Source: Ruania alba | GTDB taxonomy: Bacteria > Actinomycetota > Actinomycetes > Actinomycetales > Beutenbergiaceae | Length of the DNA stretch: 64,000 nt | NCBI RefSeq assembly: GCF_900105765.1 | Contig: NZ_FNTX01000001.1 | Coordinates: forward strand, 124,001-188,000 | Reading direction: 5' to 3' | Shown here: piece by piece, positions 1-64,000 of the stretch | Layout: every line of letters starts with the position of its first letter | Position numbering within the stretch: the stretch's first letter is position 1 | Translations under genes and position numbers: made by a program | The notes under the pieces: model-generated | Seen by the model: the letters and a program-made list of their open reading frames with translations, nothing else | Databases searched by the model: none | What the model was told of the DNA's origin: nothing

Positions 1-3000
1 CGCAGCAGGCAGGATCACACTGTTCGGTCCGAGAGTGGCTCCGGCACCGATGACCACGCGGTCCATGGCGAGCACCCGGTCGTGGAACAGATGGGTCTGC
101 ACCACGCATCCGGCGTTGATGCACGATCCTGCGCCCAACTCGACCAGATCCGGTTCGGGAAGCCAGTACGTATCGCACCAGACGCCGTCGCCGATCTTCG
201 CCCCCATGGCGCGGAACCACACGTTCAGGGCGACGGTGCCCTGTGCCAGGGAGCAGAACCATCGTGCGGCGAGAACTTCGGTGAAGGTGTCGGCCAGCTC
301 GCCGCGCCACACCGCCCCGCTCCACAGCGGGTGCTCGCTGACGCGGTGCGCACCCACCAGGAGCCACTTCGCCGCCACCGTGACCCCCGCGGCGATCAGG
401 CCGGCGAGCAGCAGGACCAGCGGGCCGAGCAGCACCGCGGCGATGAGGCCCGTCCAGGACCAGGGGTTATCGGCCGAACCTCCGAGGAGTGCCAGCAGCG
501 TGGTGCCTACGACGAGCATGAGGCACACGGAGCCGAACAGGGGGATCACCCGGCAGGTCTCGACGACTCCACGCAGCACCCGCAGGCGGGTGCTCGGTTC
601 GTAAGTGCGCGTCTCGTCGGCCGGCCCGCCCTCGCGGCGCAGCTGGGTGGGCGGACTGCCGATCCATGACGTCCCCGCTCGGGCGGTGCCGCGCTTGGGT
701 GCTGCGGAGAGGACGGCCACGAGTGAGGCCTTCGGGATCTTCCGTCCCGGTGCGGCCATCCCGGAGTTGCCGAGGAAGGCGCGTTTGCCGATCTTCACGC
801 GTTCGGCTCGCAGCCACCCACCGGTGAGCTCGTAGCCGCCGACGAGCGTGTCGTCCGCGAGGAAGGACTGGTCGCCGATCTGTGTCAGCTTCGGGATCAG
901 CACCACCGTGGATGCCTCGACGCCGCGGCCCACGCGGGCGCCGAGGGCTCGCAGCCACCACGGCGTGAGTGCCCCGGCATACAGGGGAAAGAGCCAATCG
1001 CGGGCTTCGTCCATGAGCCGTACGGTGGCCCACACGGCCAGCCCCCGCCCGGAGCGTACGGGCACCGGGCCGCTGCGGATAGCCGGGGCGAGGATCCGCA
1101 CGACGGCGATGACCAGGATCATCAAGGTCGCATATCCGACCAGCGCGGCCAGCGGCAGCCACGGCCATACCGTCGCCCACGCGTGGCTCAGGTCCGTCGC
1201 AGTGCGCAGCGCCGGCCACAGCACCAGCGCACCGACCGCCGCGGCGCACCAGGGCAGGGCGGCCAGGAACGTGCCGATGACGGCGTAGCCCGTCACCCAG
1301 GCGCGGCCACCGGCGGGGGCTCGCTTGGACCAGGGGCCGCGGGCGGAGCCGGTGACCTCAGCGGGAGATCCGGAGACCAACCGTTCGGCCCGCACCCTGC
1401 CGGCGACGAACGATCCCGCGGCCACTTCGGCGCCCCGGCCCACCGTGGCCCCTGGGCCGAGCGTGCTCCGGGCACCGATCCGCGCCCGGGCGGCGATCGA
1501 GATCCGGCCCAGATGCACCCGATCACCGTCGATCCAGGCACCGGTCAGATCCACCTCGGGTTCCACGCAGGCACGCTTGCCGATCCGGAGGAAGCCGGTG
1601 ACCGGTGGCAGGGAGTGCAGATCCACGTTCGCGCCGATCTTGGCGCCGAGCAGGCGTGCGTACCAGGTGATCGATGCGGCGCCGGCGAGCCCCGTCGCGG
1701 CCAGTTCGTCTTGGATCCGGCCGGCCAGCCAGTACCGCAGATGAACCTTCCCGCCGCGGGGGTAGGTGCCCGGCTGGATGCCGCGCAGCACCGCGCGGAT
1801 CAGTCCGGCTGCGACGAGCATCCGGCCCTGCGGGAGGAGGAACAGTGCAGTGGTGAGGGCCACCAGCCAGATCGGGGGCGCCGGCCACCAGCTGAGTACC
1901 GGATGCAGCAGCACGCCGGCGAGCAGGAGCCAGGCGATCCATCGCAGTGTCGCCAGTGCGCGCAGCGGGTAGAACGCGAGGATCTGCCCCACCTTCGTCC
2001 TGGTGCGGATGGGGGAGACGGCTCGGTTCGTGCGTGTGGTGGTCGTGCTGGACTGGACGAGACTGTCCAGATAGGCCGACAGCGCGCCGAGGGTTGGGTA
2101 GGCGTAGATATCCCCGACGGCGACCTCGGGATGGCGTGCCCGGATCCGCCCCACGGTCTGTGCCGCGGTGAGCGAACCTCCGCCGAGGTCGAAGAAGTCC
2201 GCTCCGGCATCGGCCGGTTCCGCGGCGAGTACGTCGCGCCAGATGCCCACCAGCCATTCCTGGGTGGGTGACCACTGTGCGGTCGTGCTCGGTGCGCTAG
2301 GCAGCGGCCACGGCAGCGCGTCCCGGTCCACCTTGCCGGACGTGCGGGTGGGGAGGGTGTCGACCACGGCGAGGCGGGGTACCAGTGCCGCCGGCATGCG
2401 CTCGCGCAGCAGCGCGAGGGCGGCGCTGTGATCGAAGGTCTCCTCGACGGTGAGGTAGCCGACCAGCACCTGGTTGCCGGCGGAGGTCGTGCGCACGGCG
2501 GCGGCGGCGCCGGCCACCCCGGCCAGTCGCAGCAGCTGCCCGTCGATCTCGCCGAGCTCGATCCGCCGACCCCCGAGCTTGATCTGATCGTCGGCCCGCC
2601 CGGCGAAGACCAGGCCGGCCGGGTCGTTCCTGACCAGGTCGCCTGAGCGGTATCCGCGCGCCCAGCCCAGGGTGGGCACCGGTGCGTACTTCTCGGCGTC
2701 CTTGTCCGGATCGAGGTAGCGGGCCAGTCCCACTCCGCCGATGATCAACTCGCCGGTCTCACCTTCGGCCACCGGGACGCCGTCGTGATCGACGACGGCG
2801 AGGTCCCACCCGTCCAGCGGCAGTCCGATCCGGACCGGATCGGACCCGTCCAGGGGTGCTGCGCATGCCACCACGGTGGCCTCGGTGGGGCCGTAGGTGT
2901 TCCACACCTCGCGACCGGGCCCCTGCAGCCGGGCGGCGAGCTCGGCCGGTGCCGCCTCGCCGCCGAGGATCACCAGCCGGACACGTTCCAGCGACGATGG

Positions 3001-3864
3001 TGGCCACAGCGCCACCAGGGTGGGCACTGTGGAGACGATGGTGATGTCGTTGGCCGTCAGCCATGGCCCGACGTCCACGCCGGAGCGCACCAGCGAGCGT
3101 GGTGCGGGGACGAGGCAGGCGGCGTGCGCCCAGGCGAGCCACATCTCCTCACAGCTGGCATCGAAACCGACCGAGAGCCCGGCCATCACCCGGTCTCCCG
3201 GTCCGATCGGGTCGGCGGTGAGGAAGAGGCGGGATTCGGCATCGACGAATGCGGCGGCACTGCGGTGGGAGACGGCGACGCCTTTGGGCGTTCCGGTCGA
3301 ACCCGAGGTGAAGATGATCCACGCGTCATCGGCGGGGCGTGGGGTGCGCTCGAGGGCGGACGCGTCTGCGCCGGCGATCACCACCGAAGGTGCACTGTGG
3401 GTGCCAGGGGGAGGGTCGCCGTCGGGCGTGGCGAACTCCACCGCGGGAGCGGTGGCCGTGATCTCGAGACCGTTGCCCACGATGGCGATCACGGCTGCCT
3501 CGGTGAAGACGGTGCGCGCCCGCTCGGGCGGGTCATCCGCGTCGACTGGCACGTAGGCGGCGCCGGCTATCAGGGTGCCCAGGATGGCGACGTACAGCTC
3601 CGTGGTTCCGGAGCTCACCCGCACCCCCACCCGGTCCCCGCGGCGCACGCCGTGGGCGGTGAGCCGATCGGCCAGTTCCGCAGCAGCTTCGGCCAATTCG
3701 CGGTAGGAGAGCTGGGTGAGGCCGCTATCGAGGGCCGGGGCCTCGGGATGGGCGTTCACCGACTCCGAGAAGATGTCGACCAGGGTGCGGGCGGGGGTGG
3801 CTTGGTCGGAGGCGAGCAGCGAGGGCAGCAAGCTGGCGGCGGGCACGGGGATAGTCTGGCGCAT
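1..3864 (-). CDS. Pls/PosA-type NRPS-like membrane protein (partial, C-terminus off left edge)
   Basis: Single-module NRPS-like protein that probably activates an amino or hydroxy acid and builds a short polymer or modifies a surface compound at the membrane. From the ATG at 3864 the frame stays open to base 1 (1288 codons). An adenylation domain spans about residues 20-520, with core motif TSGSTGTPKG at residues 186-195. A carrier domain follows with DLGGGSL, its phosphopantetheine serine near residue 564. Hydrophobic segments come next, then left-handed beta-helix hexapeptide repeats (VHLGRISIAARARIG near 1500 on the plus strand, and GAGATLGPNSVILPAA at the very edge). This A-PCP-membrane-hexapeptide order is that of the Pls/PosA family (epsilon-poly-lysine synthetase and relatives) and the NRPS terminal domain TIGR02353. 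Substrate cannot be read by eye. No accessory biosynthetic gene lies to its right. Confidence 0.9.
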   Translation of the reverse strand, partial: MRQTIPVPAASLLPSLLASDQATPARTLVDIFSESVNAHPEAPALDSGLTQLSYRELAEAAAELADRLTAHGVRRGDRVGVRVSSGTTELYVAILGTLIAGAAYVPVDADDPPERARTVFTEAAVIAIVGNGLEITATAPAVEFATPDGDPPPGTHSAPSVVIAGADASALERTPRPADDAWIIFTSGSTGTPKGVAVSHRSAAAFVDAESRLFLTADPIGPGDRVMAGLSVGFDASCEEMWLAWAHAACLVPAPRSLVRSGVDVGPWLTANDITIVSTVPTLVALWPPSSLERVRLVILGGEAAPAELAARLQGPGREVWNTYGPTEATVVACAAPLDGSDPVRIGLPLDGWDLAVVDHDGVPVAEGETGELIIGGVGLARYLDPDKDAEKYAPVPTLGWARGYRSGDLVRNDPAGLVFAGRADDQIKLGGRRIELGEIDGQLLRLAGVAGAAAAVRTTSAGNQVLVGYLTVEETFDHSAALALLRERMPAALVPRLAVVDTLPTRTSGKVDRDALPWPLPSAPSTTAQWSPTQEWLVGIWRDVLAAEPADAGADFFDLGGGSLTAAQTVGRIRARHPEVAVGDIYAYPTLGALSAYLDSLVQSSTTTTRTNRAVSPIRTRTKVGQILAFYPLRALATLRWIAWLLLAGVLLHPVLSWWPAPPIWLVALTTALFLLPQGRMLVAAGLIRAVLRGIQPGTYPRGGKVHLRYWLAGRIQDELAATGLAGAASITWYARLLGAKIGANVDLHSLPPVTGFLRIGKRACVEPEVDLTGAWIDGDRVHLGRISIAARARIGARSTLGPGATVGRGAEVAAGSFVAGRVRAERLVSGSPAEVTGSARGPWSKRAPAGGRAWVTGYAVIGTFLAALPWCAAAVGALVLWPALRTATDLSHAWATVWPWLPLAALVGYATLMILVIAVVRILAPAIRSGPVPVRSGRGLAVWATVRLMDEARDWLFPLYAGALTPWWLRALGARVGRGVEASTVVLIPKLTQIGDQSFLADDTLVGGYELTGGWLRAERVKIGKRAFLGNSGMAAPGRKIPKASLVAVLSAAPKRGTARAGTSWIGSPPTQLRREGGPADETRTYEPSTRLRVLRGVVETCRVIPLFGSVCLMLVVGTTLLALLGGSADNPWSWTGLIAAVLLGPLVLLLAGLIAAGVTVAAKWLLVGAHRVSEHPLWSGAVWRGELADTFTEVLAARWFCSLAQGTVALNVWFRAMGAKIGDGVWCDTYWLPEPDLVELGAGSCINAGCVVQTHLFHDRVLAMDRVVIGAGATLGPNSVILPAA

Positions 3865-3888
3865 GCTCGACCTCGCGCGCCCCATCGC

Positions 3889-3943
3889 TAGGTGCCGTGG
3901 GTTGTCGCCCTGAGTGAGCGACAACGACGATGAGCGGCACCTA
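3889..3943. repeat. Nested inverted repeat, unit 1
   Basis: Outer arms TAGGTGCC (3889-3896) and GGCACCTA (3936-3943) enclose inner arms TTGTCG (3902-3907) and CGACAA (3919-3924). It lies between the divergent NRPS-like and rhamnose genes, and the tail CGACGATGAGCGGCACCTAC recurs in the next unit. Confidence 0.75.
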
Positions 3944-3960
3944 CCGAGTGCAGGGTCGGG

Positions 3961-4019
3961 GGTAGGTGCCGACGTTTGTCGATGTGATCTCCCGGTGACG
4001 ACGATGAGTGGCACCTACC
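3961..4019. repeat. Nested inverted repeat, unit 2
   Basis: Perfect 10-bp arms GGTAGGTGCC (3961-3970) and GGCACCTACC (4010-4019) separated by 39 bases. The right half GACGATGAGTGGCACCTACC copies unit 1 with one change. The two units look like tandem members of an intergenic palindrome family. Confidence 0.75.
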
Positions 4020-4066
4020 GAGGGGCGGGGCCCGGTCGAAAGGCGCGTTGCTCGATGGCTCGACCC

Positions 4067-4114
4067 TTGACGGCAGCGGTGCAGATCTTCTAATCTGAGT
4101 GCTGAATCGTTTCA
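4067..4114 (+). promoter_or_regulatory. rhaI promoter with LacI-type operator at the start site
   Basis: -35 TTGACG (4067-4072), 18-bp spacer, -10 TAATCT (4091-4096). A near-palindrome TGAATCGTTTCA (4103-4114) sits where transcription should begin. It differs by one base from the classic LacI-family box TGAAACGTTTCA, so repression in the absence of inducer is likely. No regulator gene is adjacent. Confidence 0.75.
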
Positions 4115-4161
4115 TATTTTGATGTCGACTGTCGTCCTCACCGGACTTGGAGTGCACTCAC

Positions 4162-5340
4162 ATGACCACCTCGGCCACTGCCGCCCCGCAGGTGCGCGAC
4201 GCCCTCGCTGCCCAGACCATCGAGCTGCCCTCCTGGGCGTTCGGAAACTCCGGCACTCGGTTCAAGGTGTTCTCCACCCCCGGAGTGCCGCGGGATCCGT
4301 ACGAGAAGATCGCCGACGTGGCGCAGGTGCACGCCTACACCGGCGCCGCCCCGCGGGTGTCGCTGCACATCCCGTGGGACCTGGTGGACGACTTCTCCGC
4401 CCTCGCTGCTTATGCTGCCGACCTCGGCGTGCAGATCGGTGCGATCAACTCGAACCTGTTCCAGGACGACGACTACAAGCTCGGCTCGCTGACCAATCCG
4501 GACCCGGCCATCCGGAAGAAGGCGATCGACCACCACAAGCAGTGCATCGACGTCATGCGCGCCACCGGGTCCACCGACCTCAAGCTCTGGCTCCCGGACG
4601 GCACCAACTACGCCGGCCAGGACGACATCCGGGGCCGGCAGGATCGGCTCGCCGAATCCCTGCAGGAGATCTACGCCGCGCTCGACCCGAACCATCGGCT
4701 GCTCATCGAGTACAAGTTCTTCGAGCCGTACTTCTACACGATGGACATCCCCGACTGGGGCACCTCCCTGGTGCACTGTCTCGCCCTGGGTGACCAGGCC
4801 GCCGTCGTGCTCGACACCGGCCACCACGCGCCGGGAACGAACATCGAGTTCATCGTCGCCCAGCTCGTCCGCCTCGGGAAGCTCGGCGCGTTCGACTTCA
4901 ACTCCCGCAACTATGCCGATGACGACCTGATCGTCGGAGCGGCCGACCCCTTCCAGCTGTTCCGGATCATGAACGAGATCGTCACCAATGACGCGCTCAA
5001 GGCGGAGGCGGGCGTGAACTTCATGCTCGACCAGTGCCACAACATCGAACCGAAGATCCCCGGCCAGATCCGCTCGGTGATGAACGTTCAGGAAGCCACC
5101 GCTAAGGCGCTGCTGGTGGACCGCGAGGCCTTGCGCGAGGCGCAGACCTCCGGTGACGTACTCGGTGCCAACGCCGTGCTGATGGACGCCTACAACACCG
5201 ACGTGCGCCCGCTGCTCGCCGAGATCCGCGCCGAGAAGGGGCTGGCCGAAGACCCCTACGCCGCCTTCAACGCCTCCGGATACCTCGACCAGATCGCCGC
5301 CGACCGGGTCGGCGGGCAGCAGGCCGGCTGGGGCGCCTGA
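4162..5340 (+). CDS. rhaI: L-rhamnose isomerase
   Basis: Cytoplasmic interconversion of L-rhamnose and L-rhamnulose, first committed step of the phosphorylating rhamnose pathway. The 392-residue product has the metal-dependent TIM-barrel features of the RhaI type (as in Pseudomonas stutzeri), including SLHIPWD, LKLWLPDGTNY, EYKFFEPYFY, DTGHHAPGTNIE and FDFNSRNYADDDL. I prefer ATG 4162, which has GGAG nine bases upstream; an in-frame TTG at 4147 would overlap that ribosome binding site. It is first in a three-gene operon with the aldolase/dehydrogenase and rhamnulokinase, and is the gene immediately controlled by the promoter-operator at 4067-4114. Confidence 0.95.
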   Translation: MTTSATAAPQVRDALAAQTIELPSWAFGNSGTRFKVFSTPGVPRDPYEKIADVAQVHAYTGAAPRVSLHIPWDLVDDFSALAAYAADLGVQIGAINSNLFQDDDYKLGSLTNPDPAIRKKAIDHHKQCIDVMRATGSTDLKLWLPDGTNYAGQDDIRGRQDRLAESLQEIYAALDPNHRLLIEYKFFEPYFYTMDIPDWGTSLVHCLALGDQAAVVLDTGHHAPGTNIEFIVAQLVRLGKLGAFDFNSRNYADDDLIVGAADPFQLFRIMNEIVTNDALKAEAGVNFMLDQCHNIEPKIPGQIRSVMNVQEATAKALLVDREALREAQTSGDVLGANAVLMDAYNTDVRPLLAEIRAEKGLAEDPYAAFNASGYLDQIAADRVGGQQAGWGA

Positions 5341-5390
5341 GCGCCCCGACGCATCTCTCGACAGTTCATTCCCCCATCCAGAAAGCGATC

Positions 5391-7427
5391 ATGACGAACC
5401 AGGCAGTCACCGACCTGATCACCCGTTCCAACCGCCTCGGCGCCGACCCCCGCAACACCAACTACGCGGGCGGCAACACCTCCGCCAAGGGCACCGAGAC
5501 CGACCCGGTCACCGGCGAAGCCGTCGAGCTGTGCTGGGTGAAGGGCTCCGGCGGTGACCTCGGCACCCTGAAGGAGTCCGGTCTGGCCGTACTCCGCCTG
5601 GACCGGCTCCGCTCGCTCGTCGACGTCTACCCCGGACTGGACCGCGAGGACGAGATGGTGGCCGCCTTCGACTACTGCCTGCACGGCAAGGGTGGCGCCG
5701 CTCCGAGCATCGACACCGCCATGCACGGACTGGTGGACGCCCCGCACGTGGACCACCTGCACCCCGATTCCGGCATCGCGATCGCCACCGCCGCCGACGG
5801 CGAGGCCCTCACCTCGACCATCTTCGGTGACCGCGTGGTGTGGGTGCCGTGGCGCCGCCCCGGGTTCCAGCTTGGGCTCGATATCGCCGAGATCAAGGAG
5901 GCCAACCCCCAGGCCATCGGCTGTGTCCTCGGTGGCCACGGCATCACCGCCTGGGGTGACACCTCTGAGGAGGCCGAGGCCAACTCCCTCGAGATCATCC
6001 ACACCGCGGAGAAGTACATCACCGAGAACGGCAAGGCCGACCCGTTCGGCGCCGTCCGCCCCGGCTTCGAGGCGCTCCCCGAGGCCGAGCGGCGCGCGAA
6101 GGCCGCCGCGCTCGCCCCGGTGATCCGCGGTATCGCCTCCACCGACGCCCCGCAGATCGGTCATTTCACCGACGCAGGCGTCGTGCTGGACTTCCTGGCC
6201 AGCGAGAAGCTCGCTCCGCTGGCCGAGCTGGGCACCTCCTGCCCGGACCACTTCCTGCGCACCAAGGTCAAGCCGCTCGTGGTGGACCTGCCCGCCGATG
6301 CCCCGGTCGAGGACGTGGTGGCCCGGCTGGAGGAACTGCACGAGAGCTACCGCGCCGACTACGCCGGCTACTACGAGCGCCACGCCAGCGCGGACTCGCC
6401 AGCGATGCGCGGCGCCGACCCGGCGATCGTGCTGGTCCCCGGCGTCGGGATGTTCTCCTTCGGCAAGAACAAGCAGACCGCGCGGGTGGCCGGTGAGTTC
6501 TACGTCAACGCCATCAACGTGATGCGCGGCGCCGAGTCCCTCTCCACCTACGCCCCGATCGAGGAGTCCGAGAAGTTCCGGATCGAGTATTGGGCGCTGG
6601 AGGAGGCCAAGCTCCAGCGGATGCCCAAGCCGAAGGCGCTGGCCACCCGGGTGGCCCTGGTCACCGGCGCCGCCTCGGGGATCGGCAAGGCCATCGCCAC
6701 GCGTCTGGCCGCTGAGGGTGCCTGCGTCGTCATCGCCGACCTCAACCTCGAGGCCGCCGAGGAGGTGGCCACCGAGCTCGGTGGGCCGGACGTCGCCGTC
6801 GCCGTGACCTGCGACGTGACCGACGAGGCGCAGGTCAGCGCCCTCATCGACGCCGCCTCGCTCGCCTTCGGTGGCGTGGACCTTGTGGTCAACAACGCCG
6901 GCCTGTCCATCTCCAAGCCGCTGCTGGAGACCTCCACGAAGGACTGGGACCTCCAGCACGACGTGATGGCCCGCGGCTCCTTCCTGGTGGCCCGCGAGGC
7001 GGCCCGGGCGCTGATCGCGCAGAAGCTCGGCGGCGACATCGTCTACATCGCCTCCAAGAACTCGCTGTTCGCCGGCCCGAACAACATCGCCTACTCGGCC
7101 ACCAAGGCCGACCAGGCCCACCAGGTGCGGTTGCTCGCCGCCGAACTGGGGGAGCACGGCGTGCGCGTGAACGGCATCAACCCCGACGGTGTGGTGCGCG
7201 GTTCCGGCATCTTCGCCGGCGGCTGGGGTGCCAAGCGGGCTGCCGTCTACGGCGTCAAGGAGGAGGAGCTGGGTCAGTACTACGCCCAGCGCACGCTCCT
7301 CAAGCGTGAGGTGCTCCCCGAGCACGTGGCGGCGGCCGTCTTCGCCCTCACCGGCGGCGACCTGAGCCAGACCACCGGCCTGCACATCCCGGTGGACTCC
7401 GGCGTCGCCGCTGCTTTCCTGCGCTGA
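5391..7427 (+). CDS. rhaEW: Bifunctional rhamnulose-1-phosphate aldolase / short-chain dehydrogenase
   Basis: Fusion enzyme that cleaves L-rhamnulose-1-phosphate to dihydroxyacetone phosphate and L-lactaldehyde, then oxidises or reduces lactaldehyde. The N-terminal ~420 residues are a class II aldolase domain (NYAGGNTSAKG near residue 23, MHGLVDAPHVDHLHPDSGIA with metal-binding histidines, CVLGGHGITAWG). The C-terminal ~250 residues are a Rossmann SDR (VTGAASGIGKAIA, NNAGLS, YSATK with catalytic Tyr and Lys, final D-S-G-V-A-A-A-F). Length (678 aa) and order match Bacillus YuxG (RhaEW). It follows rhaI by 50 bases; its TGA shares one base with the rhaB ATG, so the two are translationally coupled. 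Confidence 0.95.
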   Translation: MTNQAVTDLITRSNRLGADPRNTNYAGGNTSAKGTETDPVTGEAVELCWVKGSGGDLGTLKESGLAVLRLDRLRSLVDVYPGLDREDEMVAAFDYCLHGKGGAAPSIDTAMHGLVDAPHVDHLHPDSGIAIATAADGEALTSTIFGDRVVWVPWRRPGFQLGLDIAEIKEANPQAIGCVLGGHGITAWGDTSEEAEANSLEIIHTAEKYITENGKADPFGAVRPGFEALPEAERRAKAAALAPVIRGIASTDAPQIGHFTDAGVVLDFLASEKLAPLAELGTSCPDHFLRTKVKPLVVDLPADAPVEDVVARLEELHESYRADYAGYYERHASADSPAMRGADPAIVLVPGVGMFSFGKNKQTARVAGEFYVNAINVMRGAESLSTYAPIEESEKFRIEYWALEEAKLQRMPKPKALATRVALVTGAASGIGKAIATRLAAEGACVVIADLNLEAAEEVATELGGPDVAVAVTCDVTDEAQVSALIDAASLAFGGVDLVVNNAGLSISKPLLETSTKDWDLQHDVMARGSFLVAREAARALIAQKLGGDIVYIASKNSLFAGPNNIAYSATKADQAHQVRLLAAELGEHGVRVNGINPDGVVRGSGIFAGGWGAKRAAVYGVKEEELGQYYAQRTLLKREVLPEHVAAAVFALTGGDLSQTTGLHIPVDSGVAAAFLR

Positions 7428-8893
7428 TGGTGGAGCAGGTCGCGGCCTTTGCCGCCGTTGATCTGGGCGCCACCTCCGGGCGGGTGATCCGCGCGGAGGT
7501 GGACCCGTCCAGTTCCGACGGCGTGGTGTTGCGTGAGGTGGTCCGGTTCAGCAACGGTGCGCAGGCCGACGACGGCGGAACGTTGCGCTGGGATCTCAGC
7601 GCTCTGTTCGCCGAGGTGCTTCAGGGTCTGCAGGCGGCCGGCGAGGCCGGCCCGTTGCTGGGCATCGGGATCGACACCTGGGCGGTGGACTACGGTCTGC
7701 TGGACGCAACCGGGGAGTTGCTCGCCGAACCGGTCGCGTACCGGGACTCGCGTACCGAGCTGGTGATCGAGCAGGTGCACGCGAGTGTGCCTCCGGCTGA
7801 GCTGTACGGGATCTCCGGGATGCAGCACCTGCCGTTCAACACGATCTACCAGCTGGCCGCCGAGCAGCAGGGGCCGCTGTGGGATCGGGCGGACCACGCG
7901 CTGCTGTTGCCCGACCTGCTCGCCTACTGGCTCACGGGGGAGCGGGTCAGTGAGCTGACCAATGCGTCCAGCACTGCGCTGCTCGACCAGCGCACCGGGC
8001 ACTGGTCCGCCGAGCTGATGGACCGCCTGGACGTTCCGGCCGGCCTGTTCCCGCCGGTGGTGCAGCCGGGCACCCAGATCGGTACGCTCACCGCCGACGT
8101 GCAGCAGCGCACCGGCCTGGGGGCAGTGCCGGTGTACGCCGTCGGCTCGCACGACACTGCCTCCGCGGTGGCGTCCGTGCCGGCGACGGGCAGGGATTTC
8201 GCCTACATCTCCTCCGGCACCTGGTCCCTCGTCGGGGTGGAGTTGGATGCGCCGGTGCTGACTGAGGAGTCCCGCGCGGCGAACTTCACCAACGAGCTGG
8301 GTGTGGACGGCACGGTCCGGTACCTGCGCAACGTGATGGGGCTGTGGGTGCTCTCGGAGTCGCAACGCGTGTGGGCGGAGCGCGGGCAGGAGGTCGGCAT
8401 CGAGGAACTGCTTGCCGAGGCGGCCCAGCTCCCGGCGCGGCGCACGGTGCTGGACGTGGACCACCCGGACTTCCTCCCGCCCGGGGACATGCCGGAACGG
8501 CTTGCCGCGCACGCACGGTCGACGGGGCAGCCGGTCCCCGAGTCCCCTGCGGAGGTGGCACGTTGCGTGATCGACTCCCTCGCGGTGGCCTACCGTCGCG
8601 CCGTCGCAGATGCCACCCGGCTCTCCGGCCGGGACGTGAGCGTCGTGCATGTGGTGGGCGGCGGATCCAAGAATGCGTTGCTGTGCCAGGCGGCTGCTGA
8701 CGCCATCGGGCTGCCGGTGATCGCCGGACCGGAGGAAGGGACCGCGCTCGGAAACGTGCTCGTGCAGGCGCGCGCCGCGGGTGCGCTCAACGGCGATCTG
8801 TCCGCGCTGCGAGCCGTGGGAGCGCGCGGTCTGCCGCTACGCCGCTACGAACCGGACCTTTCCGAGCACGAGGCGTGGGCCGCCGTCGGCTGA
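7427..8893 (+). CDS. rhaB: Rhamnulokinase (FGGY family)
   Basis: Phosphorylates L-rhamnulose with ATP to rhamnulose-1-phosphate, the substrate of the enzyme encoded just upstream. The 488-residue protein begins with the FGGY phosphate-binding strand (AAVDLGATSGRVI), has GIDTWAVDYGLLD, a catalytic-region GSHDTASAVASVP and the C-terminal nucleotide motif VHVVGGGSKNALLCQ followed by AGPEEGTALGNV. Start ATG 7427 overlaps the preceding stop by one base. Last gene of the rhamnose operon; the following toxin-antitoxin pair begins 37 bases later. Confidence 0.95.
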   Translation: MVEQVAAFAAVDLGATSGRVIRAEVDPSSSDGVVLREVVRFSNGAQADDGGTLRWDLSALFAEVLQGLQAAGEAGPLLGIGIDTWAVDYGLLDATGELLAEPVAYRDSRTELVIEQVHASVPPAELYGISGMQHLPFNTIYQLAAEQQGPLWDRADHALLLPDLLAYWLTGERVSELTNASSTALLDQRTGHWSAELMDRLDVPAGLFPPVVQPGTQIGTLTADVQQRTGLGAVPVYAVGSHDTASAVASVPATGRDFAYISSGTWSLVGVELDAPVLTEESRAANFTNELGVDGTVRYLRNVMGLWVLSESQRVWAERGQEVGIEELLAEAAQLPARRTVLDVDHPDFLPPGDMPERLAAHARSTGQPVPESPAEVARCVIDSLAVAYRRAVADATRLSGRDVSVVHVVGGGSKNALLCQAAADAIGLPVIAGPEEGTALGNVLVQARAAGALNGDLSALRAVGARGLPLRRYEPDLSEHEAWAAVG

Positions 8894-8930
8894 ATAGCCT
8901 GGGGCTCGGTGAGGGGCTACCGTCGTAGCC

Positions 8931-9359
8931 ATGGGTACCGGGCTCGTCGAGCGCCTCGGCGGCGCAGCGCAGGAGGCGTTCGCCGACTCGCCCGTGGTGT
9001 TCTGCTACCTCATCGGCTCCGTGGCGCGCAGCATCCGCTCCGGCGATGACCCCGCCCGAGGGAACGACATCGATCTTGCCGTGCATTGCGGGCAGGCGCC
9101 CTATGACCTGCTCGACCTGCTGGGCCGGATCGGGACGGTGCAGCATGTCGCCGACCGTGAGGTTGACCTCGTGGTTCTCGACGACGCTCCCCTGCGCCTG
9201 GTGGCGAGGGCTCTGCGCGACCGCATCGTCCTCTACTCGGACGACGAGCCGGCGCGTGTCCGGTACGAAGATCTGTATGGACGCATGGCACTCGACCATG
9301 CGCTGGTCGCCGAACCGCTCGATCGCGAGCTCCTCGCGGCTCGCGCGCGGATGCTCTGA
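8931..9359 (+). CDS. mntA: MNT-domain minimal nucleotidyltransferase antitoxin (MntA-like)
   Basis: Small (142 aa) DNA-polymerase-beta-fold nucleotidyltransferase. The signature is present as G29-S30 followed by D46-I-D48 with 15 residues between, a slightly longer loop than the usual GSx10DxD, and VARS instead of the common xARG. In type VII systems MntA neutralises its partner HepT by transferring nucleotides to it. The stop overlaps the next start by one base, the normal arrangement of mntA-hepT. Placed directly behind the rhamnose operon on the same strand, it may also be reached by read-through transcription. Confidence 0.85.
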   Translation: MGTGLVERLGGAAQEAFADSPVVFCYLIGSVARSIRSGDDPARGNDIDLAVHCGQAPYDLLDLLGRIGTVQHVADREVDLVVLDDAPLRLVARALRDRIVLYSDDEPARVRYEDLYGRMALDHALVAEPLDRELLAARARML

Positions 9360-9760
9360 TGGTTGATCCCACTCGACTGCGCTCGATCCTCGATCGTGTC
9401 GCCGCCGACATCGAGCGGCTGGAAGCGCTGGGCACCGCGGAATCGGAGACGGACCTCGACGCCGCGAAGTACCGATTGGTGACGGCGATCGAAGGGCTCG
9501 CGAGTGCGGGCAGGCACGTCATCGGCTCACGAGGATTGCGGGGACCGGAGACGTACGCGGACACGTTCGTGGTGCTGGCCGAGGTAGGTTGTCTCGACGG
9601 TGAGACCTCGGACGTCGCCCAGCGGATGGCTCGATTCCGCGACCTCTTGGTCCACGGGTACGCCGAGATCGACGACGACCAGGTGCGGCAGATCCTCCGT
9701 TCGCACCTGGGTGATCTGAAGCGCCTTGTCGGCGCTCTGGCGGCGACGGCGACACGATGA
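9359..9760 (+). CDS. hepT: HEPN-domain toxin (HepT-like, DUF86)
   Basis: All-alpha HEPN protein of 133 residues with the catalytic RNase signature R94-x4-H99-x-Y101 (RDLLVHGY) intact, so the toxin should be active. HepT proteins cleave RNA (tRNA in characterised cases) when not modified by MntA. Its ATG overlaps the antitoxin stop, giving a two-gene unit. No phage or plasmid genes are nearby, so this is a chromosomal pair inserted between metabolic genes. Confidence 0.88.
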   Translation: MVDPTRLRSILDRVAADIERLEALGTAESETDLDAAKYRLVTAIEGLASAGRHVIGSRGLRGPETYADTFVVLAEVGCLDGETSDVAQRMARFRDLLVHGYAEIDDDQVRQILRSHLGDLKRLVGALAATATR

Positions 9761-9819
9761 TCGAGGTCCACAGCCCGTAGCGTTCCCATCCGAACTGTCC
9801 GTGGCTGCGAACCACGAGC

Positions 9820-11442
9820 ATGCCAGGAACTCGTGGCCGTCGCGCCGCTGCCCCGTCCCGTCTTCCGCGCGCCCGCCATGCGCTGACCGGGGTTGTCTCC
9901 GCGGCCGCCGGGATCGGGGTGGCGCACACCGTCGCGGCCCTCACCGTGCCCGCTGCCTCGCCGCTGCTGGCGGTGGGCAGCGTAGCGATCGATGCCGCAC
10001 CCACTCCCGTGAAGGAGTTCGCGGTCCGTACGTTCGGCAATGCCGACAAGCCGGTGCTGCTGGCCGGGATGGCGGTCGTCCTCATCCTGCTGACGGCGAC
10101 CCTGGGCCTGCTGGCCAGCCGTCGCCCTTGGGTGGGGGTGACCGGGATGCTGGCCCTCGGTGCCGTGGCCGCAGCTGCCGCCCTGACGCGAACGCCTGGC
10201 GTGCTGGCTGCGGTGCCGGGCGCTGTAGCGGGCGCAGTGGCGGCCGCGGGGATGCTCTGGGTGCTGGCTGGTCTCCGAGGGCGGACAGGCGGAGGCGCCG
10301 ACGCCGACAGCGATGGCTCGCCAGTCTCGGAGTCCCCTCTGGACGGCCCGCATGTGCGGACCGGGCGGTTCGTCCCGAGCCGTCGCGGTGTACTGATCGG
10401 TGGACCTACCCTGCTCGCGGCGGCCGGGGTCGGTGGTGGCGCGCTCCTCACCGGCCTGCGCAGTGGGGATGCAGCGCTCGGTCGTGACCTCGTCCTGCCC
10501 GAGGCTGCCGACCCTGCGGCGGCACTGCCGGGTGGTGTCCAGCTCGAGGTGCCCGGGATGACGCCCTTCCGAACCGCTTCGGACGACTTCTACCGCGTGG
10601 ACATCGCCCTGAGCACCCCGCGGATCGATGTGGATACGTGGTCCTTGCCCATCGGTGGGCTCGTCGACCGCCCGGTCACGCTGCTCTACCAGGACATCCT
10701 CGACATGCCGCTCACCGAGCGGTGGATCACGCTGACCTGCGTCTCCAACCCGGTGGGTGGTCCGTACGTGAGCACGGGTCGATGGCTCGGAGTCCCGCTG
10801 GTGGATCTTCTCGAGCAGGTGGGCGTGCAGCCGGAGGCCGACCAGATCTTCACCGAGAGTGCCGACGGCCTGACCATGAGCATCCCCCTGGCAGCCGCCA
10901 CCGACGGCCGCGACGCCATGCTGGTGGTGGGGCTCAACGGGGAGCAACTCCCGGTCGAGCGAGGTTTCCCCGCACGGTTGATCGTGCCCGGATTGTTCGG
11001 CTTTGTCTCGGCGGCGAAGTGGCTCACGGATCTGCGGCTGTCCACCTATGCCGCCGATCAGGCGTACTGGACCGAACGAGGGTGGGCGACCGATGCCCCG
11101 GTGCTCACCCAGGCCCGCATCGACGTACCGGGATCGTTGGAGCGTGTGCCGGCCGGTCAGGTGACGATGGCCGGCGTTGCGTGGGCGCAGCAACGCGGCG
11201 TCGACATGGTCGAGGTGAGGGTGGACGGCGGACCGTGGCAGGCCGCCGAGCTCGCCGCCGATGGCGGTGCGGACCTGTGGCGTCAGTGGCAGTTCACCTG
11301 GGAGAGCACGGGAACCGGGCGGCATGACGTGCAGGTCCGAGCTACGGACAGCACCGGTGCGACCCAACCGGAGGAACGGACCGATCCGGTGCCGGACGGC
11401 GCACGGGGATGGCACTCCATCGCCTTCATGGTCGAGGACTGA
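9820..11442 (+). CDS. Membrane-anchored molybdopterin-dependent oxidoreductase (sulfite-oxidase/YedY-like)
   Basis: 540-residue protein with about four N-terminal transmembrane helices (roughly residues 20-45, 85-107, 110-130, 133-155), then an extracytoplasmic sulfite-oxidase-fold domain. After a second short hydrophobic segment (RRGVLIGGPTLLAAAGVGGG) come the MoCo-binding region with the expected cysteine ligand near residue 307 (ITLTCVSNPVGG), and a C-terminal Mo-co dimerisation (Ig-like) domain with VDMVEVRVDGGPW. Physiological substrate unknown; relatives reduce methionine sulfoxide or oxidise sulfite. An in-frame stop at 9778 limits the start; ATG 9820 is the first ATG but has no clear ribosome binding site. 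A fasciclin lipoprotein follows, a pairing frequent in actinobacteria. Confidence 0.88.
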   Translation: MPGTRGRRAAAPSRLPRARHALTGVVSAAAGIGVAHTVAALTVPAASPLLAVGSVAIDAAPTPVKEFAVRTFGNADKPVLLAGMAVVLILLTATLGLLASRRPWVGVTGMLALGAVAAAAALTRTPGVLAAVPGAVAGAVAAAGMLWVLAGLRGRTGGGADADSDGSPVSESPLDGPHVRTGRFVPSRRGVLIGGPTLLAAAGVGGGALLTGLRSGDAALGRDLVLPEAADPAAALPGGVQLEVPGMTPFRTASDDFYRVDIALSTPRIDVDTWSLPIGGLVDRPVTLLYQDILDMPLTERWITLTCVSNPVGGPYVSTGRWLGVPLVDLLEQVGVQPEADQIFTESADGLTMSIPLAAATDGRDAMLVVGLNGEQLPVERGFPARLIVPGLFGFVSAAKWLTDLRLSTYAADQAYWTERGWATDAPVLTQARIDVPGSLERVPAGQVTMAGVAWAQQRGVDMVEVRVDGGPWQAAELAADGGADLWRQWQFTWESTGTGRHDVQVRATDSTGATQPEERTDPVPDGARGWHSIAFMVED

Positions 11443-11562
11443 ACCGGCTAGACCGAAAACTCTGTGCGATCAGGACCCATCCGGTCCCGCACGGGCTCCG
11501 AACCCCTCCTGACAGACCCACAGATGACTGACACTCAGTCGCCCGATCCAAGGAGAATGACC

Positions 11563-12222
11563 GTGAAGATCCGCACTCTGGCGCCGGCCCTGACCATCGC
11601 GGCCGCCCTGACCCTGGCCGCCTGCTCGGGCGGCGAGACCGACACCGACGGTACCGAGACCGGTGCCGAAGAGACCACCTCCGAGGAGACAGCCGAGGAG
11701 CCCGCCGAGGAGCCGACCGAGGAAGAGGCGGAAGCGGTGGCTGCTCAGTTCGGCCCCGCGTGCGCCGACATCCCCGCCGATGGCCCGGGAAGCTTCGACG
11801 GGATGGCGCAAGACCCGGTCGCCACCGCGGCGAGCAACAACCCCGCGCTGTCCACCCTGGTGGACATGGTGACTCTCGCCGAGCTGGGTGACACCCTGAA
11901 CGGCGCGGAGGACATCACGGTGTTCGCCCCGGCGAACGCCGCCTTCGAGGCGCTGCCGGCCGAGACCGTCGAGGCAGCACAGGCCGACCCGTCCGGACTG
12001 CTGACCCAAGTCCTGACCTACCACGTGGTGCCGGAGCGGCTTGCCCCGGAGGACCTCGCGGGCACCTTCGAGACCCTGCAGGGTGCGGAACTGACCGTGG
12101 AGGGCTCCGGTGAGGACTTCACCGTCGGTGCCGACGGCGCTGCCGTGGTGTGCGGGAACGTGCAGACCGCCAACGCCACCGTCTACATCATCGATGGGGT
12201 ACTGCTTCCGCCGAGCGAGTGA
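11563..12222 (+). CDS. Fasciclin (FAS1) domain lipoprotein
   Basis: Secreted, lipid-anchored protein. Signal peptide with lipobox LAAC (Cys about residue 21), then a 45-residue Glu/Thr-rich spacer (TEETGAEETTSEETAEEPAEE-like acidic run) and one FAS1 domain (ATAASNNPALSTLVDMV, TVFAPANAAFEALP, LTYHVVPERL, NATVYIIDGVLLP). FAS1 domains mediate adhesion or protein contact. I choose GTG 11563 because AAGGAG lies seven bases upstream; ATG 11557 is in frame but only one base from that site. It may partner the molybdoenzyme upstream. A strong terminator hairpin closes the gene. Confidence 0.9.
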   Translation: MKIRTLAPALTIAAALTLAACSGGETDTDGTETGAEETTSEETAEEPAEEPTEEEAEAVAAQFGPACADIPADGPGSFDGMAQDPVATAASNNPALSTLVDMVTLAELGDTLNGAEDITVFAPANAAFEALPAETVEAAQADPSGLLTQVLTYHVVPERLAPEDLAGTFETLQGAELTVEGSGEDFTVGADGAAVVCGNVQTANATVYIIDGVLLPPSE

Positions 12223-12249
12223 TCGCAGGCTCGACTGATACGCACACGC

Positions 12250-12288
12250 ACGATGGCGCCGGGACCCGAGAGGTCCCGGCGCCATCGT
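12250..12288 (+). terminator. Intrinsic terminator-like hairpin after the fasciclin gene
   Basis: Perfect 17-bp stem (12250-12266 pairing with 12272-12288, core GATGGCGCCGGGACC) around the five-base loop CGAGA, 28 bases after the stop. The T-rich tail is short. Confidence 0.85.
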
Positions 12289-12475
12289 CGTCCTGACGAA
12301 CAATCGGCATCACGGGCACCCGTCCGTGTGATCTTCACCAGCGTCGAGGTGACAATTCGCCGGCAACTGACATACCGAGTGCGGTCTGAACCACGGCGGT
12401 AGGTCACTCTGCCGAACCTGTGTCAGACCTGCCGGGTGGATTCCTCGCCCGTCCCAGCACGTGACCGGGCGGTCC

Positions 12476-12500
12476 GAGAAACCGGTCTCTCGCCTATAGT
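12476..12500 (+). promoter_or_regulatory. Palindromic operator and -10 box upstream of the Gfo/Idh-rhaM genes
   Basis: GAGAAACCGGTCTCTC (12476-12491) is palindromic at 14 of 16 positions and lies immediately before a -10 box TATAGT (12495-12500); the -35 is poor. Likely repressor site over the promoter spacer. Different in sequence from the rhaI operator. Confidence 0.5.
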
Positions 12501-12543
12501 GGTGCACTGTCCGTCCCGGACCCGACCACTGGAGAAGTCCACG

Positions 12544-13872
12544 ATGACCACTCGCCGCCGTTACGCCGTCGCCGGAACGGGTACCCGTTCCACGATGTAC
12601 CTCAGCTCTCTCACCGACGCCTACGCCCACGTCGGCGAGCTCGTTGCGGTGTGCGAGCCGAACCCGGCGCGTGCCGCCTATCACGGCGCAGACCTCTCCT
12701 TCGACGTGCCCCGCTACGAGGCGGCCGACCTGGAGCGGATGATCGCCGAGCAGCGCATCGACCGCGTGGTGGTGACCTCCCCGGACCACTCGCACGCCGA
12801 CCTGGTGGCACGATCCATGCGCGCCGGTGCGGACGTCGTCGTGGAGAAGCCGCTCACCACCACGGCCGAGGGGGTGCGCGTGATCACTGAGACGATGCGC
12901 GAGACGGGCCGTGACCTGGTGATGACGTTCAACTACCGGTATTCCCCGCGCAACTCCGAGCTGCGCCGGGTGATCGCCGGCGGTGAGATCGGTCGGGTCC
13001 TCTCGGTCCACTTCGAGTGGGCCCTCGACACGGTGCACGGCGCGGACTACTTCCGCCGCTGGCACCGCCAGAAGGACAACTCCGGGGGCCTCCTGGTGCA
13101 CAAGTCCTCCCACCACTTCGACCTGGTGAACTGGTGGATCGGCGCCAGCCCCGCCCGTGTCTACGCCACGGGCGGGCTGAAGTTCTACGGGCCCGACGGC
13201 GCAGGTGCGGCAGGTGCAGGCGAGCGGCCGGCGAAGGGCCGGGACGCCGTCGCTGGGGACCCCTGGGCGATCAACATGGCCGCCGACCCCAAGCTCAAGG
13301 CGCTCTACCTGGACGCCGAGGAACACGACGGGTACGTGCGAGATCAGGACGTCTTCACCCCCGGGATCACCATCGAGGACAACCTCGGCCTCACCGTGGA
13401 CTACGCCAATGGTGCGTTCCTCACCTACTCGCTGAACGCGCACGCCCCGTGGGAGGGCTACCGGGTCACCGTGAACGGCACCGAGGGCCGCGCCGAGCTC
13501 GACGTGGTCGAGCGTGGGTGGGTGGACAACCCGAACGTGGTGGACCCCTCCGCCACCCCCGACGGCGCCGCCGGCGATCAGGTGCGCCCGACGGGGGAGC
13601 GGCTGGTGGTGCAGCGGCACTGGGAGCCGGCCCGTGAGGTGGTCATCCCGATGGGGGCCGGCAGTCACGGCGGTGGCGATGCGATCCTGCTGCGGGACAT
13701 CTTCGAACCCGGCACCCAGGACGATCCGCTCGGGCGCGCCTCGGGCGTGCTGGACGGGGTGCGTGCCGTCAGTGTAGGAATCGCTGGGAACATCTCGCTC
13801 GCCGAGGGGCGTCCGGTGGCTGTGGAGGAGCTGGCACTGGGCGTGGACCTCGCCGAGCAGGACCTGACCTAG
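12544..13872 (+). CDS. Gfo/Idh/MocA-family oxidoreductase
   Basis: NAD(P)-dependent sugar or cyclitol oxidoreductase, 442 residues. N-terminal Rossmann domain begins RRRYAVAGTGTRSTMYL and carries the family EKP motif (VVVEKPLTTT); the C-terminal alpha/beta domain contains GGLLVHKSSHHFDLVNWW with the conserved D/H pair. ATG 12544 has GGAG nine bases upstream. Thirteen bases separate it from the rhamnose mutarotase gene, so the pair is one operon. Co-transcription suggests a role with rhamnose or a rhamnose-containing glycan (inference); the substrate is not evident from sequence. Confidence 0.88.
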   Translation: MTTRRRYAVAGTGTRSTMYLSSLTDAYAHVGELVAVCEPNPARAAYHGADLSFDVPRYEAADLERMIAEQRIDRVVVTSPDHSHADLVARSMRAGADVVVEKPLTTTAEGVRVITETMRETGRDLVMTFNYRYSPRNSELRRVIAGGEIGRVLSVHFEWALDTVHGADYFRRWHRQKDNSGGLLVHKSSHHFDLVNWWIGASPARVYATGGLKFYGPDGAGAAGAGERPAKGRDAVAGDPWAINMAADPKLKALYLDAEEHDGYVRDQDVFTPGITIEDNLGLTVDYANGAFLTYSLNAHAPWEGYRVTVNGTEGRAELDVVERGWVDNPNVVDPSATPDGAAGDQVRPTGERLVVQRHWEPAREVVIPMGAGSHGGGDAILLRDIFEPGTQDDPLGRASGVLDGVRAVSVGIAGNISLAEGRPVAVEELALGVDLAEQDLT

Positions 13873-13885
13873 GAGGAGCGCACAG

Positions 13886-14236
13886 ATGCCCCGGTACTGC
13901 TTCATCAATCGGGTACGGCCCGACCGGATCGCCGAGTACACCGAAGCGCATGCCGCGGTGTGGCCGGAGATGCTGGAGGCGCTGCGCGACTCCGGCTGGC
14001 GCAACTACCAGCTGTACCTGGCCCCGGACGGGCTGCTCGTGGGGCACTTCGAGGCTGACGACTACGAGGCGGCCCAGGCGGCGATGGCCAAGACCGCCGT
14101 GAACGAGCGGTGGCAGGCGGGCATGGAGCGATTCTTCACCAACCCTGGCAACCCCGACGAGGGGTTCGAGCTGCTACCGGAGGTCTTCAGCCTGGAGGAC
14201 CAGCTCGAGGCGAACGGACTGCCCACCGAGATCTGA
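13886..14236 (+). CDS. rhaM: L-rhamnose mutarotase
   Basis: Equilibrates alpha and beta anomers of L-rhamnose. 116 residues, close to the usual ~104-110, with the family signatures RYCFINRVRPDRIAEY near the N-terminus, HAAVWPEMLEALRDSGWRNYQLYL (split here: WPEMLEAL, then NYQLYL) and ADDYEAAQAAMAK. A very good ribosome binding site (GGAGGAG) precedes the ATG. It sits 5 kb from the main rhamnose operon and with an oxidoreductase gene, not with rhaI/rhaB. Confidence 0.93.
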   Translation: MPRYCFINRVRPDRIAEYTEAHAAVWPEMLEALRDSGWRNYQLYLAPDGLLVGHFEADDYEAAQAAMAKTAVNERWQAGMERFFTNPGNPDEGFELLPEVFSLEDQLEANGLPTEI

Positions 14237-14299
14237 CGATCCGGTGACGGATGCGCGCTAGGGCCACGGACATGTGGTCGGCCACCGTACGGTCGTGCC

Positions 14300-15088
14300 A
14301 TGAGGCGACTCGGGGTGGCGGCGGTGCTGTCCGGGATGCTGCTTGTGGCGTGCGCGGCACCGGCCGATGAGCCGACGCCCGAACCAACCGTGCAGCCCAC
14401 GGCGGTACGCAGTGGCAGCGCGTCGCCGTCCGAGGCGGAGCCACCGCCCGGTCTCGAGCCGGCAGCGGTCGAGGAGTCCTTCACCTGCCTGACCGAGCTC
14501 CCGGCCTCGCAATGGCTGGTCGATGAGGAGGCAGGGATCGCCGGGGCCCTGGCCGGTTCCGGCGAGACCCTGGTGATCCTGAGCCGCCAGGTGAACGGCG
14601 ACCTGTGCTCGTGGGCCTTCTTCGCCGAGCAGCTCACCGACGCCGGCTACCAGGTCGGGCTGCCCAGCTACCGGTCCGGTGACCCGATCGCGCTGCAACT
14701 GGGGCTCGCGGCGACCGCGCGGGAGCAGGGGGTCGAGGATGTGCTGCTCGTGGGTGCCTCGATGGGTGGGACCTACGCGCTGGGCGCCGCGGCAGTGATG
14801 GACCCAGCGCCGGCGGGCGTGGTCGCACTCTCCCCGCCGTCCGAGTTCGACCCGCCGGGGCCGGCGCCCGTGGTGGACGCCGTGGCGGCTGCTGACGAGT
14901 TGGCGGCACCGCTGCTGGTGTTGGTCGGCGCCGAGGACGCGGCCTTCGTCGGGCCGGCCGAGTCGATCGGTGCGGCTGCCGGGGTGGACCCGGTGGTGCT
15001 GGAGGCCGATGAGCACGGGATTGCGCTCGTGCGGGAGCACGATGACGTGCGCCAGCAGGTGGTCGACTTCATCGCCGATCCACGCTGA
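14300..15088 (+). CDS. Alpha/beta-hydrolase lipoprotein
   Basis: Putative lipid-anchored serine hydrolase of 262 residues. Signal peptide ends in lipobox LVAC (Cys18), followed by a Pro/Ser/Glu-rich linker to about residue 60. The nucleophile elbow is GASMGG with Ser154; later AEDAAFV and DEHGIALV supply likely Asp and His of the triad. Substrate unknown. Monocistronic by position, with a convergent small membrane protein to its right. Confidence 0.8.
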   Translation: MRRLGVAAVLSGMLLVACAAPADEPTPEPTVQPTAVRSGSASPSEAEPPPGLEPAAVEESFTCLTELPASQWLVDEEAGIAGALAGSGETLVILSRQVNGDLCSWAFFAEQLTDAGYQVGLPSYRSGDPIALQLGLAATAREQGVEDVLLVGASMGGTYALGAAAVMDPAPAGVVALSPPSEFDPPGPAPVVDAVAAADELAAPLLVLVGAEDAAFVGPAESIGAAAGVDPVVLEADEHGIALVREHDDVRQQVVDFIADPR

Positions 15089-15101
15089 GAGCGGCCGCGC
15101 G

Positions 15102-15446
15102 TCAGCCGTTCGACAGGGCGATGAGCAGGGCGGCGACCATGACCAGCAGGGCGACGCCGGCGATGCTGAACGCACCGGCGCGGAGACGTTGCGGGAGTGC
15201 GAACGGCAGGCTGCAGACCAGCACGAACCCGAGCACGAGAAGTGCGACGGTGCCGACGATCCGCGAGTATCCGTGCGGGTCGGTCATCGGGTCGGTGGAT
15301 AGATAGGACGAGACCACCGTCTGGCCCACGAGGAGGAAGGGCACCGCGGCCACCCCGCTGATCACCAGCGCGACGATCCGGCCTGCGGCCCAACGAGCGG
15401 GTTCCGGGGGTCGGCCATCCGGGTAGCGCGGGTCGAACTCGGTCAT
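15102..15446 (-). CDS. Small membrane protein, function unknown
   Basis: 114 residues. A short Pro/Arg-rich cytoplasmic N-terminus (FDPRYPDGRPPEPARW) precedes three predicted transmembrane helices at about residues 25-46, 63-83 and 90-110. No family recognised. Convergent with the lipoprotein hydrolase (13-base gap) and divergent from the Rpn-family gene. Confidence 0.65.
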   Translation of the reverse strand: MTEFDPRYPDGRPPEPARWAAGRIVALVISGVAAVPFLLVGQTVVSSYLSTDPMTDPHGYSRIVGTVALLVLGFVLVCSLPFALPQRLRAGAFSIAGVALLVMVAALLIALSNG

Positions 15447-15550
15447 GGTTCGTCACGATAGCGAATGACCCACGCACCGGAACAAGGGGGCTATCAACTG
15501 GCTGTGGATGACTGCTGCGGCGCGTGGTTGTTCGTGCCTACAGTGCGGCG

Positions 15551-16540
15551 GTGGCACAAGGTCGAGGCAGCAGTGGTCCGCATCCGCACGACGCGCTGTT
15601 CCGAGCGGTGGTCGGGATTCCAGAGCATGCCGCCTCCGTGCTGGCTTCAGTTCTCGCTCCGGAACTCGTCGGCCGGTTGGAACTCGAAGGGTTGCGTCCC
15701 GAGTCGGGCGACTTCGTGGACGAGGACATGCAGTCGCGCCATAGTGACCTACTGTTCACCACGCGCATGAACGGCCACCCGGCGCACGTTCTCGTACTCG
15801 TTGAGCACCAATCCAGCCCGGATCGGTGGATGGCGCTGCGAATCCTGGACTACACCACCCGAATCTGGGGGCGGCACCGCTCCCAGGAGCCCGGCGATCC
15901 GCTCTTGCCAGCCGTGCTGCCGGTGGTGATCTACCAGGGGAGGCGCCGCTGGAATGCCCCGACGAGTGTGGACGGGTTGTACGACCCCGAGAGTGCGCGT
16001 GCCTTGGGGTCGTTACTGCCACGGCACGAGTTTGTGCTGCACGACCTGACCGGCGTGAACATTCAGGACCTTCTCGCAGCCCCGTTGACGCCGGCTGCCC
16101 GGCTCGCGCTGGCCATGTTGAGGTTCGCGCCGCGCCAGGAGCACCTGGCCGGCGTGCTGGAGCAGTTCACTCCGGATGTGTTGGATCTGGTGCACCGAGC
16201 CGGGGCAGATCGGATGTTCGCGACTATCATGGAGTACGCCTTCCAGGTCAGTGATACTCCGCCAGCGCAGTTGCGTCGGTTCTTCGAGGATCTGGGTCCA
16301 GATGCACAGGAGGCATATATGTCCACCACGCTCGAACGAGGACGCGCCGAAGGGCGGGCTGAAGGCCGAGCTGAAGGGCGAGCACGGGAGGCCCGTCTGC
16401 TGGCGCGCTTGCTGGCCACCCAGTTCGGTCCTCTCACCGCAGCGCAGACCGAGCGAGTGACAGGCGCAACATCCGAGCAACTCGATGCCTGGGTAGACAG
16501 GCTCGCCGAGGCGACGGGCATCGACGACGTCCTTCGCTGA
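15551..16540 (+). CDS. Rpn-family recombination-promoting nuclease / putative transposase
   Basis: PD-(D/E)XK-fold nuclease of the Rpn (transposase_31/YhgA-like) family, 329 residues. Starts with PHDALFRAVVGIPEHAAS; the catalytic core is SRHSDLLFTTR followed by VLVLVEHQSSPD (D, then E-x-Q), with YQGRRRW further on. Near residues 265-285 the chain runs through repeated EGRA units, a charged linker typical of this family. E. coli RpnA promotes RecA-independent recombination and is a calcium-stimulated DNase; a defence role has been proposed. A TACAGT box ends seven bases before GTG 15551, so the mRNA may be leaderless; an in-frame GTG at 15524 is the alternative start. No inverted repeats bracket it. 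Confidence 0.85.
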   Translation: MAQGRGSSGPHPHDALFRAVVGIPEHAASVLASVLAPELVGRLELEGLRPESGDFVDEDMQSRHSDLLFTTRMNGHPAHVLVLVEHQSSPDRWMALRILDYTTRIWGRHRSQEPGDPLLPAVLPVVIYQGRRRWNAPTSVDGLYDPESARALGSLLPRHEFVLHDLTGVNIQDLLAAPLTPAARLALAMLRFAPRQEHLAGVLEQFTPDVLDLVHRAGADRMFATIMEYAFQVSDTPPAQLRRFFEDLGPDAQEAYMSTTLERGRAEGRAEGRAEGRAREARLLARLLATQFGPLTAAQTERVTGATSEQLDAWVDRLAEATGIDDVLR

Positions 16541-16586
16541 CCCGGAGAAGTGCCGAACTCTTCCGGTCGACACTTCGCGCCCAGCC

Positions 16587-16625
16587 GGAAAGCGCTTGCC
16601 GTAACCGTGGGTTATCGGGCAAGAT
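16587..16625 (+). promoter_or_regulatory. Promoter with AGCGCT-type LacI box
   Basis: GGAAAGCGCTTGCC (16587-16600) is a near-perfect palindrome overlapping -35 TTGCCG (16596-16601); -10 CAAGAT lies at 16620-16625 with an 18-bp spacer. The same box type occurs at 38775 and 42289. Confidence 0.65.
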
Positions 16626-16660
16626 GGGCGCACACGCCCCCGATCTCAAGGAGTTGTCTC

Positions 16661-17443
16661 GTGCCCAAGGTCGCGCTCGTCACCGGAGGGAACCGAGGCA
16701 TCGGCCTCGGTATCACCCACGCCCTGCTTGACGAGGGGTATGCGGTGGCGATCCTCGCGACCCGCCCGGAACCGACCGAGCTCATCGCCGAGCTGAGCGA
16801 GCGAGGCGAGGTGCTCTACGTGCAGGGCTCCGTGGCGGAAACCGAGTCGCACGAGCGCTACGTCAGCGCCGCGCTCGAGCGCTGGGGCCGGATCGACCTG
16901 CTCGTGAACAACGCGGGTGTGGCACCCTCGGTGCGCGCCGACATCCTAGAGGCGGAGCCGGAGAGCTTCGACCGGGTGCTCGGCATCAACCTGCGCGGCC
17001 CGTACTTCCTCACCCAGAGGGTGGCGAATGCCATGCTCGCCGGGCGGGACAAGCAGGAGCAGCAGAGCCATACCACCGACGGTGTCGTCGGCACGATCAT
17101 CAACGTCTCCTCGGTCTCGGCCACCTTCGTCTCCACCAACCGTGGCGAGTACTGCGTCTCCAAGGCCGGCGTCGGGATGGCCACCCAGTTGTTCGCCGCC
17201 CGCCTCGCCCCGGAAGGCATCGTGGTCTACGAGGTCCGCCCGGGCGTGATCGCCACCGACATGACCGCCGGGGTGAAGGAGAAGTACGACGCCCAGTTCG
17301 CGGACGGTCTGGCCCCGATGCCCAGGTGGGGTGCGCCGTCGGACGTGGCGGGCGCCGTCGTGCAGCTCTCCGCGGGGAAGATGCCCTACTCCACCGGCGA
17401 GGTCATCAACGTCGACGGTGGGATGCACATCCCGCGTCTGTGA
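16661..17443 (+). CDS. Short-chain dehydrogenase/reductase (FabG-like)
   Basis: 260-residue classical SDR: nucleotide site VTGGNRGIGLGI, structural NNAG, active site with N-V-S-S and YCVSKAG (Tyr/Lys), and C-terminal VDGGMHIPRL. GTG 16661 has AAGGAG seven bases upstream. The operator-bearing promoter and the FAD enzyme gene that follows point to a sugar-catabolic dehydrogenase rather than fatty-acid FabG (inference). Related proteins are often labelled 3-ketoacyl-ACP reductase by similarity alone. Confidence 0.88.
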   Translation: MPKVALVTGGNRGIGLGITHALLDEGYAVAILATRPEPTELIAELSERGEVLYVQGSVAETESHERYVSAALERWGRIDLLVNNAGVAPSVRADILEAEPESFDRVLGINLRGPYFLTQRVANAMLAGRDKQEQQSHTTDGVVGTIINVSSVSATFVSTNRGEYCVSKAGVGMATQLFAARLAPEGIVVYEVRPGVIATDMTAGVKEKYDAQFADGLAPMPRWGAPSDVAGAVVQLSAGKMPYSTGEVINVDGGMHIPRL

Positions 17444-17453
17444 CCACCAGGCC

Positions 17454-17475
17454 GCACCCGACCCCCGCCGGGTGC
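17454..17475 (+). terminator. Hairpin between SDR and FAD-oxidoreductase genes
   Basis: GCACCCG (17454-17460) pairs with CGGGTGC (17469-17475) over an eight-base C-rich loop, 11 bases after the SDR stop. No T-tract; could be a weak terminator or an mRNA-processing hairpin. Confidence 0.4.
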
Positions 17476-17545
17476 CCACAATCTCGGCTATATCTCACCG
17501 AATGAGCGAGATTGCCCGCACTCGCGATGAAGGATGGCAGGACTG

Positions 17546-19702
17546 ATGACCAGCACGAGCGACACCGCCGACATCCCCGGCGCCACGATCGAGACGATCG
17601 CGGGCCACGAGATCCCCGTCGTCACCGCCAACACCGTGGTGGTGGGCACCGGCTCGGCCGGGTTCTGCGCGGCGGACCGGCTCTGGGAGTTCGGTCAGGA
17701 CGACGTGGTGATGGTGACCGACAAGGTCGGCGCCGGGGCGAGCCGCAACGCCGGCTCGGACAAGCAGACCTACTACAAGCTCAGCCTCTCCGGCCCCGAG
17801 GGTGACTCGGTGCACGAGATGGCACAGACGCTCTTCTCCGGCGGGGCCATGGACGGCGACAACGCCCTCGCCGAAGGGGCCCTCTCCGCCCGTGGCTTCC
17901 TGCGGTTGTGCGACCTCGGTGTGCCCTTCCCGCAGAGCCGTTACGGAGAGTTCGTCGGGTACAAGACCGACCACGACCCGCGCCGCCGGGGCACGAGTGT
18001 GGGCCCGTACACCTCCCGCTCGATGGTGGAGCAGCTGGAGAAGAAGGTCGCCCGCAACGGCACCCCCGTCTACGACGACTGCCGGGTAGTCGACCTGATC
18101 GTCCGGGACGGGAAGATCGCGGGCCTGCTGCTGCTGCGCACCGACGTCCCGCACGACGGCGAACGCTCCCCGTACCTGCTGATCCGCTGCACGAACGTCG
18201 TCTACGCCACCGGCGGTCCGGCCGGCATCTACGCCACCCGCGTGTTCCCGCACGGGCAGTGGGGCGCCTCGGGTGCGGCCTACCGCGCGGGCGTGCATGG
18301 CAAGAACCTCACCGAGTGGCAGTTCGGACTCGCCTCGATCAAGCCGCGCTGGAACGTCTCCGGCACCTACATGCAGGTGGTGCCCCGGTTCATTTCCACC
18401 GACGCCGACGGCGGCGACGAGCGCGAGTTCCTGCCTGAGTCGATCCCGGACTACGGCCGCCTGATCACCCTGGTGTTCCTCAAGGGCTACCAGTGGCCGT
18501 TCGACATCCGCAAAGCCCGCGACGGGTCCAGCCTGATCGACCTGCTCGTCTACCGGGAGACGGTGCTGCGCGGGCGACGGGTGTTCCTCGACTTCCGCTC
18601 CAACCCGGTCCAGGAGGACTTCGACCCGGACGCCCTCGCCCCGGAGGCGCGCGAGTACCTGGAGAAGGCGGGTGTGCTGTTCGGCACCCCGATCGAGCGG
18701 CTGCGCGCGATGAACGAGCCCGCGTACCAGTTCTACCTGGAGCGAAACCCGCAGGTGGACCTGGAGCAAGAGATGCTCGAGGTGGACGTGTGCGCTCAGC
18801 ACAACAACGGCGGGCTGCTCGTGGACGCCTGGTGGCAGTCCAATGTGGCCGGCTTCTTCCCGGTGGGGGAGGCGGGCGGGGCACACGGGGTCTACCGCCC
18901 CGGTGGCGCCGCCCTGAACAGCGGCCAGGTGGGTGCCACCCGCGCAGCGCAGTTCATCGCGGCCCGCCGCACCGACGCCCCGGTCGAGCAGGATGTGTTC
19001 GCCGATGCCGCGGCGCCGGTGGTCGCGGGTGCGGTCGCGCTCGCCGAGACCGCCGCCGCCCGCCGTGCCAGTGGCGCACCGGACAACACCGGTGACCTGC
19101 TGACTCAGGTCCAGGAACTGATGAGCGCCAAGGCCGGGCCGGTGCGCTCGCCGGAGTCGATCCAGGAAGCCCTCGTGCAGGTGCACGAGTGGTTGAGCAA
19201 CTACGACGAGCTCATCAGCGCCGACCAGACCTCGCGCCGATCGATGAACCGCACCTTCCTGGTGCGCGACATCCTCACCACCGCCTATATCTACCTGAGC
19301 GCGATGGCCGATTACGTCGCCCACGGAGGCAAGTCGCGCGGGTCCGTTCTCTACACCGACCCGCAGGGCCAGCTCCCGCTGGTCGGGTACGGGCAGAACG
19401 CCGACGTCGAGCTGGACCTGCCCGAGCTGTTCCGGTTCTCCCTGGACGGCGGAGCGCTCGCCGGTGAGGTGCAAGAGGCCGCCTGGGCGTCCCCGTCCGA
19501 TGCGTCCGGCGGGAACGGCGCATGCGCGCCGGATCAGGTCCCGACGGCGGAGCCTGAGTTCACGCAGGTCCTCACCCGGGAGGTGAATGACCCGGCAGGA
19601 CGCCCCGTCTTCCGGTGGCGGCCCGTGCGGCCCGTCCCCGAAGACGACGACTTCTTCGAGAATGTGTGGAAGGCCTACCGCGAGGACGGCAACATCCACT
19701 GA
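17546..19702 (+). CDS. Large FAD-dependent oxidoreductase (fumarate reductase/SdhA flavoprotein-like)
   Basis: 718-residue cytoplasmic flavoprotein. FAD-binding N-terminus reads NTVVVGTGSAGFCAADRL with a GASRNAGSDKQTYY isoalloxazine-region segment. Later come VVYATGGPAGIYATR, CAQHNNGGLLVDAWWQSN, GFFPVGEAGGAHGVYRPGGA and ALNSGQVGATRAAQF, all typical of the PF00890 family. It lacks a heme or iron-sulfur partner nearby, so it is not a respiratory SdhA; its substrate is unknown. ATG 17546 fits the mature alignment start (MTSTSDT); ATG 17534 is in frame but abuts its purine stretch. About 100 bases behind the SDR gene, probably partly co-transcribed. Confidence 0.82.
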   Translation: MTSTSDTADIPGATIETIAGHEIPVVTANTVVVGTGSAGFCAADRLWEFGQDDVVMVTDKVGAGASRNAGSDKQTYYKLSLSGPEGDSVHEMAQTLFSGGAMDGDNALAEGALSARGFLRLCDLGVPFPQSRYGEFVGYKTDHDPRRRGTSVGPYTSRSMVEQLEKKVARNGTPVYDDCRVVDLIVRDGKIAGLLLLRTDVPHDGERSPYLLIRCTNVVYATGGPAGIYATRVFPHGQWGASGAAYRAGVHGKNLTEWQFGLASIKPRWNVSGTYMQVVPRFISTDADGGDEREFLPESIPDYGRLITLVFLKGYQWPFDIRKARDGSSLIDLLVYRETVLRGRRVFLDFRSNPVQEDFDPDALAPEAREYLEKAGVLFGTPIERLRAMNEPAYQFYLERNPQVDLEQEMLEVDVCAQHNNGGLLVDAWWQSNVAGFFPVGEAGGAHGVYRPGGAALNSGQVGATRAAQFIAARRTDAPVEQDVFADAAAPVVAGAVALAETAAARRASGAPDNTGDLLTQVQELMSAKAGPVRSPESIQEALVQVHEWLSNYDELISADQTSRRSMNRTFLVRDILTTAYIYLSAMADYVAHGGKSRGSVLYTDPQGQLPLVGYGQNADVELDLPELFRFSLDGGALAGEVQEAAWASPSDASGGNGACAPDQVPTAEPEFTQVLTREVNDPAGRPVFRWRPVRPVPEDDDFFENVWKAYREDGNIH

Positions 19703-19739
19703 TCGCCGCCCCCGCACCGACCCGCGGCATACTCAAGGT

Positions 19740-19895
19740 ATGACCGCTACGACGATCAAGGTCGACTCGGAGCTACGCGACCGGCTGAACGCCCAAGCAG
19801 CCGCCCAGGGCCTCACCCTCGGGCAACATCTGGCCGCCCTGGCAGTGGGATGTGATCAGCGGCGACGGCCCTCAGCGTCGACCGCAGGGAACTGA
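19740..19895 (+). CDS. Short ribbon-helix-helix antitoxin-like protein (orphan)
   Basis: 51 residues beginning TATTIKVDSELRDRLNAQAA, the strand and first helix of a ribbon-helix-helix DNA-binding fold, then LTLGQHLAALAV and a basic tail. CATACT at 19729-19734 ends six bases before the ATG, suggesting leaderless expression. Such proteins normally precede a PIN or MazF-type toxin, but the next gene is a convergent ABC transporter, so no toxin is present and the C-terminus seems short. Possibly a remnant. Confidence 0.55.
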   Translation: MTATTIKVDSELRDRLNAQAAAQGLTLGQHLAALAVGCDQRRRPSASTAGN

Positions 19896-19920
19896 CGAAC
19901 TGCGCGCCCGAAAGTAGCCC

Positions 19921-22080
19921 TCAGGAGGCGCTGCGGTCCTCGTTTCGCGTGCGGGCGATCCCCGGCAAGGTGAGCTGGTCGGACAGGTGGCACGCGGCGC
20001 TGCGGGACTCACCCGCTGGGCGCAGCTCGGGATGAACCGTGGCGCACGGGGTCTCCGTCATGTACGCGCACCTGGTGTGGAACGAGCATCCGGCCGGTGG
20101 GTTCATCGGGTCCGGTAGCTCGTCCGATCCCGCTTCGGCGCGCTCGGGACGAGCGCTCGGGTCCGGGATCGGGACCGCGTGCAGGAGTGCCTGGGTGTAG
20201 GGGTGCTGCGGGGACCGGTACAGCGCGTCCGTGGGCCCCTCTTCGATGATCCGCCCGAGGTACATCACCGCGACCCGGTCACTGACGTGCTCGACCACGG
20301 ACAGGTCGTGCGAGATGAACAGGTAGGTGAGCCCGAACTCCTCCTGCAGGTCGCTGAGCAGGTTCAGGATCTGCGCCCGTACGGAGACGTCCAGTGCCGA
20401 GACGGGCTCGTCGGCCACTACCAGGCGTGGTCGGGTGATCAGGGCGCGGGCGATGTTCAGGCGCTGGCGTTCCCCACCGGAGAACGCGTGCGGGTATCGC
20501 GGCATGTACTCCGGGCGGATACCCACACGCCGCAGCATCTGGGCTACTCGGTCGCTCAGCGTGCTCCCGCTGGCCAGGCCGTTGGCCTTGAGCGGTTCTC
20601 CGACGATCTGCTCCACGGTCATGCGCGGGTTCAGTGACGAGAACGGGTCCTGGAAGATCACCCGCACCTGGGTGCGGTAGCGGCGCAGCGCGGCGCCTTG
20701 CAGCTGCGCGAGATCGACCTGGGTGCCGTCCTCCTTGCGGAAGAGGATCTCCCCGGAGGAGGCGTCGACGAGTCTGGCGATGCTGCGCCCGAGGGTGGTC
20801 TTGCCGCACCCGGACTCGCCCACCAGACCCAAGGTCTCCCCGGGACGGATGGTCAGGTCCACCCCATCGACGGCGTGCACGGTCCCCTTCCGCCGTCGGA
20901 ACATGCCACCCGAGACGGCGTAGTGCTTGGTGAGATCCTTCACCTCGAGCAAGGGGGCGTCGTCGGTCGGGCCGGTGCGCTCCACGGCAGCGATGGGTTC
21001 GCGTACCGTCGGTGCGGGCAGGGGTACCGCGCGCTCGTCGGAGGAGCTGTACAGGTGGCAGTACGCCTGGTGGCCGTCGGCGAACGCGGTCTCCGGCGGT
21101 GCATCGACGTCGCACACGCCCGGCATCGCGAAATCGCACCGGGTGCGGAACGGGCAGCCGCTCGGCCGGTTCTGCGGGTGCGGCACCATGCCGCGGATGG
21201 CGGTCAACGGCCGGCGTGCCGCCGTCTCGTCCATCGTGGGCAGAGACTCGAGCAACGCCCGCGTGTAGGGATGCTTCGGCTCGGTGAAGATCTGCTCGAC
21301 GGTGCCGTGCTCGACGGCACGGCCCAGGTACATCACCGTGACGTCGTCGGCGATCTCGGCCACCACGCCCAGGTCGTGGGTGATGAACATCATCGCCATC
21401 CCGGTGTCGCGCTGGAGCCCCTTGAGCAGGTCCAGGATCCGGGCCTGGGTGGTCACGTCGAGGGCAGTGGTCGGTTCGTCGGCGATGAGGAGGGCCGGGT
21501 CGCAGCTCAGCGCGATCGCGATCATCACGCGCTGGCACATCCCACCGGAGAGCTGGAAGGGGTAGGCGTCGAATCGTCCCTCGGCCTGCGGGATCCCCAC
21601 CCGCTCCAGCAGCTCCACACCGATCCGGCGTGCCTCGGCCGGATCGACCTCCCGGTGCAGCCGGATCGCCTCGCTCAGCTGCGCCCCCACGGTGTACATC
21701 GGGGAGAGAGAGGCCATCGGTTCCTGGAAGACCATGCCGATGTCGTTGCCGCGGATCGCACGCATCTGCTCCCCGTCGGTCTCCAGCCCCGTGAGCTCGA
21801 CCGGATCCTCGCCGGGCTTCGCCCAGTGAACCGCGCCGCTGACGATGCGGCCGGGGGAGTCGACCAGCTGCAGTACGGACCGAGCCGTGATCGACTTGCC
21901 GCACCCGGACTCGCCCACCACGCACAGCGTCCGGCCGGGGCGCACGCTCAGGCTGACACCGTCGACCGCCCGGACCTCGCCGTCGGCGGTGTCGAAGTGG
22001 GTGTGCAGGTCAGCGATCTCCAGCAACGGCGTTGGGCTGGCATCGGTCCGGGGGCTGGTGTCGGCGAGAGTGTCGTTCAT
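19921..22080 (-). CDS. Dual ATPase of family-5 (peptide/oligosaccharide) ABC importer, fused DppD-DppF
   Basis: 719-residue protein with two complete ABC cassettes. First: GESGCGKS, Q-loop [10 protein letters not shown], signature LSGGMCQR, Walker [13 protein letters not shown], then an OppD C-terminal domain ([22 protein letters not shown]). Second: [38 protein letters not shown], and again a Cys-rich [10 protein letters not shown] segment. ATG 22080 has AGGAG at good spacing; an upstream in-frame codon is less likely. Last gene of the importer operon (SBP, two permeases, this). In the paralogous importer at 47528-53915 the two cassettes are separate genes. Confidence 0.93.
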
Positions 22081-22140
22081 GGTGCTCTCCTGTCGTTCGT
22101 CTGAGACCACCGGTGAGGTGGGACGCGCGGGACGGGCGCG

Positions 22141-23325
22141 TCAGTTCTTGTAGGGGTCGGCGGCGTCGCGGAGGCCGTCACCGAAGAAGTTCATGGCGAG
22201 CACCGTGATCACCACGGCAACACCAGGCAGCAGGATCCACGGGGCAGTGGAGACAGCCCGGATGTTCTGGGCTTCCTGCAGCAGGACCCCCCAGCTCACC
22301 GTGGGCGGCTGCAGCCCGAGCCCGATGAACGAGAGCGCGGTCTCGGCCAGGATGATGGTCGGGATGGACAGCGAGAGGTTCGCGATGATGTGACTGGTGA
22401 ACGAGGGCAGCATGTGCCGGAACATCACCCGGCTCTGGCTGGCGCCGTCGGCGATCGCGGCGGAGACGTACTCCTCGTTGCGGACGGCGAAGAACTTCCC
22501 TCGCACCTCCCGGGCCATCCCCACCCAACCGACCAGGGAGATCACCACGGTCAGCGCGAGATAGCGGTGCACCGGGCTCCAGGACGAGGGCACGGCGGCG
22601 AAGAGTGCCATCCACAGCGGGATCGTGGGGATCGCGATGATGAACTCGATGAGTCGCTGGATCGCCGTGTCCACCTTGCCGCCGAGATAGCCGGAGATCC
22701 CTCCGAGCAGGATGCCGAGGAACAGCGAGAGCAGGACCCCGATGAGTCCCACGGACATCGAGATCGTGGTGCCGTGGATGATGCGGGAGAGCAGGTCTCG
22801 CCCGTTCGCGTCGGCGCCCAGGAGGTACATGGGTGTGCCCTCGTAGTCCGTGGGGCCGATCAGGTGCCTGTCCCAGGGGATGAAGCCGAGGATCTCGTAC
22901 TCGGCGCCCTGGACGAACAGTCCGATCGGCACCACCTGCTCGGTGTCCACCTCGAACGTCAGCGCGAGAGTGTCCGGGTCCTGCTCGAAGGTGTAGCCGT
23001 TCACATGCGGCCGGAACGAGCCCTCGTGGAACAGGTGGATCGACTGGGGCGGGGCGTAGGTGTACTCGTTGTTGTGCGCACTCGCCGGATAGGGCGCCAG
23101 GAACGGGGCGAGGATCGCGATGGCATAGATCGCCACGGAGATGATGCCGCAGACGAGGGCCACACGGTGCTTCTTGAAGCTCCACCACACCAGCTGGGAC
23201 TGTGAGGCGAGTGCGACCGAGTCCCGGACGCCGTCTTCGTCGCCGGACAGCTGCGCCGACTCCAACGGGTCCTTGCCTCTGGGGCTGAGTCCAGATCCGG
23301 ACTTCTGAGCGGATGTATCAGTCAT
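22141..23325 (-). CDS. ABC importer permease, DppC type with large extracytoplasmic insertion
   Basis: 394 residues. An N-terminal cytoplasmic tail of ~60 residues leads to the first helix (VALVCGIISVAIYAIAILAPF). About 120 extracytoplasmic residues follow before the next helices (YTYAPPQSIHLF, VNGYTFEQDPDTL, GFIPWDRHLIG), longer than in dipeptide permeases. The remaining five helices carry the EAA-type loop (EYVSAAIADGASQSRVMFRHMLPS). ATG 23325 has AGGAGGG upstream. The same insertion occurs in the paralogue at 50520, marking a subfamily associated with oligosaccharide uptake (inference). Confidence 0.9.
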   Translation of the reverse strand: MTDTSAQKSGSGLSPRGKDPLESAQLSGDEDGVRDSVALASQSQLVWWSFKKHRVALVCGIISVAIYAIAILAPFLAPYPASAHNNEYTYAPPQSIHLFHEGSFRPHVNGYTFEQDPDTLALTFEVDTEQVVPIGLFVQGAEYEILGFIPWDRHLIGPTDYEGTPMYLLGADANGRDLLSRIIHGTTISMSVGLIGVLLSLFLGILLGGISGYLGGKVDTAIQRLIEFIIAIPTIPLWMALFAAVPSSWSPVHRYLALTVVISLVGWVGMAREVRGKFFAVRNEEYVSAAIADGASQSRVMFRHMLPSFTSHIIANLSLSIPTIILAETALSFIGLGLQPPTVSWGVLLQEAQNIRAVSTAPWILLPGVAVVITVLAMNFFGDGLRDAADPYKN

Positions 23326-23341
23326 CGGTGGGTCCCTCCTC

Positions 23342-24334
23342 TCAGTACCGGAGCCGGACCCGGGGGTCCAACCAGGCGAGTGCAAGATCGGAGATCAGCG
23401 TGCCGAGAATCACGAGCAAGGCGCTGATCAGCAGGACGGAGCCTGCGAGGTACATGTCCTGCGCGAGCAGGGCATCGAGGAGCAGTGGCCCCGTGGTGCT
23501 GAGGTTCAGGACCTGTGAGGTGATCGCATCGGCGGCGATCAGACCAGGAAGGATCCAGCCGATGGTGGAGAAGAATGGGTTCATCGCCACCCGCACCGGG
23601 TACTTGATGGTCAGCAGGCCCTTCTTCATTCCCCTGGCCCTGGCTGCGGTGACGTAGGGCTTGCGCAGCTCGTCCAGGAGGTTCGCACGCAGGACCCGGA
23701 TGTTCGCCGCCGTCCCCGCCGTCCCCCAGATCACCACGGGGATCCAGATGTGGGAGAGGAAGTCACCGAACTTCGCCAGGCTCCACGGCACGTCCCGGTA
23801 CTCCGGCGAGAACAGACCGCCCACGCTCGTTCCGAAGTACGTGAGACTGAGCCACATCAGTACGAGCGCGATGAGGAAGTTCGGCACCGCCAGACCGAGA
23901 TAGCCGAAGAAGGTGAACGTGTAGTCCCCGGCCGAGTACTGGCGCATCGCCGAGTAGACCCCGATCGGGAACGACACGGCCCAGATGAACAGCAGCGTGA
24001 CGACCGAGAGCAGGATCGTCAGCGGAAGCCGTTCCGCGAGCAAGGCGCTCACGGAACGCCCGTAGACGAAGGAGTCGCCGAAGTCACCGCGTGCCACGAT
24101 GTTGGAGATCCACGTCCAGTACTGCACGTAGATCGGCTGATCGAGGCCGTATCGTGCCGTCAACCGGTCGAGCTCCTGCGCGCTCAGGGACCCGTCCCCC
24201 TCGGCGGCGAGCTGAGCCACTCTGGTAGTCAGGTAGTCACCTGGTGGCAGCTGGATCACGATGAAGGTGACCAGGGAGATCGCCGCCAGCGTCGGGATCA
24301 GGATCAGCAGGCGGCGGGCGATGTAGCGGAGCAC
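23342..24334 (-). CDS. ABC importer permease, DppB type
   Basis: 330 residues, six predicted helices. N-terminus MLRYIARRLLILIPTLAAIS and VIQLPPGDYLTTRV are the family's start, with RYGLDQPIYVQYWTW in the first loop and the EAA loop (PYVTAARARGMKKGLLTIKYP) on the cytoplasmic side. Forms the membrane pore with the DppC-type protein. Sixteen bases separate it from the next permease and 54 from the binding protein upstream, so one operon. Confidence 0.93.
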   Translation of the reverse strand: MLRYIARRLLILIPTLAAISLVTFIVIQLPPGDYLTTRVAQLAAEGDGSLSAQELDRLTARYGLDQPIYVQYWTWISNIVARGDFGDSFVYGRSVSALLAERLPLTILLSVVTLLFIWAVSFPIGVYSAMRQYSAGDYTFTFFGYLGLAVPNFLIALVLMWLSLTYFGTSVGGLFSPEYRDVPWSLAKFGDFLSHIWIPVVIWGTAGTAANIRVLRANLLDELRKPYVTAARARGMKKGLLTIKYPVRVAMNPFFSTIGWILPGLIAADAITSQVLNLSTTGPLLLDALLAQDMYLAGSVLLISALLVILGTLISDLALAWLDPRVRLRY

Positions 24335-24388
24335 CTGTGCTCACCTCCTCGTCTCGCGGGTGTCGGGGCGTACGTCATCGAGCGCCCA

Positions 24389-26392
24389 TCACTCCGAGAA
24401 GAACCATGACGGCGGATCGATGTGCCCCGGGGTCATGTGCAACCACGAGTCCGGGAAGGACTCGGCAACGTTCTGCAGGTTGTTCTTGACTACCGCGTAG
24501 CCCGGAGTGGGGAGCGCGATCCCGAGCACGTAGAACTGCTCCTTCGCGATCTGCAGGATCTCGCGGAACAGTTCCTGCTGCGCCTCCGGGTCCGGCTCCA
24601 GGGGAATCTGCCGGGCCAGCTCCATCTGGCGCTTGGTCTCCTCCGGGGGCTCCACGGCGTTCTCGCCGTCGCCCCGTGTGGTGTAGTACTCCGCCCATTG
24701 CATGGCGAAGTTCGACTCGCCGCCCGAGGGGAACCACCAGCGCTGCTCGAGCATCTCGATCTTGAGGCCACCGTCTCCGGCCCAGACGTTGGCGTCATGC
24801 TCGTTCGCTGCGGCGCCCTTGCGATCGTAGAAGAGGCTGCGTTCGATCGGGTTCACCTGCATGTCCACACCGACGGCGGCCCATGACTGGCTGACCAGGT
24901 CGGCCGCTGGTGCCCACTCCGGGAAGGTGTTCGTCACGTCGAGGCTGAACCGCAGGCGTTCACCGTTCGGCCGGAGCCGGAAGCCGTCGGTGTCCTTCTC
25001 AGTCAGTCCCGCCGCATCCAGGTGGCTGTTGGCCAGATCGACGTCGAACTCGGTGTACTGCTTGGCGAACTCCTCGTCGTAGAACGGCGAGTCCGGGTGC
25101 GGGGCCGCCTGCCAGGGCTCGCCCTGGCGCTGGTAGACGGTGTCGATGATGTCCTGCCGGTCGATGGCGTGGGAGAGGCCGACGCGGAAGTCCTTGTTGC
25201 GGAAGATCTCGGCGAGCTCTTCGTCCTGGTGGTTCATGTTCAACGCGATGATCATGCGGTTCATCGAGGTGGGCTGAACGTCCACGAAGCGAAAGTCACC
25301 GGTCTCGCGTGCCTCGGCCAGCACGGGCTTGTTCGCATCGCTGTTGAAGTGACGGGAGTGGAAGTCGAGCTCGCCGTTGACCGCCTTCAGGAGCATCACC
25401 TCTTCCTCCTGAATCACCTCGAACTCGAGCCGATCGATGTAGGGCAGCTGTGCGCCGCCGGAGTCGACCTTCCAGTAGTAGGGGTTGCGCTCGGCGACCG
25501 TGACGTTCCCCTCGTTCAGGGGATTGGTGATGATCCACGGGGTGAGGACCGGCCGCTCGGGGTTGTTCCACCAGTCGCGCCGGTCGACCCAGTAGTCGAC
25601 CCAGTTGCCGAAGCCGGCCTCCTCGGCGATGTCCTCGGCGTCCGGGTTCTGGCTCGGGAGGAACTGCTCCATGTAGTGCTTGGGGAAGAGGAGCAGGTTC
25701 GCTGAGACGACGTTCGCCACCCGGGAGATCTCCTCGATGAAGTCCCCCTTCGGCTGGGCGAAGGTCAGCTTCACCGCGAACTCGTCGACCTGTTCTGCTT
25801 CACAGGGTGCGTCCCCTGACATGAGGAGCCCAGGCGGGGTCGCGTACAGATCGGCGTCGTAGAAGACGTCGTTGATGGCGAACATGATGTCCTCAGACGT
25901 CACGGGCTCGCCGTCGGACCACTTCATCCCTTCGCGCATCTGCAGGGTGAACTCGGTCGCCGTGTCGTTCACGGTGACCTCCCGCAGTGCTCCGGGCAGG
26001 CCGAACTCATCGAGGTTCGGGTCGTAGCGCAGCAGCGGCTCGTGCCCGATCACCCGCTCCAGCCAGGGGGAGTCGCCCTGGTCGGCGACGGCACCGTGGT
26101 AGACGCCGCCGTAGACGCCGAGCGCCGCTGACTCGATGACGAGGCGATCTGCCTCGGCCGGGAGTCGTTCCTCCAGCGGGGGGAGGTCGCCGGCGTCGAC
26201 GAGCTCGGTGAGCTCGGGTGCCTCGAGGGGGCGGTTCGGATCCGGGGCGGCCTGGTCGTCGGTCGTGCCGCCACCGTCGTCGGCCTCGCAGGCGGTGAGC
26301 GACAGGGTCGCCAGGGCAGCCATGCCTCCGCCTGCCTGCAAGAGGTGGCGGCGAGAGATTCGCGGCGCGCGTCCGGGGCTGGTGTGTTGCAT
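24389..26392 (-). CDS. ABC importer substrate-binding lipoprotein, family 5 (Tat-type signal)
   Basis: 667-residue solute-binding protein. The N-terminus has both a twin-arginine motif (ISRRHLLQAGG) and lipobox LTAC with Cys35, so it is probably a Tat-exported lipoprotein. Further on are SBP_bac_5 signatures: GVYGGVYHG, FTLQMREGMKWSDGEPVTSEDI, FRVGLSHAIDRQDI. Larger than dipeptide-binding proteins (~540 aa), as for oligosaccharide binders. ATG 26392 has AGGAGG six bases upstream. First gene of the importer operon; a hairpin and a 16-bp shared element lie in its 245-base leader. Confidence 0.92.
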   Translation of the reverse strand: MQHTSPGRAPRISRRHLLQAGGGMAALATLSLTACEADDGGGTTDDQAAPDPNRPLEAPELTELVDAGDLPPLEERLPAEADRLVIESAALGVYGGVYHGAVADQGDSPWLERVIGHEPLLRYDPNLDEFGLPGALREVTVNDTATEFTLQMREGMKWSDGEPVTSEDIMFAINDVFYDADLYATPPGLLMSGDAPCEAEQVDEFAVKLTFAQPKGDFIEEISRVANVVSANLLLFPKHYMEQFLPSQNPDAEDIAEEAGFGNWVDYWVDRRDWWNNPERPVLTPWIITNPLNEGNVTVAERNPYYWKVDSGGAQLPYIDRLEFEVIQEEEVMLLKAVNGELDFHSRHFNSDANKPVLAEARETGDFRFVDVQPTSMNRMIIALNMNHQDEELAEIFRNKDFRVGLSHAIDRQDIIDTVYQRQGEPWQAAPHPDSPFYDEEFAKQYTEFDVDLANSHLDAAGLTEKDTDGFRLRPNGERLRFSLDVTNTFPEWAPAADLVSQSWAAVGVDMQVNPIERSLFYDRKGAAANEHDANVWAGDGGLKIEMLEQRWWFPSGGESNFAMQWAEYYTTRGDGENAVEPPEETKRQMELARQIPLEPDPEAQQELFREILQIAKEQFYVLGIALPTPGYAVVKNNLQNVAESFPDSWLHMTPGHIDPPSWFFSE

Positions 26393-26488
26393 CGTGGTCC
26401 TCCTCGACCGAACTGACGGTGTGACAGCTGCTGCAGCGGGAGGGAGGTATGGCACGTCTGTGACGGCACGCCTGCACCGCGCTTCTTG

Positions 26489-26525
26489 GAGATCTGAGCC
26501 CGTCATCGGCGATGGCTCAGATCTC
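26489..26525 (-). terminator. Strong hairpin between regulator gene and importer operon
   Basis: Perfect 12-bp arms GAGATCTGAGCC (26489-26500) and GGCTCAGATCTC (26514-26525), 13-base loop. It lies downstream of the regulator stop and upstream of the binding-protein start on the same strand, so it is either the regulator's terminator or a leader structure of the importer mRNA. No clear T-tract. Confidence 0.6.
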
Positions 26526-26585
26526 GCTATCCGCGGGTCCCTCTCGCGGTCGTCAGGCTAGCCAGCGAGCCACGCTCGATCGAGA

Positions 26586-26601
26586 AAATGGACAAAAGCG
26601 A
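26586..26601 (-). promoter_or_regulatory. 16-bp element, copy upstream of importer operon
   Basis: AAATGGACAAAAGCGA on the plus strand (TCGCTTTTGTCCATTT in importer sense), about 195 bases before the binding-protein start. An identical copy, in the same orientation relative to its gene, precedes the dehydrogenase at 27760. Both are followed by GATCGA within a few bases. Likely operator of the DeoR-type regulator encoded between them. Confidence 0.75.
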
Positions 26602-26637
26602 TCAGCGGGTCCGTTTGGGGCCTGTTTGGGGCGTTTG

Positions 26638-27708
26638 CTACTGCCCGTGGTGGACCGAACCGCCGCACGACTCGCGAATCGTCAGTCGGGGAAGGAGTTG
26701 CACATGACGCGGGGGGTTGGGCTCGTCGGCCCCGTCCAGGCGCCCCATCAGCATCCGGAGTGCCTCTCGTCCCAGCTCCAGGCGTGGCGGGGTGACCGCG
26801 GTCAGCGGTACCGCAGCATGGGCGACCAGGACGTCGTCGTAGGAGATCACGGCGAGATCCTCAGGGATCCGTAGTCCGCGAAGCTGCGCGATCTCGGCGA
26901 TCTGGATTGCGTGGTGGTCCGAATGGGCGAGAACCGCGTGGACGTCCGCAGCGAGGCATGCGTCCAGGAGCACCTCGGCCGCCTCGGAGACCTCCTGCAT
27001 ATTGTTCACGTCGGAGGGCAGGTCGGTGATGGGAACTGTGTCGAGGCCCAGTTGTTCGATGGCCTTCAGATAGCCGGCTCGGATCCATGGCGCCGTCGGC
27101 GTCCACATATCGACGGCGAGAGCGACCTTGGAGTGCCCGAGCTCGGCGAAGTGGTCGACGGCGAGCATCGCCCCGTAGGAGTGATCGGTTCTGATGCTGT
27201 CGATCTCGCGCGCCTCCCGGGTGGCGTCGTTGTGCCGTTCGAGCAGAACGACAGGTACGGGCAGGGACGCGAGCCACGGCGCGGTTTCCTCCGGCGACTG
27301 CAGATGGCTCGTCGTGAGAACCAGGCCCTTGACACCCAGGGAGAGGAGCCGATCGACGCGGCTGTGCACTGCTTCGGTGCTGTATCCGGCCACCCCCAGG
27401 ACGATCCTGGCGTGCATGGGCGCCGCGACGGACTCCATCCCCTGGAGAACCTCGGGATAGTAGAACGTTCGGGACGGAACGACCGCACCGATCAGAGTTC
27501 TGGCGGCGCCAGGGCGCCCGGCTGTGTTCCCGGTCGAGAGCGCTCCCCCGTGCACCCGCTCCAGCTGTCCTTGGTCGGCGAGCTCAGCGATGTCGCGGCG
27601 CACCGTGACTGCGGAGACTCCCATCGATTCGGCGACCTCAGCGGCGCGGACGCTGCCATGCAGCGCCAACTGGCGAAGGAGGAACTCCTGGCGTGCGTGC
27701 GGCAGCAT
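26638..27708 (-). CDS. DeoR-type HTH regulator with LacI-like sugar-binding domain
   Basis: 356-residue transcription factor. Residues 1-55 are a DeoR winged helix (ARQEFLLRQLALHGSVRAAE, then SAVTVRRDIAELADQGQLERVHGG). Instead of the usual DeoR sugar-phosphate domain the rest is a periplasmic-binding-protein-like sensor as in LacI proteins (VPVVLLERHNDATREAREIDSI with DHFAELGHSKVALAV, AVISYDDVLVAH, LTAVTPPRLELG). ATG 27708 has GGAG seven bases upstream; ATG 27744 is in frame without one. Divergent from the hydroxyacid dehydrogenase and upstream of the importer. The free sugar or oligosaccharide imported is the probable ligand (inference). Confidence 0.88.
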   Translation of the reverse strand: MLPHARQEFLLRQLALHGSVRAAEVAESMGVSAVTVRRDIAELADQGQLERVHGGALSTGNTAGRPGAARTLIGAVVPSRTFYYPEVLQGMESVAAPMHARIVLGVAGYSTEAVHSRVDRLLSLGVKGLVLTTSHLQSPEETAPWLASLPVPVVLLERHNDATREAREIDSIRTDHSYGAMLAVDHFAELGHSKVALAVDMWTPTAPWIRAGYLKAIEQLGLDTVPITDLPSDVNNMQEVSEAAEVLLDACLAADVHAVLAHSDHHAIQIAEIAQLRGLRIPEDLAVISYDDVLVAHAAVPLTAVTPPRLELGREALRMLMGRLDGADEPNPPRHVQLLPRLTIRESCGGSVHHGQ

Positions 27709-27759
27709 CGTCAACTCCGGGGTGAAGGCACGGTATTGACGCATCGTGACGCACCGCGT

Positions 27760-27775
27760 TCGCTTTTGTCCATTT
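27760..27775 (+). promoter_or_regulatory. 16-bp element, copy between regulator and dehydrogenase
   Basis: TCGCTTTTGTCCATTT, exact match in sense orientation to the element upstream of the importer. It lies 71 bases before the dehydrogenase start and 52 before the regulator start, so it could control both divergent genes. Confidence 0.75.
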
Positions 27776-27845
27776 GATCGACATTCGCCGGACGACAGAT
27801 CCAGGATAGGTGCCCAGGATCTGGAGCCAAGGACGGAGTGGATCA

Positions 27846-28850
27846 GTGGGTCAACCTCGAGCGGTGTTTGCCATGCAATCGGAGGAGCTACGGGACGCCC
27901 TGTTCGCCCCGGACACCATCGCACGCCTCGAACAGATCGTCGACCTTGATCGCCGCGTGGTTGATGACGATGGCGATGCCCGCTCGCGTGCGGCGCTGGC
28001 TGAGGCCGAGATTCTCATCACCAGCTGGGGAGCCCCTCGGATCGATGCCGCTTTCCTCAAGCAGATGCCGCGACTGCGGGCGGTCATTCACAGTGCAGGC
28101 ACGGTGAAGCACTGGGCAGGGCCGGAGCTCTGGGAACAGGGGATCGTCGTCTCGAGTGCTGCCACGGCGAACGCGCAGCCCGTGGCCGAGTACACCCTCG
28201 CCATGATTCTCCTCGCCGGCAAGCGGGTGCTGTGGCCCGAGGCGCCATCGATCGGCGCGGCGCTGGCCGCGGGCTGGCATCCGTTGCAGGACGCGGGGAA
28301 TTTCGGACGGACGGTGGGCATCGTCGGCGCCTCCCGCACTGGCCGGCTGGTGATGGACCTGCTGACGGGGTTCGACGTGAACATCGTCGTGTACGACCCG
28401 TACCTGTCCGACGAGGACGTGGCCGCGTGGGGGACGCGCACCTCGTCCTTGGAAGCGCTCGCCGAGCAGGTGGATGTACTCTCCGTGCACGCGCCGGCGC
28501 TCCCGTCGACTCGCCACATGGTGAACGCGCAGGTGCTGTCCCTGATGCAGGACGGCGCCGTCCTGATCAACACGGCGCGGGGATCACTGGTAGACCACGA
28601 AGCCCTGGTGGCCGAGCTGGACCGACGGCCGTTGTACGCCGTACTGGACGTCACCGCCCCCGAACCCCTCCCCAGCGATCACCCGCTACGCTCCCATCCT
28701 CAGGTGCTCCTCACCCCACACATCGCGGGGTCCGTGGGCAACGAGCTGCGGCGCCTCGGTGAGTACGCCGTCTGTGAGGTGGAGCGCCTGGTGGCAGGCT
28801 CGGAGCTGCTGAACCAGATCCGGTGGAGCGACCTGCCGACGTCGGCGTGA
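27846..28850 (+). CDS. D-2-hydroxyacid dehydrogenase family protein
   Basis: NAD-dependent oxidoreductase of 334 residues. The N-terminal catalytic flavodoxin-like part (PRAVFAMQSEELRDALF) leads to a Rossmann domain with TVGIVGASRTGRLVMDLL, then LLINTARGSLVDHEAL-type Arg region (INTARGSLVD), DVTAPEPLP with Glu, and LLTPHIAGSVGNE with the active-site His. GTG 27846 has GGAG seven bases upstream and gives the usual family N-terminus; ATG 27873 would cut the first strand. Control by the shared 16-bp element links it to the importer, so it probably acts on a sugar acid from the imported compound (inference). Confidence 0.88.
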   Translation: MGQPRAVFAMQSEELRDALFAPDTIARLEQIVDLDRRVVDDDGDARSRAALAEAEILITSWGAPRIDAAFLKQMPRLRAVIHSAGTVKHWAGPELWEQGIVVSSAATANAQPVAEYTLAMILLAGKRVLWPEAPSIGAALAAGWHPLQDAGNFGRTVGIVGASRTGRLVMDLLTGFDVNIVVYDPYLSDEDVAAWGTRTSSLEALAEQVDVLSVHAPALPSTRHMVNAQVLSLMQDGAVLINTARGSLVDHEALVAELDRRPLYAVLDVTAPEPLPSDHPLRSHPQVLLTPHIAGSVGNELRRLGEYAVCEVERLVAGSELLNQIRWSDLPTSA

Positions 28851-28858
28851 CGGTGCCC

Positions 28859-30136
28859 TCACGGCATTGAGAGCGCGACGACCTCGCCCCCGGTGAGGAG
28901 GAACGCGCGCTCGTCGTCAGCGGCCAGTGCCATGGCAGGCTGCGGCCATGTGGCGCCCGCCAGTGGGTGTCTGCCCGCCACGGAGGCGTGCTCCGGGTCC
29001 AGCAGCACCACGTCGAAAGCGACATCACCGTCCTGGAGTGCATCGAGGTCGGACGCTCGGAGCCCGTGGGCGACCAGGGCACTGCCGGCCCACGTGCATG
29101 GACAACTGATCGACCGGTACGTGGTGCGAGACTCCTGCGCCTGGCTCCCCTCCGCGGCACGTGTGCGGATGGTTGCGTAGCCCCATGGGTCGCCGTTCTT
29201 GACGTCTGACGGCCGGTCCGCGCTGATGGTGCTGATGACGGCGTCGTCGGTGACGCCGATCGGAGTCTCGTCCACCTCCCAGCGCCACAGCCACGGCTCG
29301 TCGATACTGTCGGCGACACCGCCGAGCATGATCGTGGGGGCGTCCTCCGACGCCCGTGCGTCGGCATCGAGATACATCAGTGTCCGTTCGAACGCGAGGG
29401 GAAGGCTCGGTGTGTAGGGCGCCGCGCTGAGCGTCGGCATCCGCTCCCCCGAGGCAGGTTCCACCATTCCCGGTTCCGGGTAAGCGGATCCGTTCTCACC
29501 GAACCACCAGATGATCGCTCGTTCGCTGACCGCCAGCTCGTGGAACGTGGGTGAGGTGCCGGCGGAAGACGGCTCGGCGAGAGTGGACCGCCATCGCTGG
29601 TGTCCGTCCGGGGCGAGGCGTGCGAGCCACCGCTCGCCCCGCCCTGTCCCTCCTGCGACGATCAGGTCCCCGCCCAAGGGCCCGGCCAGCTGGGCGCCGG
29701 GCACCCGGGTGCTGGTCGAGGAGCCGGTGGAGTCGATGAGGGTGATCGTGCCGTCGTCGGCACCGCGTCCAGAAGGTACACAGACAAGTCGGACGCCGTC
29801 GGAGGAGCAATGCGGCTCGGCCAGCGGCACCTGCCACAGGACAGCGCCGACGTGCGGGGAGCGGGCCACGACTGCGTTGCGTTCAGCGGTGACCACGGCT
29901 CCGCCGACGAGCCAGAGGCCCGCGTGGTTGCCCGCGTCGATACGGGCCGACCACTCCTGCCGTGCTTCGCGCCCCGGTGCGTCACCGCCCGGGGAGGTGA
30001 TCACCCCGGCCACCAGCAGCACGACGGCGACCATCGCCCAGGGCCATGGGCCTGACCAGGCCTGGGGTCGCCGTCGTGGGGGTTCACGCTCCGGGGCTAC
30101 GTCGCTTTCTCCGAGCGCGAACTCGTCGTGCGCCAT
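28859..30136 (-). CDS. PQQ-like beta-propeller membrane protein 1 of 6 (type A)
   Basis: 425 residues; function unknown. Short cytoplasmic tail with a DEFALGE motif and RRRP, one transmembrane helix (PWPWAMVAVVLLVAGVI), then an extracytoplasmic domain of beta-propeller-like repeats (GAVVTAERNAVVARSPHVGA, WRSTLAEPSSA, LLTGGEVVALSMP). Two cysteine motifs: C-x8-C (CSSDGVRLVC) and CPC (SISCPCTWAG). Last gene of the six-gene array, separated from gene 2 by 91 bases. ATG 30136 has no strong ribosome binding site. Convergent with the hydroxyacid dehydrogenase (8-base gap). Confidence 0.78.
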   Translation of the reverse strand: MAHDEFALGESDVAPEREPPRRRPQAWSGPWPWAMVAVVLLVAGVITSPGGDAPGREARQEWSARIDAGNHAGLWLVGGAVVTAERNAVVARSPHVGAVLWQVPLAEPHCSSDGVRLVCVPSGRGADDGTITLIDSTGSSTSTRVPGAQLAGPLGGDLIVAGGTGRGERWLARLAPDGHQRWRSTLAEPSSAGTSPTFHELAVSERAIIWWFGENGSAYPEPGMVEPASGERMPTLSAAPYTPSLPLAFERTLMYLDADARASEDAPTIMLGGVADSIDEPWLWRWEVDETPIGVTDDAVISTISADRPSDVKNGDPWGYATIRTRAAEGSQAQESRTTYRSISCPCTWAGSALVAHGLRASDLDALQDGDVAFDVVLLDPEHASVAGRHPLAGATWPQPAMALAADDERAFLLTGGEVVALSMP

Positions 30137-30227
30137 CTGTTCATCATGCCCTGGTGGCACGGACCGGTCTCTTTGGTGCGCTCAACGGACGCGTCGGCGC
30201 GTCATGACGGCGCCGGGATGGATCAGG

Positions 30228-31523
30228 TTACTGAGCCGTCAGCGCCACGACCTCCCCGCCGGTGAGAACGAAGACGGCCTCGCCGTGGCTCGCCAGGCGA
30301 GTCGTGTCGTTGCCCCATTCGGTGACGAGCGGGTGACGCCACGTGGGCGAAGCCGTTTCGCGATTGAACAGCACCAAGTCGACGGTGCCCTGGCCTTCGT
30401 CGAGCGCAGCCCGGTCAGCCACACGTATTCCCCGTGCCACCAGGCCATCAGGGGTGGCTGTGCAGGGGCAGGTGACGTCCAGGTACGGGGAGTCCGACTC
30501 TGCCAGAGTCTGGCCTGAGCGGAGATCGCGGAAGCGGACGGCGGCCGGATGCAGCGGACCGTCCTGATCGGGCGGTTCGTCGCCAGCGCCGTGCAAGCTC
30601 TCGCTCAGCAGCGTCGTAACGACGGTATCGCCGTCGATGGCGAGGGGTGCTTCCCGCTCGTCCCAGCGCCAGAGCCAAGGTTCGTCCACTCCGGGCGCCA
30701 CCCCACCCTGCAGAAGAACGATCGAGCTCGTGGGATCCCGCTCGTCACTTTCCAGCACATGCCGCTCCCGTACGTGGGCGTCCGGATCGGACGACGATGC
30801 TCTGGCGGGAGGGAAAACATGGAACGGCTCTCCGTCATCGGGATCAATGGCCTGGAAGATCGGCCAGATGAAGTCACCGTCTGTGAAGCGCCAGAGGACG
30901 CGTTCGTCGGTCGCGTGCAGGTGACCGAAAGCCAACGTCTCCGGAGCCTCGAGGTGGCCCTCGAGATCTGTGTGCCACACCGCCTCGCCGTGCGGATCCA
31001 GCCGCTCCACCCACGGTGCCGCCATCTCACCCCCGGCGACCACGAGATCCGCACCGAGCGGCGTGGCCACCTGGACGCCCGGGATCTGCTGATCGTGGGT
31101 GCTCCCGTCGGCATCGATCTCGGTGATCACGGCGTCTGTGCCATCGGTGGTCACGCACGCCAGGCGCAGCCCGTCCGAGGAACACAGCGGATCGTCCAGC
31201 GGCACCGTCCAACGCTCCGCCCCGTCCTCCGGGGTGCGCGCCACGACACGCTCGGCCTCGACGATCGTCACGAGTCCGTCCATGACCCAGACGCTCGGGC
31301 TGGACCCGGAGGCGACGTCCACCGCCCAGGTGACCTCCGCCGTCGCGATCGGGCGCATACCACCGGGAGAGGACACCACCCCGGCCACGAGGAGCACGAC
31401 GGCGACCATCGCCCATGGCCATGGACGTGACCAGGTCCGGGGTCGCCGTCGGGAAGGGCGAGCAGCAGGTGCGCTCGCGGCATCTCCTGCGCCGAGCGTG
31501 AACTCATCCGCGGCCCCGGTCAC
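30228..31523 (-). CDS. PQQ-like beta-propeller membrane protein 2 of 6 (type A)
   Basis: 431 residues, closest to gene 1. Tail motif DEFTLGAGD, RRRP, helix PWPWAMVAVVLLVAGVV identical over 17 residues to gene 1, then propeller-like repeats. C-x8-C (CSSDGLRLAC) and CPC (DVTCPCTATP) both present; C-terminus FVLTGGEVVALTAQ resembles gene 1's. GTG 31523 overlaps the preceding stop by four bases (GTGA), which settles the start although the frame is open far upstream. Confidence 0.78.
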   Translation of the reverse strand: MTGAADEFTLGAGDAASAPAARPSRRRPRTWSRPWPWAMVAVVLLVAGVVSSPGGMRPIATAEVTWAVDVASGSSPSVWVMDGLVTIVEAERVVARTPEDGAERWTVPLDDPLCSSDGLRLACVTTDGTDAVITEIDADGSTHDQQIPGVQVATPLGADLVVAGGEMAAPWVERLDPHGEAVWHTDLEGHLEAPETLAFGHLHATDERVLWRFTDGDFIWPIFQAIDPDDGEPFHVFPPARASSSDPDAHVRERHVLESDERDPTSSIVLLQGGVAPGVDEPWLWRWDEREAPLAIDGDTVVTTLLSESLHGAGDEPPDQDGPLHPAAVRFRDLRSGQTLAESDSPYLDVTCPCTATPDGLVARGIRVADRAALDEGQGTVDLVLFNRETASPTWRHPLVTEWGNDTTRLASHGEAVFVLTGGEVVALTAQ

Positions 31524-32710
31524 GACAGGTCCCACCCGATGACGCCTGTCTCGCCCAGAACGTACAGGCGCTCGCCGTCGCTGGTGACGTCGAGGATGAC
31601 GTCCCCTGGTGTGAGCGTCCAGCGGGTGCCGCCGGTGGGGATGTCGAGTGCGATCAACTCGGAGGAGTCGGAGTAGAGGAACGTCTCCGGCCCGAGCAGG
31701 GGTGGGTCGAACGTGAGGATTTCTGGGCCAGTGCGCCACAGTTCGTCGCCCGTCGCGGGATCCTCGGCGATGAGCACACTGGGGCCGTGCTCCCGCTGGG
31801 TGAGGAATCCGAGGGTTGCGTCCGGGAGGAAGGCGACCGGTCGCCAGCGATTCAATTCCTTCTCGTCGATGGCCCGGATCAGACCTGGGTCCTGCGCCGT
31901 GACCGACCAGGAGACCCAGCCGTCGAGCGTCAGCGCCGGGTGATCTCGTCGGTGCAGCCAGATCGCATCCTGGTCGCTCGAGCGCCACAGTCCGTCGCGG
32001 AGCTGCGCCGGTGAGATCCCGGCGTCGGGCACGGACAGCGTGCGCCCGGTATCGGCGTCGAGGACAGGACCTGGCGCTGACTGGCCGATGAGTGTCATCA
32101 GGACCATGCCGTCGAGCACCTCGGGCCCGGCGCCGAGCGTCAGGCGGAAGGCGACGTCTCTCGACCACACGAGCTCTCCGCTCACCGTCACACGGCGGAC
32201 ATCCTGAGCCGTGACCGCAACGATGTCGTTGTCGACGCTCGCGGCGGCGGCAACTCCCGGAATCTCGTACGGTCGCGCCCACCCGGACTGCGGGTCGATG
32301 ATCTGGACGGTGTCGGGACCGTTCGTGCAGGTGAGATCCACACCGTCGGACGTGCAGGTGGGTTCCTCGGCATCGAGGCGCCAGATTTCGTCGCCACTGG
32401 CCGAGTCGATGCCGGTGACACCATCAGGGGCGCGAGTGACCACCACCCCCGAGAACACCCAGAACGCGTCGGCGGAGACCGGCGCCTCCCAGGCCAGGGA
32501 GGGTTCGTCGTGCAGGGCGGGGACGTAGCCCCACGGGTCGACCACCGGTCCCTGCTGAGGAGCCGCCAGCGTGCCAGCGACGACGAGGATGACGGCGAGC
32601 ACGGCCCACGGCCAGGGACCCGACCAGGCGACGTCGCGTCGTCGGGCGGGCGCTCGTGCGGAGACGCCCGCGTCGTCACGGGCGACGGCGAACTCCTCAA
32701 GAGGCACCAT
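31520..32710 (-). CDS. PQQ-like beta-propeller membrane protein 3 of 6 (type B)
   Basis: 396 residues. Tail EEFAVARDD, RRR, helix PWPWAVLAVILVVAGTL, then GPVVDPWGYVPALHDEPSLAWE, a segment shared only with gene 4. Propeller-like repeats with GVTGIDSASGDEIWRLD and LYVLGETGVIGWDLS at the end. C-x8-C is kept (CTSDGVDLTC), but the CPC motif of genes 1, 2, 5 and 6 is absent. Start and stop overlap both neighbours by one and four bases, so translation is coupled along the array. Confidence 0.78.
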   Translation of the reverse strand: MVPLEEFAVARDDAGVSARAPARRRDVAWSGPWPWAVLAVILVVAGTLAAPQQGPVVDPWGYVPALHDEPSLAWEAPVSADAFWVFSGVVVTRAPDGVTGIDSASGDEIWRLDAEEPTCTSDGVDLTCTNGPDTVQIIDPQSGWARPYEIPGVAAAASVDNDIVAVTAQDVRRVTVSGELVWSRDVAFRLTLGAGPEVLDGMVLMTLIGQSAPGPVLDADTGRTLSVPDAGISPAQLRDGLWRSSDQDAIWLHRRDHPALTLDGWVSWSVTAQDPGLIRAIDEKELNRWRPVAFLPDATLGFLTQREHGPSVLIAEDPATGDELWRTGPEILTFDPPLLGPETFLYSDSSELIALDIPTGGTRWTLTPGDVILDVTSDGERLYVLGETGVIGWDLS

Positions 32711-33957
32711 CAGCCGCCCACCGTCCAGGCCTGGATCCCCGCATTGCTCAGCAGATAGAGCCGGGTGCCGTCGCTGGTGACTTCCCGATGATCGCCCGGA
32801 ATGCGCCAGAGCTCGTCACCGGTCTCGGCGTGGACTCCGATGTAGCCCAACTCCCGGGATTGTCCGTCGAACGAGATCAGCTGGTACGCCACCGCACCGT
32901 CGCCGACGAGCATGTCGGGCCCGAAGCCGAGGCCACCGGTCTGATCGCTGCGCCACAGCACAGCACCGCTGGAGTCCAGGCCCACCATCTGCGGCGACTC
33001 GCCGAGAGCGACCCCCAGATGCACATCACCCACCACGGCGGTGACATGGACGTCGTCGTCACCACCCTGTGGCGGCTCGCTCAGGACAGACGGATCGGTC
33101 ATCGTCGTGAACGTGAACGGCCACTCGGAGACCATCGGCTCGTCTTTGCCGCGGAGCAGAAACTCTGTCGTCGGCCCGGAGGTGAAGGCCCATACCCCGT
33201 CCCGGACCGGTACCGGATAGCCACCCGGGGACTCGACCGGTGCGCCCGTCTCGGGGTCCAGGGCGGCGAGCCCGGAGAATCCGCTGCCGAACCCGCCGGT
33301 GTCAGCCCGGAGCATCACGACCATCCCGCCGGCAATGTCAGGTCCGGCGAGCCACGCCTGCGGCGCTTGCGCGTCTTCCTCCGCTGCCCAGAGGATCGTC
33401 CCGTCCGGGGCGATCCTGCGTATCCCCGACTCCGTCAGTGCGATGAGGTCCCCACCGAACTGAGTGGCCCCGATGATCCCGTCCACTGTCTGCTCGCGCG
33501 CCGTGCCGCTGCGCGGATCGATCGCGAGGACGGTGCTGTCGTCGATCACGCAGGTCAGTTCGGTACCGGACGACGTGCAACGGGGGAGCGTGGCCGAGAC
33601 CGACCACCGCTGGACGCCGGTCCTGCTGTCCAGGCCGATCACCTCCTGACCGGCGGCGACGGCGAGTACACCCCGGAACGCCCACATCTGCTGGATCTCG
33701 GTGTGCTCCAACTCCCACGCGAGGACCGGCGGCGTGCTCAGGTCCGGGACCCGACCCCACGGGTCCACCACGGGGCCCGGCCGCGGTGCGGTGACCGCGC
33801 CGGCCAGCACGAGGAGGACGGCTAATCCCGCCCAGGGCCACGGGCCGGTCAGGTGGGAACCGGTGCGTCGTCGCGGTGGCCGTGTGGGCGGTTCGGCAGC
33901 AGTGCCCGACGGCGGAACGTCGCCGCCGATGATGAACTCGTCTTCTGCCCTCCCCAT
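32710..33957 (-). CDS. PQQ-like beta-propeller membrane protein 4 of 6 (type B)
   Basis: 415 residues, pairs with gene 3. Tail DEFIIGGD, Pro-rich stretch, RRR, helix PWPWAGLAVLLVLAGAV, then GPVVDPWGRVPDLSTPPVLAWE. Repeats include EVIGLDSRTGVQRWSVSA and GETGDELWRIPGD-like ETGDELWRI. C-x8-C kept (CTSSGTELTC), CPC absent. ATG 33957 starts 26 bases after the stop of gene 5; its own stop overlaps the start of gene 3 by one base. Confidence 0.78.
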   Translation of the reverse strand: MGRAEDEFIIGGDVPPSGTAAEPPTRPPRRRTGSHLTGPWPWAGLAVLLVLAGAVTAPRPGPVVDPWGRVPDLSTPPVLAWELEHTEIQQMWAFRGVLAVAAGQEVIGLDSRTGVQRWSVSATLPRCTSSGTELTCVIDDSTVLAIDPRSGTAREQTVDGIIGATQFGGDLIALTESGIRRIAPDGTILWAAEEDAQAPQAWLAGPDIAGGMVVMLRADTGGFGSGFSGLAALDPETGAPVESPGGYPVPVRDGVWAFTSGPTTEFLLRGKDEPMVSEWPFTFTTMTDPSVLSEPPQGGDDDVHVTAVVGDVHLGVALGESPQMVGLDSSGAVLWRSDQTGGLGFGPDMLVGDGAVAYQLISFDGQSRELGYIGVHAETGDELWRIPGDHREVTSDGTRLYLLSNAGIQAWTVGG

Positions 33958-33983
33958 CAGGCCATCATGCTCTCCATCGCGGA

Positions 33984-35288
33984 TCAGGTGTCCGTATAGG
34001 CGGTGAGCGTGCCGTCGGAGAGGACGTACACCTGGTCCGAGCCGGCAGCGAGACCGTCCGGGACAGCAGCGATCGGAAGGGTCCACCGGTGCGCGCCGGT
34101 GTCGAGGTCGATGCCGAGGAGGGCTTGGGGAACGAGGGGTGACGAGGGCGGGTCAGCATCGCGGTCGAGGCGCGTATCGATCGCGACAAACAAGCCTTCA
34201 TGCACGATGCACGGGCACCCGACGTGGGACTCCCGCGGGAGTGCCCATTGAGGGTCCCCGGTGCGGACCTCGATCCGCTCGACACGGGTGATGGGTCGCT
34301 CTGGTGTCCATCGGTTCGGATCGACAATGGTCGCGATGAGGTCCTCGCCGAGCGTCGCCAGCGGCTGGCCGTGCATCTCTAGGAGCGGCTCGCCACCAGC
34401 CGCGGTGTAGATCTCGCTGCCCGCAATGACGGCGTCCGGGTACCCGGGGACCGTCAGTTCCGGTCCCGTCATCGGCAGGATCATGGGCTGGAACCGCTCG
34501 TCGACCTCGTCCCCACCGCCGAATCCCGAGGTCCCGCCTGCCGTACGGACGACCGCGTGCCGCTGCACCCCTGTCTCCGCGTCGGCAGCGATCGCGGTGG
34601 AGACCCATCCGTGCGGATCCGTCCCGCTGAACGCCGTGGCCACCCCCTGGCTCAGCGTCATGCCCTGCCATCGGCCCGTGTCCACGGGATATTCGAGATC
34701 AACCTGCCAGAGCGGCCCATCCCTGTCGTCGGCAGGGTAGCGCCCCAACCACAGCAGCCCGTCGGGTGAGGCTGTGCCACCGACGATCAGATCGTCGTCG
34801 ATGGCATGGGCGACATCGGCACCGGGGAACGGTCGATCGGCGCTGATCTCACCCTCGGTGGTGAGGGTGGCGATCGCGGCTTCCGCCCCCTCGCCATACA
34901 CACAGGTCAGCTCACCGCCCGACTCGGTGCAGGCCGGGTCGTCCAACGGCACGGTCCACGAACGCGCACCCGCGGCATCGAACGCAGTCACCCCGTCGAC
35001 CTCGCTGATCACGACCTGCCCGCCCATCGCCCACACGTCGGGTGCCCGACCCGGCTGCACGTCCGCGTTCCACACCATCGGCGGTGGGTCCGGTTCCGGA
35101 CGATCACCACGTGGGGAGACCAGCGCACCGGCCACCACCAGCACGGCTGCCGCGGTGACCCATGGCCAGGGCGAGCGGCGCCACTCACCGGGGCTGCGCC
35201 GTCGTGATCGCTCCGCATCCGGACGGTCGTGGCCTGCAGGCTCGGCGTCCCCGCCGTCGAGCGAGAACTCCTCGATCGGCCCGCGCAC
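33984..35288 (-). CDS. PQQ-like beta-propeller membrane protein 5 of 6 (type A)
   Basis: 434 residues. Tail EEFSLDGGD, RRR, helix beginning SPWPWVTAAAVLVVAGALV, then a propeller-like ectodomain (VDGVTAFDAAGARSWTVPLD; ETGVQRHAVVR; LLGIDLDTGAHRWTLPI). Has C-x8-C (CTESGGELTC) and CPC (HVGCPCIVHE). GTG 35288 abuts the stop codon of gene 6 with no gap, supporting this start. Confidence 0.78.
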   Translation of the reverse strand: MRGPIEEFSLDGGDAEPAGHDRPDAERSRRRSPGEWRRSPWPWVTAAAVLVVAGALVSPRGDRPEPDPPPMVWNADVQPGRAPDVWAMGGQVVISEVDGVTAFDAAGARSWTVPLDDPACTESGGELTCVYGEGAEAAIATLTTEGEISADRPFPGADVAHAIDDDLIVGGTASPDGLLWLGRYPADDRDGPLWQVDLEYPVDTGRWQGMTLSQGVATAFSGTDPHGWVSTAIAADAETGVQRHAVVRTAGGTSGFGGGDEVDERFQPMILPMTGPELTVPGYPDAVIAGSEIYTAAGGEPLLEMHGQPLATLGEDLIATIVDPNRWTPERPITRVERIEVRTGDPQWALPRESHVGCPCIVHEGLFVAIDTRLDRDADPPSSPLVPQALLGIDLDTGAHRWTLPIAAVPDGLAAGSDQVYVLSDGTLTAYTDT

Positions 35289-36560
35289 CTAGCTCACCGG
35301 ATCCGGGTAGGCGGTCACGGTCGATCCGACCAGCACGAAGAACGTCGACTCGTCCGCCGTCATCGCCCGCAGCTCCGGGGAGACATCGACATGCCCATGC
35401 GACTGCCCGGACTCCCGGTCGTACCAGGCAAGCGCCAGGGCCTCGGTGCTCAGGTCTGCCGTCATGCCGCCCTGCGGTTCCCCGGTGACCAGCAGGAGGG
35501 AACTGTCAGAAGCCGCGCACGGGCAGACAGCGGCACGAGCGCTCGGCAGCGACTGCGACCACTGAACCGCGCCGCTGATCGCATCGTAGGCACGGAGCTC
35601 GTTCTCGTTCGAGGAACTGTCGTCGGCGGTGTAGACGGTGGACCCGACGGCGGCGACGGGACGCCCCTCGAACTGCATGATCGTGCTGCCACCGACACCG
35701 TCCAGCACGGCGCCGAGGGTGACGACGGCGCCCGGGTACTCGGGCAGGCCGAACCGCTCCAGGGAGAGCCAGACAGGGGTCTGTGGCCCGGCCGCATTCG
35801 CGACGTCGAGATCGTCCACGTCCATCACCAGGAGCATCCCGCCCGGGGAAGGGAAGGCCATCGTCGCCGGATCTCCGGTCTCCAGGTTCACGCTGGTCAG
35901 CGACCAGGAGCGCGCGGATGCGCTCCGGGACGCCGACGCATCCGCCACCACGATCCCGTCCCGCGCGGCCACGGCCTGCCACCTGTTGGTGCCGAAGCCC
36001 TCGCTGGTGTGTTCCCAGAGCGGGTCGCCCTCGGCCTCGACCCGGCGGAGCCATCGGCCGTCGTCGCTCTGCCCGCCCAGCACCAGACCGGTGTCGGTCG
36101 CCGCAGCCACCTGCGCACCCGGGATCGTCATCGACTGAGCGGAACCGTCTGCCTCGACGGTCGTCACGGTTGCCTCTGGACCCTGGCCGTGCACGCAGAT
36201 GAGAGCCAGCCGGTCCTCGGTGCAGGTGGGATCACGCATCGGCAGGGCCCACTCCTCGGTCCCGTCCGCAGGGTCGAGGGCGACCAGCGCATCGGCCGTG
36301 GTCGCCATGACCACACCGTCCACGGCCCACACCCCGGGTGTCGATCCCGTCTCCAGGTCGATCGTCCACGCAGTTGCGGGAGCCGTCTCGCCCCGTGGTG
36401 AGGACACCACTCCGGCCATCACCAGCATCACGGCCACCGTGACCCACGGCCCAGGGGAGCGGAGCCACCTGCGCATGCCCCGCCGTCGGGCGCCCACAAC
36501 GGGCCGGTCCACTCCGCTGCCACCCTCCAGCGCGAACTCCACGACCTGCCCTGTCCCCAT
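35289..36560 (-). CDS. PQQ-like beta-propeller membrane protein 6 of 6 (type A)
   Basis: 423 residues from ATG 36560 (GTG 36563 is the in-frame alternative). Tail VEFALEGG, two RR(R) clusters, helix PGPWVTVAVMLVMAGVV, then repeats (DALVALDPADGTEEWALPM; DAISGAVQWSQSL). C-x8-C (CTEDRLALIC) and CPC (AAVCPCAASD) present. First gene of the array in transcription order; a hairpin at 36596-36621 separates it from the isomerase-like gene upstream, so the array probably has its own promoter. Confidence 0.78.
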   Translation of the reverse strand: MGTGQVVEFALEGGSGVDRPVVGARRRGMRRWLRSPGPWVTVAVMLVMAGVVSSPRGETAPATAWTIDLETGSTPGVWAVDGVVMATTADALVALDPADGTEEWALPMRDPTCTEDRLALICVHGQGPEATVTTVEADGSAQSMTIPGAQVAAATDTGLVLGGQSDDGRWLRRVEAEGDPLWEHTSEGFGTNRWQAVAARDGIVVADASASRSASARSWSLTSVNLETGDPATMAFPSPGGMLLVMDVDDLDVANAAGPQTPVWLSLERFGLPEYPGAVVTLGAVLDGVGGSTIMQFEGRPVAAVGSTVYTADDSSSNENELRAYDAISGAVQWSQSLPSARAAVCPCAASDSSLLLVTGEPQGGMTADLSTEALALAWYDRESGQSHGHVDVSPELRAMTADESTFFVLVGSTVTAYPDPVS

Positions 36561-36595
36561 CACTCCATCATCACCCCGAAGCGGGTGATCCCCCG

Positions 36596-36621
36596 CCGGT
36601 TCGGTCCACCGGGACCGGAAC
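36596..36621 (-). terminator. Hairpin between isomerase-like gene and the six-gene array
   Basis: Nine base pairs with one bulge (36599-36607 with 36612-36621) around a four-base loop, 28 bases after the isomerase-like stop. A second smaller stem (36570-36576/36583-36589) sits just before the array start. Confidence 0.45.
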
Positions 36622-36648
36622 TGGCGAGGGATCGCCGAGCAGGGTTTG

Positions 36649-37554
36649 TCAGAGGTAGGGCTGGACGAGACGGGAGTAGCGCTCGGCCATGGTGGCCACC
36701 GTCTCAGCGCCGGGGGCGTCCCAGATCTCCTGGTTGAAGATCTCGACCTCTACATCGCCGGCATAGCCGGCCTCGTGCACCCAGCGGGTGATCGTGGGGA
36801 AGTCGATGTAGCCGTCGCCCATGAAGCCGCGGGAGAGCAGCGGGTCGGCCGCCAGCGGCAGAATCCAGTCGCATACCTGGTAGGAGGCGATCCGGCCCTC
36901 GCGGCCGGCGCGGGCGATCTGCTCGCGCAGTGTCGGATCCCACCACACGTGATAGGTGTCCACCACCACGCCCACCTGCTCCGGCGGGAACTCCGCCGCC
37001 AGGTCCAGGCACTGGCCCAGGGTGGAGAGCACCGCGCGGTCGGCGGCGAAGATCGGGTGCAGCGGTTCCAGCACCAGCCGCACCCCGTGCTCGGCCGCGA
37101 ACGGGGCGAGCTCGGCGATCCGATTCGCCACCCGGGTGCGGGCGGCCACGATGTCCTTGTCGCCATCGGGCAGCGCCGGGCCACCGGGAGTGGTGGCTGC
37201 GGGCAGCCCGCCGACCACCATGACCAGCTCGGACGTACCGAGCGTGGCGGCCTCGACGATCGCCACCCGGTTGTCCCCGAGCGCCTCGGACTGACCGGAC
37301 TCGTCGGCAGCGGTGAGGAACCCGCCGCGGCACAGCGAGGAGACTCGCAGGCCCGCGTCTGCCACGATTGTCGCCGCGTTCTCCAGGCCCGCCTCGGCCA
37401 CCCGGTCCCGCCACAGCCCGACGGCGCCCAGCCCGGCCTCGGCGGCCACGTCGACCGCCTCGGCGAGGGTCAGGGCCTTCGTCGTGGCCGTGTTCAGGGA
37501 GAGGCGAGACAGGTCGGTCACGGTTGCTGCGCCGTCGGGGGTTGCGGCGTTCAC
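36649..37554 (-). CDS. Sugar phosphate isomerase/epimerase-like TIM-barrel protein
   Basis: 301-residue AP-endonuclease-2-fold protein, metal-dependent sugar epimerase/isomerase type (IolE/xylose-isomerase-like). Seen: SLNTATTKALTLAEAVDVAA, GLWRDRVAE, RLVLEPLHPIFAADRAV, VGVVVDTYHVWWDP, GDVEVEIFNQEIW with the usual metal-ligand Glu/Asp/His positions. GTG 37554 overlaps the stop of the Gfo/Idh gene by four bases, so the two enzymes are made together, a common pairing for oxidation followed by isomerisation of an unusual sugar or cyclitol. Exact substrate unknown. Confidence 0.88.
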   Translation of the reverse strand: MNAATPDGAATVTDLSRLSLNTATTKALTLAEAVDVAAEAGLGAVGLWRDRVAEAGLENAATIVADAGLRVSSLCRGGFLTAADESGQSEALGDNRVAIVEAATLGTSELVMVVGGLPAATTPGGPALPDGDKDIVAARTRVANRIAELAPFAAEHGVRLVLEPLHPIFAADRAVLSTLGQCLDLAAEFPPEQVGVVVDTYHVWWDPTLREQIARAGREGRIASYQVCDWILPLAADPLLSRGFMGDGYIDFPTITRWVHEAGYAGDVEVEIFNQEIWDAPGAETVATMAERYSRLVQPYL

Positions 37555-38714
37555 AGGGAGATCTGCTCGAGCTCGACGCGCTTGCCCTCCGCGGACGAGG
37601 CAAGCCCGGCCTCGGCCAGCTGCACGCCGCGCGCGGCGGAAAGCAGGTCGTAGCGGTGCTCACGCCCGGCGAGCACGTCGCGCAGGAACTCCTCCCACTG
37701 GGCCTTGAACCCGTTGTCCAGGTCGCCGTTAGCGGGCACTTCCATCCACTGGTCGCGGAAGGACTCGGTGACCGGTAGGTCCGGGTTCCAGACGGGCTTG
37801 GGCGTGTGGGCGCGCTGCTGGGCGACGCACTTGTTCAGGCCCGCGACGGCGGAACCGTGGGTGCCGTCCACCTGGAACTCGACGAGCTCGTCGCGGTAGA
37901 CGCGTACCGCCCAGGAGGAGTTGATCTGGGCGACGATATCCTCCCCACCCGGGCCGGCGATCTCGAAGATGCCGTAGGCGGCGTCGTCGGCGGTGGCGGC
38001 GTACTCGGCGCCCTTCTCGTCCCAGCGGGTGGGGATGTGGGTGATGGTCTTCGCGGTGACCGACTTGACCGAGCCGAGGATGCCCTCGAGCACGTAGTTC
38101 CAGTGGCAGAACATGTCGGTGGTCATGCCGCCGCCGTCCTCGGAGCGGTAGTTCCAGCTCGGGCGCTGCGCGGCCTGGTGCTCGCCCTCGAACACCCAGT
38201 AGCCGAACTCCCCGCGCAGGGAGAGGATGCGGCCGAAGAAGCCCTCGTCCACCAGACGGCGGAGCTTGACCAGGCCTGGCAGGTACAGCTTGTCGTGGAC
38301 GACTCCGGCGGTGACGCCGGTCTCGGCGCGCAGGCGTGCCAGCTCGATGGCCTCGTCCAGGGTCTCGGCGGTCGGCTTCTCGGTGAAGATGTGCTTGCCG
38401 GCCTTCATCGCCTTGGTCAGGGTGGCCGGACGCAGGCTGGTCATCGAGGCGTCGAAGACGATGTCGGTGCGCTCGTCGGTGACGATGGCGTCCAGGTCGG
38501 TGGTGTACTCGGCGATGTTGTGCTCGGCGGCGATCTCGGCGAGGGCGTTCTCACGGCGGCCGACCAGGATCGGCTCGACCTGGACCTTGGTGCCGTCGGC
38601 GAGCGTGATCCCGCCCTGGTCGCGGATCGGCAGGATCGACCGGAGCAGGTGCTGGCGATAGCCCATCCGGCCGGTGATGCCGTTCATCGCGATGCGCAGG
38701 GTGCGGGTGCTCAT
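37551..38714 (-). CDS. Gfo/Idh/MocA-family oxidoreductase
   Basis: 387-residue NAD(P)-dependent dehydrogenase. Rossmann start TLRIAMNGITGRMGYRQHL, EKP motif (HIFTEKPTAETLDEA), catalytic-region HDKLYLPGLVKLRRL and GGGMTTDMFCHWNYVLEG. ATG 38714 has AGGAG six bases upstream. First gene of a two-gene operon with the TIM-barrel protein, behind a LacI-boxed promoter. Different subfamily from the 12544 enzyme (no close similarity beyond the fold). Confidence 0.9.
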   Translation of the reverse strand: MSTRTLRIAMNGITGRMGYRQHLLRSILPIRDQGGITLADGTKVQVEPILVGRRENALAEIAAEHNIAEYTTDLDAIVTDERTDIVFDASMTSLRPATLTKAMKAGKHIFTEKPTAETLDEAIELARLRAETGVTAGVVHDKLYLPGLVKLRRLVDEGFFGRILSLRGEFGYWVFEGEHQAAQRPSWNYRSEDGGGMTTDMFCHWNYVLEGILGSVKSVTAKTITHIPTRWDEKGAEYAATADDAAYGIFEIAGPGGEDIVAQINSSWAVRVYRDELVEFQVDGTHGSAVAGLNKCVAQQRAHTPKPVWNPDLPVTESFRDQWMEVPANGDLDNGFKAQWEEFLRDVLAGREHRYDLLSAARGVQLAEAGLASSAEGKRVELEQISL

Positions 38715-38774
38715 GGGTGCTCCTGAAGGATCGGGGTGCGGGGCTGCGGTCTTGGCATGGGTCGAAACCCAAGC

Positions 38775-38819
38775 GGAATGCGCTTTCCGAAGCATACGGG
38801 TGGCTGGCGGAGCGGTCAA
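38775..38819 (-). promoter_or_regulatory. Promoter with AGCGC-type LacI box for the Gfo/Idh operon
   Basis: Minus strand: -35 TTGACC (38819-38814), 17-bp spacer, -10 TATGCT (38796-38791), then GGAAAGCGCATTCC (38788-38775) at the start site. The operator differs by only a few bases from those at 16587 and 42289. Confidence 0.8.
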
Positions 38820-38833
38820 CCCGTTTCGCTCCC

Positions 38834-38892
38834 TGTGTGGGGTGCATTGGCGTCGTGACTGCGGTGACGGCGACGGCAATGCACCCCACACA
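38834..38892. repeat. 16-bp inverted repeat, left of the AbiEi/DUF559-type gene
   Basis: Perfect arms TGTGTGGGGTGCATTG (38834-38849) and CAATGCACCCCACACA (38877-38892), 27-base centre. Shares GGGGTGCA-N3-GCGTCGTGA with the repeat at 39897. Confidence 0.85.
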
Positions 38893-38980
38893 AGGAGCCT
38901 GGTGCTGTGGATGGCCACGTTGTCCACAGAGTGCTCCCGTGGCCCGGTGCGATCCCGGTCCGCCCCGATCTACTGATCGC

Positions 38981-39900
38981 ATGCAACTCACTCCCGGCGA
39001 ACGGTCGATCCTGGTGCAGGCACGGCGCCAAGGCGGACTGTTGGGCGTGGACCAGTGCTACGAGGAGGGTTTCACCGAGGGACGGGTGCGATCGCTGGTC
39101 AAGCACCGGGTCTGGAGTCGGGCGGCACGCGGCGTGGTCGACACGGGCGTGGTGCGGCCGATCCGTCCGCTCGACGCGGGTCGGGAGCGCACCGCATGGC
39201 TCGGCCTGCTCAGTGGTGGGCCGACCGCCGTGAGCGTGGGTCTGTGTGCTCTTGCTCTGCACGGCATCGAAGGACTGCCCGTTGAACTGGTCCCCGAGGT
39301 GGTCCTGCCCGGCGGCCGGAACAATCGGGGATCGAACATTCGGATCCGGAGGTATCGGCGCGCGTTCGGCACGATCCGGATCGAGGGGAGGGCCGTGGCG
39401 GACATGCCATACGCACTGGCCCAGGCGCTTCCCGCCGGGGACCGTGTGCGCGGGGTCAGTCTCATTGACTCCGCGCTCCACCTTCGCCGGCTGACTCCTC
39501 CCGGGCTGGAGATTGTGGCGGATCAGTTGCGGGAACGTCGTGGAGGGCGTCGGTGCCTGCGGTGGCTGGATCTGGCGGATGCCCGTGCCGAGTCGGCGCT
39601 CGAGTCGCGGGCACGCATGCTTGCCGCCGATGAAGGGCTCCCCGCTACGGATCTCCAGGTGGTGATCCGCGATGCGTGCGGCCAGTTCATTGCCCGTGGG
39701 GATCTCGGTTGGCGCAGGAAGGACGGCACGTGGGTCCTGGCCGAGATCGGCGGCCGCGGGGTCCACTCCGCGCCCACGGCGACCGACGGCGGCAGAATGC
39801 GCTGATGCTCACTGGCGGCTGCGTCGTTCTGCGATTCACCCATCGCGACCTCGATGACGGCACCTTCCTGGGGACTCTCGGCCGGGCTCTCGCTGGATGA
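38981..39900 (+). pseudogene. AbiEi-type / DUF559 endonuclease-like gene with C-terminal frameshift
   Basis: From ATG 38981 the first frame runs to a stop at 39803-39805 (274 codons). The N-terminal third resembles the AbiEi antitoxin winged helix (RRQGGLLGVDQCYEEGFTEG, VRSLVKHRVWSRAARGVVDT). The C-terminus begins a DUF559/Vsr-like nuclease core (FIARGDLGWRRKDG, WVLAEIGGRGVH). The expected rest of that core, GDRRRQNALM and RFTHRDLDDGTFLG, is found in another frame ending at 39900, so an indel between about 39765 and 39790 splits the domain. The usual E-x-D-G is E-I-G-G, losing an acidic residue. Probably inactive. It is bracketed by related inverted repeats; the right one begins inside the second stop. 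Confidence 0.72.
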
Positions 39901-39955
39901 GGGGTGCACAAGCGTCGTGAATCAGGGATCCGACGACGCCGAACGCACCCCTCAT
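39897..39955. repeat. Nested inverted repeat, right of the AbiEi/DUF559-type gene
   Basis: Outer arms ATGAGGGGTGC (39897-39907) and GCACCCCTCAT (39945-39955); inner arms GCGTCGT (39912-39918) and ACGACGC (39933-39939). Same grammar as the repeats at 38834 and 3889-4019. Confidence 0.85.
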
Positions 39956-40045
39956 TGGTGCGGTGGTTGCGTTGAATGTGCAGACACCGGGGCCTCTCAC
40001 GGTGCATGCTGAGCGCATCACATCCCCCATGAACGGAGTACGTCG

Positions 40046-40273
40046 ATGGCCGACTTCCTGGACAACCTGAAGAACAAGGCAACTGAAACCTTGGGCGAGG
40101 CGCGTGAGCGTGCGTCGGGCCTTGCTGAGCAGGCGGGTGATGCGTTCGAGGGGGCCAAGGACAAGGCCAGCGACCTCGTCGAGGATGTGAAGGAGAAGGC
40201 CGGCGACGCCTTCGACGGCAACTCGACAGACACCGGCGATGCTCCGTCAGCGGGCCGGCAGGACGACGCCTGA
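40046..40273 (+). CDS. Small hydrophilic LEA/CsbD-like protein
   Basis: 75 residues, almost entirely charged amphipathic helix with repeated Lys/Ala/Glu/Asp units (DNLKNKATETLGEARERAS, DKASDLVEDVKEKAGDAF) and a disordered C-terminus. Composition is that of LEA-type or CsbD-like stress proteins; similar short proteins are sometimes labelled Rv0909/MT0933 antitoxins. No toxin partner is adjacent. ATG 40046 has GGAG seven bases upstream. Confidence 0.7.
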   Translation: MADFLDNLKNKATETLGEARERASGLAEQAGDAFEGAKDKASDLVEDVKEKAGDAFDGNSTDTGDAPSAGRQDDA

Positions 40274-40360
40274 GGGCACCAGAGCCTTGCTCTGATGGCG
40301 AACGGGGCCCGACGCGCCTAGAGTTCCTGCACCGAGAACAGGAGAGAGGAACTCGCAACG

Positions 40361-41191
40361 ATGCGTACTCGACCTTTGGCCGCCGGAGTGATCGGGCTGG
40401 CCGTGATCGCTGCCACCGCAGCACCCGCTTCAGCTATCAGATACGGCGACGCCGACGCGGGTGACCACCCGAACGTCGGGCTGATGATCGCCTACACCGA
40501 AGATGATGCCGGCGTGCTGCAGCCACTGTGGCGCTGCTCCGGAACGATGATGGACGCCGACACCTATCTCACCGCCGGGCACTGCACCTTCGGTGCGGAC
40601 GCCGTCGCGATCTGGTTCGATGACGACCTCCAGGGCGAGGAACGCCCGGACATCGTCGACCTGGATGCTGCGGACGCCACCGGGACCCCGCACTCCCATC
40701 CGGAGTACGACGACGCGCAGTTCTTCCTGCACGATGTGGGCGTGGTCGAGCTCGATGAGCCCGTCGCCTTCGATTCCTACGGCCAACTTCCCGAGCAGGG
40801 CTACTGGGACGACCAGCTCGCGATGCAGAAGCAGCACCGGGACTCCTTCGACGTGGTCGGCTACGGCCTCCAGCGCAGCCTCCCGGATCAGGGCGGTGCG
40901 ACCGAACTCACCGAGGCCGAGTGGATCAAACTGCGGGCCACCGTCGACCTCATCCGGGACGACCGGATGTTCGGTCAGCAGGGCGCGGGCAACTCCGTGA
41001 CCCTCACCAATAACGCCAATACCGGTGGCACCTGCTCCGGCGACTCCGGCGGGCCGACGTTCATCGCCGACACCGACGTCGTCGTGGGTGTGACCTCCTA
41101 CGGGGTGAACGCCACCTGCACCGGGATCGGCGGCGCCTACCGGATCGACCAGCCGGACGACCTGGAGTGGCTGAGCCAGTTCATCGATTGA
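40361..41191 (+). CDS. Secreted trypsin-like serine protease
   Basis: 276 residues with a Sec signal peptide (MRTRPLAAGVIGLAVIAAT, cleavage after APASA). Chymotrypsin-fold catalytic triad: His74 in LTAGHC, Asp125 in HDVGVVELD, Ser229 in CSGDSGGPTF. Cysteines flank the histidine (RCSG/GHC) as in S1 proteases. Separate transcription unit with a TAGAGT -10-like box at 40319 and GAGAGGA before the ATG. No inhibitor or dedicated target gene nearby. A convergent hairpin follows. Confidence 0.92.
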   Translation: MRTRPLAAGVIGLAVIAATAAPASAIRYGDADAGDHPNVGLMIAYTEDDAGVLQPLWRCSGTMMDADTYLTAGHCTFGADAVAIWFDDDLQGEERPDIVDLDAADATGTPHSHPEYDDAQFFLHDVGVVELDEPVAFDSYGQLPEQGYWDDQLAMQKQHRDSFDVVGYGLQRSLPDQGGATELTEAEWIKLRATVDLIRDDRMFGQQGAGNSVTLTNNANTGGTCSGDSGGPTFIADTDVVVGVTSYGVNATCTGIGGAYRIDQPDDLEWLSQFID

Positions 41192-41203
41192 TCCGCGTGC
41201 GCT

Positions 41204-41236
41204 CGGCGGGCGGTGCCATGACGGTGGCGCCCGCCG
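41204..41236. terminator. Hairpin between convergent protease and LacI genes
   Basis: Arms CGGCGGGCG (41204-41212) and CGCCCGCCG (41228-41236), 15-base loop; lies between two converging stops, so may serve both directions. No T-tract. Confidence 0.6.
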
Positions 41237-41245
41237 GGCGCAGCG

Positions 41246-42280
41246 TCAGACTGGCGGCGTGGAGTCGCGCAGCACGACCTCTGTGCCCAGCCGTTCCAGT
41301 ACCGGTTCACCAGGAGCGGCGGAGAGCGCCATCGCGGTGGCGCTGCGCCCGGCCTCGAGGAGTGGGACTGCCACGGTGGACAATCCTGGTGTCACGTCCC
41401 GCAGGGTGACGATGTCGTCGAACCCAGCGATGCCGACATCCACGCCCACGCGGAGCCCGGCGTCCCGGGTCGCTGCCATCGCACCCATGGCCATCACGTC
41501 GTTGACGGCGAACACTGCCACGCGGCTCGCCGCACCTTCCGGTCTGGTTCGGTCGAGCAGTTCGGACATCGCCTGATACCCGCCGTCGCGGGTGAAGGTC
41601 GACTCCACCACGCGTTCGGTGGGCACGGTGACGCCCAACTCGGTGAGCGCCGTCAGGAACCCGTCGCTGCGTTCCCGTGCGGTCAGGTGCGCGCGGGGGC
41701 CGGAGAGGACGGCGAAGTCGCGGTAGCCGATGCCGTGCAGGGCCGTGGCGAGCTCGGCGGCACCACCGGAGTTGTCGATCACCACGGTGGGGACATCCAG
41801 GATCGGCTGCCCGATCTGTGCCACGGTGCCGCCACGGCCCCGGTACACCGAGAGTGCCTCGCGCAGCCGGGAGTTCACGGCCTCGTCGTCCTGGCGTCCA
41901 CCGGCGATCACGATCGCTCGCGCGCGCTGGCTCTGCAGCACGTCCACGAAAGCGAGCTCCTTCGCCGGCTGGTGGCCGGTGCTGGCCAAGGTCACCATCA
42001 ACCCTTCAGCCTCCGCCGCGGCCGTCACGCCGGCGGCGATCGAGGAGAAGTAGGGATCGGCGATGTCGTGCACGATCAGCCCGAGCGTGGACGTGCGTCC
42101 GCGTGCCATCGCCTGGGCGTTGGCATCGGGGGAGTAGCCCAGGCGAGCGGCCGCAGCGAGTACCCGCTCGTGCAGCTCGGGGCGGACGGTGCGGTTGGCG
42201 CTGCCATTGATCGCACGGGACGCCGTCGCCAAGGAGACGCCCGCTTCGCGGGCCACGTCACTGAGGGTCACGGAGGGCAT
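41246..42280 (-). CDS. LacI-family transcriptional regulator (A)
   Basis: 344 residues. N-terminal LacI helix-turn-helix and hinge (VTLSDVAREAGVSLATASRA, RPELHERVLAAAARLGYSPD), then a sugar-sensing domain (LGLIVHDIADPYFSSIAAGV, VFAVNDVMAMGAMAA, VGIAGFDDIVTLRDVTPGLS). ATG 42280 gives the canonical N-terminus. A box of the form GGTAAGCGCTCTCA lies nine bases upstream, which fits autoregulation and links it to the similar boxes at 16587 and 38775 (inference). Follows the heparinase-like gene on the same strand, 114 bases away. Confidence 0.9.
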   Translation of the reverse strand: MPSVTLSDVAREAGVSLATASRAINGSANRTVRPELHERVLAAAARLGYSPDANAQAMARGRTSTLGLIVHDIADPYFSSIAAGVTAAAEAEGLMVTLASTGHQPAKELAFVDVLQSQRARAIVIAGGRQDDEAVNSRLREALSVYRGRGGTVAQIGQPILDVPTVVIDNSGGAAELATALHGIGYRDFAVLSGPRAHLTARERSDGFLTALTELGVTVPTERVVESTFTRDGGYQAMSELLDRTRPEGAASRVAVFAVNDVMAMGAMAATRDAGLRVGVDVGIAGFDDIVTLRDVTPGLSTVAVPLLEAGRSATAMALSAAPGEPVLERLGTEVVLRDSTPPV

Positions 42281-42288
42281 GCGCTCAT

Positions 42289-42302
42289 GGTAAGCGCTCT
42301 CA
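42289..42302 (-). promoter_or_regulatory. AGCGCT-type LacI box before regulator A
   Basis: GGTAAGCGCTCTCA; left half matches the GGnAAGCGCT core of the 16587 and 38775 boxes, right half is degenerate. Position directly upstream of the start suggests autorepression. Confidence 0.55.
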
Positions 42303-42394
42303 GGATGCTCGCGGAGGCGAGTATGTGTGGGGCACCCGCCCCGAAGTCGTCGGAGCGGGCGACCCATGTGGCTCGTGACAGACGCCCCCGGGTA

Positions 42395-45300
42395 TCAGCC
42401 CGCACCGGCGGTGTGCCTGGGCGTGGGAGTGTCGGTCGGGGTAGCCGTCGATTGGCTCCCAGGGCCCGTGTGGATCTCCAGATGACTCGTTCCTGGTTCA
42501 CCACTCGAGACGCTCACGTTCTTGAACGTGCTGTCCGAGGTGGTGTAGAGCCCGACGCCGCCGGCGCGCACTAAGGTGTCGCGTGCCTCGGCAATCTGTT
42601 CACCGTTGACGGACAGGGTCAGCCGGTCCCCATGGATCGTCGCCCGGAGGTCAACCGGCTCGTCGATCAGCGGGACGCCGGGATCTCCCTCTGCGAGCGT
42701 GACCGGTCCTGCCTGGTGTGCCTCACGGCGGATCGAGGCGTACTGGGTGTCACCGGAGGTCCTGCCGACATGAAAGCGGTAACCATACGCGTCAGAGGAG
42801 TCCCGCAGCGAGATGCCTACCTCACCGACATCGTGGAGCGTGACCGTCGCCTCCACGACGTAGTTGCACTGGTCGGAGAAACGCGCCGGTAGTGTCGACG
42901 CCGCCAGGACGTGCGCACGATTGGTGTCGGTATCCCTGAGGCGCAACTGCTCGTCACCGACGATCGCTTCTCCTGCGATCACCTGCCAGTGGTCCTGATC
43001 GAGAGCCTCGGTGATGGTGATGGTCTCGAAGGTGGCGGCGCGGCCGTCGGTGTACGCGGCTGCCCCTCCGGTCGGCAGGCGTTGGTCGGTGGCAGAGATC
43101 GTGGTCTCACCGAGCGTGGCGGCCAGGTGGCTACCGACAGCGGACAGTGTCAGGGTGTGCGGGTCGTCGGCGTTGATGTCCAGCTCGGCTTCGGCCAGCA
43201 CCTCACTCTCACCGTCGTCGACCTTCACGATCTGCAGTGTGGCGCCATCCGATGTGCTGAGGACGTGAGCGCGGTAGTGGTTCCGTGAGTCGTGATAGCG
43301 AGCCGCGAGCCCGGTGCGGGCGGTGGTCCCCTCACGATCGCCAGGTTTCACGTCCGCGGTGATGATCGCGGCATCGGGAACGTCCTGCTCGACGGCGAAC
43401 GCCTCGAGGTCTGCGCTCGAGGTCTGGGCCAGCGACGTCCCGCTCTCGCCACCGAACTCCCAGGTGCCCTGGACCGGCATCCAGCTGTCGAACGTCACGC
43501 CATCATCGACGCCGTAGGCGACGCTGTCGAGGTCCGCGCTGTTGAACGATTCCTCCAGCACCACCTGCGGTTCGAAGTCTTCCTCGACGGCCACCGTCAC
43601 CAGGTCACCCGTCCTGGTGAACTCCGCCGGCTCGCCGTTGATCAGTACCTGTTCCGCAGCGCCGACAGCGATCTGCAGCGTTCCGGTGAAGGGGTCGGAG
43701 AGGGAGACCGCGGCGGTGTCGCCCTCGAGTCGCACGCTGAGGTCGGAGACCATGCCGGAGGCGTCGACGACAGTTTCGCCGTCGTCGCTCAGTGTGGACC
43801 CCGCGGTCAGCGCATAGCGGGTGAGCGCGCCGTCATTGTCACGCTCCAGGTAGGCGGTCTCGCCGTTGGTGGCGGCTTCGCCGAACGACCGCACCGACGG
43901 CGTCTCCTCGCGGGAGAGGTAGAAGCGACCCGTGGCTTTCTCGAGGTCGATCTCCAGAGCCGTGGCAACAGCATGCTCCACTCCCGGCATCTCGATCCGG
44001 TTCGCCCTCACCGAGGGCGCCGGTCCAGCCTCCCCGGGCACGACCACGGTGTCCAGCCCGGTCGACCCGCCGATCGTCCAGTCGTAGGAGAGGAAGTCGA
44101 GATCGGTCAGCACCTCCGTGCCCACGCGGACGACGCCGTCCTGGTGGACGATGGGAGCGACCTCGACATCGGCAGGCGACACCGGCACCAACCGAACCCC
44201 AGCGACGGGCTCGGTCCCGGGCACAGTGTCGAAACCGACCGTGGCGATATTCGTCTCCGGGTCCGCCGAGACCGGATCGCCCGGGAAGTGCCACAGCTGC
44301 CGGTAGTCATGCGTCTCGGTGTCGCCAGTCAGGGCGTCGGAGACGACCCAGAAGCCCGGCTTGACGAAGTAGACGACGCGATCATGGATGACCGGCCGGT
44401 AGCCGTGCGCCTCACCCCGGTATACATCGAGGCCCTCGTTCGAACGCCACAGCTGCGAAGCGCGCGTGATGCCGGCCTCCTGCGGCTCGCCGTCGACCTC
44501 GATGGTGTTGTGCGCCTCCGTGGTGCGGCGCAGCCAGTCGTTGACCGGGTTCGACCTGTAGTCCCTGGACGCGGGGTCGACGATCAGTGGGCGACCGTAG
44601 GCAGCCATCACCAGGCTGAGGTCATCCGGGTGCCGGTGCGAGTAGATGTAGGAGCTCTCCTGGTTGTTGATGAGCATGTACCGGGCATCGGCATCCCAGC
44701 CGGAACGCTGCACGGCGAAACTGACCGGGTAGATCGTCGAACCCAACGCCGGAACGCTCCCCTCACTCCGATCTGAGGCGAGCCACGTCAGATCGGACCA
44801 CGAGTTGCGCTCCCCGGACGTCCGGATGGCGCGTATCCCGGCGTCCGGGTTTCCTCCATCACCGACCATCGCCTGCTCATGATTCGGCATGCGCGTGGCG
44901 AACAATGAATCCGCGATCCAGTCTGAAGCCTGTACCAGGGAAGGAGGCAAGGCTCGCCCATTGAGCGCTGCCAGGTCGATCACCACGTTGTACAGATCTG
45001 CCACATAGGCCTGATAGACAAACGTCGGCTCATGGTAGACACCATCGCTCTTCATGTACCCGAGGAACCATTCCAGAGAGCGCACCGCCAACGGTTCCCA
45101 TACATGTGACCTGGCGAACTCAGGAAAGTAGACAGCAGACATATAGATGGCGCGGGCAATCGACAGATACCAATTGTTCCCCGCGTGTACCGGCAGCGCC
45201 TCCACCAGGCGTTCGGTGGTCGCATGCACGCCCTGAATGTAGGCGAACAGATCGCTCGCCTCAATGGACGGGTCGGTGTGGAACGCGTCGAATCCCGCGA

Positions 45301-45835
45301 CCAGCTGGGCCATGCGCTTCGCCGCCGACAGGTTGCGGTTCGTCGGCCACTGTTGAACTTCCTCGAAGAAGTCCAGTGAGATCTCCATCCACGCCTCGGC
45401 ATAGGCAGCACGATTCTGCGGATCGCTCTCACGCTGATAGGCGTGACGCAACATCGGCATAAAGCTGAAGTCGGTCATCAGCACCTGTCCGCCACCCGGG
45501 ACTTCCTCTGTGCCACCCCAGGTGTCATACCAGTCGATGTCGACGCGCTGCTCGTCCTCGTTGCAGAAGTCACGAACTTCGCCACGGTATCGAAAGATCC
45601 CGTTCAGAATATCGTCAGCCGTGGATTCCCCGACAGATCCGCCGATCGAGGGCAGCTCAATGGTGGAGCGCGCCACGTAGAAATCCCTAATCTCCTCGAC
45701 AACGCCCTCGTCATCGCCCGCCGCAACCCTGTCCGCAACTGCAGCGAGCTCCGGACGCGTGAAGTCAAACATCTCCTCAATCTCCGATCTTTGCTCTGCG
45801 GTCGCCGACGCAGCGGGAAGGATCGTCTCCACCAT
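42395..45835 (-). CDS. Heparinase II/III-family (polysaccharide-lyase-like) multidomain protein
   Basis: About 1146 residues. A toroid domain (residues ~10-370; FDFTRPELAAVADRVAAGD, NWYLSIARAIYMSAVYFPE) leads to a heparinase II/III beta-sandwich (SYIYSHRHPDDLSLVMAAYG, RPLIVDPASRDY, TEAHNTIEVDG), then two concanavalin-type domains (~780-950, ~955-1115; VLEESFNSADLD, FKNVSVSSGEPG) and a Pro/Thr-rich tail. Family members cleave acidic polysaccharides by beta-elimination; the exact glycan is unknown. No signal peptide is visible from ATG 45835 (TTG 45841 alternative), and neither has a ribosome binding site; see the frame disruption at 45905. Its promoter shares an operator with the importer at 47528. 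Confidence 0.87.
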   Translation of the reverse strand: MVETILPAASATAEQRSEIEEMFDFTRPELAAVADRVAAGDDEGVVEEIRDFYVARSTIELPSIGGSVGESTADDILNGIFRYRGEVRDFCNEDEQRVDIDWYDTWGGTEEVPGGGQVLMTDFSFMPMLRHAYQRESDPQNRAAYAEAWMEISLDFFEEVQQWPTNRNLSAAKRMAQLVAGFDAFHTDPSIEASDLFAYIQGVHATTERLVEALPVHAGNNWYLSIARAIYMSAVYFPEFARSHVWEPLAVRSLEWFLGYMKSDGVYHEPTFVYQAYVADLYNVVIDLAALNGRALPPSLVQASDWIADSLFATRMPNHEQAMVGDGGNPDAGIRAIRTSGERNSWSDLTWLASDRSEGSVPALGSTIYPVSFAVQRSGWDADARYMLINNQESSYIYSHRHPDDLSLVMAAYGRPLIVDPASRDYRSNPVNDWLRRTTEAHNTIEVDGEPQEAGITRASQLWRSNEGLDVYRGEAHGYRPVIHDRVVYFVKPGFWVVSDALTGDTETHDYRQLWHFPGDPVSADPETNIATVGFDTVPGTEPVAGVRLVPVSPADVEVAPIVHQDGVVRVGTEVLTDLDFLSYDWTIGGSTGLDTVVVPGEAGPAPSVRANRIEMPGVEHAVATALEIDLEKATGRFYLSREETPSVRSFGEAATNGETAYLERDNDGALTRYALTAGSTLSDDGETVVDASGMVSDLSVRLEGDTAAVSLSDPFTGTLQIAVGAAEQVLINGEPAEFTRTGDLVTVAVEEDFEPQVVLEESFNSADLDSVAYGVDDGVTFDSWMPVQGTWEFGGESGTSLAQTSSADLEAFAVEQDVPDAAIITADVKPGDREGTTARTGLAARYHDSRNHYRAHVLSTSDGATLQIVKVDDGESEVLAEAELDINADDPHTLTLSAVGSHLAATLGETTISATDQRLPTGGAAAYTDGRAATFETITITEALDQDHWQVIAGEAIVGDEQLRLRDTDTNRAHVLAASTLPARFSDQCNYVVEATVTLHDVGEVGISLRDSSDAYGYRFHVGRTSGDTQYASIRREAHQAGPVTLAEGDPGVPLIDEPVDLRATIHGDRLTLSVNGEQIAEARDTLVRAGGVGLYTTSDSTFKNVSVSSGEPGTSHLEIHTGPGSQSTATPTDTPTPRHTAGAG

Positions 45836-45905
45836 TGTCAATTCGCCGCGCTGACCATGACGCGGAACGCCCTCGACGTCTTGGACTGGATGGTCTCGAT
45901 CGCAT
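45777..45905 (-). CDS. Out-of-frame short ORF with strong ribosome binding site at heparinase 5' end
   Basis: ATG 45905 has AAGGAG seven bases upstream, the best start in the area. It encodes 42 residues, very Arg/Ser-rich (MRSRPSSPRRRGRSASW), ending with TGA 45777 inside the heparinase frame, where GAGGAGATG (ATG 45772) follows. It could be a leader peptide coupled to reinitiation at 45772, or the true N-terminus (possibly Tat-like) cut off from the enzyme by a frameshift. Confidence 0.35.
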   Translation of the reverse strand: MRSRPSSPRRRGRSASWSARRIDNGGDDPSRCVGDRRAKIGD

Positions 45906-45925
45906 ATCAGTTCTCCTTCGTGGGA

Positions 45926-46057
45926 TCAGCTGTCGAGTCCCACGGGGACTCTGCTCACAACGCGCCTGATTTCGAGTCGACCTGGCGCGGAATCCGGTGA
46001 CTGCGTGAATCTGAACTGCCAGTTGCGGGCCTCGTCGACCTTCCTGTGCGTGCCCAC
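45926..46057 (-). CDS. Possible 43-residue hypothetical protein in heparinase leader
   Basis: GTG 46057 preceded by GGAGAGAG at eight bases; 43 residues (GTHRKVDEARNWQFRFTQS start, RRVVSRVPVGLDS end), stop 45926, same frame as the heparinase gene. No family recognised; may be a chance frame. Confidence 0.25.
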   Translation of the reverse strand: MGTHRKVDEARNWQFRFTQSPDSAPGRLEIRRVVSRVPVGLDS

Positions 46058-46207
46058 GGTGGTTGCTCTCTCCGGTCAGCCGTTCGTGGGCACATGAACT
46101 CCTACACTCCGCTCAGCGCATCCCAGGGTCCTTGGACGCATGGTCGGCAGCACCATGAACCATGAGGGGTGGAGCGCTCCGGTACTGCTCTGTCGCGTTC
46201 AGGGCAG

Positions 46208-46255
46208 ATGACGTGTCGTTGCGTCATCGTAAGGAATGTCGCCCGTCGTGGTCAA
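46208..46255 (-). promoter_or_regulatory. Heparinase promoter with shared 18-bp operator
   Basis: Minus strand: -35 TTGACC (46255-46250), 18-bp spacer, -10 TACGAT (46231-46226), then TGACGCAACGACACGTCA (46226-46209) with arms ATGACG/CGTCAT. The operator core is identical to the one upstream of the importer at 47493. Confidence 0.85.
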
Positions 46256-46336
46256 GGGGTGCGGTAAGCAGCGGCGACAGTCGGTGCAATCTGGCCGCTC
46301 ACCCGGAAGCCCTGCTGGATGGTCACTCGGGAGGTT

Positions 46337-46349
46337 GCGTGTGACACGC
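46337..46349. promoter_or_regulatory. Palindrome upstream of LacI regulator B
   Basis: GCGTGTGACACGC, a perfect odd-centred palindrome 42 bases before ATG 46391. Shares TGTGACAC with the palindrome TTGTGACACAA at 47437-47447. Possibly an autoregulatory or CRP-like site. Confidence 0.45.
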
Positions 46350-46390
46350 GTTCCCGGAGGAACGGTGATCTGCCAGCTACCATCAATCGA

Positions 46391-47431
46391 ATGGCTACCC
46401 AGAAGGAAATCGCGCGTCTTGCCGGCGTCTCGGTGTCGGCCGTCTCGGCAGTGCTCAACGGCACGACGCACACTCGGATGAGCGATGCGACACGGGAGCG
46501 CATCGAAGAAGCGATCGCCGAGGTGGGGTACGTCCCTAACGACGCGGCCCGAGCCCTGCGGCGTCAGCAGGCCGGCACGATCGCCGTGGTGGTCGAGAAG
46601 TTGGAGAATCCGGCCTACAAGGAGTTGTTCCACGGAATCTATGAAGCGGCTGAGGCCCGAGGTTGGGCCGTGGTGCTGGGCGACATCGTCTGGATGCGTT
46701 CCGGCAGCCACTTCCTCGCCCGGTTGCTGGGCCGAGGTTCGATCGACGCCATTGTGCTCCGGCAGGATCGGCTCATCGACGAGGAAGTGCTGGCGCACCT
46801 GCGCGCCCGGCCCACGCCGGTCGTCCTGGTGGAGCGGCAGGCTGATCCGCACGACTCATGGATCTCAGTGGACGATCTGGCGGCGGGGCGAGTGGCGACC
46901 GAGCACCTCATCGAGCTCGGTCACACCGAGATCGCCTTCGTGGGTGGCGAGGGGCAGCCCTCAGCCGTGCGTGGTGAGGGCTACGCCACTGCGATGAGGG
47001 ACGCGGGTCTGGTGCCGTCGGCGCCCGTCGTGACCGGCTTCGGCCCCGAGTCTGGTGCGCGCGGGCTGGACGCGCTCCGCTCCCAGGGGGAGTTGCCGAC
47101 AGCTGTCGTGGTGGCGAACGTGATGTCCGCCGTCGGTCTCCTCGCGGCTGCCGCAGATGCCGGTATCGACGTGCCCGGCCGGCTCTCCGTCGTCGGGATT
47201 CACGATGCCGACATCGCCGATGTGGTCCGGCCGTCGTTGACCACGATCCGGCTACCGATGCGTGCGCTCGGTGTCCGGGCGGTCGAGCAGGTCTCGGCCC
47301 TGCTCTCCGGAGCTCCCACCGAGCTAGGGGTGCTCGCGGACCCGCCCCCCGAGGTCATCGCGCGCAACAGCACCGCGCCGCCTGGCAGCGGAACGTCGTC
47401 GTCGCCTCGCACGTCCTCAGTGGTGTCGTGA
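46391..47431 (+). CDS. LacI-family transcriptional regulator (B)
   Basis: 346 residues. Helix-turn-helix and hinge (ATQKEIARLAGVSVSAVSAV, RERIEEAIAEVGYVPND) followed by a ligand-binding domain (TIAVVVEKLENPAYKELFHG, HLIELGHTEIAFVGGEGQPS, LSVVGIHDADIADVVRPSLT). Lies between the divergent heparinase promoter and the importer operon, both carrying the same 18-bp operator, and so is their most likely regulator (inference). ATG 46391 gives the canonical start; no ribosome binding site is visible, and TACCAT at 46378-46383 would fit a leaderless mRNA. Confidence 0.9.
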   Translation: MATQKEIARLAGVSVSAVSAVLNGTTHTRMSDATRERIEEAIAEVGYVPNDAARALRRQQAGTIAVVVEKLENPAYKELFHGIYEAAEARGWAVVLGDIVWMRSGSHFLARLLGRGSIDAIVLRQDRLIDEEVLAHLRARPTPVVLVERQADPHDSWISVDDLAAGRVATEHLIELGHTEIAFVGGEGQPSAVRGEGYATAMRDAGLVPSAPVVTGFGPESGARGLDALRSQGELPTAVVVANVMSAVGLLAAAADAGIDVPGRLSVVGIHDADIADVVRPSLTTIRLPMRALGVRAVEQVSALLSGAPTELGVLADPPPEVIARNSTAPPGSGTSSSPRTSSVVS

Positions 47432-47436
47432 TCAAC

Positions 47437-47447
47437 TTGTGACACAA
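47437..47447. promoter_or_regulatory. Palindrome upstream of the second importer
   Basis: TTGTGACACAA, perfect odd-centred 11-bp palindrome, 17 bases upstream of the -35 box of the importer promoter. CRP-like or a second site of regulator B. Confidence 0.45.
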
Positions 47448-47463
47448 CGTCGCGTCTTCTGTC

Positions 47464-47512
47464 TTGACCCTCCCGAGTTTTGTCGTCTACGTTGACGCAA
47501 CGACACGTCAAC
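47464..47512 (+). promoter_or_regulatory. Importer promoter with shared 18-bp operator
   Basis: -35 TTGACC (47464-47469), 18-bp spacer, -10 TACGTT (47488-47493), operator TGACGCAACGACACGTCA (47493-47510) inside arms GTTGACG/CGTCAAC. Same boxes, spacing and operator position as the heparinase promoter. Confidence 0.87.
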
Positions 47513-47527
47513 GAGGAGATGTCCGCC

Positions 47528-49564
47528 ATGACTCAGAACCGCCCCCTCTTCCTGCCGGACCGGCGAACCTTCATCGCCGGCATCGGTGCCACCGGCCTCG
47601 CTGCCGTCGTGGGATGCAGTGCCGACGGCGAGAACGACGGCATGCCCCAGGCGGACAAAGGACCAGAATCGCCTGACCTGGCAGAACTCGTCGAGTCGGG
47701 TGAGCTGCCTCCCGTCGAGGAGCGGCTTCCGGCCACCCCACTCGTCGTCGAGACCGTCGAGAGCACCGGCGTCTACGGCGGTCGCCTGAACACCGTCGTC
47801 CTCGGCCAGACAGACATGCCCTACGTCAAGATGACGATGGGCTACGAGGGCCTGATGCGGTGGACGCCGGACTGGTCGGAGACGATCCCGAACGTCGCCG
47901 AGTCCGTCGAGACCTCCGACGACGCCTCAACCTTCACGTTCCACCTGCGCGAGGGAATGCGATGGTCGGACGGCGAGCCCTTCACCGCTGAGGATGTGGC
48001 CTTCGCCGCCAACGACGTGGTGCTCAACGAGGACTTCGCGGGCGCGGTGTCGTCGGAGTTCCTGTCCAACGCCGACGGCAATGCGACCGTTGAGGCGGTG
48101 GATGAGCTGACCGTGCGCTTCACCTTCCCCTCCCCGAACCCGATGTTCCTTCAAGAGATGTCCACTCTCGCCAATGCGGAGGCACTCACTGGACATCCGA
48201 AGCACTATCTGTCGCAGTTCCACCTGGCGTACAACGACGACGCGGAGGCCGAGGCGTCCTCTGCCGGCTTCGAGCACTGGGTCGACCACTACATCGCTCG
48301 GTTCGAGTGGTGGGACAACCCCGACGTCCCCACGGTGAACGGATGGGTGGTGACCCATACCCTGGCCGATGACAACGAGGTCGTGGCCGAGCGCAACCCG
48401 TACTACTGGAAGGTCGACCCCGACGGAAGCCAGTTGCCGTACCTGAATACCATCCGGCATGAACTGGTCGGCGACGAGGAAGTCATGCTCGTCAAGGCGA
48501 CCGAGGGTGATCTCGATCTGGTCACACGCCACATCAACAGTCTCGGCAACAAGCCGGTCCTCGCCGACGGGCGCGAGGAAGGCGGCTACGAGTTCATCGA
48601 TCTGCAGACGAGCTTCATGAACGAGATGGTGATCTCGCTCAACCTCAACCACCAGGATCCGATCAAGCGCGAGATCTTCCAGAACAAGGACTTCCGCATC
48701 GGCCTGTCGCACGCGATCAACCGCGACGAGCTGAACACGGCAGTGTTCCAGGACCAGGGCGAGGCCTGGCAGGCAGCACCCAACGCCGACTCCATCTACT
48801 ACGACGAGGAGATGGCGAAGCAGTACACCGAGTTCGACACCGATCTGGCGAACCAGACCCTCGACGACGCCGGGTACTCCGAGCGCGACTCCGAAGGCTT
48901 CCGTCTCGGCCCCGACGGTGAGCGGATCCGCATCACCGTCCTGATCGCCTCTCCGGGACCCACGCCCTACATGGTCGATGCGATGGAGCTCGTCGCCGGG
49001 TACTGGAACGAGGTCGGCATCGACACACGCGCCGAGCCGGTGGACCGGTCCCTGTTCCAGGAGCGGACCGTCGCGAGCGAGCATGACGCGGGCGTGTGGA
49101 ACGGCACCGGAGGATTCCGCGACGAGGTGCTCGCACCGCTGTACTACCTGCCCTCCCGCACCTCGATCGTCGCGTGGGCCGTCGAATGGGCGGTGTACTT
49201 CGGCAGCCGCGGCGAGGAGGGTGAGACCCCGCCAGAAGCTCCGCTGCGCCAAATGGAGCTGTACTGGGAGATGGAGTCCGAGCCGGACGAGGCCCGGCGC
49301 GAGGAACTCTTCCGGGAGGTCCTGCAGATCGCCAAGGACGAGTTCTACACGATCGGCACGGTGCGGATCCCACTCGGTTACGGCACCGTGGCCAATCGCC
49401 TGAAGAACGTGCCGGAGATGTTCCCGACGGCGTACCGGTACGGCGACCCAGCCCCGACGAACGTGTCCCAGTACTTCATCGGGGCTGACCCCACATCCTG
49501 TCCACGGGCGGTGCCGGCACAACTCGGCACCGCCCGCGGCGTGGACGACCTGAGAGAAGGGTGA
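47528..49564 (+). CDS. ABC importer substrate-binding lipoprotein, family 5 (second importer)
   Basis: 678 residues, paralogue of the binding protein at 24389. Signal region has a twin-arginine-like DRRTFIAGIG and ends VVGC with Cys30, so a Tat lipoprotein. Shared blocks: LPPVEERLP, GVYGGRLNT, FHLREGMRWSDGEPFTAEDV, NPYYWKVDPDGSQLPYLNTI, FRIGLSHAINRDEL. ATG 47528 has GAGGAG nine bases upstream. First gene of a six-gene operon that includes permeases, two ATPases and a pyruvyl-transferase-like protein; co-regulated with the heparinase-like enzyme, so its ligand is probably an oligosaccharide released from that glycan (inference). Confidence 0.92.
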   Translation: MTQNRPLFLPDRRTFIAGIGATGLAAVVGCSADGENDGMPQADKGPESPDLAELVESGELPPVEERLPATPLVVETVESTGVYGGRLNTVVLGQTDMPYVKMTMGYEGLMRWTPDWSETIPNVAESVETSDDASTFTFHLREGMRWSDGEPFTAEDVAFAANDVVLNEDFAGAVSSEFLSNADGNATVEAVDELTVRFTFPSPNPMFLQEMSTLANAEALTGHPKHYLSQFHLAYNDDAEAEASSAGFEHWVDHYIARFEWWDNPDVPTVNGWVVTHTLADDNEVVAERNPYYWKVDPDGSQLPYLNTIRHELVGDEEVMLVKATEGDLDLVTRHINSLGNKPVLADGREEGGYEFIDLQTSFMNEMVISLNLNHQDPIKREIFQNKDFRIGLSHAINRDELNTAVFQDQGEAWQAAPNADSIYYDEEMAKQYTEFDTDLANQTLDDAGYSERDSEGFRLGPDGERIRITVLIASPGPTPYMVDAMELVAGYWNEVGIDTRAEPVDRSLFQERTVASEHDAGVWNGTGGFRDEVLAPLYYLPSRTSIVAWAVEWAVYFGSRGEEGETPPEAPLRQMELYWEMESEPDEARREELFREVLQIAKDEFYTIGTVRIPLGYGTVANRLKNVPEMFPTAYRYGDPAPTNVSQYFIGADPTSCPRAVPAQLGTARGVDDLREG

Positions 49565-49573
49565 AAGAACCCG

Positions 49574-50506
49574 ATGGTGCAGTTCTTGATCCGGCGGATC
49601 CTCTACATGATCCCCACACTGTTCCTGATCTCGATCCTCGTGTTCGTGATCATCCAGTTGCCGCCGGGCGACTACCTGAGCACCCTGATCGTGCAGATGG
49701 AGGAGAGCGGTGAGAGCGTCGACCAGGCACAGATCGACTACCTGCGTGAGCGGTACGGGCTCGACCAGCCCATCTGGGTGCAGTACTGGCAGTGGATCAC
49801 CGGCATCATCTTCCACCTCGACTTTGGCCATTCCTTCGAGTGGGGGCGCGAGGTCTCCGCGCTGATCGCTGATCGGCTGCCGCTGACGATCGGAATCTCG
49901 CTCGTCACGGTGGTGTTCACGTGGGCGATGGCACTGCCCATCGGGATCTATTCGGCCGTCAAGCAGTACTCGGCCGGCGATTATGTGTTCACGACCATCG
50001 GATTCCTGGGCGTCGCGACGCCGAACTTCCTGCTCGCGCTGATCATGATGTGGGCAGCCGCCGGTATGGGGATGAGCGTGGGCAGTGCGTCTCCCGCGAT
50101 GCTCGTCGTCGCGGTCATCGTGCTCGGGACAGCCGGCACCGCTGGGCTCATTCGCGTCATGCGTGCGAACCTCCTCGACGAGTTGAAAAAACCGTATGTG
50201 GTGGCGGCCAGGGCGCGCGGCATCCCGCAACGCCGGCGCCTGATCAAGTATCCGGTGCGCGTGGCCCTGAACCCGTTCGTCTCGTCGATCGGATGGCTGC
50301 TGCCCACGTTGATCTCCGGCGAGGTGATCGTCTCCACGGTGATGAACCTGGACACCACCGGCCCGCTGCTGCTGCAGTCGCTGCGCGGTCAGGATATGTA
50401 CCTGGCGGGATCAATCATCCTCATCTCCGCCGTGTTCACCGTCATCGGAACGCTGCTGTCGGACCTTGCGCTGGCGTGGCTCGATCCGCGAATCCGGATC
50501 AACTGA
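49574..50506 (+). CDS. ABC importer permease, DppB type (second importer)
   Basis: 310 residues, six helices. MVQFLIRRILYMIPTLFLIS start, VIQLPPGDYLSTLIVQ and RYGLDQPIWVQYWQWITGI as in the paralogue at 23342; EAA loop PYVVAARARGIPQRRRLIKY. Nine bases after the binding-protein stop. Confidence 0.93.
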   Translation: MVQFLIRRILYMIPTLFLISILVFVIIQLPPGDYLSTLIVQMEESGESVDQAQIDYLRERYGLDQPIWVQYWQWITGIIFHLDFGHSFEWGREVSALIADRLPLTIGISLVTVVFTWAMALPIGIYSAVKQYSAGDYVFTTIGFLGVATPNFLLALIMMWAAAGMGMSVGSASPAMLVVAVIVLGTAGTAGLIRVMRANLLDELKKPYVVAARARGIPQRRRLIKYPVRVALNPFVSSIGWLLPTLISGEVIVSTVMNLDTTGPLLLQSLRGQDMYLAGSIILISAVFTVIGTLLSDLALAWLDPRIRIN

Positions 50507-50519
50507 GGGAGCGAGATAG

Positions 50520-51668
50520 ATGCCACCGGACAGCTCGACCGCGCTGCTCGACAGCGAGACGCAGGACCAGGCCGCGACGAAGGACGCCGTCGCCTCCCGC
50601 TGGCGCCTGGTGTGGCGGCGATTCCGTAAGCACAAACTCGCCATGGTGGGCCTGATCGTCACCATCGGCGTGTACGTCGTGGCGGTCTTCGGGGCGATGA
50701 TCGCCCCGTACGGCAGCAGCCAGCTCGACGCCGACTACACCTACGCACCGCCGCAGCAGTTGCACATCGTCGACGCCTCGGGCGACTCCTGGGACTGGGG
50801 CCTGTACGTGCACGGGTACACGATGGAGCGCGACCCCGAGACGCTCGAGCAGGAGTTCACGACCGACCCTGACAACAAGGTGCCGGTGGGCCTCTTCGTC
50901 CAAGGAGATGAGTATGAGCTGTTCGGCCTGATCCCCTGGGATCGCCACCTGATCGGTCCGGTCGACAGCGACACGCCGATGTACCTGCTCGGCGCCGATC
51001 AGCTCGGGCGCGATCAGCTCTCCCGCATCATCCATGGCACCGCGATCTCGATGTCGGTCGGCCTGGTCGGTGTCGGGATGGGCTTCGTGCTCGGCATCCT
51101 GCTCGGAGGCATCTCGGGATACTTCGGCGGCAGGGTCGACACGATCATCCAGCGTGCTGTGGAACTGTTCATGTCGCTGCCCACCCTGCCGCTCTGGCTC
51201 GGACTCGCGGCGGCTGTCCCCCGGGAGTGGGACAGCGTCCAGAGATACTTCGCGATCACTCTCGTCCTGTCGCTCGTGGCGTGGACCAGCCTGGCCAGAG
51301 ACGTTCGAGGCAGGTTCCTGGCGTTGCGCGAGGAGGACTTCGTCACGTCTGCACGGCTGGACGGTACGAAGGAACCGCGGATCATCTTCGGCCACATCCT
51401 GCCCTCGTTCACCAGCCACCTGATCGCGACGCTGACCCTGGCGATCCCGACGATGATCCTCGCTGAGACCGCCCTGTCGTTCCTCGGCCTCGGGCTTCAG
51501 CCACCGACCGTGTCATGGGGTGTGCTGTTGCAGGAGGCGCAGAACATCCGCGTGATCTCGACGGCCCCATGGCTGCTGCTGCCAGGTGTCGCCGTCGTGG
51601 TCGCGGTCCTCGCGATGAACTTCCTCGGTGACGGCCTGCGCGATGCCGCCGACCCCTACAAGCACTGA
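50520..51668 (+). CDS. ABC importer permease, DppC type (second importer)
   Basis: 382 residues. Like its paralogue at 22141 it has a long extracytoplasmic insertion after helix 1 (ADYTYAPPQQLHIVDASGD, VHGYTMERDPETLEQEF, GLIPWDRHLIGPVDSD). EAA-type loop DFVTSARLDGTKEPRIIFGH and the C-terminal GDGLRDAADPYKH closely match it. The shared insertion suggests that both importers bind a similar class of large ligand. Confidence 0.92.
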   Translation: MPPDSSTALLDSETQDQAATKDAVASRWRLVWRRFRKHKLAMVGLIVTIGVYVVAVFGAMIAPYGSSQLDADYTYAPPQQLHIVDASGDSWDWGLYVHGYTMERDPETLEQEFTTDPDNKVPVGLFVQGDEYELFGLIPWDRHLIGPVDSDTPMYLLGADQLGRDQLSRIIHGTAISMSVGLVGVGMGFVLGILLGGISGYFGGRVDTIIQRAVELFMSLPTLPLWLGLAAAVPREWDSVQRYFAITLVLSLVAWTSLARDVRGRFLALREEDFVTSARLDGTKEPRIIFGHILPSFTSHLIATLTLAIPTMILAETALSFLGLGLQPPTVSWGVLLQEAQNIRVISTAPWLLLPGVAVVVAVLAMNFLGDGLRDAADPYKH

Positions 51669-51681
51669 CAAGGGAACGCCC

Positions 51682-52877
<1,196 letters not shown>

Positions 52878-52884
<7 letters not shown>

Positions 52885-53915
52885 GCGTGCGAGATCTCTC
52901 GGTCGAGTTCCCGATCCGCAAGGGCTTCTGGAAGCGCACGGTCGGGCATGTCGGTGCCGTCAGCAGCGTGGATCTCGACATCTACCCCGGCGAGACTCTC
53001 GGACTCGTCGGCGAATCAGGCTGCGGGAAGACCACACTCGGCCGCAGCATCGTCCGGGCACTGGAGCCCACACGCGGATCGATCGTCTACCGCGCCCCCG
53101 GCTCCGACCGTGAGGTCGACCTCGCCGCCCTCGGTAGCCGTGAGCTGCGGCCCTACCGCAGCGACGTACGGATGATCTTCCAAGATCCCTTCACCTCGCT
53201 CAACCCGCGCAAGACGTTGCTACAGCTCATCGGTGAACCGCTCCAGCGCGCCGGGGCCCGCAACCGGCCGCCGTCCGGAAAGGACGTGGCCGACAGCACC
53301 ATCCAGGACCAGGTGGCCGACATGCTGGCGAAAGTCGGTCTGCGGCCCGAGTACATGCGGCGCTACCCGCACGCCTTCTCCGGTGGGCAGCGTCAGCGCA
53401 TCAACATCGCCCGGGCGCTCATCACCCGCCCCAGTCTGGTGGTCGCGGACGAAGCGGTCTCCGCCCTCGACGTCTCGGTGCGTGCGCAGATCCTGAACCT
53501 GCTGAAGGATCTGCAGGAGGAGTTCGAGCTCACCTACCTGTTCATCTCGCACGACCTGTCCGTCGTCGAGCATGTCTGCGATCGCGTCGCCGTCATGTAC
53601 CTCGGCGAGGTGGTCGAGCAGGCGGATGCCGACTCGCTCTTCGATCAGCCGAGGCACCCGTACACCGAGGCCTTGCTCTCGGCTGTGCCCCAGCCCGACC
53701 CGCGCCAGCGCGGCGGCAGCAGACGTATCCGGCTGCCCGACGACCTGCCCGACCCGACCGACCCACCGGCGGGGTGCCGCTTCCACACGCGCTGCCGATT
53801 CGCGGTGGAGGGACTGTGCGACAGAGCTGATGCACCGCCAGTGCTTCAGGAGGAGTCAGGACACGCGGTCGCGTGTGTGCGCTCCGAGGAGATCCAGCTG
53901 CAGGGCCGTCACTGA
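52878..53915 (+). CDS. ABC importer ATPase, DppF type (second importer)
   Basis: 345 residues. [38 protein letters not shown] (Ala replaces the usual Pro in D-E-P), then [12 protein letters not shown] and the Cys-containing [11 protein letters not shown]-terminus. Starts inside the end of the DppD-type gene. Works as heterodimer with it to power the importer. Confidence 0.93.
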
Positions 53916-53944
53916 TGCCCCTTACCCGAAAGGAAGAGACCGAT

Positions 53945-55213
53945 ATGACGATCCAGGACCCTGGACCGGGCCGTACCGTACTGCTGCGGGCGGGATGGCA
54001 AGTGGACAACGTGGGCGACGTCGCTCACGTGCCAGGAGCGATCCGTGCCCTGCAGGAATACGGCGGGGCTGAGGTGATCGTCTGGGCCTTGGACTTCGGT
54101 GCACGGGAGAAGCGGTTGCTGGCCACGATCTACCCCCAGGTGCAGATCGTCGAGGGGGCGGTGGCCGAGAACGGCGCGCCCACGGATCCGGACGTGCTCG
54201 CGGCATGGGAGCGGGCGGACATCCTCGTGCACGGCCCTGGTGCATCGCCCATGCTGGGCAACGAGATCGACGGCTGGGTCGCCCACACCGGCAAGCCGTA
54301 CGGTTACTTCGGCGTCACCGCGGACCCGGTGTGCCCGCCCACCTGGGCGACCCTCGCCGAGATCGATCAGATGATCGACTCGCTCCTCGAGGACTACATG
54401 AGCGAGGAGATGCGCACGCGCCTGGAGGGAGCCGAGTTCTTCTACACCCGCGACTCGCTCAGCCTGAAGTACCTGCGCAGTCAGAAGCTGCAGGGCGTCA
54501 GGCTCGAGTTCGGCCCGGACGCGACATTCGCGTTCACGCACCGCGACGACGAGGCGGCCGAGGAGTTCCTGGCGCACTTCGGGTTCACCTCACGACAGTT
54601 CGGGTGCTTCGTCCCGCGCCTGCGCTACGCCCCCTACCCGCAGATCAAGGGTCGGCACCCCACGCCCGAGCAGCAGCGCCGGGCCGGCCTGAACGAGCTG
54701 ACGTGGCGCGAGGACCTCGACGCATTCGCCGCCGTCGTCACCGAGTGGGTGCGCACGACCGGCACCCCGGCGGCAGTCGTGCCCGAGATGAGCTATGTGC
54801 ACACGTACGCCCTCGCGCATCTGCCTGAGCGGCTGCCGGAGGACGTGCGTGACCAGGTGCACATCCTGGATCGCTACTGGCCGCTCGAGGAGATGTCCGG
54901 TGTGTACGCCCGTGCCGCCGTCGTAGTGAGCATGGATTGTCACTCGCCGATCATCGCCGCCGCGCAGGGAACGCCGGCCGTCTACCTGCGCCTGCCCGCC
55001 GAGACGGCGAAGGGCAACATGTATGCCGACCTCGGCTACCCGGAGATGGTGGTGGAGATCGGCGACGCGCCGCGTGCAGCGGAGCTCGCCATTGCCGCCT
55101 ACCGGGACCGGGACGCGGCTGCGCACCGGGCGGCCACGATGGTCGAGACCGCGAACAGCCGGCTGCGGGAGATGGCTGCCGCCGTCGCTCCCCGCGCTCC
55201 TGCGCTCACCTGA
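53945..55213 (+). CDS. Polysaccharide pyruvyl transferase family protein
   Basis: 422-residue GT-B-like protein of the PF04230 family. Seen: LLRAGWQVDNVGDVAHVPGA at the N-terminus, DILVHGPGASPMLGNEIDGW, FYTRDSLSLKYLRSQKLQG, and the C-terminal SMDCHSPIIAAAQGTPAVYL. Family members add pyruvate ketals to cell-wall or exopolysaccharide sugars (CsaB-like), but some act in other contexts. ATG 53945 has AAGGAAG upstream; last gene of the importer operon, 29 bases after the ATPase. Its place with an uptake system and a lyase is unusual for a biosynthetic enzyme. Confidence 0.82.
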   Translation: MTIQDPGPGRTVLLRAGWQVDNVGDVAHVPGAIRALQEYGGAEVIVWALDFGAREKRLLATIYPQVQIVEGAVAENGAPTDPDVLAAWERADILVHGPGASPMLGNEIDGWVAHTGKPYGYFGVTADPVCPPTWATLAEIDQMIDSLLEDYMSEEMRTRLEGAEFFYTRDSLSLKYLRSQKLQGVRLEFGPDATFAFTHRDDEAAEEFLAHFGFTSRQFGCFVPRLRYAPYPQIKGRHPTPEQQRRAGLNELTWREDLDAFAAVVTEWVRTTGTPAAVVPEMSYVHTYALAHLPERLPEDVRDQVHILDRYWPLEEMSGVYARAAVVVSMDCHSPIIAAAQGTPAVYLRLPAETAKGNMYADLGYPEMVVEIGDAPRAAELAIAAYRDRDAAAHRAATMVETANSRLREMAAAVAPRAPALT

Positions 55214-55239
55214 ACCTCGACGCGCCCGGTCAGGCCCTC

Positions 55240-56325
55240 TCAGGTCAGCCGGCCGCCGTCGAGAAATCGTTCCAACCGCTCCCGGTAGGGAGCCGGGTCC
55301 ATTCCTTGGCCGGCGAGCCAGGTGGGGTCGTAGTAGGTGGAGCCGTACAGGTCGCCGGAGTCGCAGATGAGGCTGACGATGCTGCCTGGTTCGCCGGCGT
55401 CGCGCATCTGTTCCACCAGCGACCACACGCCCCACAGGCAGGTGCCGGTGGACGCCCCAGCGCGCCGGCGGAACACCTCGTCCAGGTGGTGCATGGCAGC
55501 GACGCTGGCCGCGTCGGGTACCGGGATCATCGTGTCGATCACTGAGGGGACGAAGCTGGCCTCCATGCGGGGCCGGCCGATGCCTTCGATCCGGGAGGGC
55601 ATCCCGGTGGTGTAGTCCGAGACGTCGTCGCACCACCCCGGGTAGTAGGCGGAGTTCTCCGGGTCGACCACGGCCAGCCTGGTCGGGAAACGGCGGTAGC
55701 GCAGATAGCGGCCGATCGTCGACGACGTCCCACCGGTTCCCGCAGCCGCCACCACCCAGGTGGGCACCGGATGCCGTTCGGCGCTCATCTGCTCGAAGAT
55801 CGACTCGGCGATGTTGTTGTTGCCGCGCCAGTCGGTGGCGCGCTCGGCGTAGGTGAACTGATCCAGATAGCACCCGCCGGTCTCCTCGGCGAGCCGTTCG
55901 GCTTCAGCGTAGATGTCGGGGGCGGCGTCCACGTAGTGGCAGCGCCCGCCGTAGGCCTCGATCCGCGTCACCTTGGTGTGCGACGTGGTGCGGGGCATCA
56001 CGGCGATGTAGTCGAGGCCGAGCATCCGTGCGAAGTAGGCCTCGGAGACGGCGGTGTTCCCGCTGGTCGCTTCGATCACCGTGGTGTGCTCGGTGAGCCA
56101 GCCGTTCGCGAGCGCGTACAGGAACAGCGAGCGGGCCAGCCGGTGCTTCAGGCTGCCGGTCGGGTGGACCGACTCGTCCTTGAGGTAGACATCGATGCCC
56201 CAGTCCAGCGGAAGTGGGAGCTGGTGCAGGTGGGTGTCGGCCGATCGCTGCGCATCGGCCTGGACTTTGCGGATCGCCTCGTCGCACCAGGCGCGGTCGG
56301 CGGAACGGTGGTGAGATGCGCGCAC
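55240..56325 (-). CDS. PLP-dependent cysteine-synthase-family protein
   Basis: 361-residue fold-type II PLP enzyme. Lysine site in [16 protein letters not shown], substrate loop [16 protein letters not shown], phosphate loop [15 protein letters not shown], and [14 protein letters not shown] near the C-terminus. Closest by these motifs to actinobacterial Rv3684/Cds1-like proteins (cysteine desulfhydrase or cysteine synthase-like) rather than CysK. GTG 56325 chosen because it opens the frame; no strong ribosome binding site. Independent of the glycan operon, convergent with it (26-base gap). Confidence 0.86.
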
Positions 56326-56472
56326 GCCGCTCAGTCTCTCAGGTCATGGGCAGGTGGGCCTTGCGCGTGGCGAATCGGCGCGCTCCGCGCGCCTGGTGGG
56401 TGTGCCTGCCCGACGGCGCAGGTTCCGGTGGGAGCCAGCGTTGCGGGTGCCAGGGGGTGCCGGTGAGCGGGG

Positions 56473-57759
56473 TCATGCGTTCTCCTTCGGTTGGTGGCTC
56501 AGGGCGGCCTCGTCGGCCGCTCGAACCAGGGGCGGTGTGACGGTGTGCAGGACGTAGATCGAGAAAGCGATGCAGATGGCAGCGGCACCCACGAACACTG
56601 ACGGCAGGCCGGCCATCTCTCCCACGGCGCCGCCGAGGACGGCGCCGAGCGGCATCGTGCCGTAGGCGACTGTGGCGGAGGCTCCGCCGATGCGACCGAG
56701 CATCGCGTCAGGGACGAGTCGTTGGCGCATCGATCGGCTCACCACATTGCCGACGGTGTTGGTGGCTCCGATCAGGACGAAGCTCGCTGCCACGGCCCAC
56801 GGGTTCGGTAGCAGCACCGGGAACAGCAGCAGAGTTGAGTTCACCAGCCAGTTCACGCCGATCAGGCGCGCCTCGGAGAACCGGCGAAGCAACGCCTCCG
56901 CCGCGACCGAGCCGGCGACGGCACCGGCGGCGATCGCCGTAGAGATCAGACCGAACTGGGCTGGGTCCAAGCCGATCGCGGAATCCGGTCCCACGGCCCA
57001 GAGCACGAAGACGGCGAAGTAGCCGGTGTTCGCGAAGTTGAGGGCGGCCCCACCGATCAGGATGGGGCGCAGCACCGGATGTGTGGCCAGGAAGGTCAGG
57101 CCGTCCCGAACCTCAGTGCGTACTGCGGGAGGCCGGGCCGCGCCGTCGGTGCTCTTCACTGGCTGGGCGCGGTAGGGACCACGCAGCCCGGCGGCCACGG
57201 TGATCAGGGTCAGCACGCACAGCAGTCCCGGTACCCCGAATGCCCAGGCAGCCCCGATCGAGGCGAGCAACCCGCCGAGCGGTGCGCCGAGGAATCCGTT
57301 CGCGACCTGCTGGGCACCGAGCAGACGACTGTTGGCGGCGCCCAGCCGGGACCGCGGGGTGACGGCGGGGATCATCGTGCTCGCCGAGCCATCGGCGAAG
57401 ACTTCCGCGCACCCGAACGCGAGCAGGGCGACCAGCAGGGCGGGCATGCTCAGAGCCCCCGCCCAGGCAGTGCCGACCAGACTCGCCAGCACGGCGATCC
57501 GCACCGCCGTCGCGATCAGGAAGATCCGGCGCCGGTCGCCGCGGTCGATCAGGACCCCCGAGTACAGGCCGAGGAGCAACCACGGGAGCCAGGTAGCGGC
57601 AGGCAGGAGTGAGATCAGTAGCGGTGACGTGGTCAGGGTGAGCGCGAGCAACGGTGTGGCGACCATCAGGACGCCGTCGGCCAGGTTCGAGAAGGACGTG
57701 GCGCCGAACAGGGCCCAGAATCGCCGCCCGAGCGGTGCGGCGAGGGGTGCGTGCGCCAT
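56473..57759 (-). CDS. MFS transporter (drug/metabolite exporter type)
   Basis: 428 residues with 12 predicted helices. N-terminus FWALFGATSFSNLADGVLMV; loop 2-3 motif GLYSGVLIDRGDRRRIFLIA; a central hydrophilic loop (RAQPVKSTDGAARPPAVRTE) and SRSMRQRLVPDAMLGRI in the second half. Resembles the enterobactin-exporter-like (MFS_3) group. Divergent from the ArsR-type regulator with a 92-base control region containing direct repeats, so probably induced by its own substrate. Confidence 0.88.
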   Translation of the reverse strand: MAHAPLAAPLGRRFWALFGATSFSNLADGVLMVATPLLALTLTTSPLLISLLPAATWLPWLLLGLYSGVLIDRGDRRRIFLIATAVRIAVLASLVGTAWAGALSMPALLVALLAFGCAEVFADGSASTMIPAVTPRSRLGAANSRLLGAQQVANGFLGAPLGGLLASIGAAWAFGVPGLLCVLTLITVAAGLRGPYRAQPVKSTDGAARPPAVRTEVRDGLTFLATHPVLRPILIGGAALNFANTGYFAVFVLWAVGPDSAIGLDPAQFGLISTAIAAGAVAGSVAAEALLRRFSEARLIGVNWLVNSTLLLFPVLLPNPWAVAASFVLIGATNTVGNVVSRSMRQRLVPDAMLGRIGGASATVAYGTMPLGAVLGGAVGEMAGLPSVFVGAAAICIAFSIYVLHTVTPPLVRAADEAALSHQPKENA

Positions 57760-57780
57760 GAGGTGCTCCCGGTAGTCTGT

Positions 57781-57826
57781 TGCAGAGGAATCTATGCAGA
57801 GAAAGTTTTGCAGAGAAATGTCTGCA
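57781..57826. promoter_or_regulatory. Three 14-bp-spaced direct repeats between MFS and ArsR genes
   Basis: TGCAGAGGAA (57781-57790), TGCAGAGAAA (57795-57804) and TGCAGAGAAA (57809-57818), start to start 14 bp, then inverted TCTGCA (57821-57826). Probable cooperative operator of the ArsR-type regulator. Confidence 0.78.
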
Positions 57827-57851
57827 TGTCTAGAGGGAGAGTGAATCGCCC

Positions 57852-58433
57852 ATGCCTGAACGGGAAACGCCGCTGGACCACGCCGCGATGAAGGCGTTCG
57901 CCCATCCGCTCCGGATCCGGATGTTCTCCTACCTCACCGACCACGGCGCAGCCACAGCGACCCAGCTGGCCGAACACTTGGGGGAGAGCAGCGCGCAGAC
58001 CAGCTATCACCTGCGCCAGCTCGCCCGGCACGGTCTGGTCGAGGAGGACGCCGATCGCGGGACCGGCCGGGAGCGCTGGTGGCAGGCGGCGTCCTTCAGC
58101 ATCCCGGGCACTGAGGCGCGCAAGGATCCTGCATTGCGCTCATTGGCCGGGACCGTGCTCTCCGGCCTGCTCGAGCAGCGTGTGCACGCGCTGCGGACCT
58201 GGTTCGAGGACACCGACACGCCCACGTCGTGGGTGGAGGCGAGCCTGCAGCAGTCCACCACAGCGTCCTTGACGCTGGCGGAGTTCGCGGCGATGAACGA
58301 CGCGGTCCAGAAGGTGCTGGAGGAGCACACCAGCCAGGCGCGTCGTCGCCGGGACGAGGGGGGCCACAGGGAGCTCGACGAGCGCCGCGTGCGGATGTAC
58401 TACGACGCCTTCCCGCTGCCGGTGACCGACTGA
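57852..58433 (+). CDS. ArsR-type winged-helix regulator
   Basis: 193 residues. Winged helix at residues ~10-75 (AFAHPLRIRMFSYLTDHGAA, SSAQTSYHLRQLARHGLVEE, RGTGRERWWQA wing), then a helical C-terminal part of ~110 residues. No metal-binding Cys pair is visible in the DNA-binding helix, so the signal is unlikely to be arsenic-type metal. Divergent from the MFS exporter and next to the three 14-bp repeats, so a local regulator. Confidence 0.87.
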   Translation: MPERETPLDHAAMKAFAHPLRIRMFSYLTDHGAATATQLAEHLGESSAQTSYHLRQLARHGLVEEDADRGTGRERWWQAASFSIPGTEARKDPALRSLAGTVLSGLLEQRVHALRTWFEDTDTPTSWVEASLQQSTTASLTLAEFAAMNDAVQKVLEEHTSQARRRRDEGGHRELDERRVRMYYDAFPLPVTD

Positions 58434-58458
58434 GTGGCGTGCCGTCGGGGCTGCGACC

Positions 58459-59652
58459 TCAGCGGTTGGCGATCCAGGCGCTCGGGTCGGCGATCACCGA
58501 GTCCAGGGCGGCCCGGGCGGCGCCGGTCAGGGCCGGGTGGGTGATCGTGGCGGCCGTCCGCAGGTGTGGCGGCGCCCAGCGGGCTGACAGTACCCGGGAC
58601 TGCAGCTCGGACTCGACCCTGGGTCGGAGATGGTCGGTGAGCCGGGCCAGGGTGTTTCCCAGCACGATCTCGGGGATGTCCACCAAGTTCACGAAGGAGG
58701 CGAGGGCTGCGCCGAGGGCGGCGGCTGCCGTGTCGATCGCACGGCGAGCGTCCGGGTGTCCTGCGGCGACGCGATCGACGAGGCGGTCGATCCCGCTCCC
58801 CTCGGGCAAGCCTGCAGCGGCCACCATCGCATCGGTGCCTGCGAATGTCTCGAGGCAACCAGTGGCGCCACAACGGCAACGGGGCCCGGTCGGGTCCACG
58901 CTCACGTGACCCAGCTCGCCGCTGAAGCCGTGCAGCCCGGTGAAGAACACACCGTCTCGCACGATGGCAGCGCCGATCCCGACCTCGCCGGAGACGTACA
59001 GGAAGGAGTCGCCGGGCCCGGCGGTCAGCTCGGCGAGCGCGGCGAAGCGGGCCTCGTTGCCCAAAGTGAGGGGGAGGTGTGCCAGCTCTGCGGCAGCGCC
59101 CATGAGCACGTCGCCGGGAGTCAGGTCCTGCCAGCCGAGGTTGGGTGCCGTGAGCAGCTCTGCATCACGCACCAGGCCGGGCAGGGCCAAGCCGGTCCCG
59201 GCGACGCGGACCTGGGGGGCGCGCTCGATCAGGTCGCGGCCCAGGTGGGCCACCTGGGTCAGGGTGGCCGCCGGGTCGGCGCCGCGGTAGTCGCCCGGTT
59301 CGATCTGTTCGGCCACGACGTCGCCGGCGAGATCGACCAGGCGGGCTCCGATGAAGTCGATGTTCACCTCGAGCCCGAGCCCGGCGATCGTGCCGCGCGC
59401 CGGGCGCAACGGGGTGGCCGGCCGGCCCGCGCCGGCAGTGACCGGCTCGTCCTCGACCAGGAGGGTGCCTGCGACCAGCTCGGCGACCAGGCGGGAGACG
59501 GTCGCCCTGTTCAGCCCCGTGACGGCCGCCACGTCGGCGCGCGACGGCGGGGTGTCGGCCAGGAGGACGGTGCGCGCCACGAGGGCGAGGTTGTGCTCGC
59601 GCAGAGTCTCCTGCCGTGCAGGGCGCCCGGGGCGATCCAAGTGCCGGTCCAT
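58459..59652 (-). CDS. xylR: ROK-family regulator of xylose genes
   Basis: 397 residues. N-terminal winged helix (ALVARTVLLADTPPSRADVA, GLNRATVSRLVAELVAGTLL), then a ROK sugar-kinase-like domain (IAGLGLEVNIDFIGARLVDL, ISGEL-type GFSGELGHVSVDPTG) with the zinc cluster motif CRCGATGCLE intact. The ATP site is presumably used for sugar sensing only. ATG 59652 lies back to back with the xylA promoter, and the palindrome TTGTACCGTACAA between them fits its operator. Xylose is the expected inducer (family knowledge plus context). Confidence 0.9.
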   Translation of the reverse strand: MDRHLDRPGRPARQETLREHNLALVARTVLLADTPPSRADVAAVTGLNRATVSRLVAELVAGTLLVEDEPVTAGAGRPATPLRPARGTIAGLGLEVNIDFIGARLVDLAGDVVAEQIEPGDYRGADPAATLTQVAHLGRDLIERAPQVRVAGTGLALPGLVRDAELLTAPNLGWQDLTPGDVLMGAAAELAHLPLTLGNEARFAALAELTAGPGDSFLYVSGEVGIGAAIVRDGVFFTGLHGFSGELGHVSVDPTGPRCRCGATGCLETFAGTDAMVAAAGLPEGSGIDRLVDRVAAGHPDARRAIDTAAAALGAALASFVNLVDIPEIVLGNTLARLTDHLRPRVESELQSRVLSARWAPPHLRTAATITHPALTGAARAALDSVIADPSAWIANR

Positions 59653-59655
59653 GCC

Positions 59656-59695
59656 TTGACCCTAGCCGAGAGTCCGCATAAGTTGTACCGTACAA
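59656..59695 (+). promoter_or_regulatory. xylA promoter with ROK/XylR operator
   Basis: -35 TTGACC (59656-59661), 17-bp spacer, -10 TAAGTT (59679-59684). TTGTACCGTACAA (59683-59695), a perfect odd-centred palindrome followed by CAAAC, overlaps the end of the -10 box. Confidence 0.8.
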
Positions 59696-59731
59696 CAAAC
59701 AGTCTCCCCCTCACCTTGCAAGGAGCCCGCG

Positions 59732-60913
59732 ATGGTGCGCACCCCAACCCCGGACGACAAGTTCTCCTTCGGTCTGTGGACCGTCGGATGGGCGGCCCAG
59801 GACCAGTTCGGTCAGGCCACCCGCCCCGCCCTGGACCCCACCGAGTACCTTCCCCACCTCGCCGAGGCCGGCGCCTGGGGCGTGACCTTCCACGACGACG
59901 ACGTGGTGCCCTTCGGTGCCGACGACGCCACTCGCGAGAAGGGCTTCGCCGACTTCAAGAAGGCCGCCGACGCGGCCGGACTTACCATCGAGATGGTCAC
60001 CACGAACCTGTTCTCCCACCCGGTCTTCAAGGACGGCGGCTTCACCGCGAACGATCGCTCCGTGCGCCGGTTCGGCCTGCGCAAGGTGATCCGGAACGTC
60101 GACCTCGCCGCCTCACTCGGTGCCACCACCTTCGTGATGTGGGGTGGCCGTGAGGGGAGCGAGTACGACGGCGCCAAGGACGTCAACGCCGCCCTCGACC
60201 GCTACCGCGAGGGCGTCGACACCGTCGCCGCCTACATCAAGGAGCAGGGCTACGACCTCAAGATCGCCCTGGAGCCCAAGCCGAACGAGCCCCGTGGGGA
60301 CATCCTGCTGCCGACCGTCGGCCACGCACTGGGCTTCATCGCCGAGCTCGAGCACGGCGACATCGTGGGCCTCAACCCCGAGACCGGGCACGAGCAGATG
60401 GCCGGCCTCAACTACACGCACGGCATTGCCCAGGCGCTGTGGGCCGACAAGCTCTTCCACATCGACCTGAACGGTCAGCGGTCCATCAAGTACGACCAGG
60501 ACCTCGTGTTCGGGCACGGCGACCTGCTCTCGGCCTTCTTCACGGTGGATCTGATCGAGAACGGGTTCCCCGGCGGTGGCCCGACCTACGACGGCCCGCG
60601 CCACTTCGACTACAAGCCGTCGCGCACCGAGGGCTTCGAGGGGGTGTGGGACTCGGCTCGCGCGAACATGGAGACCTACCTGCTGCTGGCGGAGAAGGCC
60701 AGGGCTTATCGTGCCGACCCCGAGGTGCAGGAGGCCCTGGAGTCCTCTGGCGTGCTCGAGCTCTCGCAGCCCACGCTCGGCGAGGGGGAGAGCCTGAGCG
60801 ACCTGCTCGCCGACCGCGCGGCCTTCGAGGACTTCGACGCCGACACCGTGGGTGAGCGCAACGCGGGCTTCGTTCACCTGAACCAGTTGGCCATCCGGCA
60901 CCTGATCGGGTGA
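59732..60913 (+). CDS. xylA: Xylose isomerase
   Basis: Converts D-xylose to D-xylulose. 393 residues, the class I (actinobacterial, ~390 aa) size. Signatures [36 protein letters not shown] with the active-site His, [27 protein letters not shown] with metal Glu and Lys, [20 protein letters not shown] and [19 protein letters not shown] 59732 has AAGGAG upstream. Divergent from xylR; xylB follows after nine bases. Confidence 0.97.
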
Positions 60914-60922
60914 ACTAGCCCG

Positions 60923-62404
60923 ATGACGACGTCGACATCGCAATCCGCCGGACGCTCGCTCGCCGGACAACTCGTCGCAGGGGTGGACTCCTCCACCCAG
61001 TCCTGCAAGGTGGTCATCCGGGACGCGGAGACCGGAGCGCTGAAGCGCTTCGGCTCCGCGCCGCACCCGGACGGTACCGAGGTGGACCCCGAGGCGTGGT
61101 GGGATGCCCTCCAGGTGGCGGTCTCCGCCGCCGGCGGTCTCGACGACGTCGCTTCCGTGGCCGTGGGCGGTCAGCAGCACGGCATGGTCGCCCTGGACGC
61201 CGACGGGAACGTGGTCCGCCCGGCACTGCTGTGGAACGACACCCGCAGCGCCGGGGCCGCCCTCGACCTGATCGACGAGCTCGGCGAGGGCGATGCCGAG
61301 GCGGGAGCGCGGGCGTGGGCCGAGCAGGTGGGCGTGGTGCCGGTGGCCTCGTTCACCATCACCAAGTTGCGCTGGCTCGCTCAGCACGAACCCGAGAACG
61401 CCGCGAAGGTCGCCGCCGTGGCGTTGCCGCACGACTGGCTCACTTGGCGCCTCGCCGGCGACGGGCCGGGGAGTCGTGCGGGCGGGAACAGCCTCGAGCG
61501 CCTCACCACCGACCGCTCCGACGCCTCCGGCACTGGCTACTTCGATGCGGCCAGCGGTGAGTACCGGTTCGACCTGCTCGAGCGTGCCTTCGGCCGCCGG
61601 ATCGGTGTTCCGCAGGTGGTGGCCCCTGGTGCCGTCGCCCGCGAGTCCGGCTCTCTGGTGCTCGGTGCCGGCACCGGTGACAACGCCGGTGCCGCGCTCG
61701 GCCTCGGCATGGCCGGAGGCGATGTCGCCGTCTCGATCGGCACGTCCGGGGTGGTGAGCGCGGTGTGCGAGACCCCGGTCGCCGATCCCACCGGTCTGGT
61801 CGCGGGGTTCGCGGACGCCACCGGTCGCTTCCTGCCGCTGGCGTGCACCCTGAACGGCAGCCGTGTCTTCGACGCGATGGGGCGTCTGCTCGGGGTGGAC
61901 CACAAGCAGTTCGCCGAACTCGCGCTCTCCGCACCGCCTGGTGCGGAGGGTCTCACTCTGGTGCCTTACCTCGAGGGCGAGCGCACCCCGAACAAGCCGG
62001 ACGCCACGGGCGCTCTGCACGGGGTGCGTCTCGGGAACACCACGCCGGCGCACCTGGCGAGGGCCGCCGTCGAGGGGGTGCTGCTCGGCCTCGCGGACGG
62101 CCTGAACGCGCTCCGGGCCCAGGGCGTGCCCGTGCATCGGGTGCTGCTCGTTGGTGGTGCCGCGCAGTCGGCGGCGGTGCGGCAGATCGCCCCGGACATC
62201 CTCGGCGTGCCTGTCACCGTCCCGCAGCCGGGCGAGTACGTGGCTGACGGCGCGGCGCGCCAGGCCGCGTGGGCGCTCTCCGGTGCGGACGAGGCGCCGG
62301 AGTGGGGACTGGCCGGCGCCAAGGAGTTCGGTGTCTCGGACGAGGTCGATGCGTCCCTCGCCGATCGATACGCGCAGGCGCGGGAGATGACCTTCGGAGC
62401 CTGA
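60923..62404 (+). CDS. xylB: Xylulokinase
   Basis: FGGY-family kinase that phosphorylates D-xylulose to xylulose-5-phosphate for the pentose phosphate pathway. 493 residues: phosphate strand [83 protein letters not shown], and [20 protein letters not shown]. Nine bases behind xylA. No xylose transporter gene is in the window. Confidence 0.96.
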
Positions 62405-62422
62405 CCTGCCTGTCACGGTCGC

Positions 62423-63361
62423 TCAGTGCAGCAGCGCCACCACACCCACCAGCAGTGGGATCGACAACGCCGTGGTGATCACCTGTGCATCGCGGGCGAT
62501 CCGCAGGCCCCAGTTGAACTGCAACGCGTAGACCAGCACGTTCTGCGCCGTCGGGAGTGCGGCCATGAGCACGACGCCCAGCATGTGTTCCTCGTCGACC
62601 CCCAGGCCGTGCGCTACGGCGAAGGTCAGGGCGGGATGCACCACCGCGCGCAAGGTGGCCACGATCGTCACATCGACCCAGTGGCCGCGCGGGCGCAGAT
62701 CTGCAGGTCCGGTCGAGGGAGCCTCGGTGCGCCGCGTCGGGGCGAAGGACATCCCGAGCGTGAGCAGCGCCAGCGGAGCGGCGGTGGTGCCCACTAGGCG
62801 CAGCGGCTGCAGGACCGCGTCGGGCGGGGTCCACGGCACCACGGCCAGTGCCAGGCCGATGAGCGCCCCGATGGTCAGCGGGCTGCGCAACGGGCGCAGG
62901 AGCAGCTCGCGCCGGCTCGCCCCGGCCGTGTCCAGCACGGCGTAGGCGACTGGGGCGAGCACGAGCAGTTGCATGAGCATCGTGGGCACGACCGCGAGGG
63001 CGTCGGCGAGCACATAGATCGCCACCGGGATTCCGATGTTGCCGGCGTTGACGTAGCTGGCGGCGAGGCTGGCCACCGTGGCCTGCCCGCGCCCGCGCCG
63101 GAGCAGCACGCCGAAGATCACGACGGCGGCAGCCGCCACTGTCAGGGTGCTCAGCCACGTGGTGGCAGCCGTACGGGTGAGGAGCAGCGCCAGATCTGCT
63201 TCGCCGATCGTGGTGATCAGCAGCGAGGGGGTGGCCAGGGCGAAGACCAGGCGCGCCAGCACCTGCTGAGCTCCCTCGCCGAGCACCCGGAAGGTGGCCA
63301 GCACCCAGCCGGCGAAAGCGATCACCGCCATCGTGGCGAGTGCGGAGAGGACGGCGCTCAC
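62423..63361 (-). CDS. AEC-family transporter
   Basis: 312 residues with about ten predicted helices of the auxin-efflux-carrier-like family (MSAVLSALATMAVIAFAGW, LVFALATPSLLITTIGEADL, SYVNAGNIGIPVAIYVL with the family's N-x-G-x-P, MAALPTAQNVLVYALQFNWG). Bacterial members carry organic acids or small metabolites such as malate. GTG 63361 overlaps the LacI stop by four bases, so the regulator and transporter are coupled. Confidence 0.87.
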   Translation of the reverse strand: MSAVLSALATMAVIAFAGWVLATFRVLGEGAQQVLARLVFALATPSLLITTIGEADLALLLTRTAATTWLSTLTVAAAAVVIFGVLLRRGRGQATVASLAASYVNAGNIGIPVAIYVLADALAVVPTMLMQLLVLAPVAYAVLDTAGASRRELLLRPLRSPLTIGALIGLALAVVPWTPPDAVLQPLRLVGTTAAPLALLTLGMSFAPTRRTEAPSTGPADLRPRGHWVDVTIVATLRAVVHPALTFAVAHGLGVDEEHMLGVVLMAALPTAQNVLVYALQFNWGLRIARDAQVITTALSIPLLVGVVALLH

Positions 63362-64000
63362 GAGGTGCTGCCGGCCGGCCCGGTGCTGGCCCGCTGGACC
63401 AGGCGGGGCCGGAAGTATGTCGGGCCAGGCGCCGTCTGTCCGGGGAACTGGAGCAACGCCTGCAGCTGGTCCCAGGCCTGCCTGCCCAGATCCGCCTGCG
63501 GCACCGACATCGTCGTCAGCGACGGACGTGCGTAGCGGGCGAAGTCGATGTCGTCGAAACCTGCCACCGACAGATCACCCGGAACGTTCACCCCGGCCTC
63601 GTCGAGCTTGCCGAGCAGACCGAAGGCGACCAGGTCGTTGAAGGCGATCACCCCCGTGGCACCCGAGTCGAGCACCACGTCCACAGCGCGGTATCCGTCC
63701 TCGATCATCGAGCCGCACGGCACGTCCTCGATCTTCACCTCCGGGTGGTCGGCCTGCCACTGGCGCAACCCGGCCAGCCGCGCCGCGTTCGAGGCACTCT
63801 CGGCCGGCCCGGTGAGGTAGAGCAGCGTGCGATGCCCGAGGTCGAGCAGGTGTTGGGCGACGGCCCGGATGCCGTGCACGTAGTCGACCGTGAGTGTGGG
63901 GACGTCGGAGCCGGTCAGCTCCCGGTTGACCAGCACGACCGGTCGGGTGGCGTCGAGGACCTGCACCAGTTCTGGTTCGGGCATCCGCGGTGAGCACAGG
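63358..64000 (-). CDS. LacI-family transcriptional regulator (C), partial at right edge
   Basis: The open frame continues to base 64000; the visible 213 codons are the C-terminal sugar-sensing domain only (LCSPRMPEPELVQV at the edge, VTLTVDYVHGIRAVAQHLLDLGHRT-like GIRAVAQHLLDLGHR, GVIAFNDLVAFGLL, LSVAGFDDIDFARYARPSLT). The DNA-binding domain lies outside the window. Upstream partner of the AEC transporter gene. Confidence 0.9.
   Translation of the reverse strand, partial: LCSPRMPEPELVQVLDATRPVVLVNRELTGSDVPTLTVDYVHGIRAVAQHLLDLGHRTLLYLTGPAESASNAARLAGLRQWQADHPEVKIEDVPCGSMIEDGYRAVDVVLDSGATGVIAFNDLVAFGLLGKLDEAGVNVPGDLSVAGFDDIDFARYARPSLTTMSVPQADLGRQAWDQLQALLQFPGQTAPGPTYFRPRLVQRASTGPAGSTS

Follow-up and report, generated by a model that had tools for sequence, protein, structure and literature searches.

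A tandem array of tail-bearing, membrane-anchored propeller proteins with exchange between copies and fast-diverging ectodomains in Ruania alba

The window, a 64,000-nucleotide stretch of the Ruania alba genome, contains six adjacent genes for membrane proteins that have a cytoplasmic tail and anchor in common and carry divergent ectodomains. We put the probability at roughly 0.45 that they form a lineage-restricted, recombining display array, in which a constant tail and anchor presents variable ectodomains as recognition or protection surfaces and the tail serves a common partner. Each copy is a single-pass protein whose BamB-like beta-propeller is predicted to lie on the outer side of the cytoplasmic membrane. 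The constant part comprises the D/E-E-F-x-L tail, the transmembrane (TM) anchor and the early propeller, which includes the C-x8-C cysteine pair; the middle and C-terminal ectodomain vary.

All six are intact paralogous open reading frames, encoded on the minus strand within positions 28859-36560. Gene calls were made with a simple caller trained on window genes, which sometimes places starts too late. The array and its upstream neighbors are as follows.

37551..38714, minus strand: Gfo/Idh/MocA oxidoreductase gene, upstream neighbor of the array
36649..37554, minus strand: TIM barrel gene, xylose-isomerase-like (PF01261), upstream neighbor; left flank of the array also in related genomes
35289..36560, minus strand: gene 1, type A; VVEF tail, TM 37-53, propeller, C-x8-C and CPC
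33984..35288, minus strand: gene 2, type A; IEEF tail, C-x8-C and CPC; abuts gene 1
32710..33957, minus strand: gene 3, type B; DEF tail, GPVVDPWG, C-x8-C without CPC
31520..32710, minus strand: gene 4, type B; EEF tail, GPVVDPWG, C-x8-C without CPC; 1-nt overlap with gene 3
30228..31523, minus strand: gene 5, type A; DEF tail, C-x8-C and CPC; 4-nt overlap with gene 4
31359..31451, minus strand: gene 5 anchor segment RRR-PWPW-TM; DNA 86% identical to the gene 6 anchor
28859..30136, minus strand: gene 6, type A; DEF tail, C-x8-C and CPC
29984..30076, minus strand: gene 6 anchor segment RRR-PWPW-TM; DNA 86% identical to the gene 5 anchor

A preliminary description of this DNA had proposed six neighboring genes of one design in the order A-A-B-B-A-A, derived by duplication. 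The intact frames and their shared aligned motifs bear out the common design, and a midpoint-rooted tree of 52 rows recovers both types (support 100/99 for A and likewise 100/99 for B); the duplication origin is supported as well. A seventh copy was not detected in the same genome at E values up to 1. The overlapping starts and stops described earlier hold for three of the five junctions (1/2, 3/4 and 4/5, counting the abutting pair), but genes 2 and 3 are separated by 26 nt and genes 5 and 6 by 91 nt.

The propeller ectodomain, also part of that description, is supported by AlphaFold2 models of genes 1 and 4 (pLDDT 78.8 and 76.4). In Foldseek searches with both models, BamB led the matches and eight-bladed designs were among the top ones, with probability 1.00, TM-scores of about 0.5 and high rmsd; BamB was also the closest relative by PDB sequence. 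At the level of family profiles, genes 1, 3, 4, and 5 exceed the PF13360 (PQQ_2) cut-off of 27.6 bits with 29-51.5 bits, and genes 2 and 6 reach 18.4 and 20.1 bits. The BamB equivalog model TIGR03300 gave 12-28.4 bits for three of the six, below its cut-off of 285.2, and the Rv3212 family model NF050114 gave 14.6-18.2 bits for four and no match for two, against a curated cut-off of 150. PQQ-dependent dehydrogenase models matched only gene 1, below cut-off (PF01011, 21.1 versus 26.7; TIGR03075, 11.9 versus 480.05). None of the six proteins matched a carbohydrate-binding family, or a PADLOC anti-phage defense model at E values up to 0.1.

In the alignment of the six proteins, E8-F9, RR, P-x-P-W, C113, and C122 are invariant. 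All six have in common the short inner tail with a [D/E/V]-E-F motif and the single TM helix, and all keep C-x8-C; as described before, CPC is confined to genes 1, 2, 5, and 6 and GPVVDPWG to genes 3 and 4. The earlier notion of four invariant cysteines did not stand, since genes 3 and 4 have two cysteines each and only the C-x8-C pair is invariant. Among 65 intact homologs, C-x7-12-C is present in 65 and an [E/D]F tail motif in 61, and CPC, found in 35, is missing from the other 30. This set was obtained from 70 profile hits by removing four fragments (L022_8, L030_13, L036_7, and L042_8) and one distant hit (L027_5), and two of its members are short forms. An earlier motif set had left out L027_5, L022_8, L042_8, and L036_7 as fragments or distant, together with six hits whose start the motif rule missed, and had included three non-hits (L034_7, L036_10, and L038_7).

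The occurrence of the tail motif in the family exceeds chance. The same blind rule, requiring the motif upstream of a hydrophobic segment, was applied to family and control frames and found it in 59 of 64 and 6 of 268, respectively, although it missed the existing tail of L024_7 and, in the tail-bearing L045_7, detected no early TM; near the called N-termini of other proteins the motif occurred in 17 of 1559. Mean pairwise identity over 58 aligned rows of the motif set, from which forms under 300 aa and L030_13 were left out, was 0.37 in the tail (a figure biased by the start rule), 0.39 in the TM, and 0.30, 0.20, and 0.23 in the N-terminal, middle, and C-terminal ectodomain. Five short relatives of 145-184 aa, too small for a propeller, keep tail, TM and cysteine pair. 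When a 53-position tail/TM profile was run against 11 genomes, scoring 150 of 810-1521 candidates per genome, nothing apart from family members and short relatives matched better than 1e-4; the weaker matches were for the most part partial and TM-type, two of them covering nearly the full length (E 0.11 and 0.63). We propose that all copies have one cytoplasmic partner in common, to which the tail docks or by which it is sorted. Such docking, already suggested in the preliminary description, fits the conservation of the tail, but no partner was found. A small PRC-barrel protein was considered and rejected: it lies at the array in four genomes, but a search of 18 genomes found it in just 4, and not in the window's own. 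The E-F tail nevertheless offers a concrete handle for fishing out a common partner.

Several patterns indicate that copies exchange sequence. L028_8 is a chimera of the tail of L024_12 (0.95-0.97 at the nucleotide level, 40 codons) and the ectodomain of L024_13. In genome G003, the identity between L023_6 and L023_7 is 0.85-0.97 across the first 160 alignment columns and exceeds that of both cross-genome pairs in this region (0.71-0.83); beyond column 160, L023_7 is closer to L030_11 of genome G007 (0.74-0.90) than to L023_6 (0.50-0.73), and the similarity of L023_6 to L030_10 is not regained in the 3' half (0.47-0.75). Anchor DNA is alike even at synonymous codons in five of five pairs (uncorrected p 0.031 to 3.5e-8), these pairs and the eight genes of the anchor comparison having been chosen for look-alike anchors. 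The anchors of seven genes from four genomes, of types A and B, contain the same 29-mer when one base is left free. Anchor likeness is not general, being 0.69 between window genes 1 and 2, 0.62 between genes 3 and 4, and only 0.61-0.64 for L022_12. Taken together, the chimeric gene, the gene conversion patterns and the anchor DNA alike at synonymous codons in seven genes reveal exchange between copies. In the display-array reading, copies diverge, are lost or broken, and swap segments by unequal recombination and gene conversion; in some genes the swap falls at the anchor segment and gives tails new ectodomains.

The family is fast-evolving and, as far as sampled, restricted to few genera. Within one bacterial family, 4 of the 10 genera carry it, including all eight genomes of the window's genus, and no full-length match was obtained in 111 sampled genomes outside that family, in order and class surveys scoring at most 29 candidates per genome. 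Copy number varies among genomes and fragments occur. The five closest cross-species pairs of window genes with genes of G004 or G002 are 42-65% identical, and the neighboring TIM and Gfo genes 89-92% and 99%, respectively. In four non-chimeric G004/G006 pairs, dN/dS was 0.22-0.46, compared to 0.06-0.12 in five neighbor genes; dS was raised together with dN, for which exchange with unsampled strains could be the source. One A-type pair includes L028_7, whose C-terminus is 25 residues longer, which may raise its dN. Positive selection was considered and rejected: sliding dN/dS on five close pairs showed no clear value above 1 (highest 1.1), so that relaxed constraint is possible. The highest single dN/dS, 1.52, came from the tail and TM of one pair with very few changes, where a display array would be expected to show constraint.

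A rival reading is a redundant envelope scaffold, in which BamB- or Rv3212-like propellers assemble or hold envelope proteins and change fast as the copies are individually dispensable. We consider this doubtful, but worth serious attention. The relationship to BamB by structure and sequence, the weak Rv3212 matches, the variable copy number with fragments and dN/dS values below or near 1 speak for it; the Rv3212 scores lie far below the curated cut-off, however, the family occurs in under half of the genera surveyed, and five of the six window genes have their own supported sister group in other genomes (52-row tree), which plain redundancy does not predict. Carbohydrate-linked receptors, binding sugars or polysaccharides and working with adjoining sugar-catabolism genes, appear rather improbable. 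The constant neighbors of the array are indeed of the sugar-metabolism type: it lies downstream of Gfo/Idh and TIM genes in Ruania and Pseudactinotalea and, with fucosidase and desaturase genes in between, in Occultella, where some stand-alone copies adjoin a DUF3502 binding-protein-like, 2-hydroxyacid dehydrogenase or rhamnose mutarotase gene. Yet 75 of 80 TIM-gene loci (Georgenia and Arthrobacter included) lack a family propeller gene in the flank, some flanks being short, and the carbohydrate-binding searches were negative. Since the window holds several sugar-type regulator and transport genes, adjacency to sugar genes is cheap evidence.

A redox or metal array at the surface that works through the cysteines, as the preliminary description had envisaged, is very improbable. 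The pair conserved in all six proteins and the CPC of about half of the homologs would suit it, but CPC is not conserved, four members have C-x13-C instead, and PQQ-enzyme models stayed below cut-off. Moreover, the C-x8-C cysteines of gene 1 fall on neighboring predicted strands (112-115 and 119-124), and in the model the pair looks like a cross-strand structural hairpin disulfide.

For the display array, the role is probably recognition or protection at the envelope; the ectodomains would offer alternative surfaces for differing ligands, either of the envelope or external, for instance envelope polymers or proteins that competitors secrete. We are skeptical of the more specific possibility that this constant/variable locus, recombining a common docking motif and anchor with a repertoire of diversifying propellers, serves a few genera as a multi-specific set of receptors or immunity proteins directed at other bacteria or phages; should it prove a recognition or immunity repertoire, an actinobacterial lineage that has been little studied would possess a surface system of constant and variable parts. 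Against the display reading, no toxin, signaling or defense gene was constantly linked to the array, whose constant neighbors are of the sugar-metabolism type. A scan of selected neighbors of stand-alone copies for toxin-immunity linkage gave only one weak T7SS-like neighbor: at L047, an EspC-like/alpha-beta-hydrolase-like gene lies near a short tail protein, with all matches below curated cut-offs. The window's own genome had no EspC-family match at E values up to 0.01. Searches for mobile relatives were negative for gene 5 in viral contigs and for gene 2 in plasmids.

The propeller fold is already known, and the literature searched showed no description of a propeller family whose copies keep a cytoplasmic tail invariant, exchange sequence with one another and diverge fast in their ectodomains. 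By analogy only, the array resembles the staphylococcal tandem lipoproteins (DUF576, TilA) in its variable number of surface-anchored, non-identical paralogs; for these, protection from the variant toxins of other strains has been suggested (PMC10730906). The staphylococcal proteins are lipoproteins, with the toxin gene tslA beside tilA, whereas no linked or cognate secreted toxin was recognized beside the six-gene Ruania array. The likeness to the Rv3212 family (NF050114) is a weak match around the first blade in four of the six proteins. BamB (YfgL; PF13360/TIGR03300) shares the PQQ-like propeller fold and a weak sequence match, again around the first blade. It belongs, as a lipoprotein, to the machine that assembles the outer membrane of Gram-negative bacteria, and the BAM complex of that membrane is not expected in an actinobacterium. 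Unlike BamB, the proteins of the array are TM-anchored, are encoded in tandem, carry an inner tail, and belong to an actinobacterial lineage.

The array consists of six paralogous genes, all on the minus strand and all intact:

35289-36560, minus strand, gene 1, type A
33984-35288, minus strand, gene 2, type A
32710-33957, minus strand, gene 3, type B
31520-32710, minus strand, gene 4, type B
30228-31523, minus strand, gene 5, type A
28859-30136, minus strand, gene 6, type A

The preliminary description of six same-strand genes of one design was borne out. The proteins (396-434 aa) share an N-terminal tail of ~30-40 residues, one transmembrane (TM) helix, and an ectodomain of ~350 residues, and all six keep the tail E-F motif, the arginines, P-x-P-W, and the C-x8-C pair. 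CPC is present, as described, in four of the six (type A), and the two middle genes carry GPVVDPWG in its place (type B). The overlapping starts and stops noted earlier were confirmed in part: start and stop are in contact at three of the five junctions, but the other two are separated by 26 and 91 nt. A profile built from the six proteins detected no further copy in the same genome at E up to 1.

The family was present in 16/24 genomes and 4/10 genera of the window's bacterial family, with 4-6 matches, fragments counted, in each of the eight Ruania genomes; other carrier genera include Occultella and Pseudactinotalea. An order-wide sample of 55 genomes outside the bacterial family gave no match at 1e-6. 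Sampling across the class covered 60 genomes (that of the window, three of the order already counted, and 56 further); outside the window's genome, only partial propeller matches were obtained, in three genomes, the one inspected (L136) being without the E-F tail. Thus, 111 genomes outside the bacterial family were without a full-length match.

In Ruania and Pseudactinotalea, the array comes after a Gfo/Idh/MocA oxidoreductase gene (Gfo) and a xylose-isomerase-like TIM-barrel gene (TIM); in Occultella, fucosidase and desaturase genes sit between these and the array. Among 80 loci fetched via the TIM gene, five held family members, and those from Georgenia contained the Gfo and TIM genes and no array. 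The far border is an FAD-binding protein gene resembling 17534-19702 of the window (79-87% identity in 10 fetched loci), on the strand opposite to the array in the loci inspected and directly adjoining it in several genomes. In the window, apparent transport and regulator genes separate the two; segment 19921-27744 comprises a peptide-type binding protein gene, transporter-like genes (by eye), and a DeoR-HTH regulator. Because FAD/SDR genes border the array directly in other genomes, this segment looks inserted or rearranged. Array loci may also hold foreign genes, such as the HNH gene next to a DUF222-like protein (match under cut-off) inside the array at L024:6732-8541; a PIN-type-like protein (by eye) lies inside another at L030:6719-7126. 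A small DUF2171/PRC-barrel-like protein was seen at the array in four genomes (L021:4016-4378, L022:6896-7258, L024:4901-5305, and L029:3799-4203). It is the same at the protein level in the related genomes G004 and G006, although their propellers differ.

The fetched loci and the window yielded 70 hits, 65 of them counted as intact. C-x7-12-C occurred in all 65, the [E/D]F tail motif in 61, any CxC in 40, and CPC in 35. The four without the tail motif are L026_9, a stand-alone Ruania copy; L033_5 and L033_6 from another genus, with D-E-I-E-L or D-E-V-E-L in its place; and array member L030_8 (L030:5535-6674, the same gene as L050:10973-12112), whose lipoprotein-like signal VTGC suggests changed anchoring. 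One blind rule, the motif upstream of a hydrophobic segment, found the motif in 59/64 family frames versus 6/268 control frames; near called N-termini, it occurred in 17 of 1,559 other proteins. Mean pairwise identity over 58 rows was 0.37 in the tail, a value that leans on starts picked by motif, 0.39 in the TM segment, and only 0.20-0.23 across the middle and C-terminal parts of the ectodomain. The family's tail, TM segment, and a cysteine pair also occur, together with a small ectodomain, in five short proteins (145-184 aa) encoded near propeller genes, in loci with full-length members:

L031:7487-7924, short E-F tail protein
L034:5756-6310, short E-F tail protein
L036:8887-9354, short E-F tail protein
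L041:7627-8085, short E-F tail protein
L047:7631-8068, short E-F tail protein

The four scanned had no Pfam match. A small protein and an EspC-like/alpha-beta-hydrolase-like protein (L047:8248-10091; Pfam matches under cut-offs) adjoin the last.

A tree of 52 rows placed genes 1, 2, 5, and 6 in one group and genes 3 and 4 in another, in agreement with the A-A-B-B-A-A order proposed previously. Gene 2 fell within an unresolved 12-row group. Since the other five have a supported sister row or group from other Ruania genomes, the six genes are for the most part old lineages, and genes have been gained and lost. B genes, where present, are preceded by the first A genes, an order also seen in the window; no intact B gene was seen at the array of G002. 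Family members change fast: in the five closest pairs of a window gene with one from G004 or G002, identity is 42-65%, compared with 89-92% for TIM and 99% for Gfo. Between G004 and G006, dN/dS was 0.22-0.46 for four non-chimeric family pairs versus 0.06-0.12 for five neighbors, and 0 for the PRC-barrel gene. Sliding windows gave no clear excess over 1; the single value of 1.52 (tail plus TM of L024_10/L028_10) is based on very few changes.

Segments have been exchanged between copies. The tail and TM start of L028_8 (G006) match L024_12 (0.95-0.97 nucleotide identity over the first 40 codons), whereas its ectodomain matches L024_13. L023_6 and L023_7 (G003) are 0.85-0.97 identical in the first 160 alignment columns and 0.50-0.73 further on; for L023_7 and L030_11 (G007), identity is 0.71-0.83 over those first columns and 0.74-0.90 over the rest. 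This is a gene-conversion pattern. L030_10 and L030_11 (G007) are 0.87-0.92 identical over columns 40-200 and only 0.66 in the first 40. L023_6 versus L030_10 was low throughout the 3' half (0.47-0.75), and therefore not all comparisons reverse. Among eight chosen genes, seven, five of type A and two of type B, share 87-bp RRR-PWPW-TM DNA at 0.75-0.94 identity, with ectodomains at 0.40-0.67; the eighth, L022_12, reached only 0.61-0.64 in this anchor. Codons at identical amino acids agreed more often in the anchor than in the ectodomain in all five of the pairs chosen (uncorrected p values from 0.031 to 3.5e-8), and a 29-mer with one free base recurred in seven genes across four genomes. Anchor DNA was less alike in two pairs of window genes (genes 1-2, 0.69; genes 3-4, 0.62).

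AlphaFold2 models of genes 1 and 4, each built on 17 aligned sequences (pLDDT 78.8 and 76.4; pTM 0.76 and 0.74), comprise a disordered tail, a helix (37-53 or 32-49), and a remainder that is almost all beta. Their top PDB matches in Foldseek were BamB, and designed eight-bladed propellers also ranked high (probability 1.00, TM-scores ~0.5, rmsd 6-10). Four of the six proteins passed the Pfam PQQ_2 cut-off. Scores against the curated BamB and Rv3212 models were far under cut-off. In the gene 1 model, the C-x8-C cysteines lie on neighboring predicted strands (112-115 and 119-124), as would be expected of a hairpin disulfide.

The constant tail and anchor, the better-kept first propeller part, and the fast exchanging outer part therefore lead us to favor, tentatively (probability roughly 45%), recognition or protection at the envelope. 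Such a pattern would be expected if the proteins form a display family whose outer part faces changing partners and whose inner part faces a fixed one. A redundant BamB-like scaffold ranks second and seems rather unlikely; a role as carbohydrate receptors, ranked third, is less probable still, and a redox role ranks last and is very improbable. An immunity form of this display idea would be no more than the boldest possible reading, because no toxin is linked to the array, in which it differs from the staphylococcal TilA arrays (PMC10730906). The TilA arrays nevertheless offer a functional precedent for arrays of surface-anchored paralogs.
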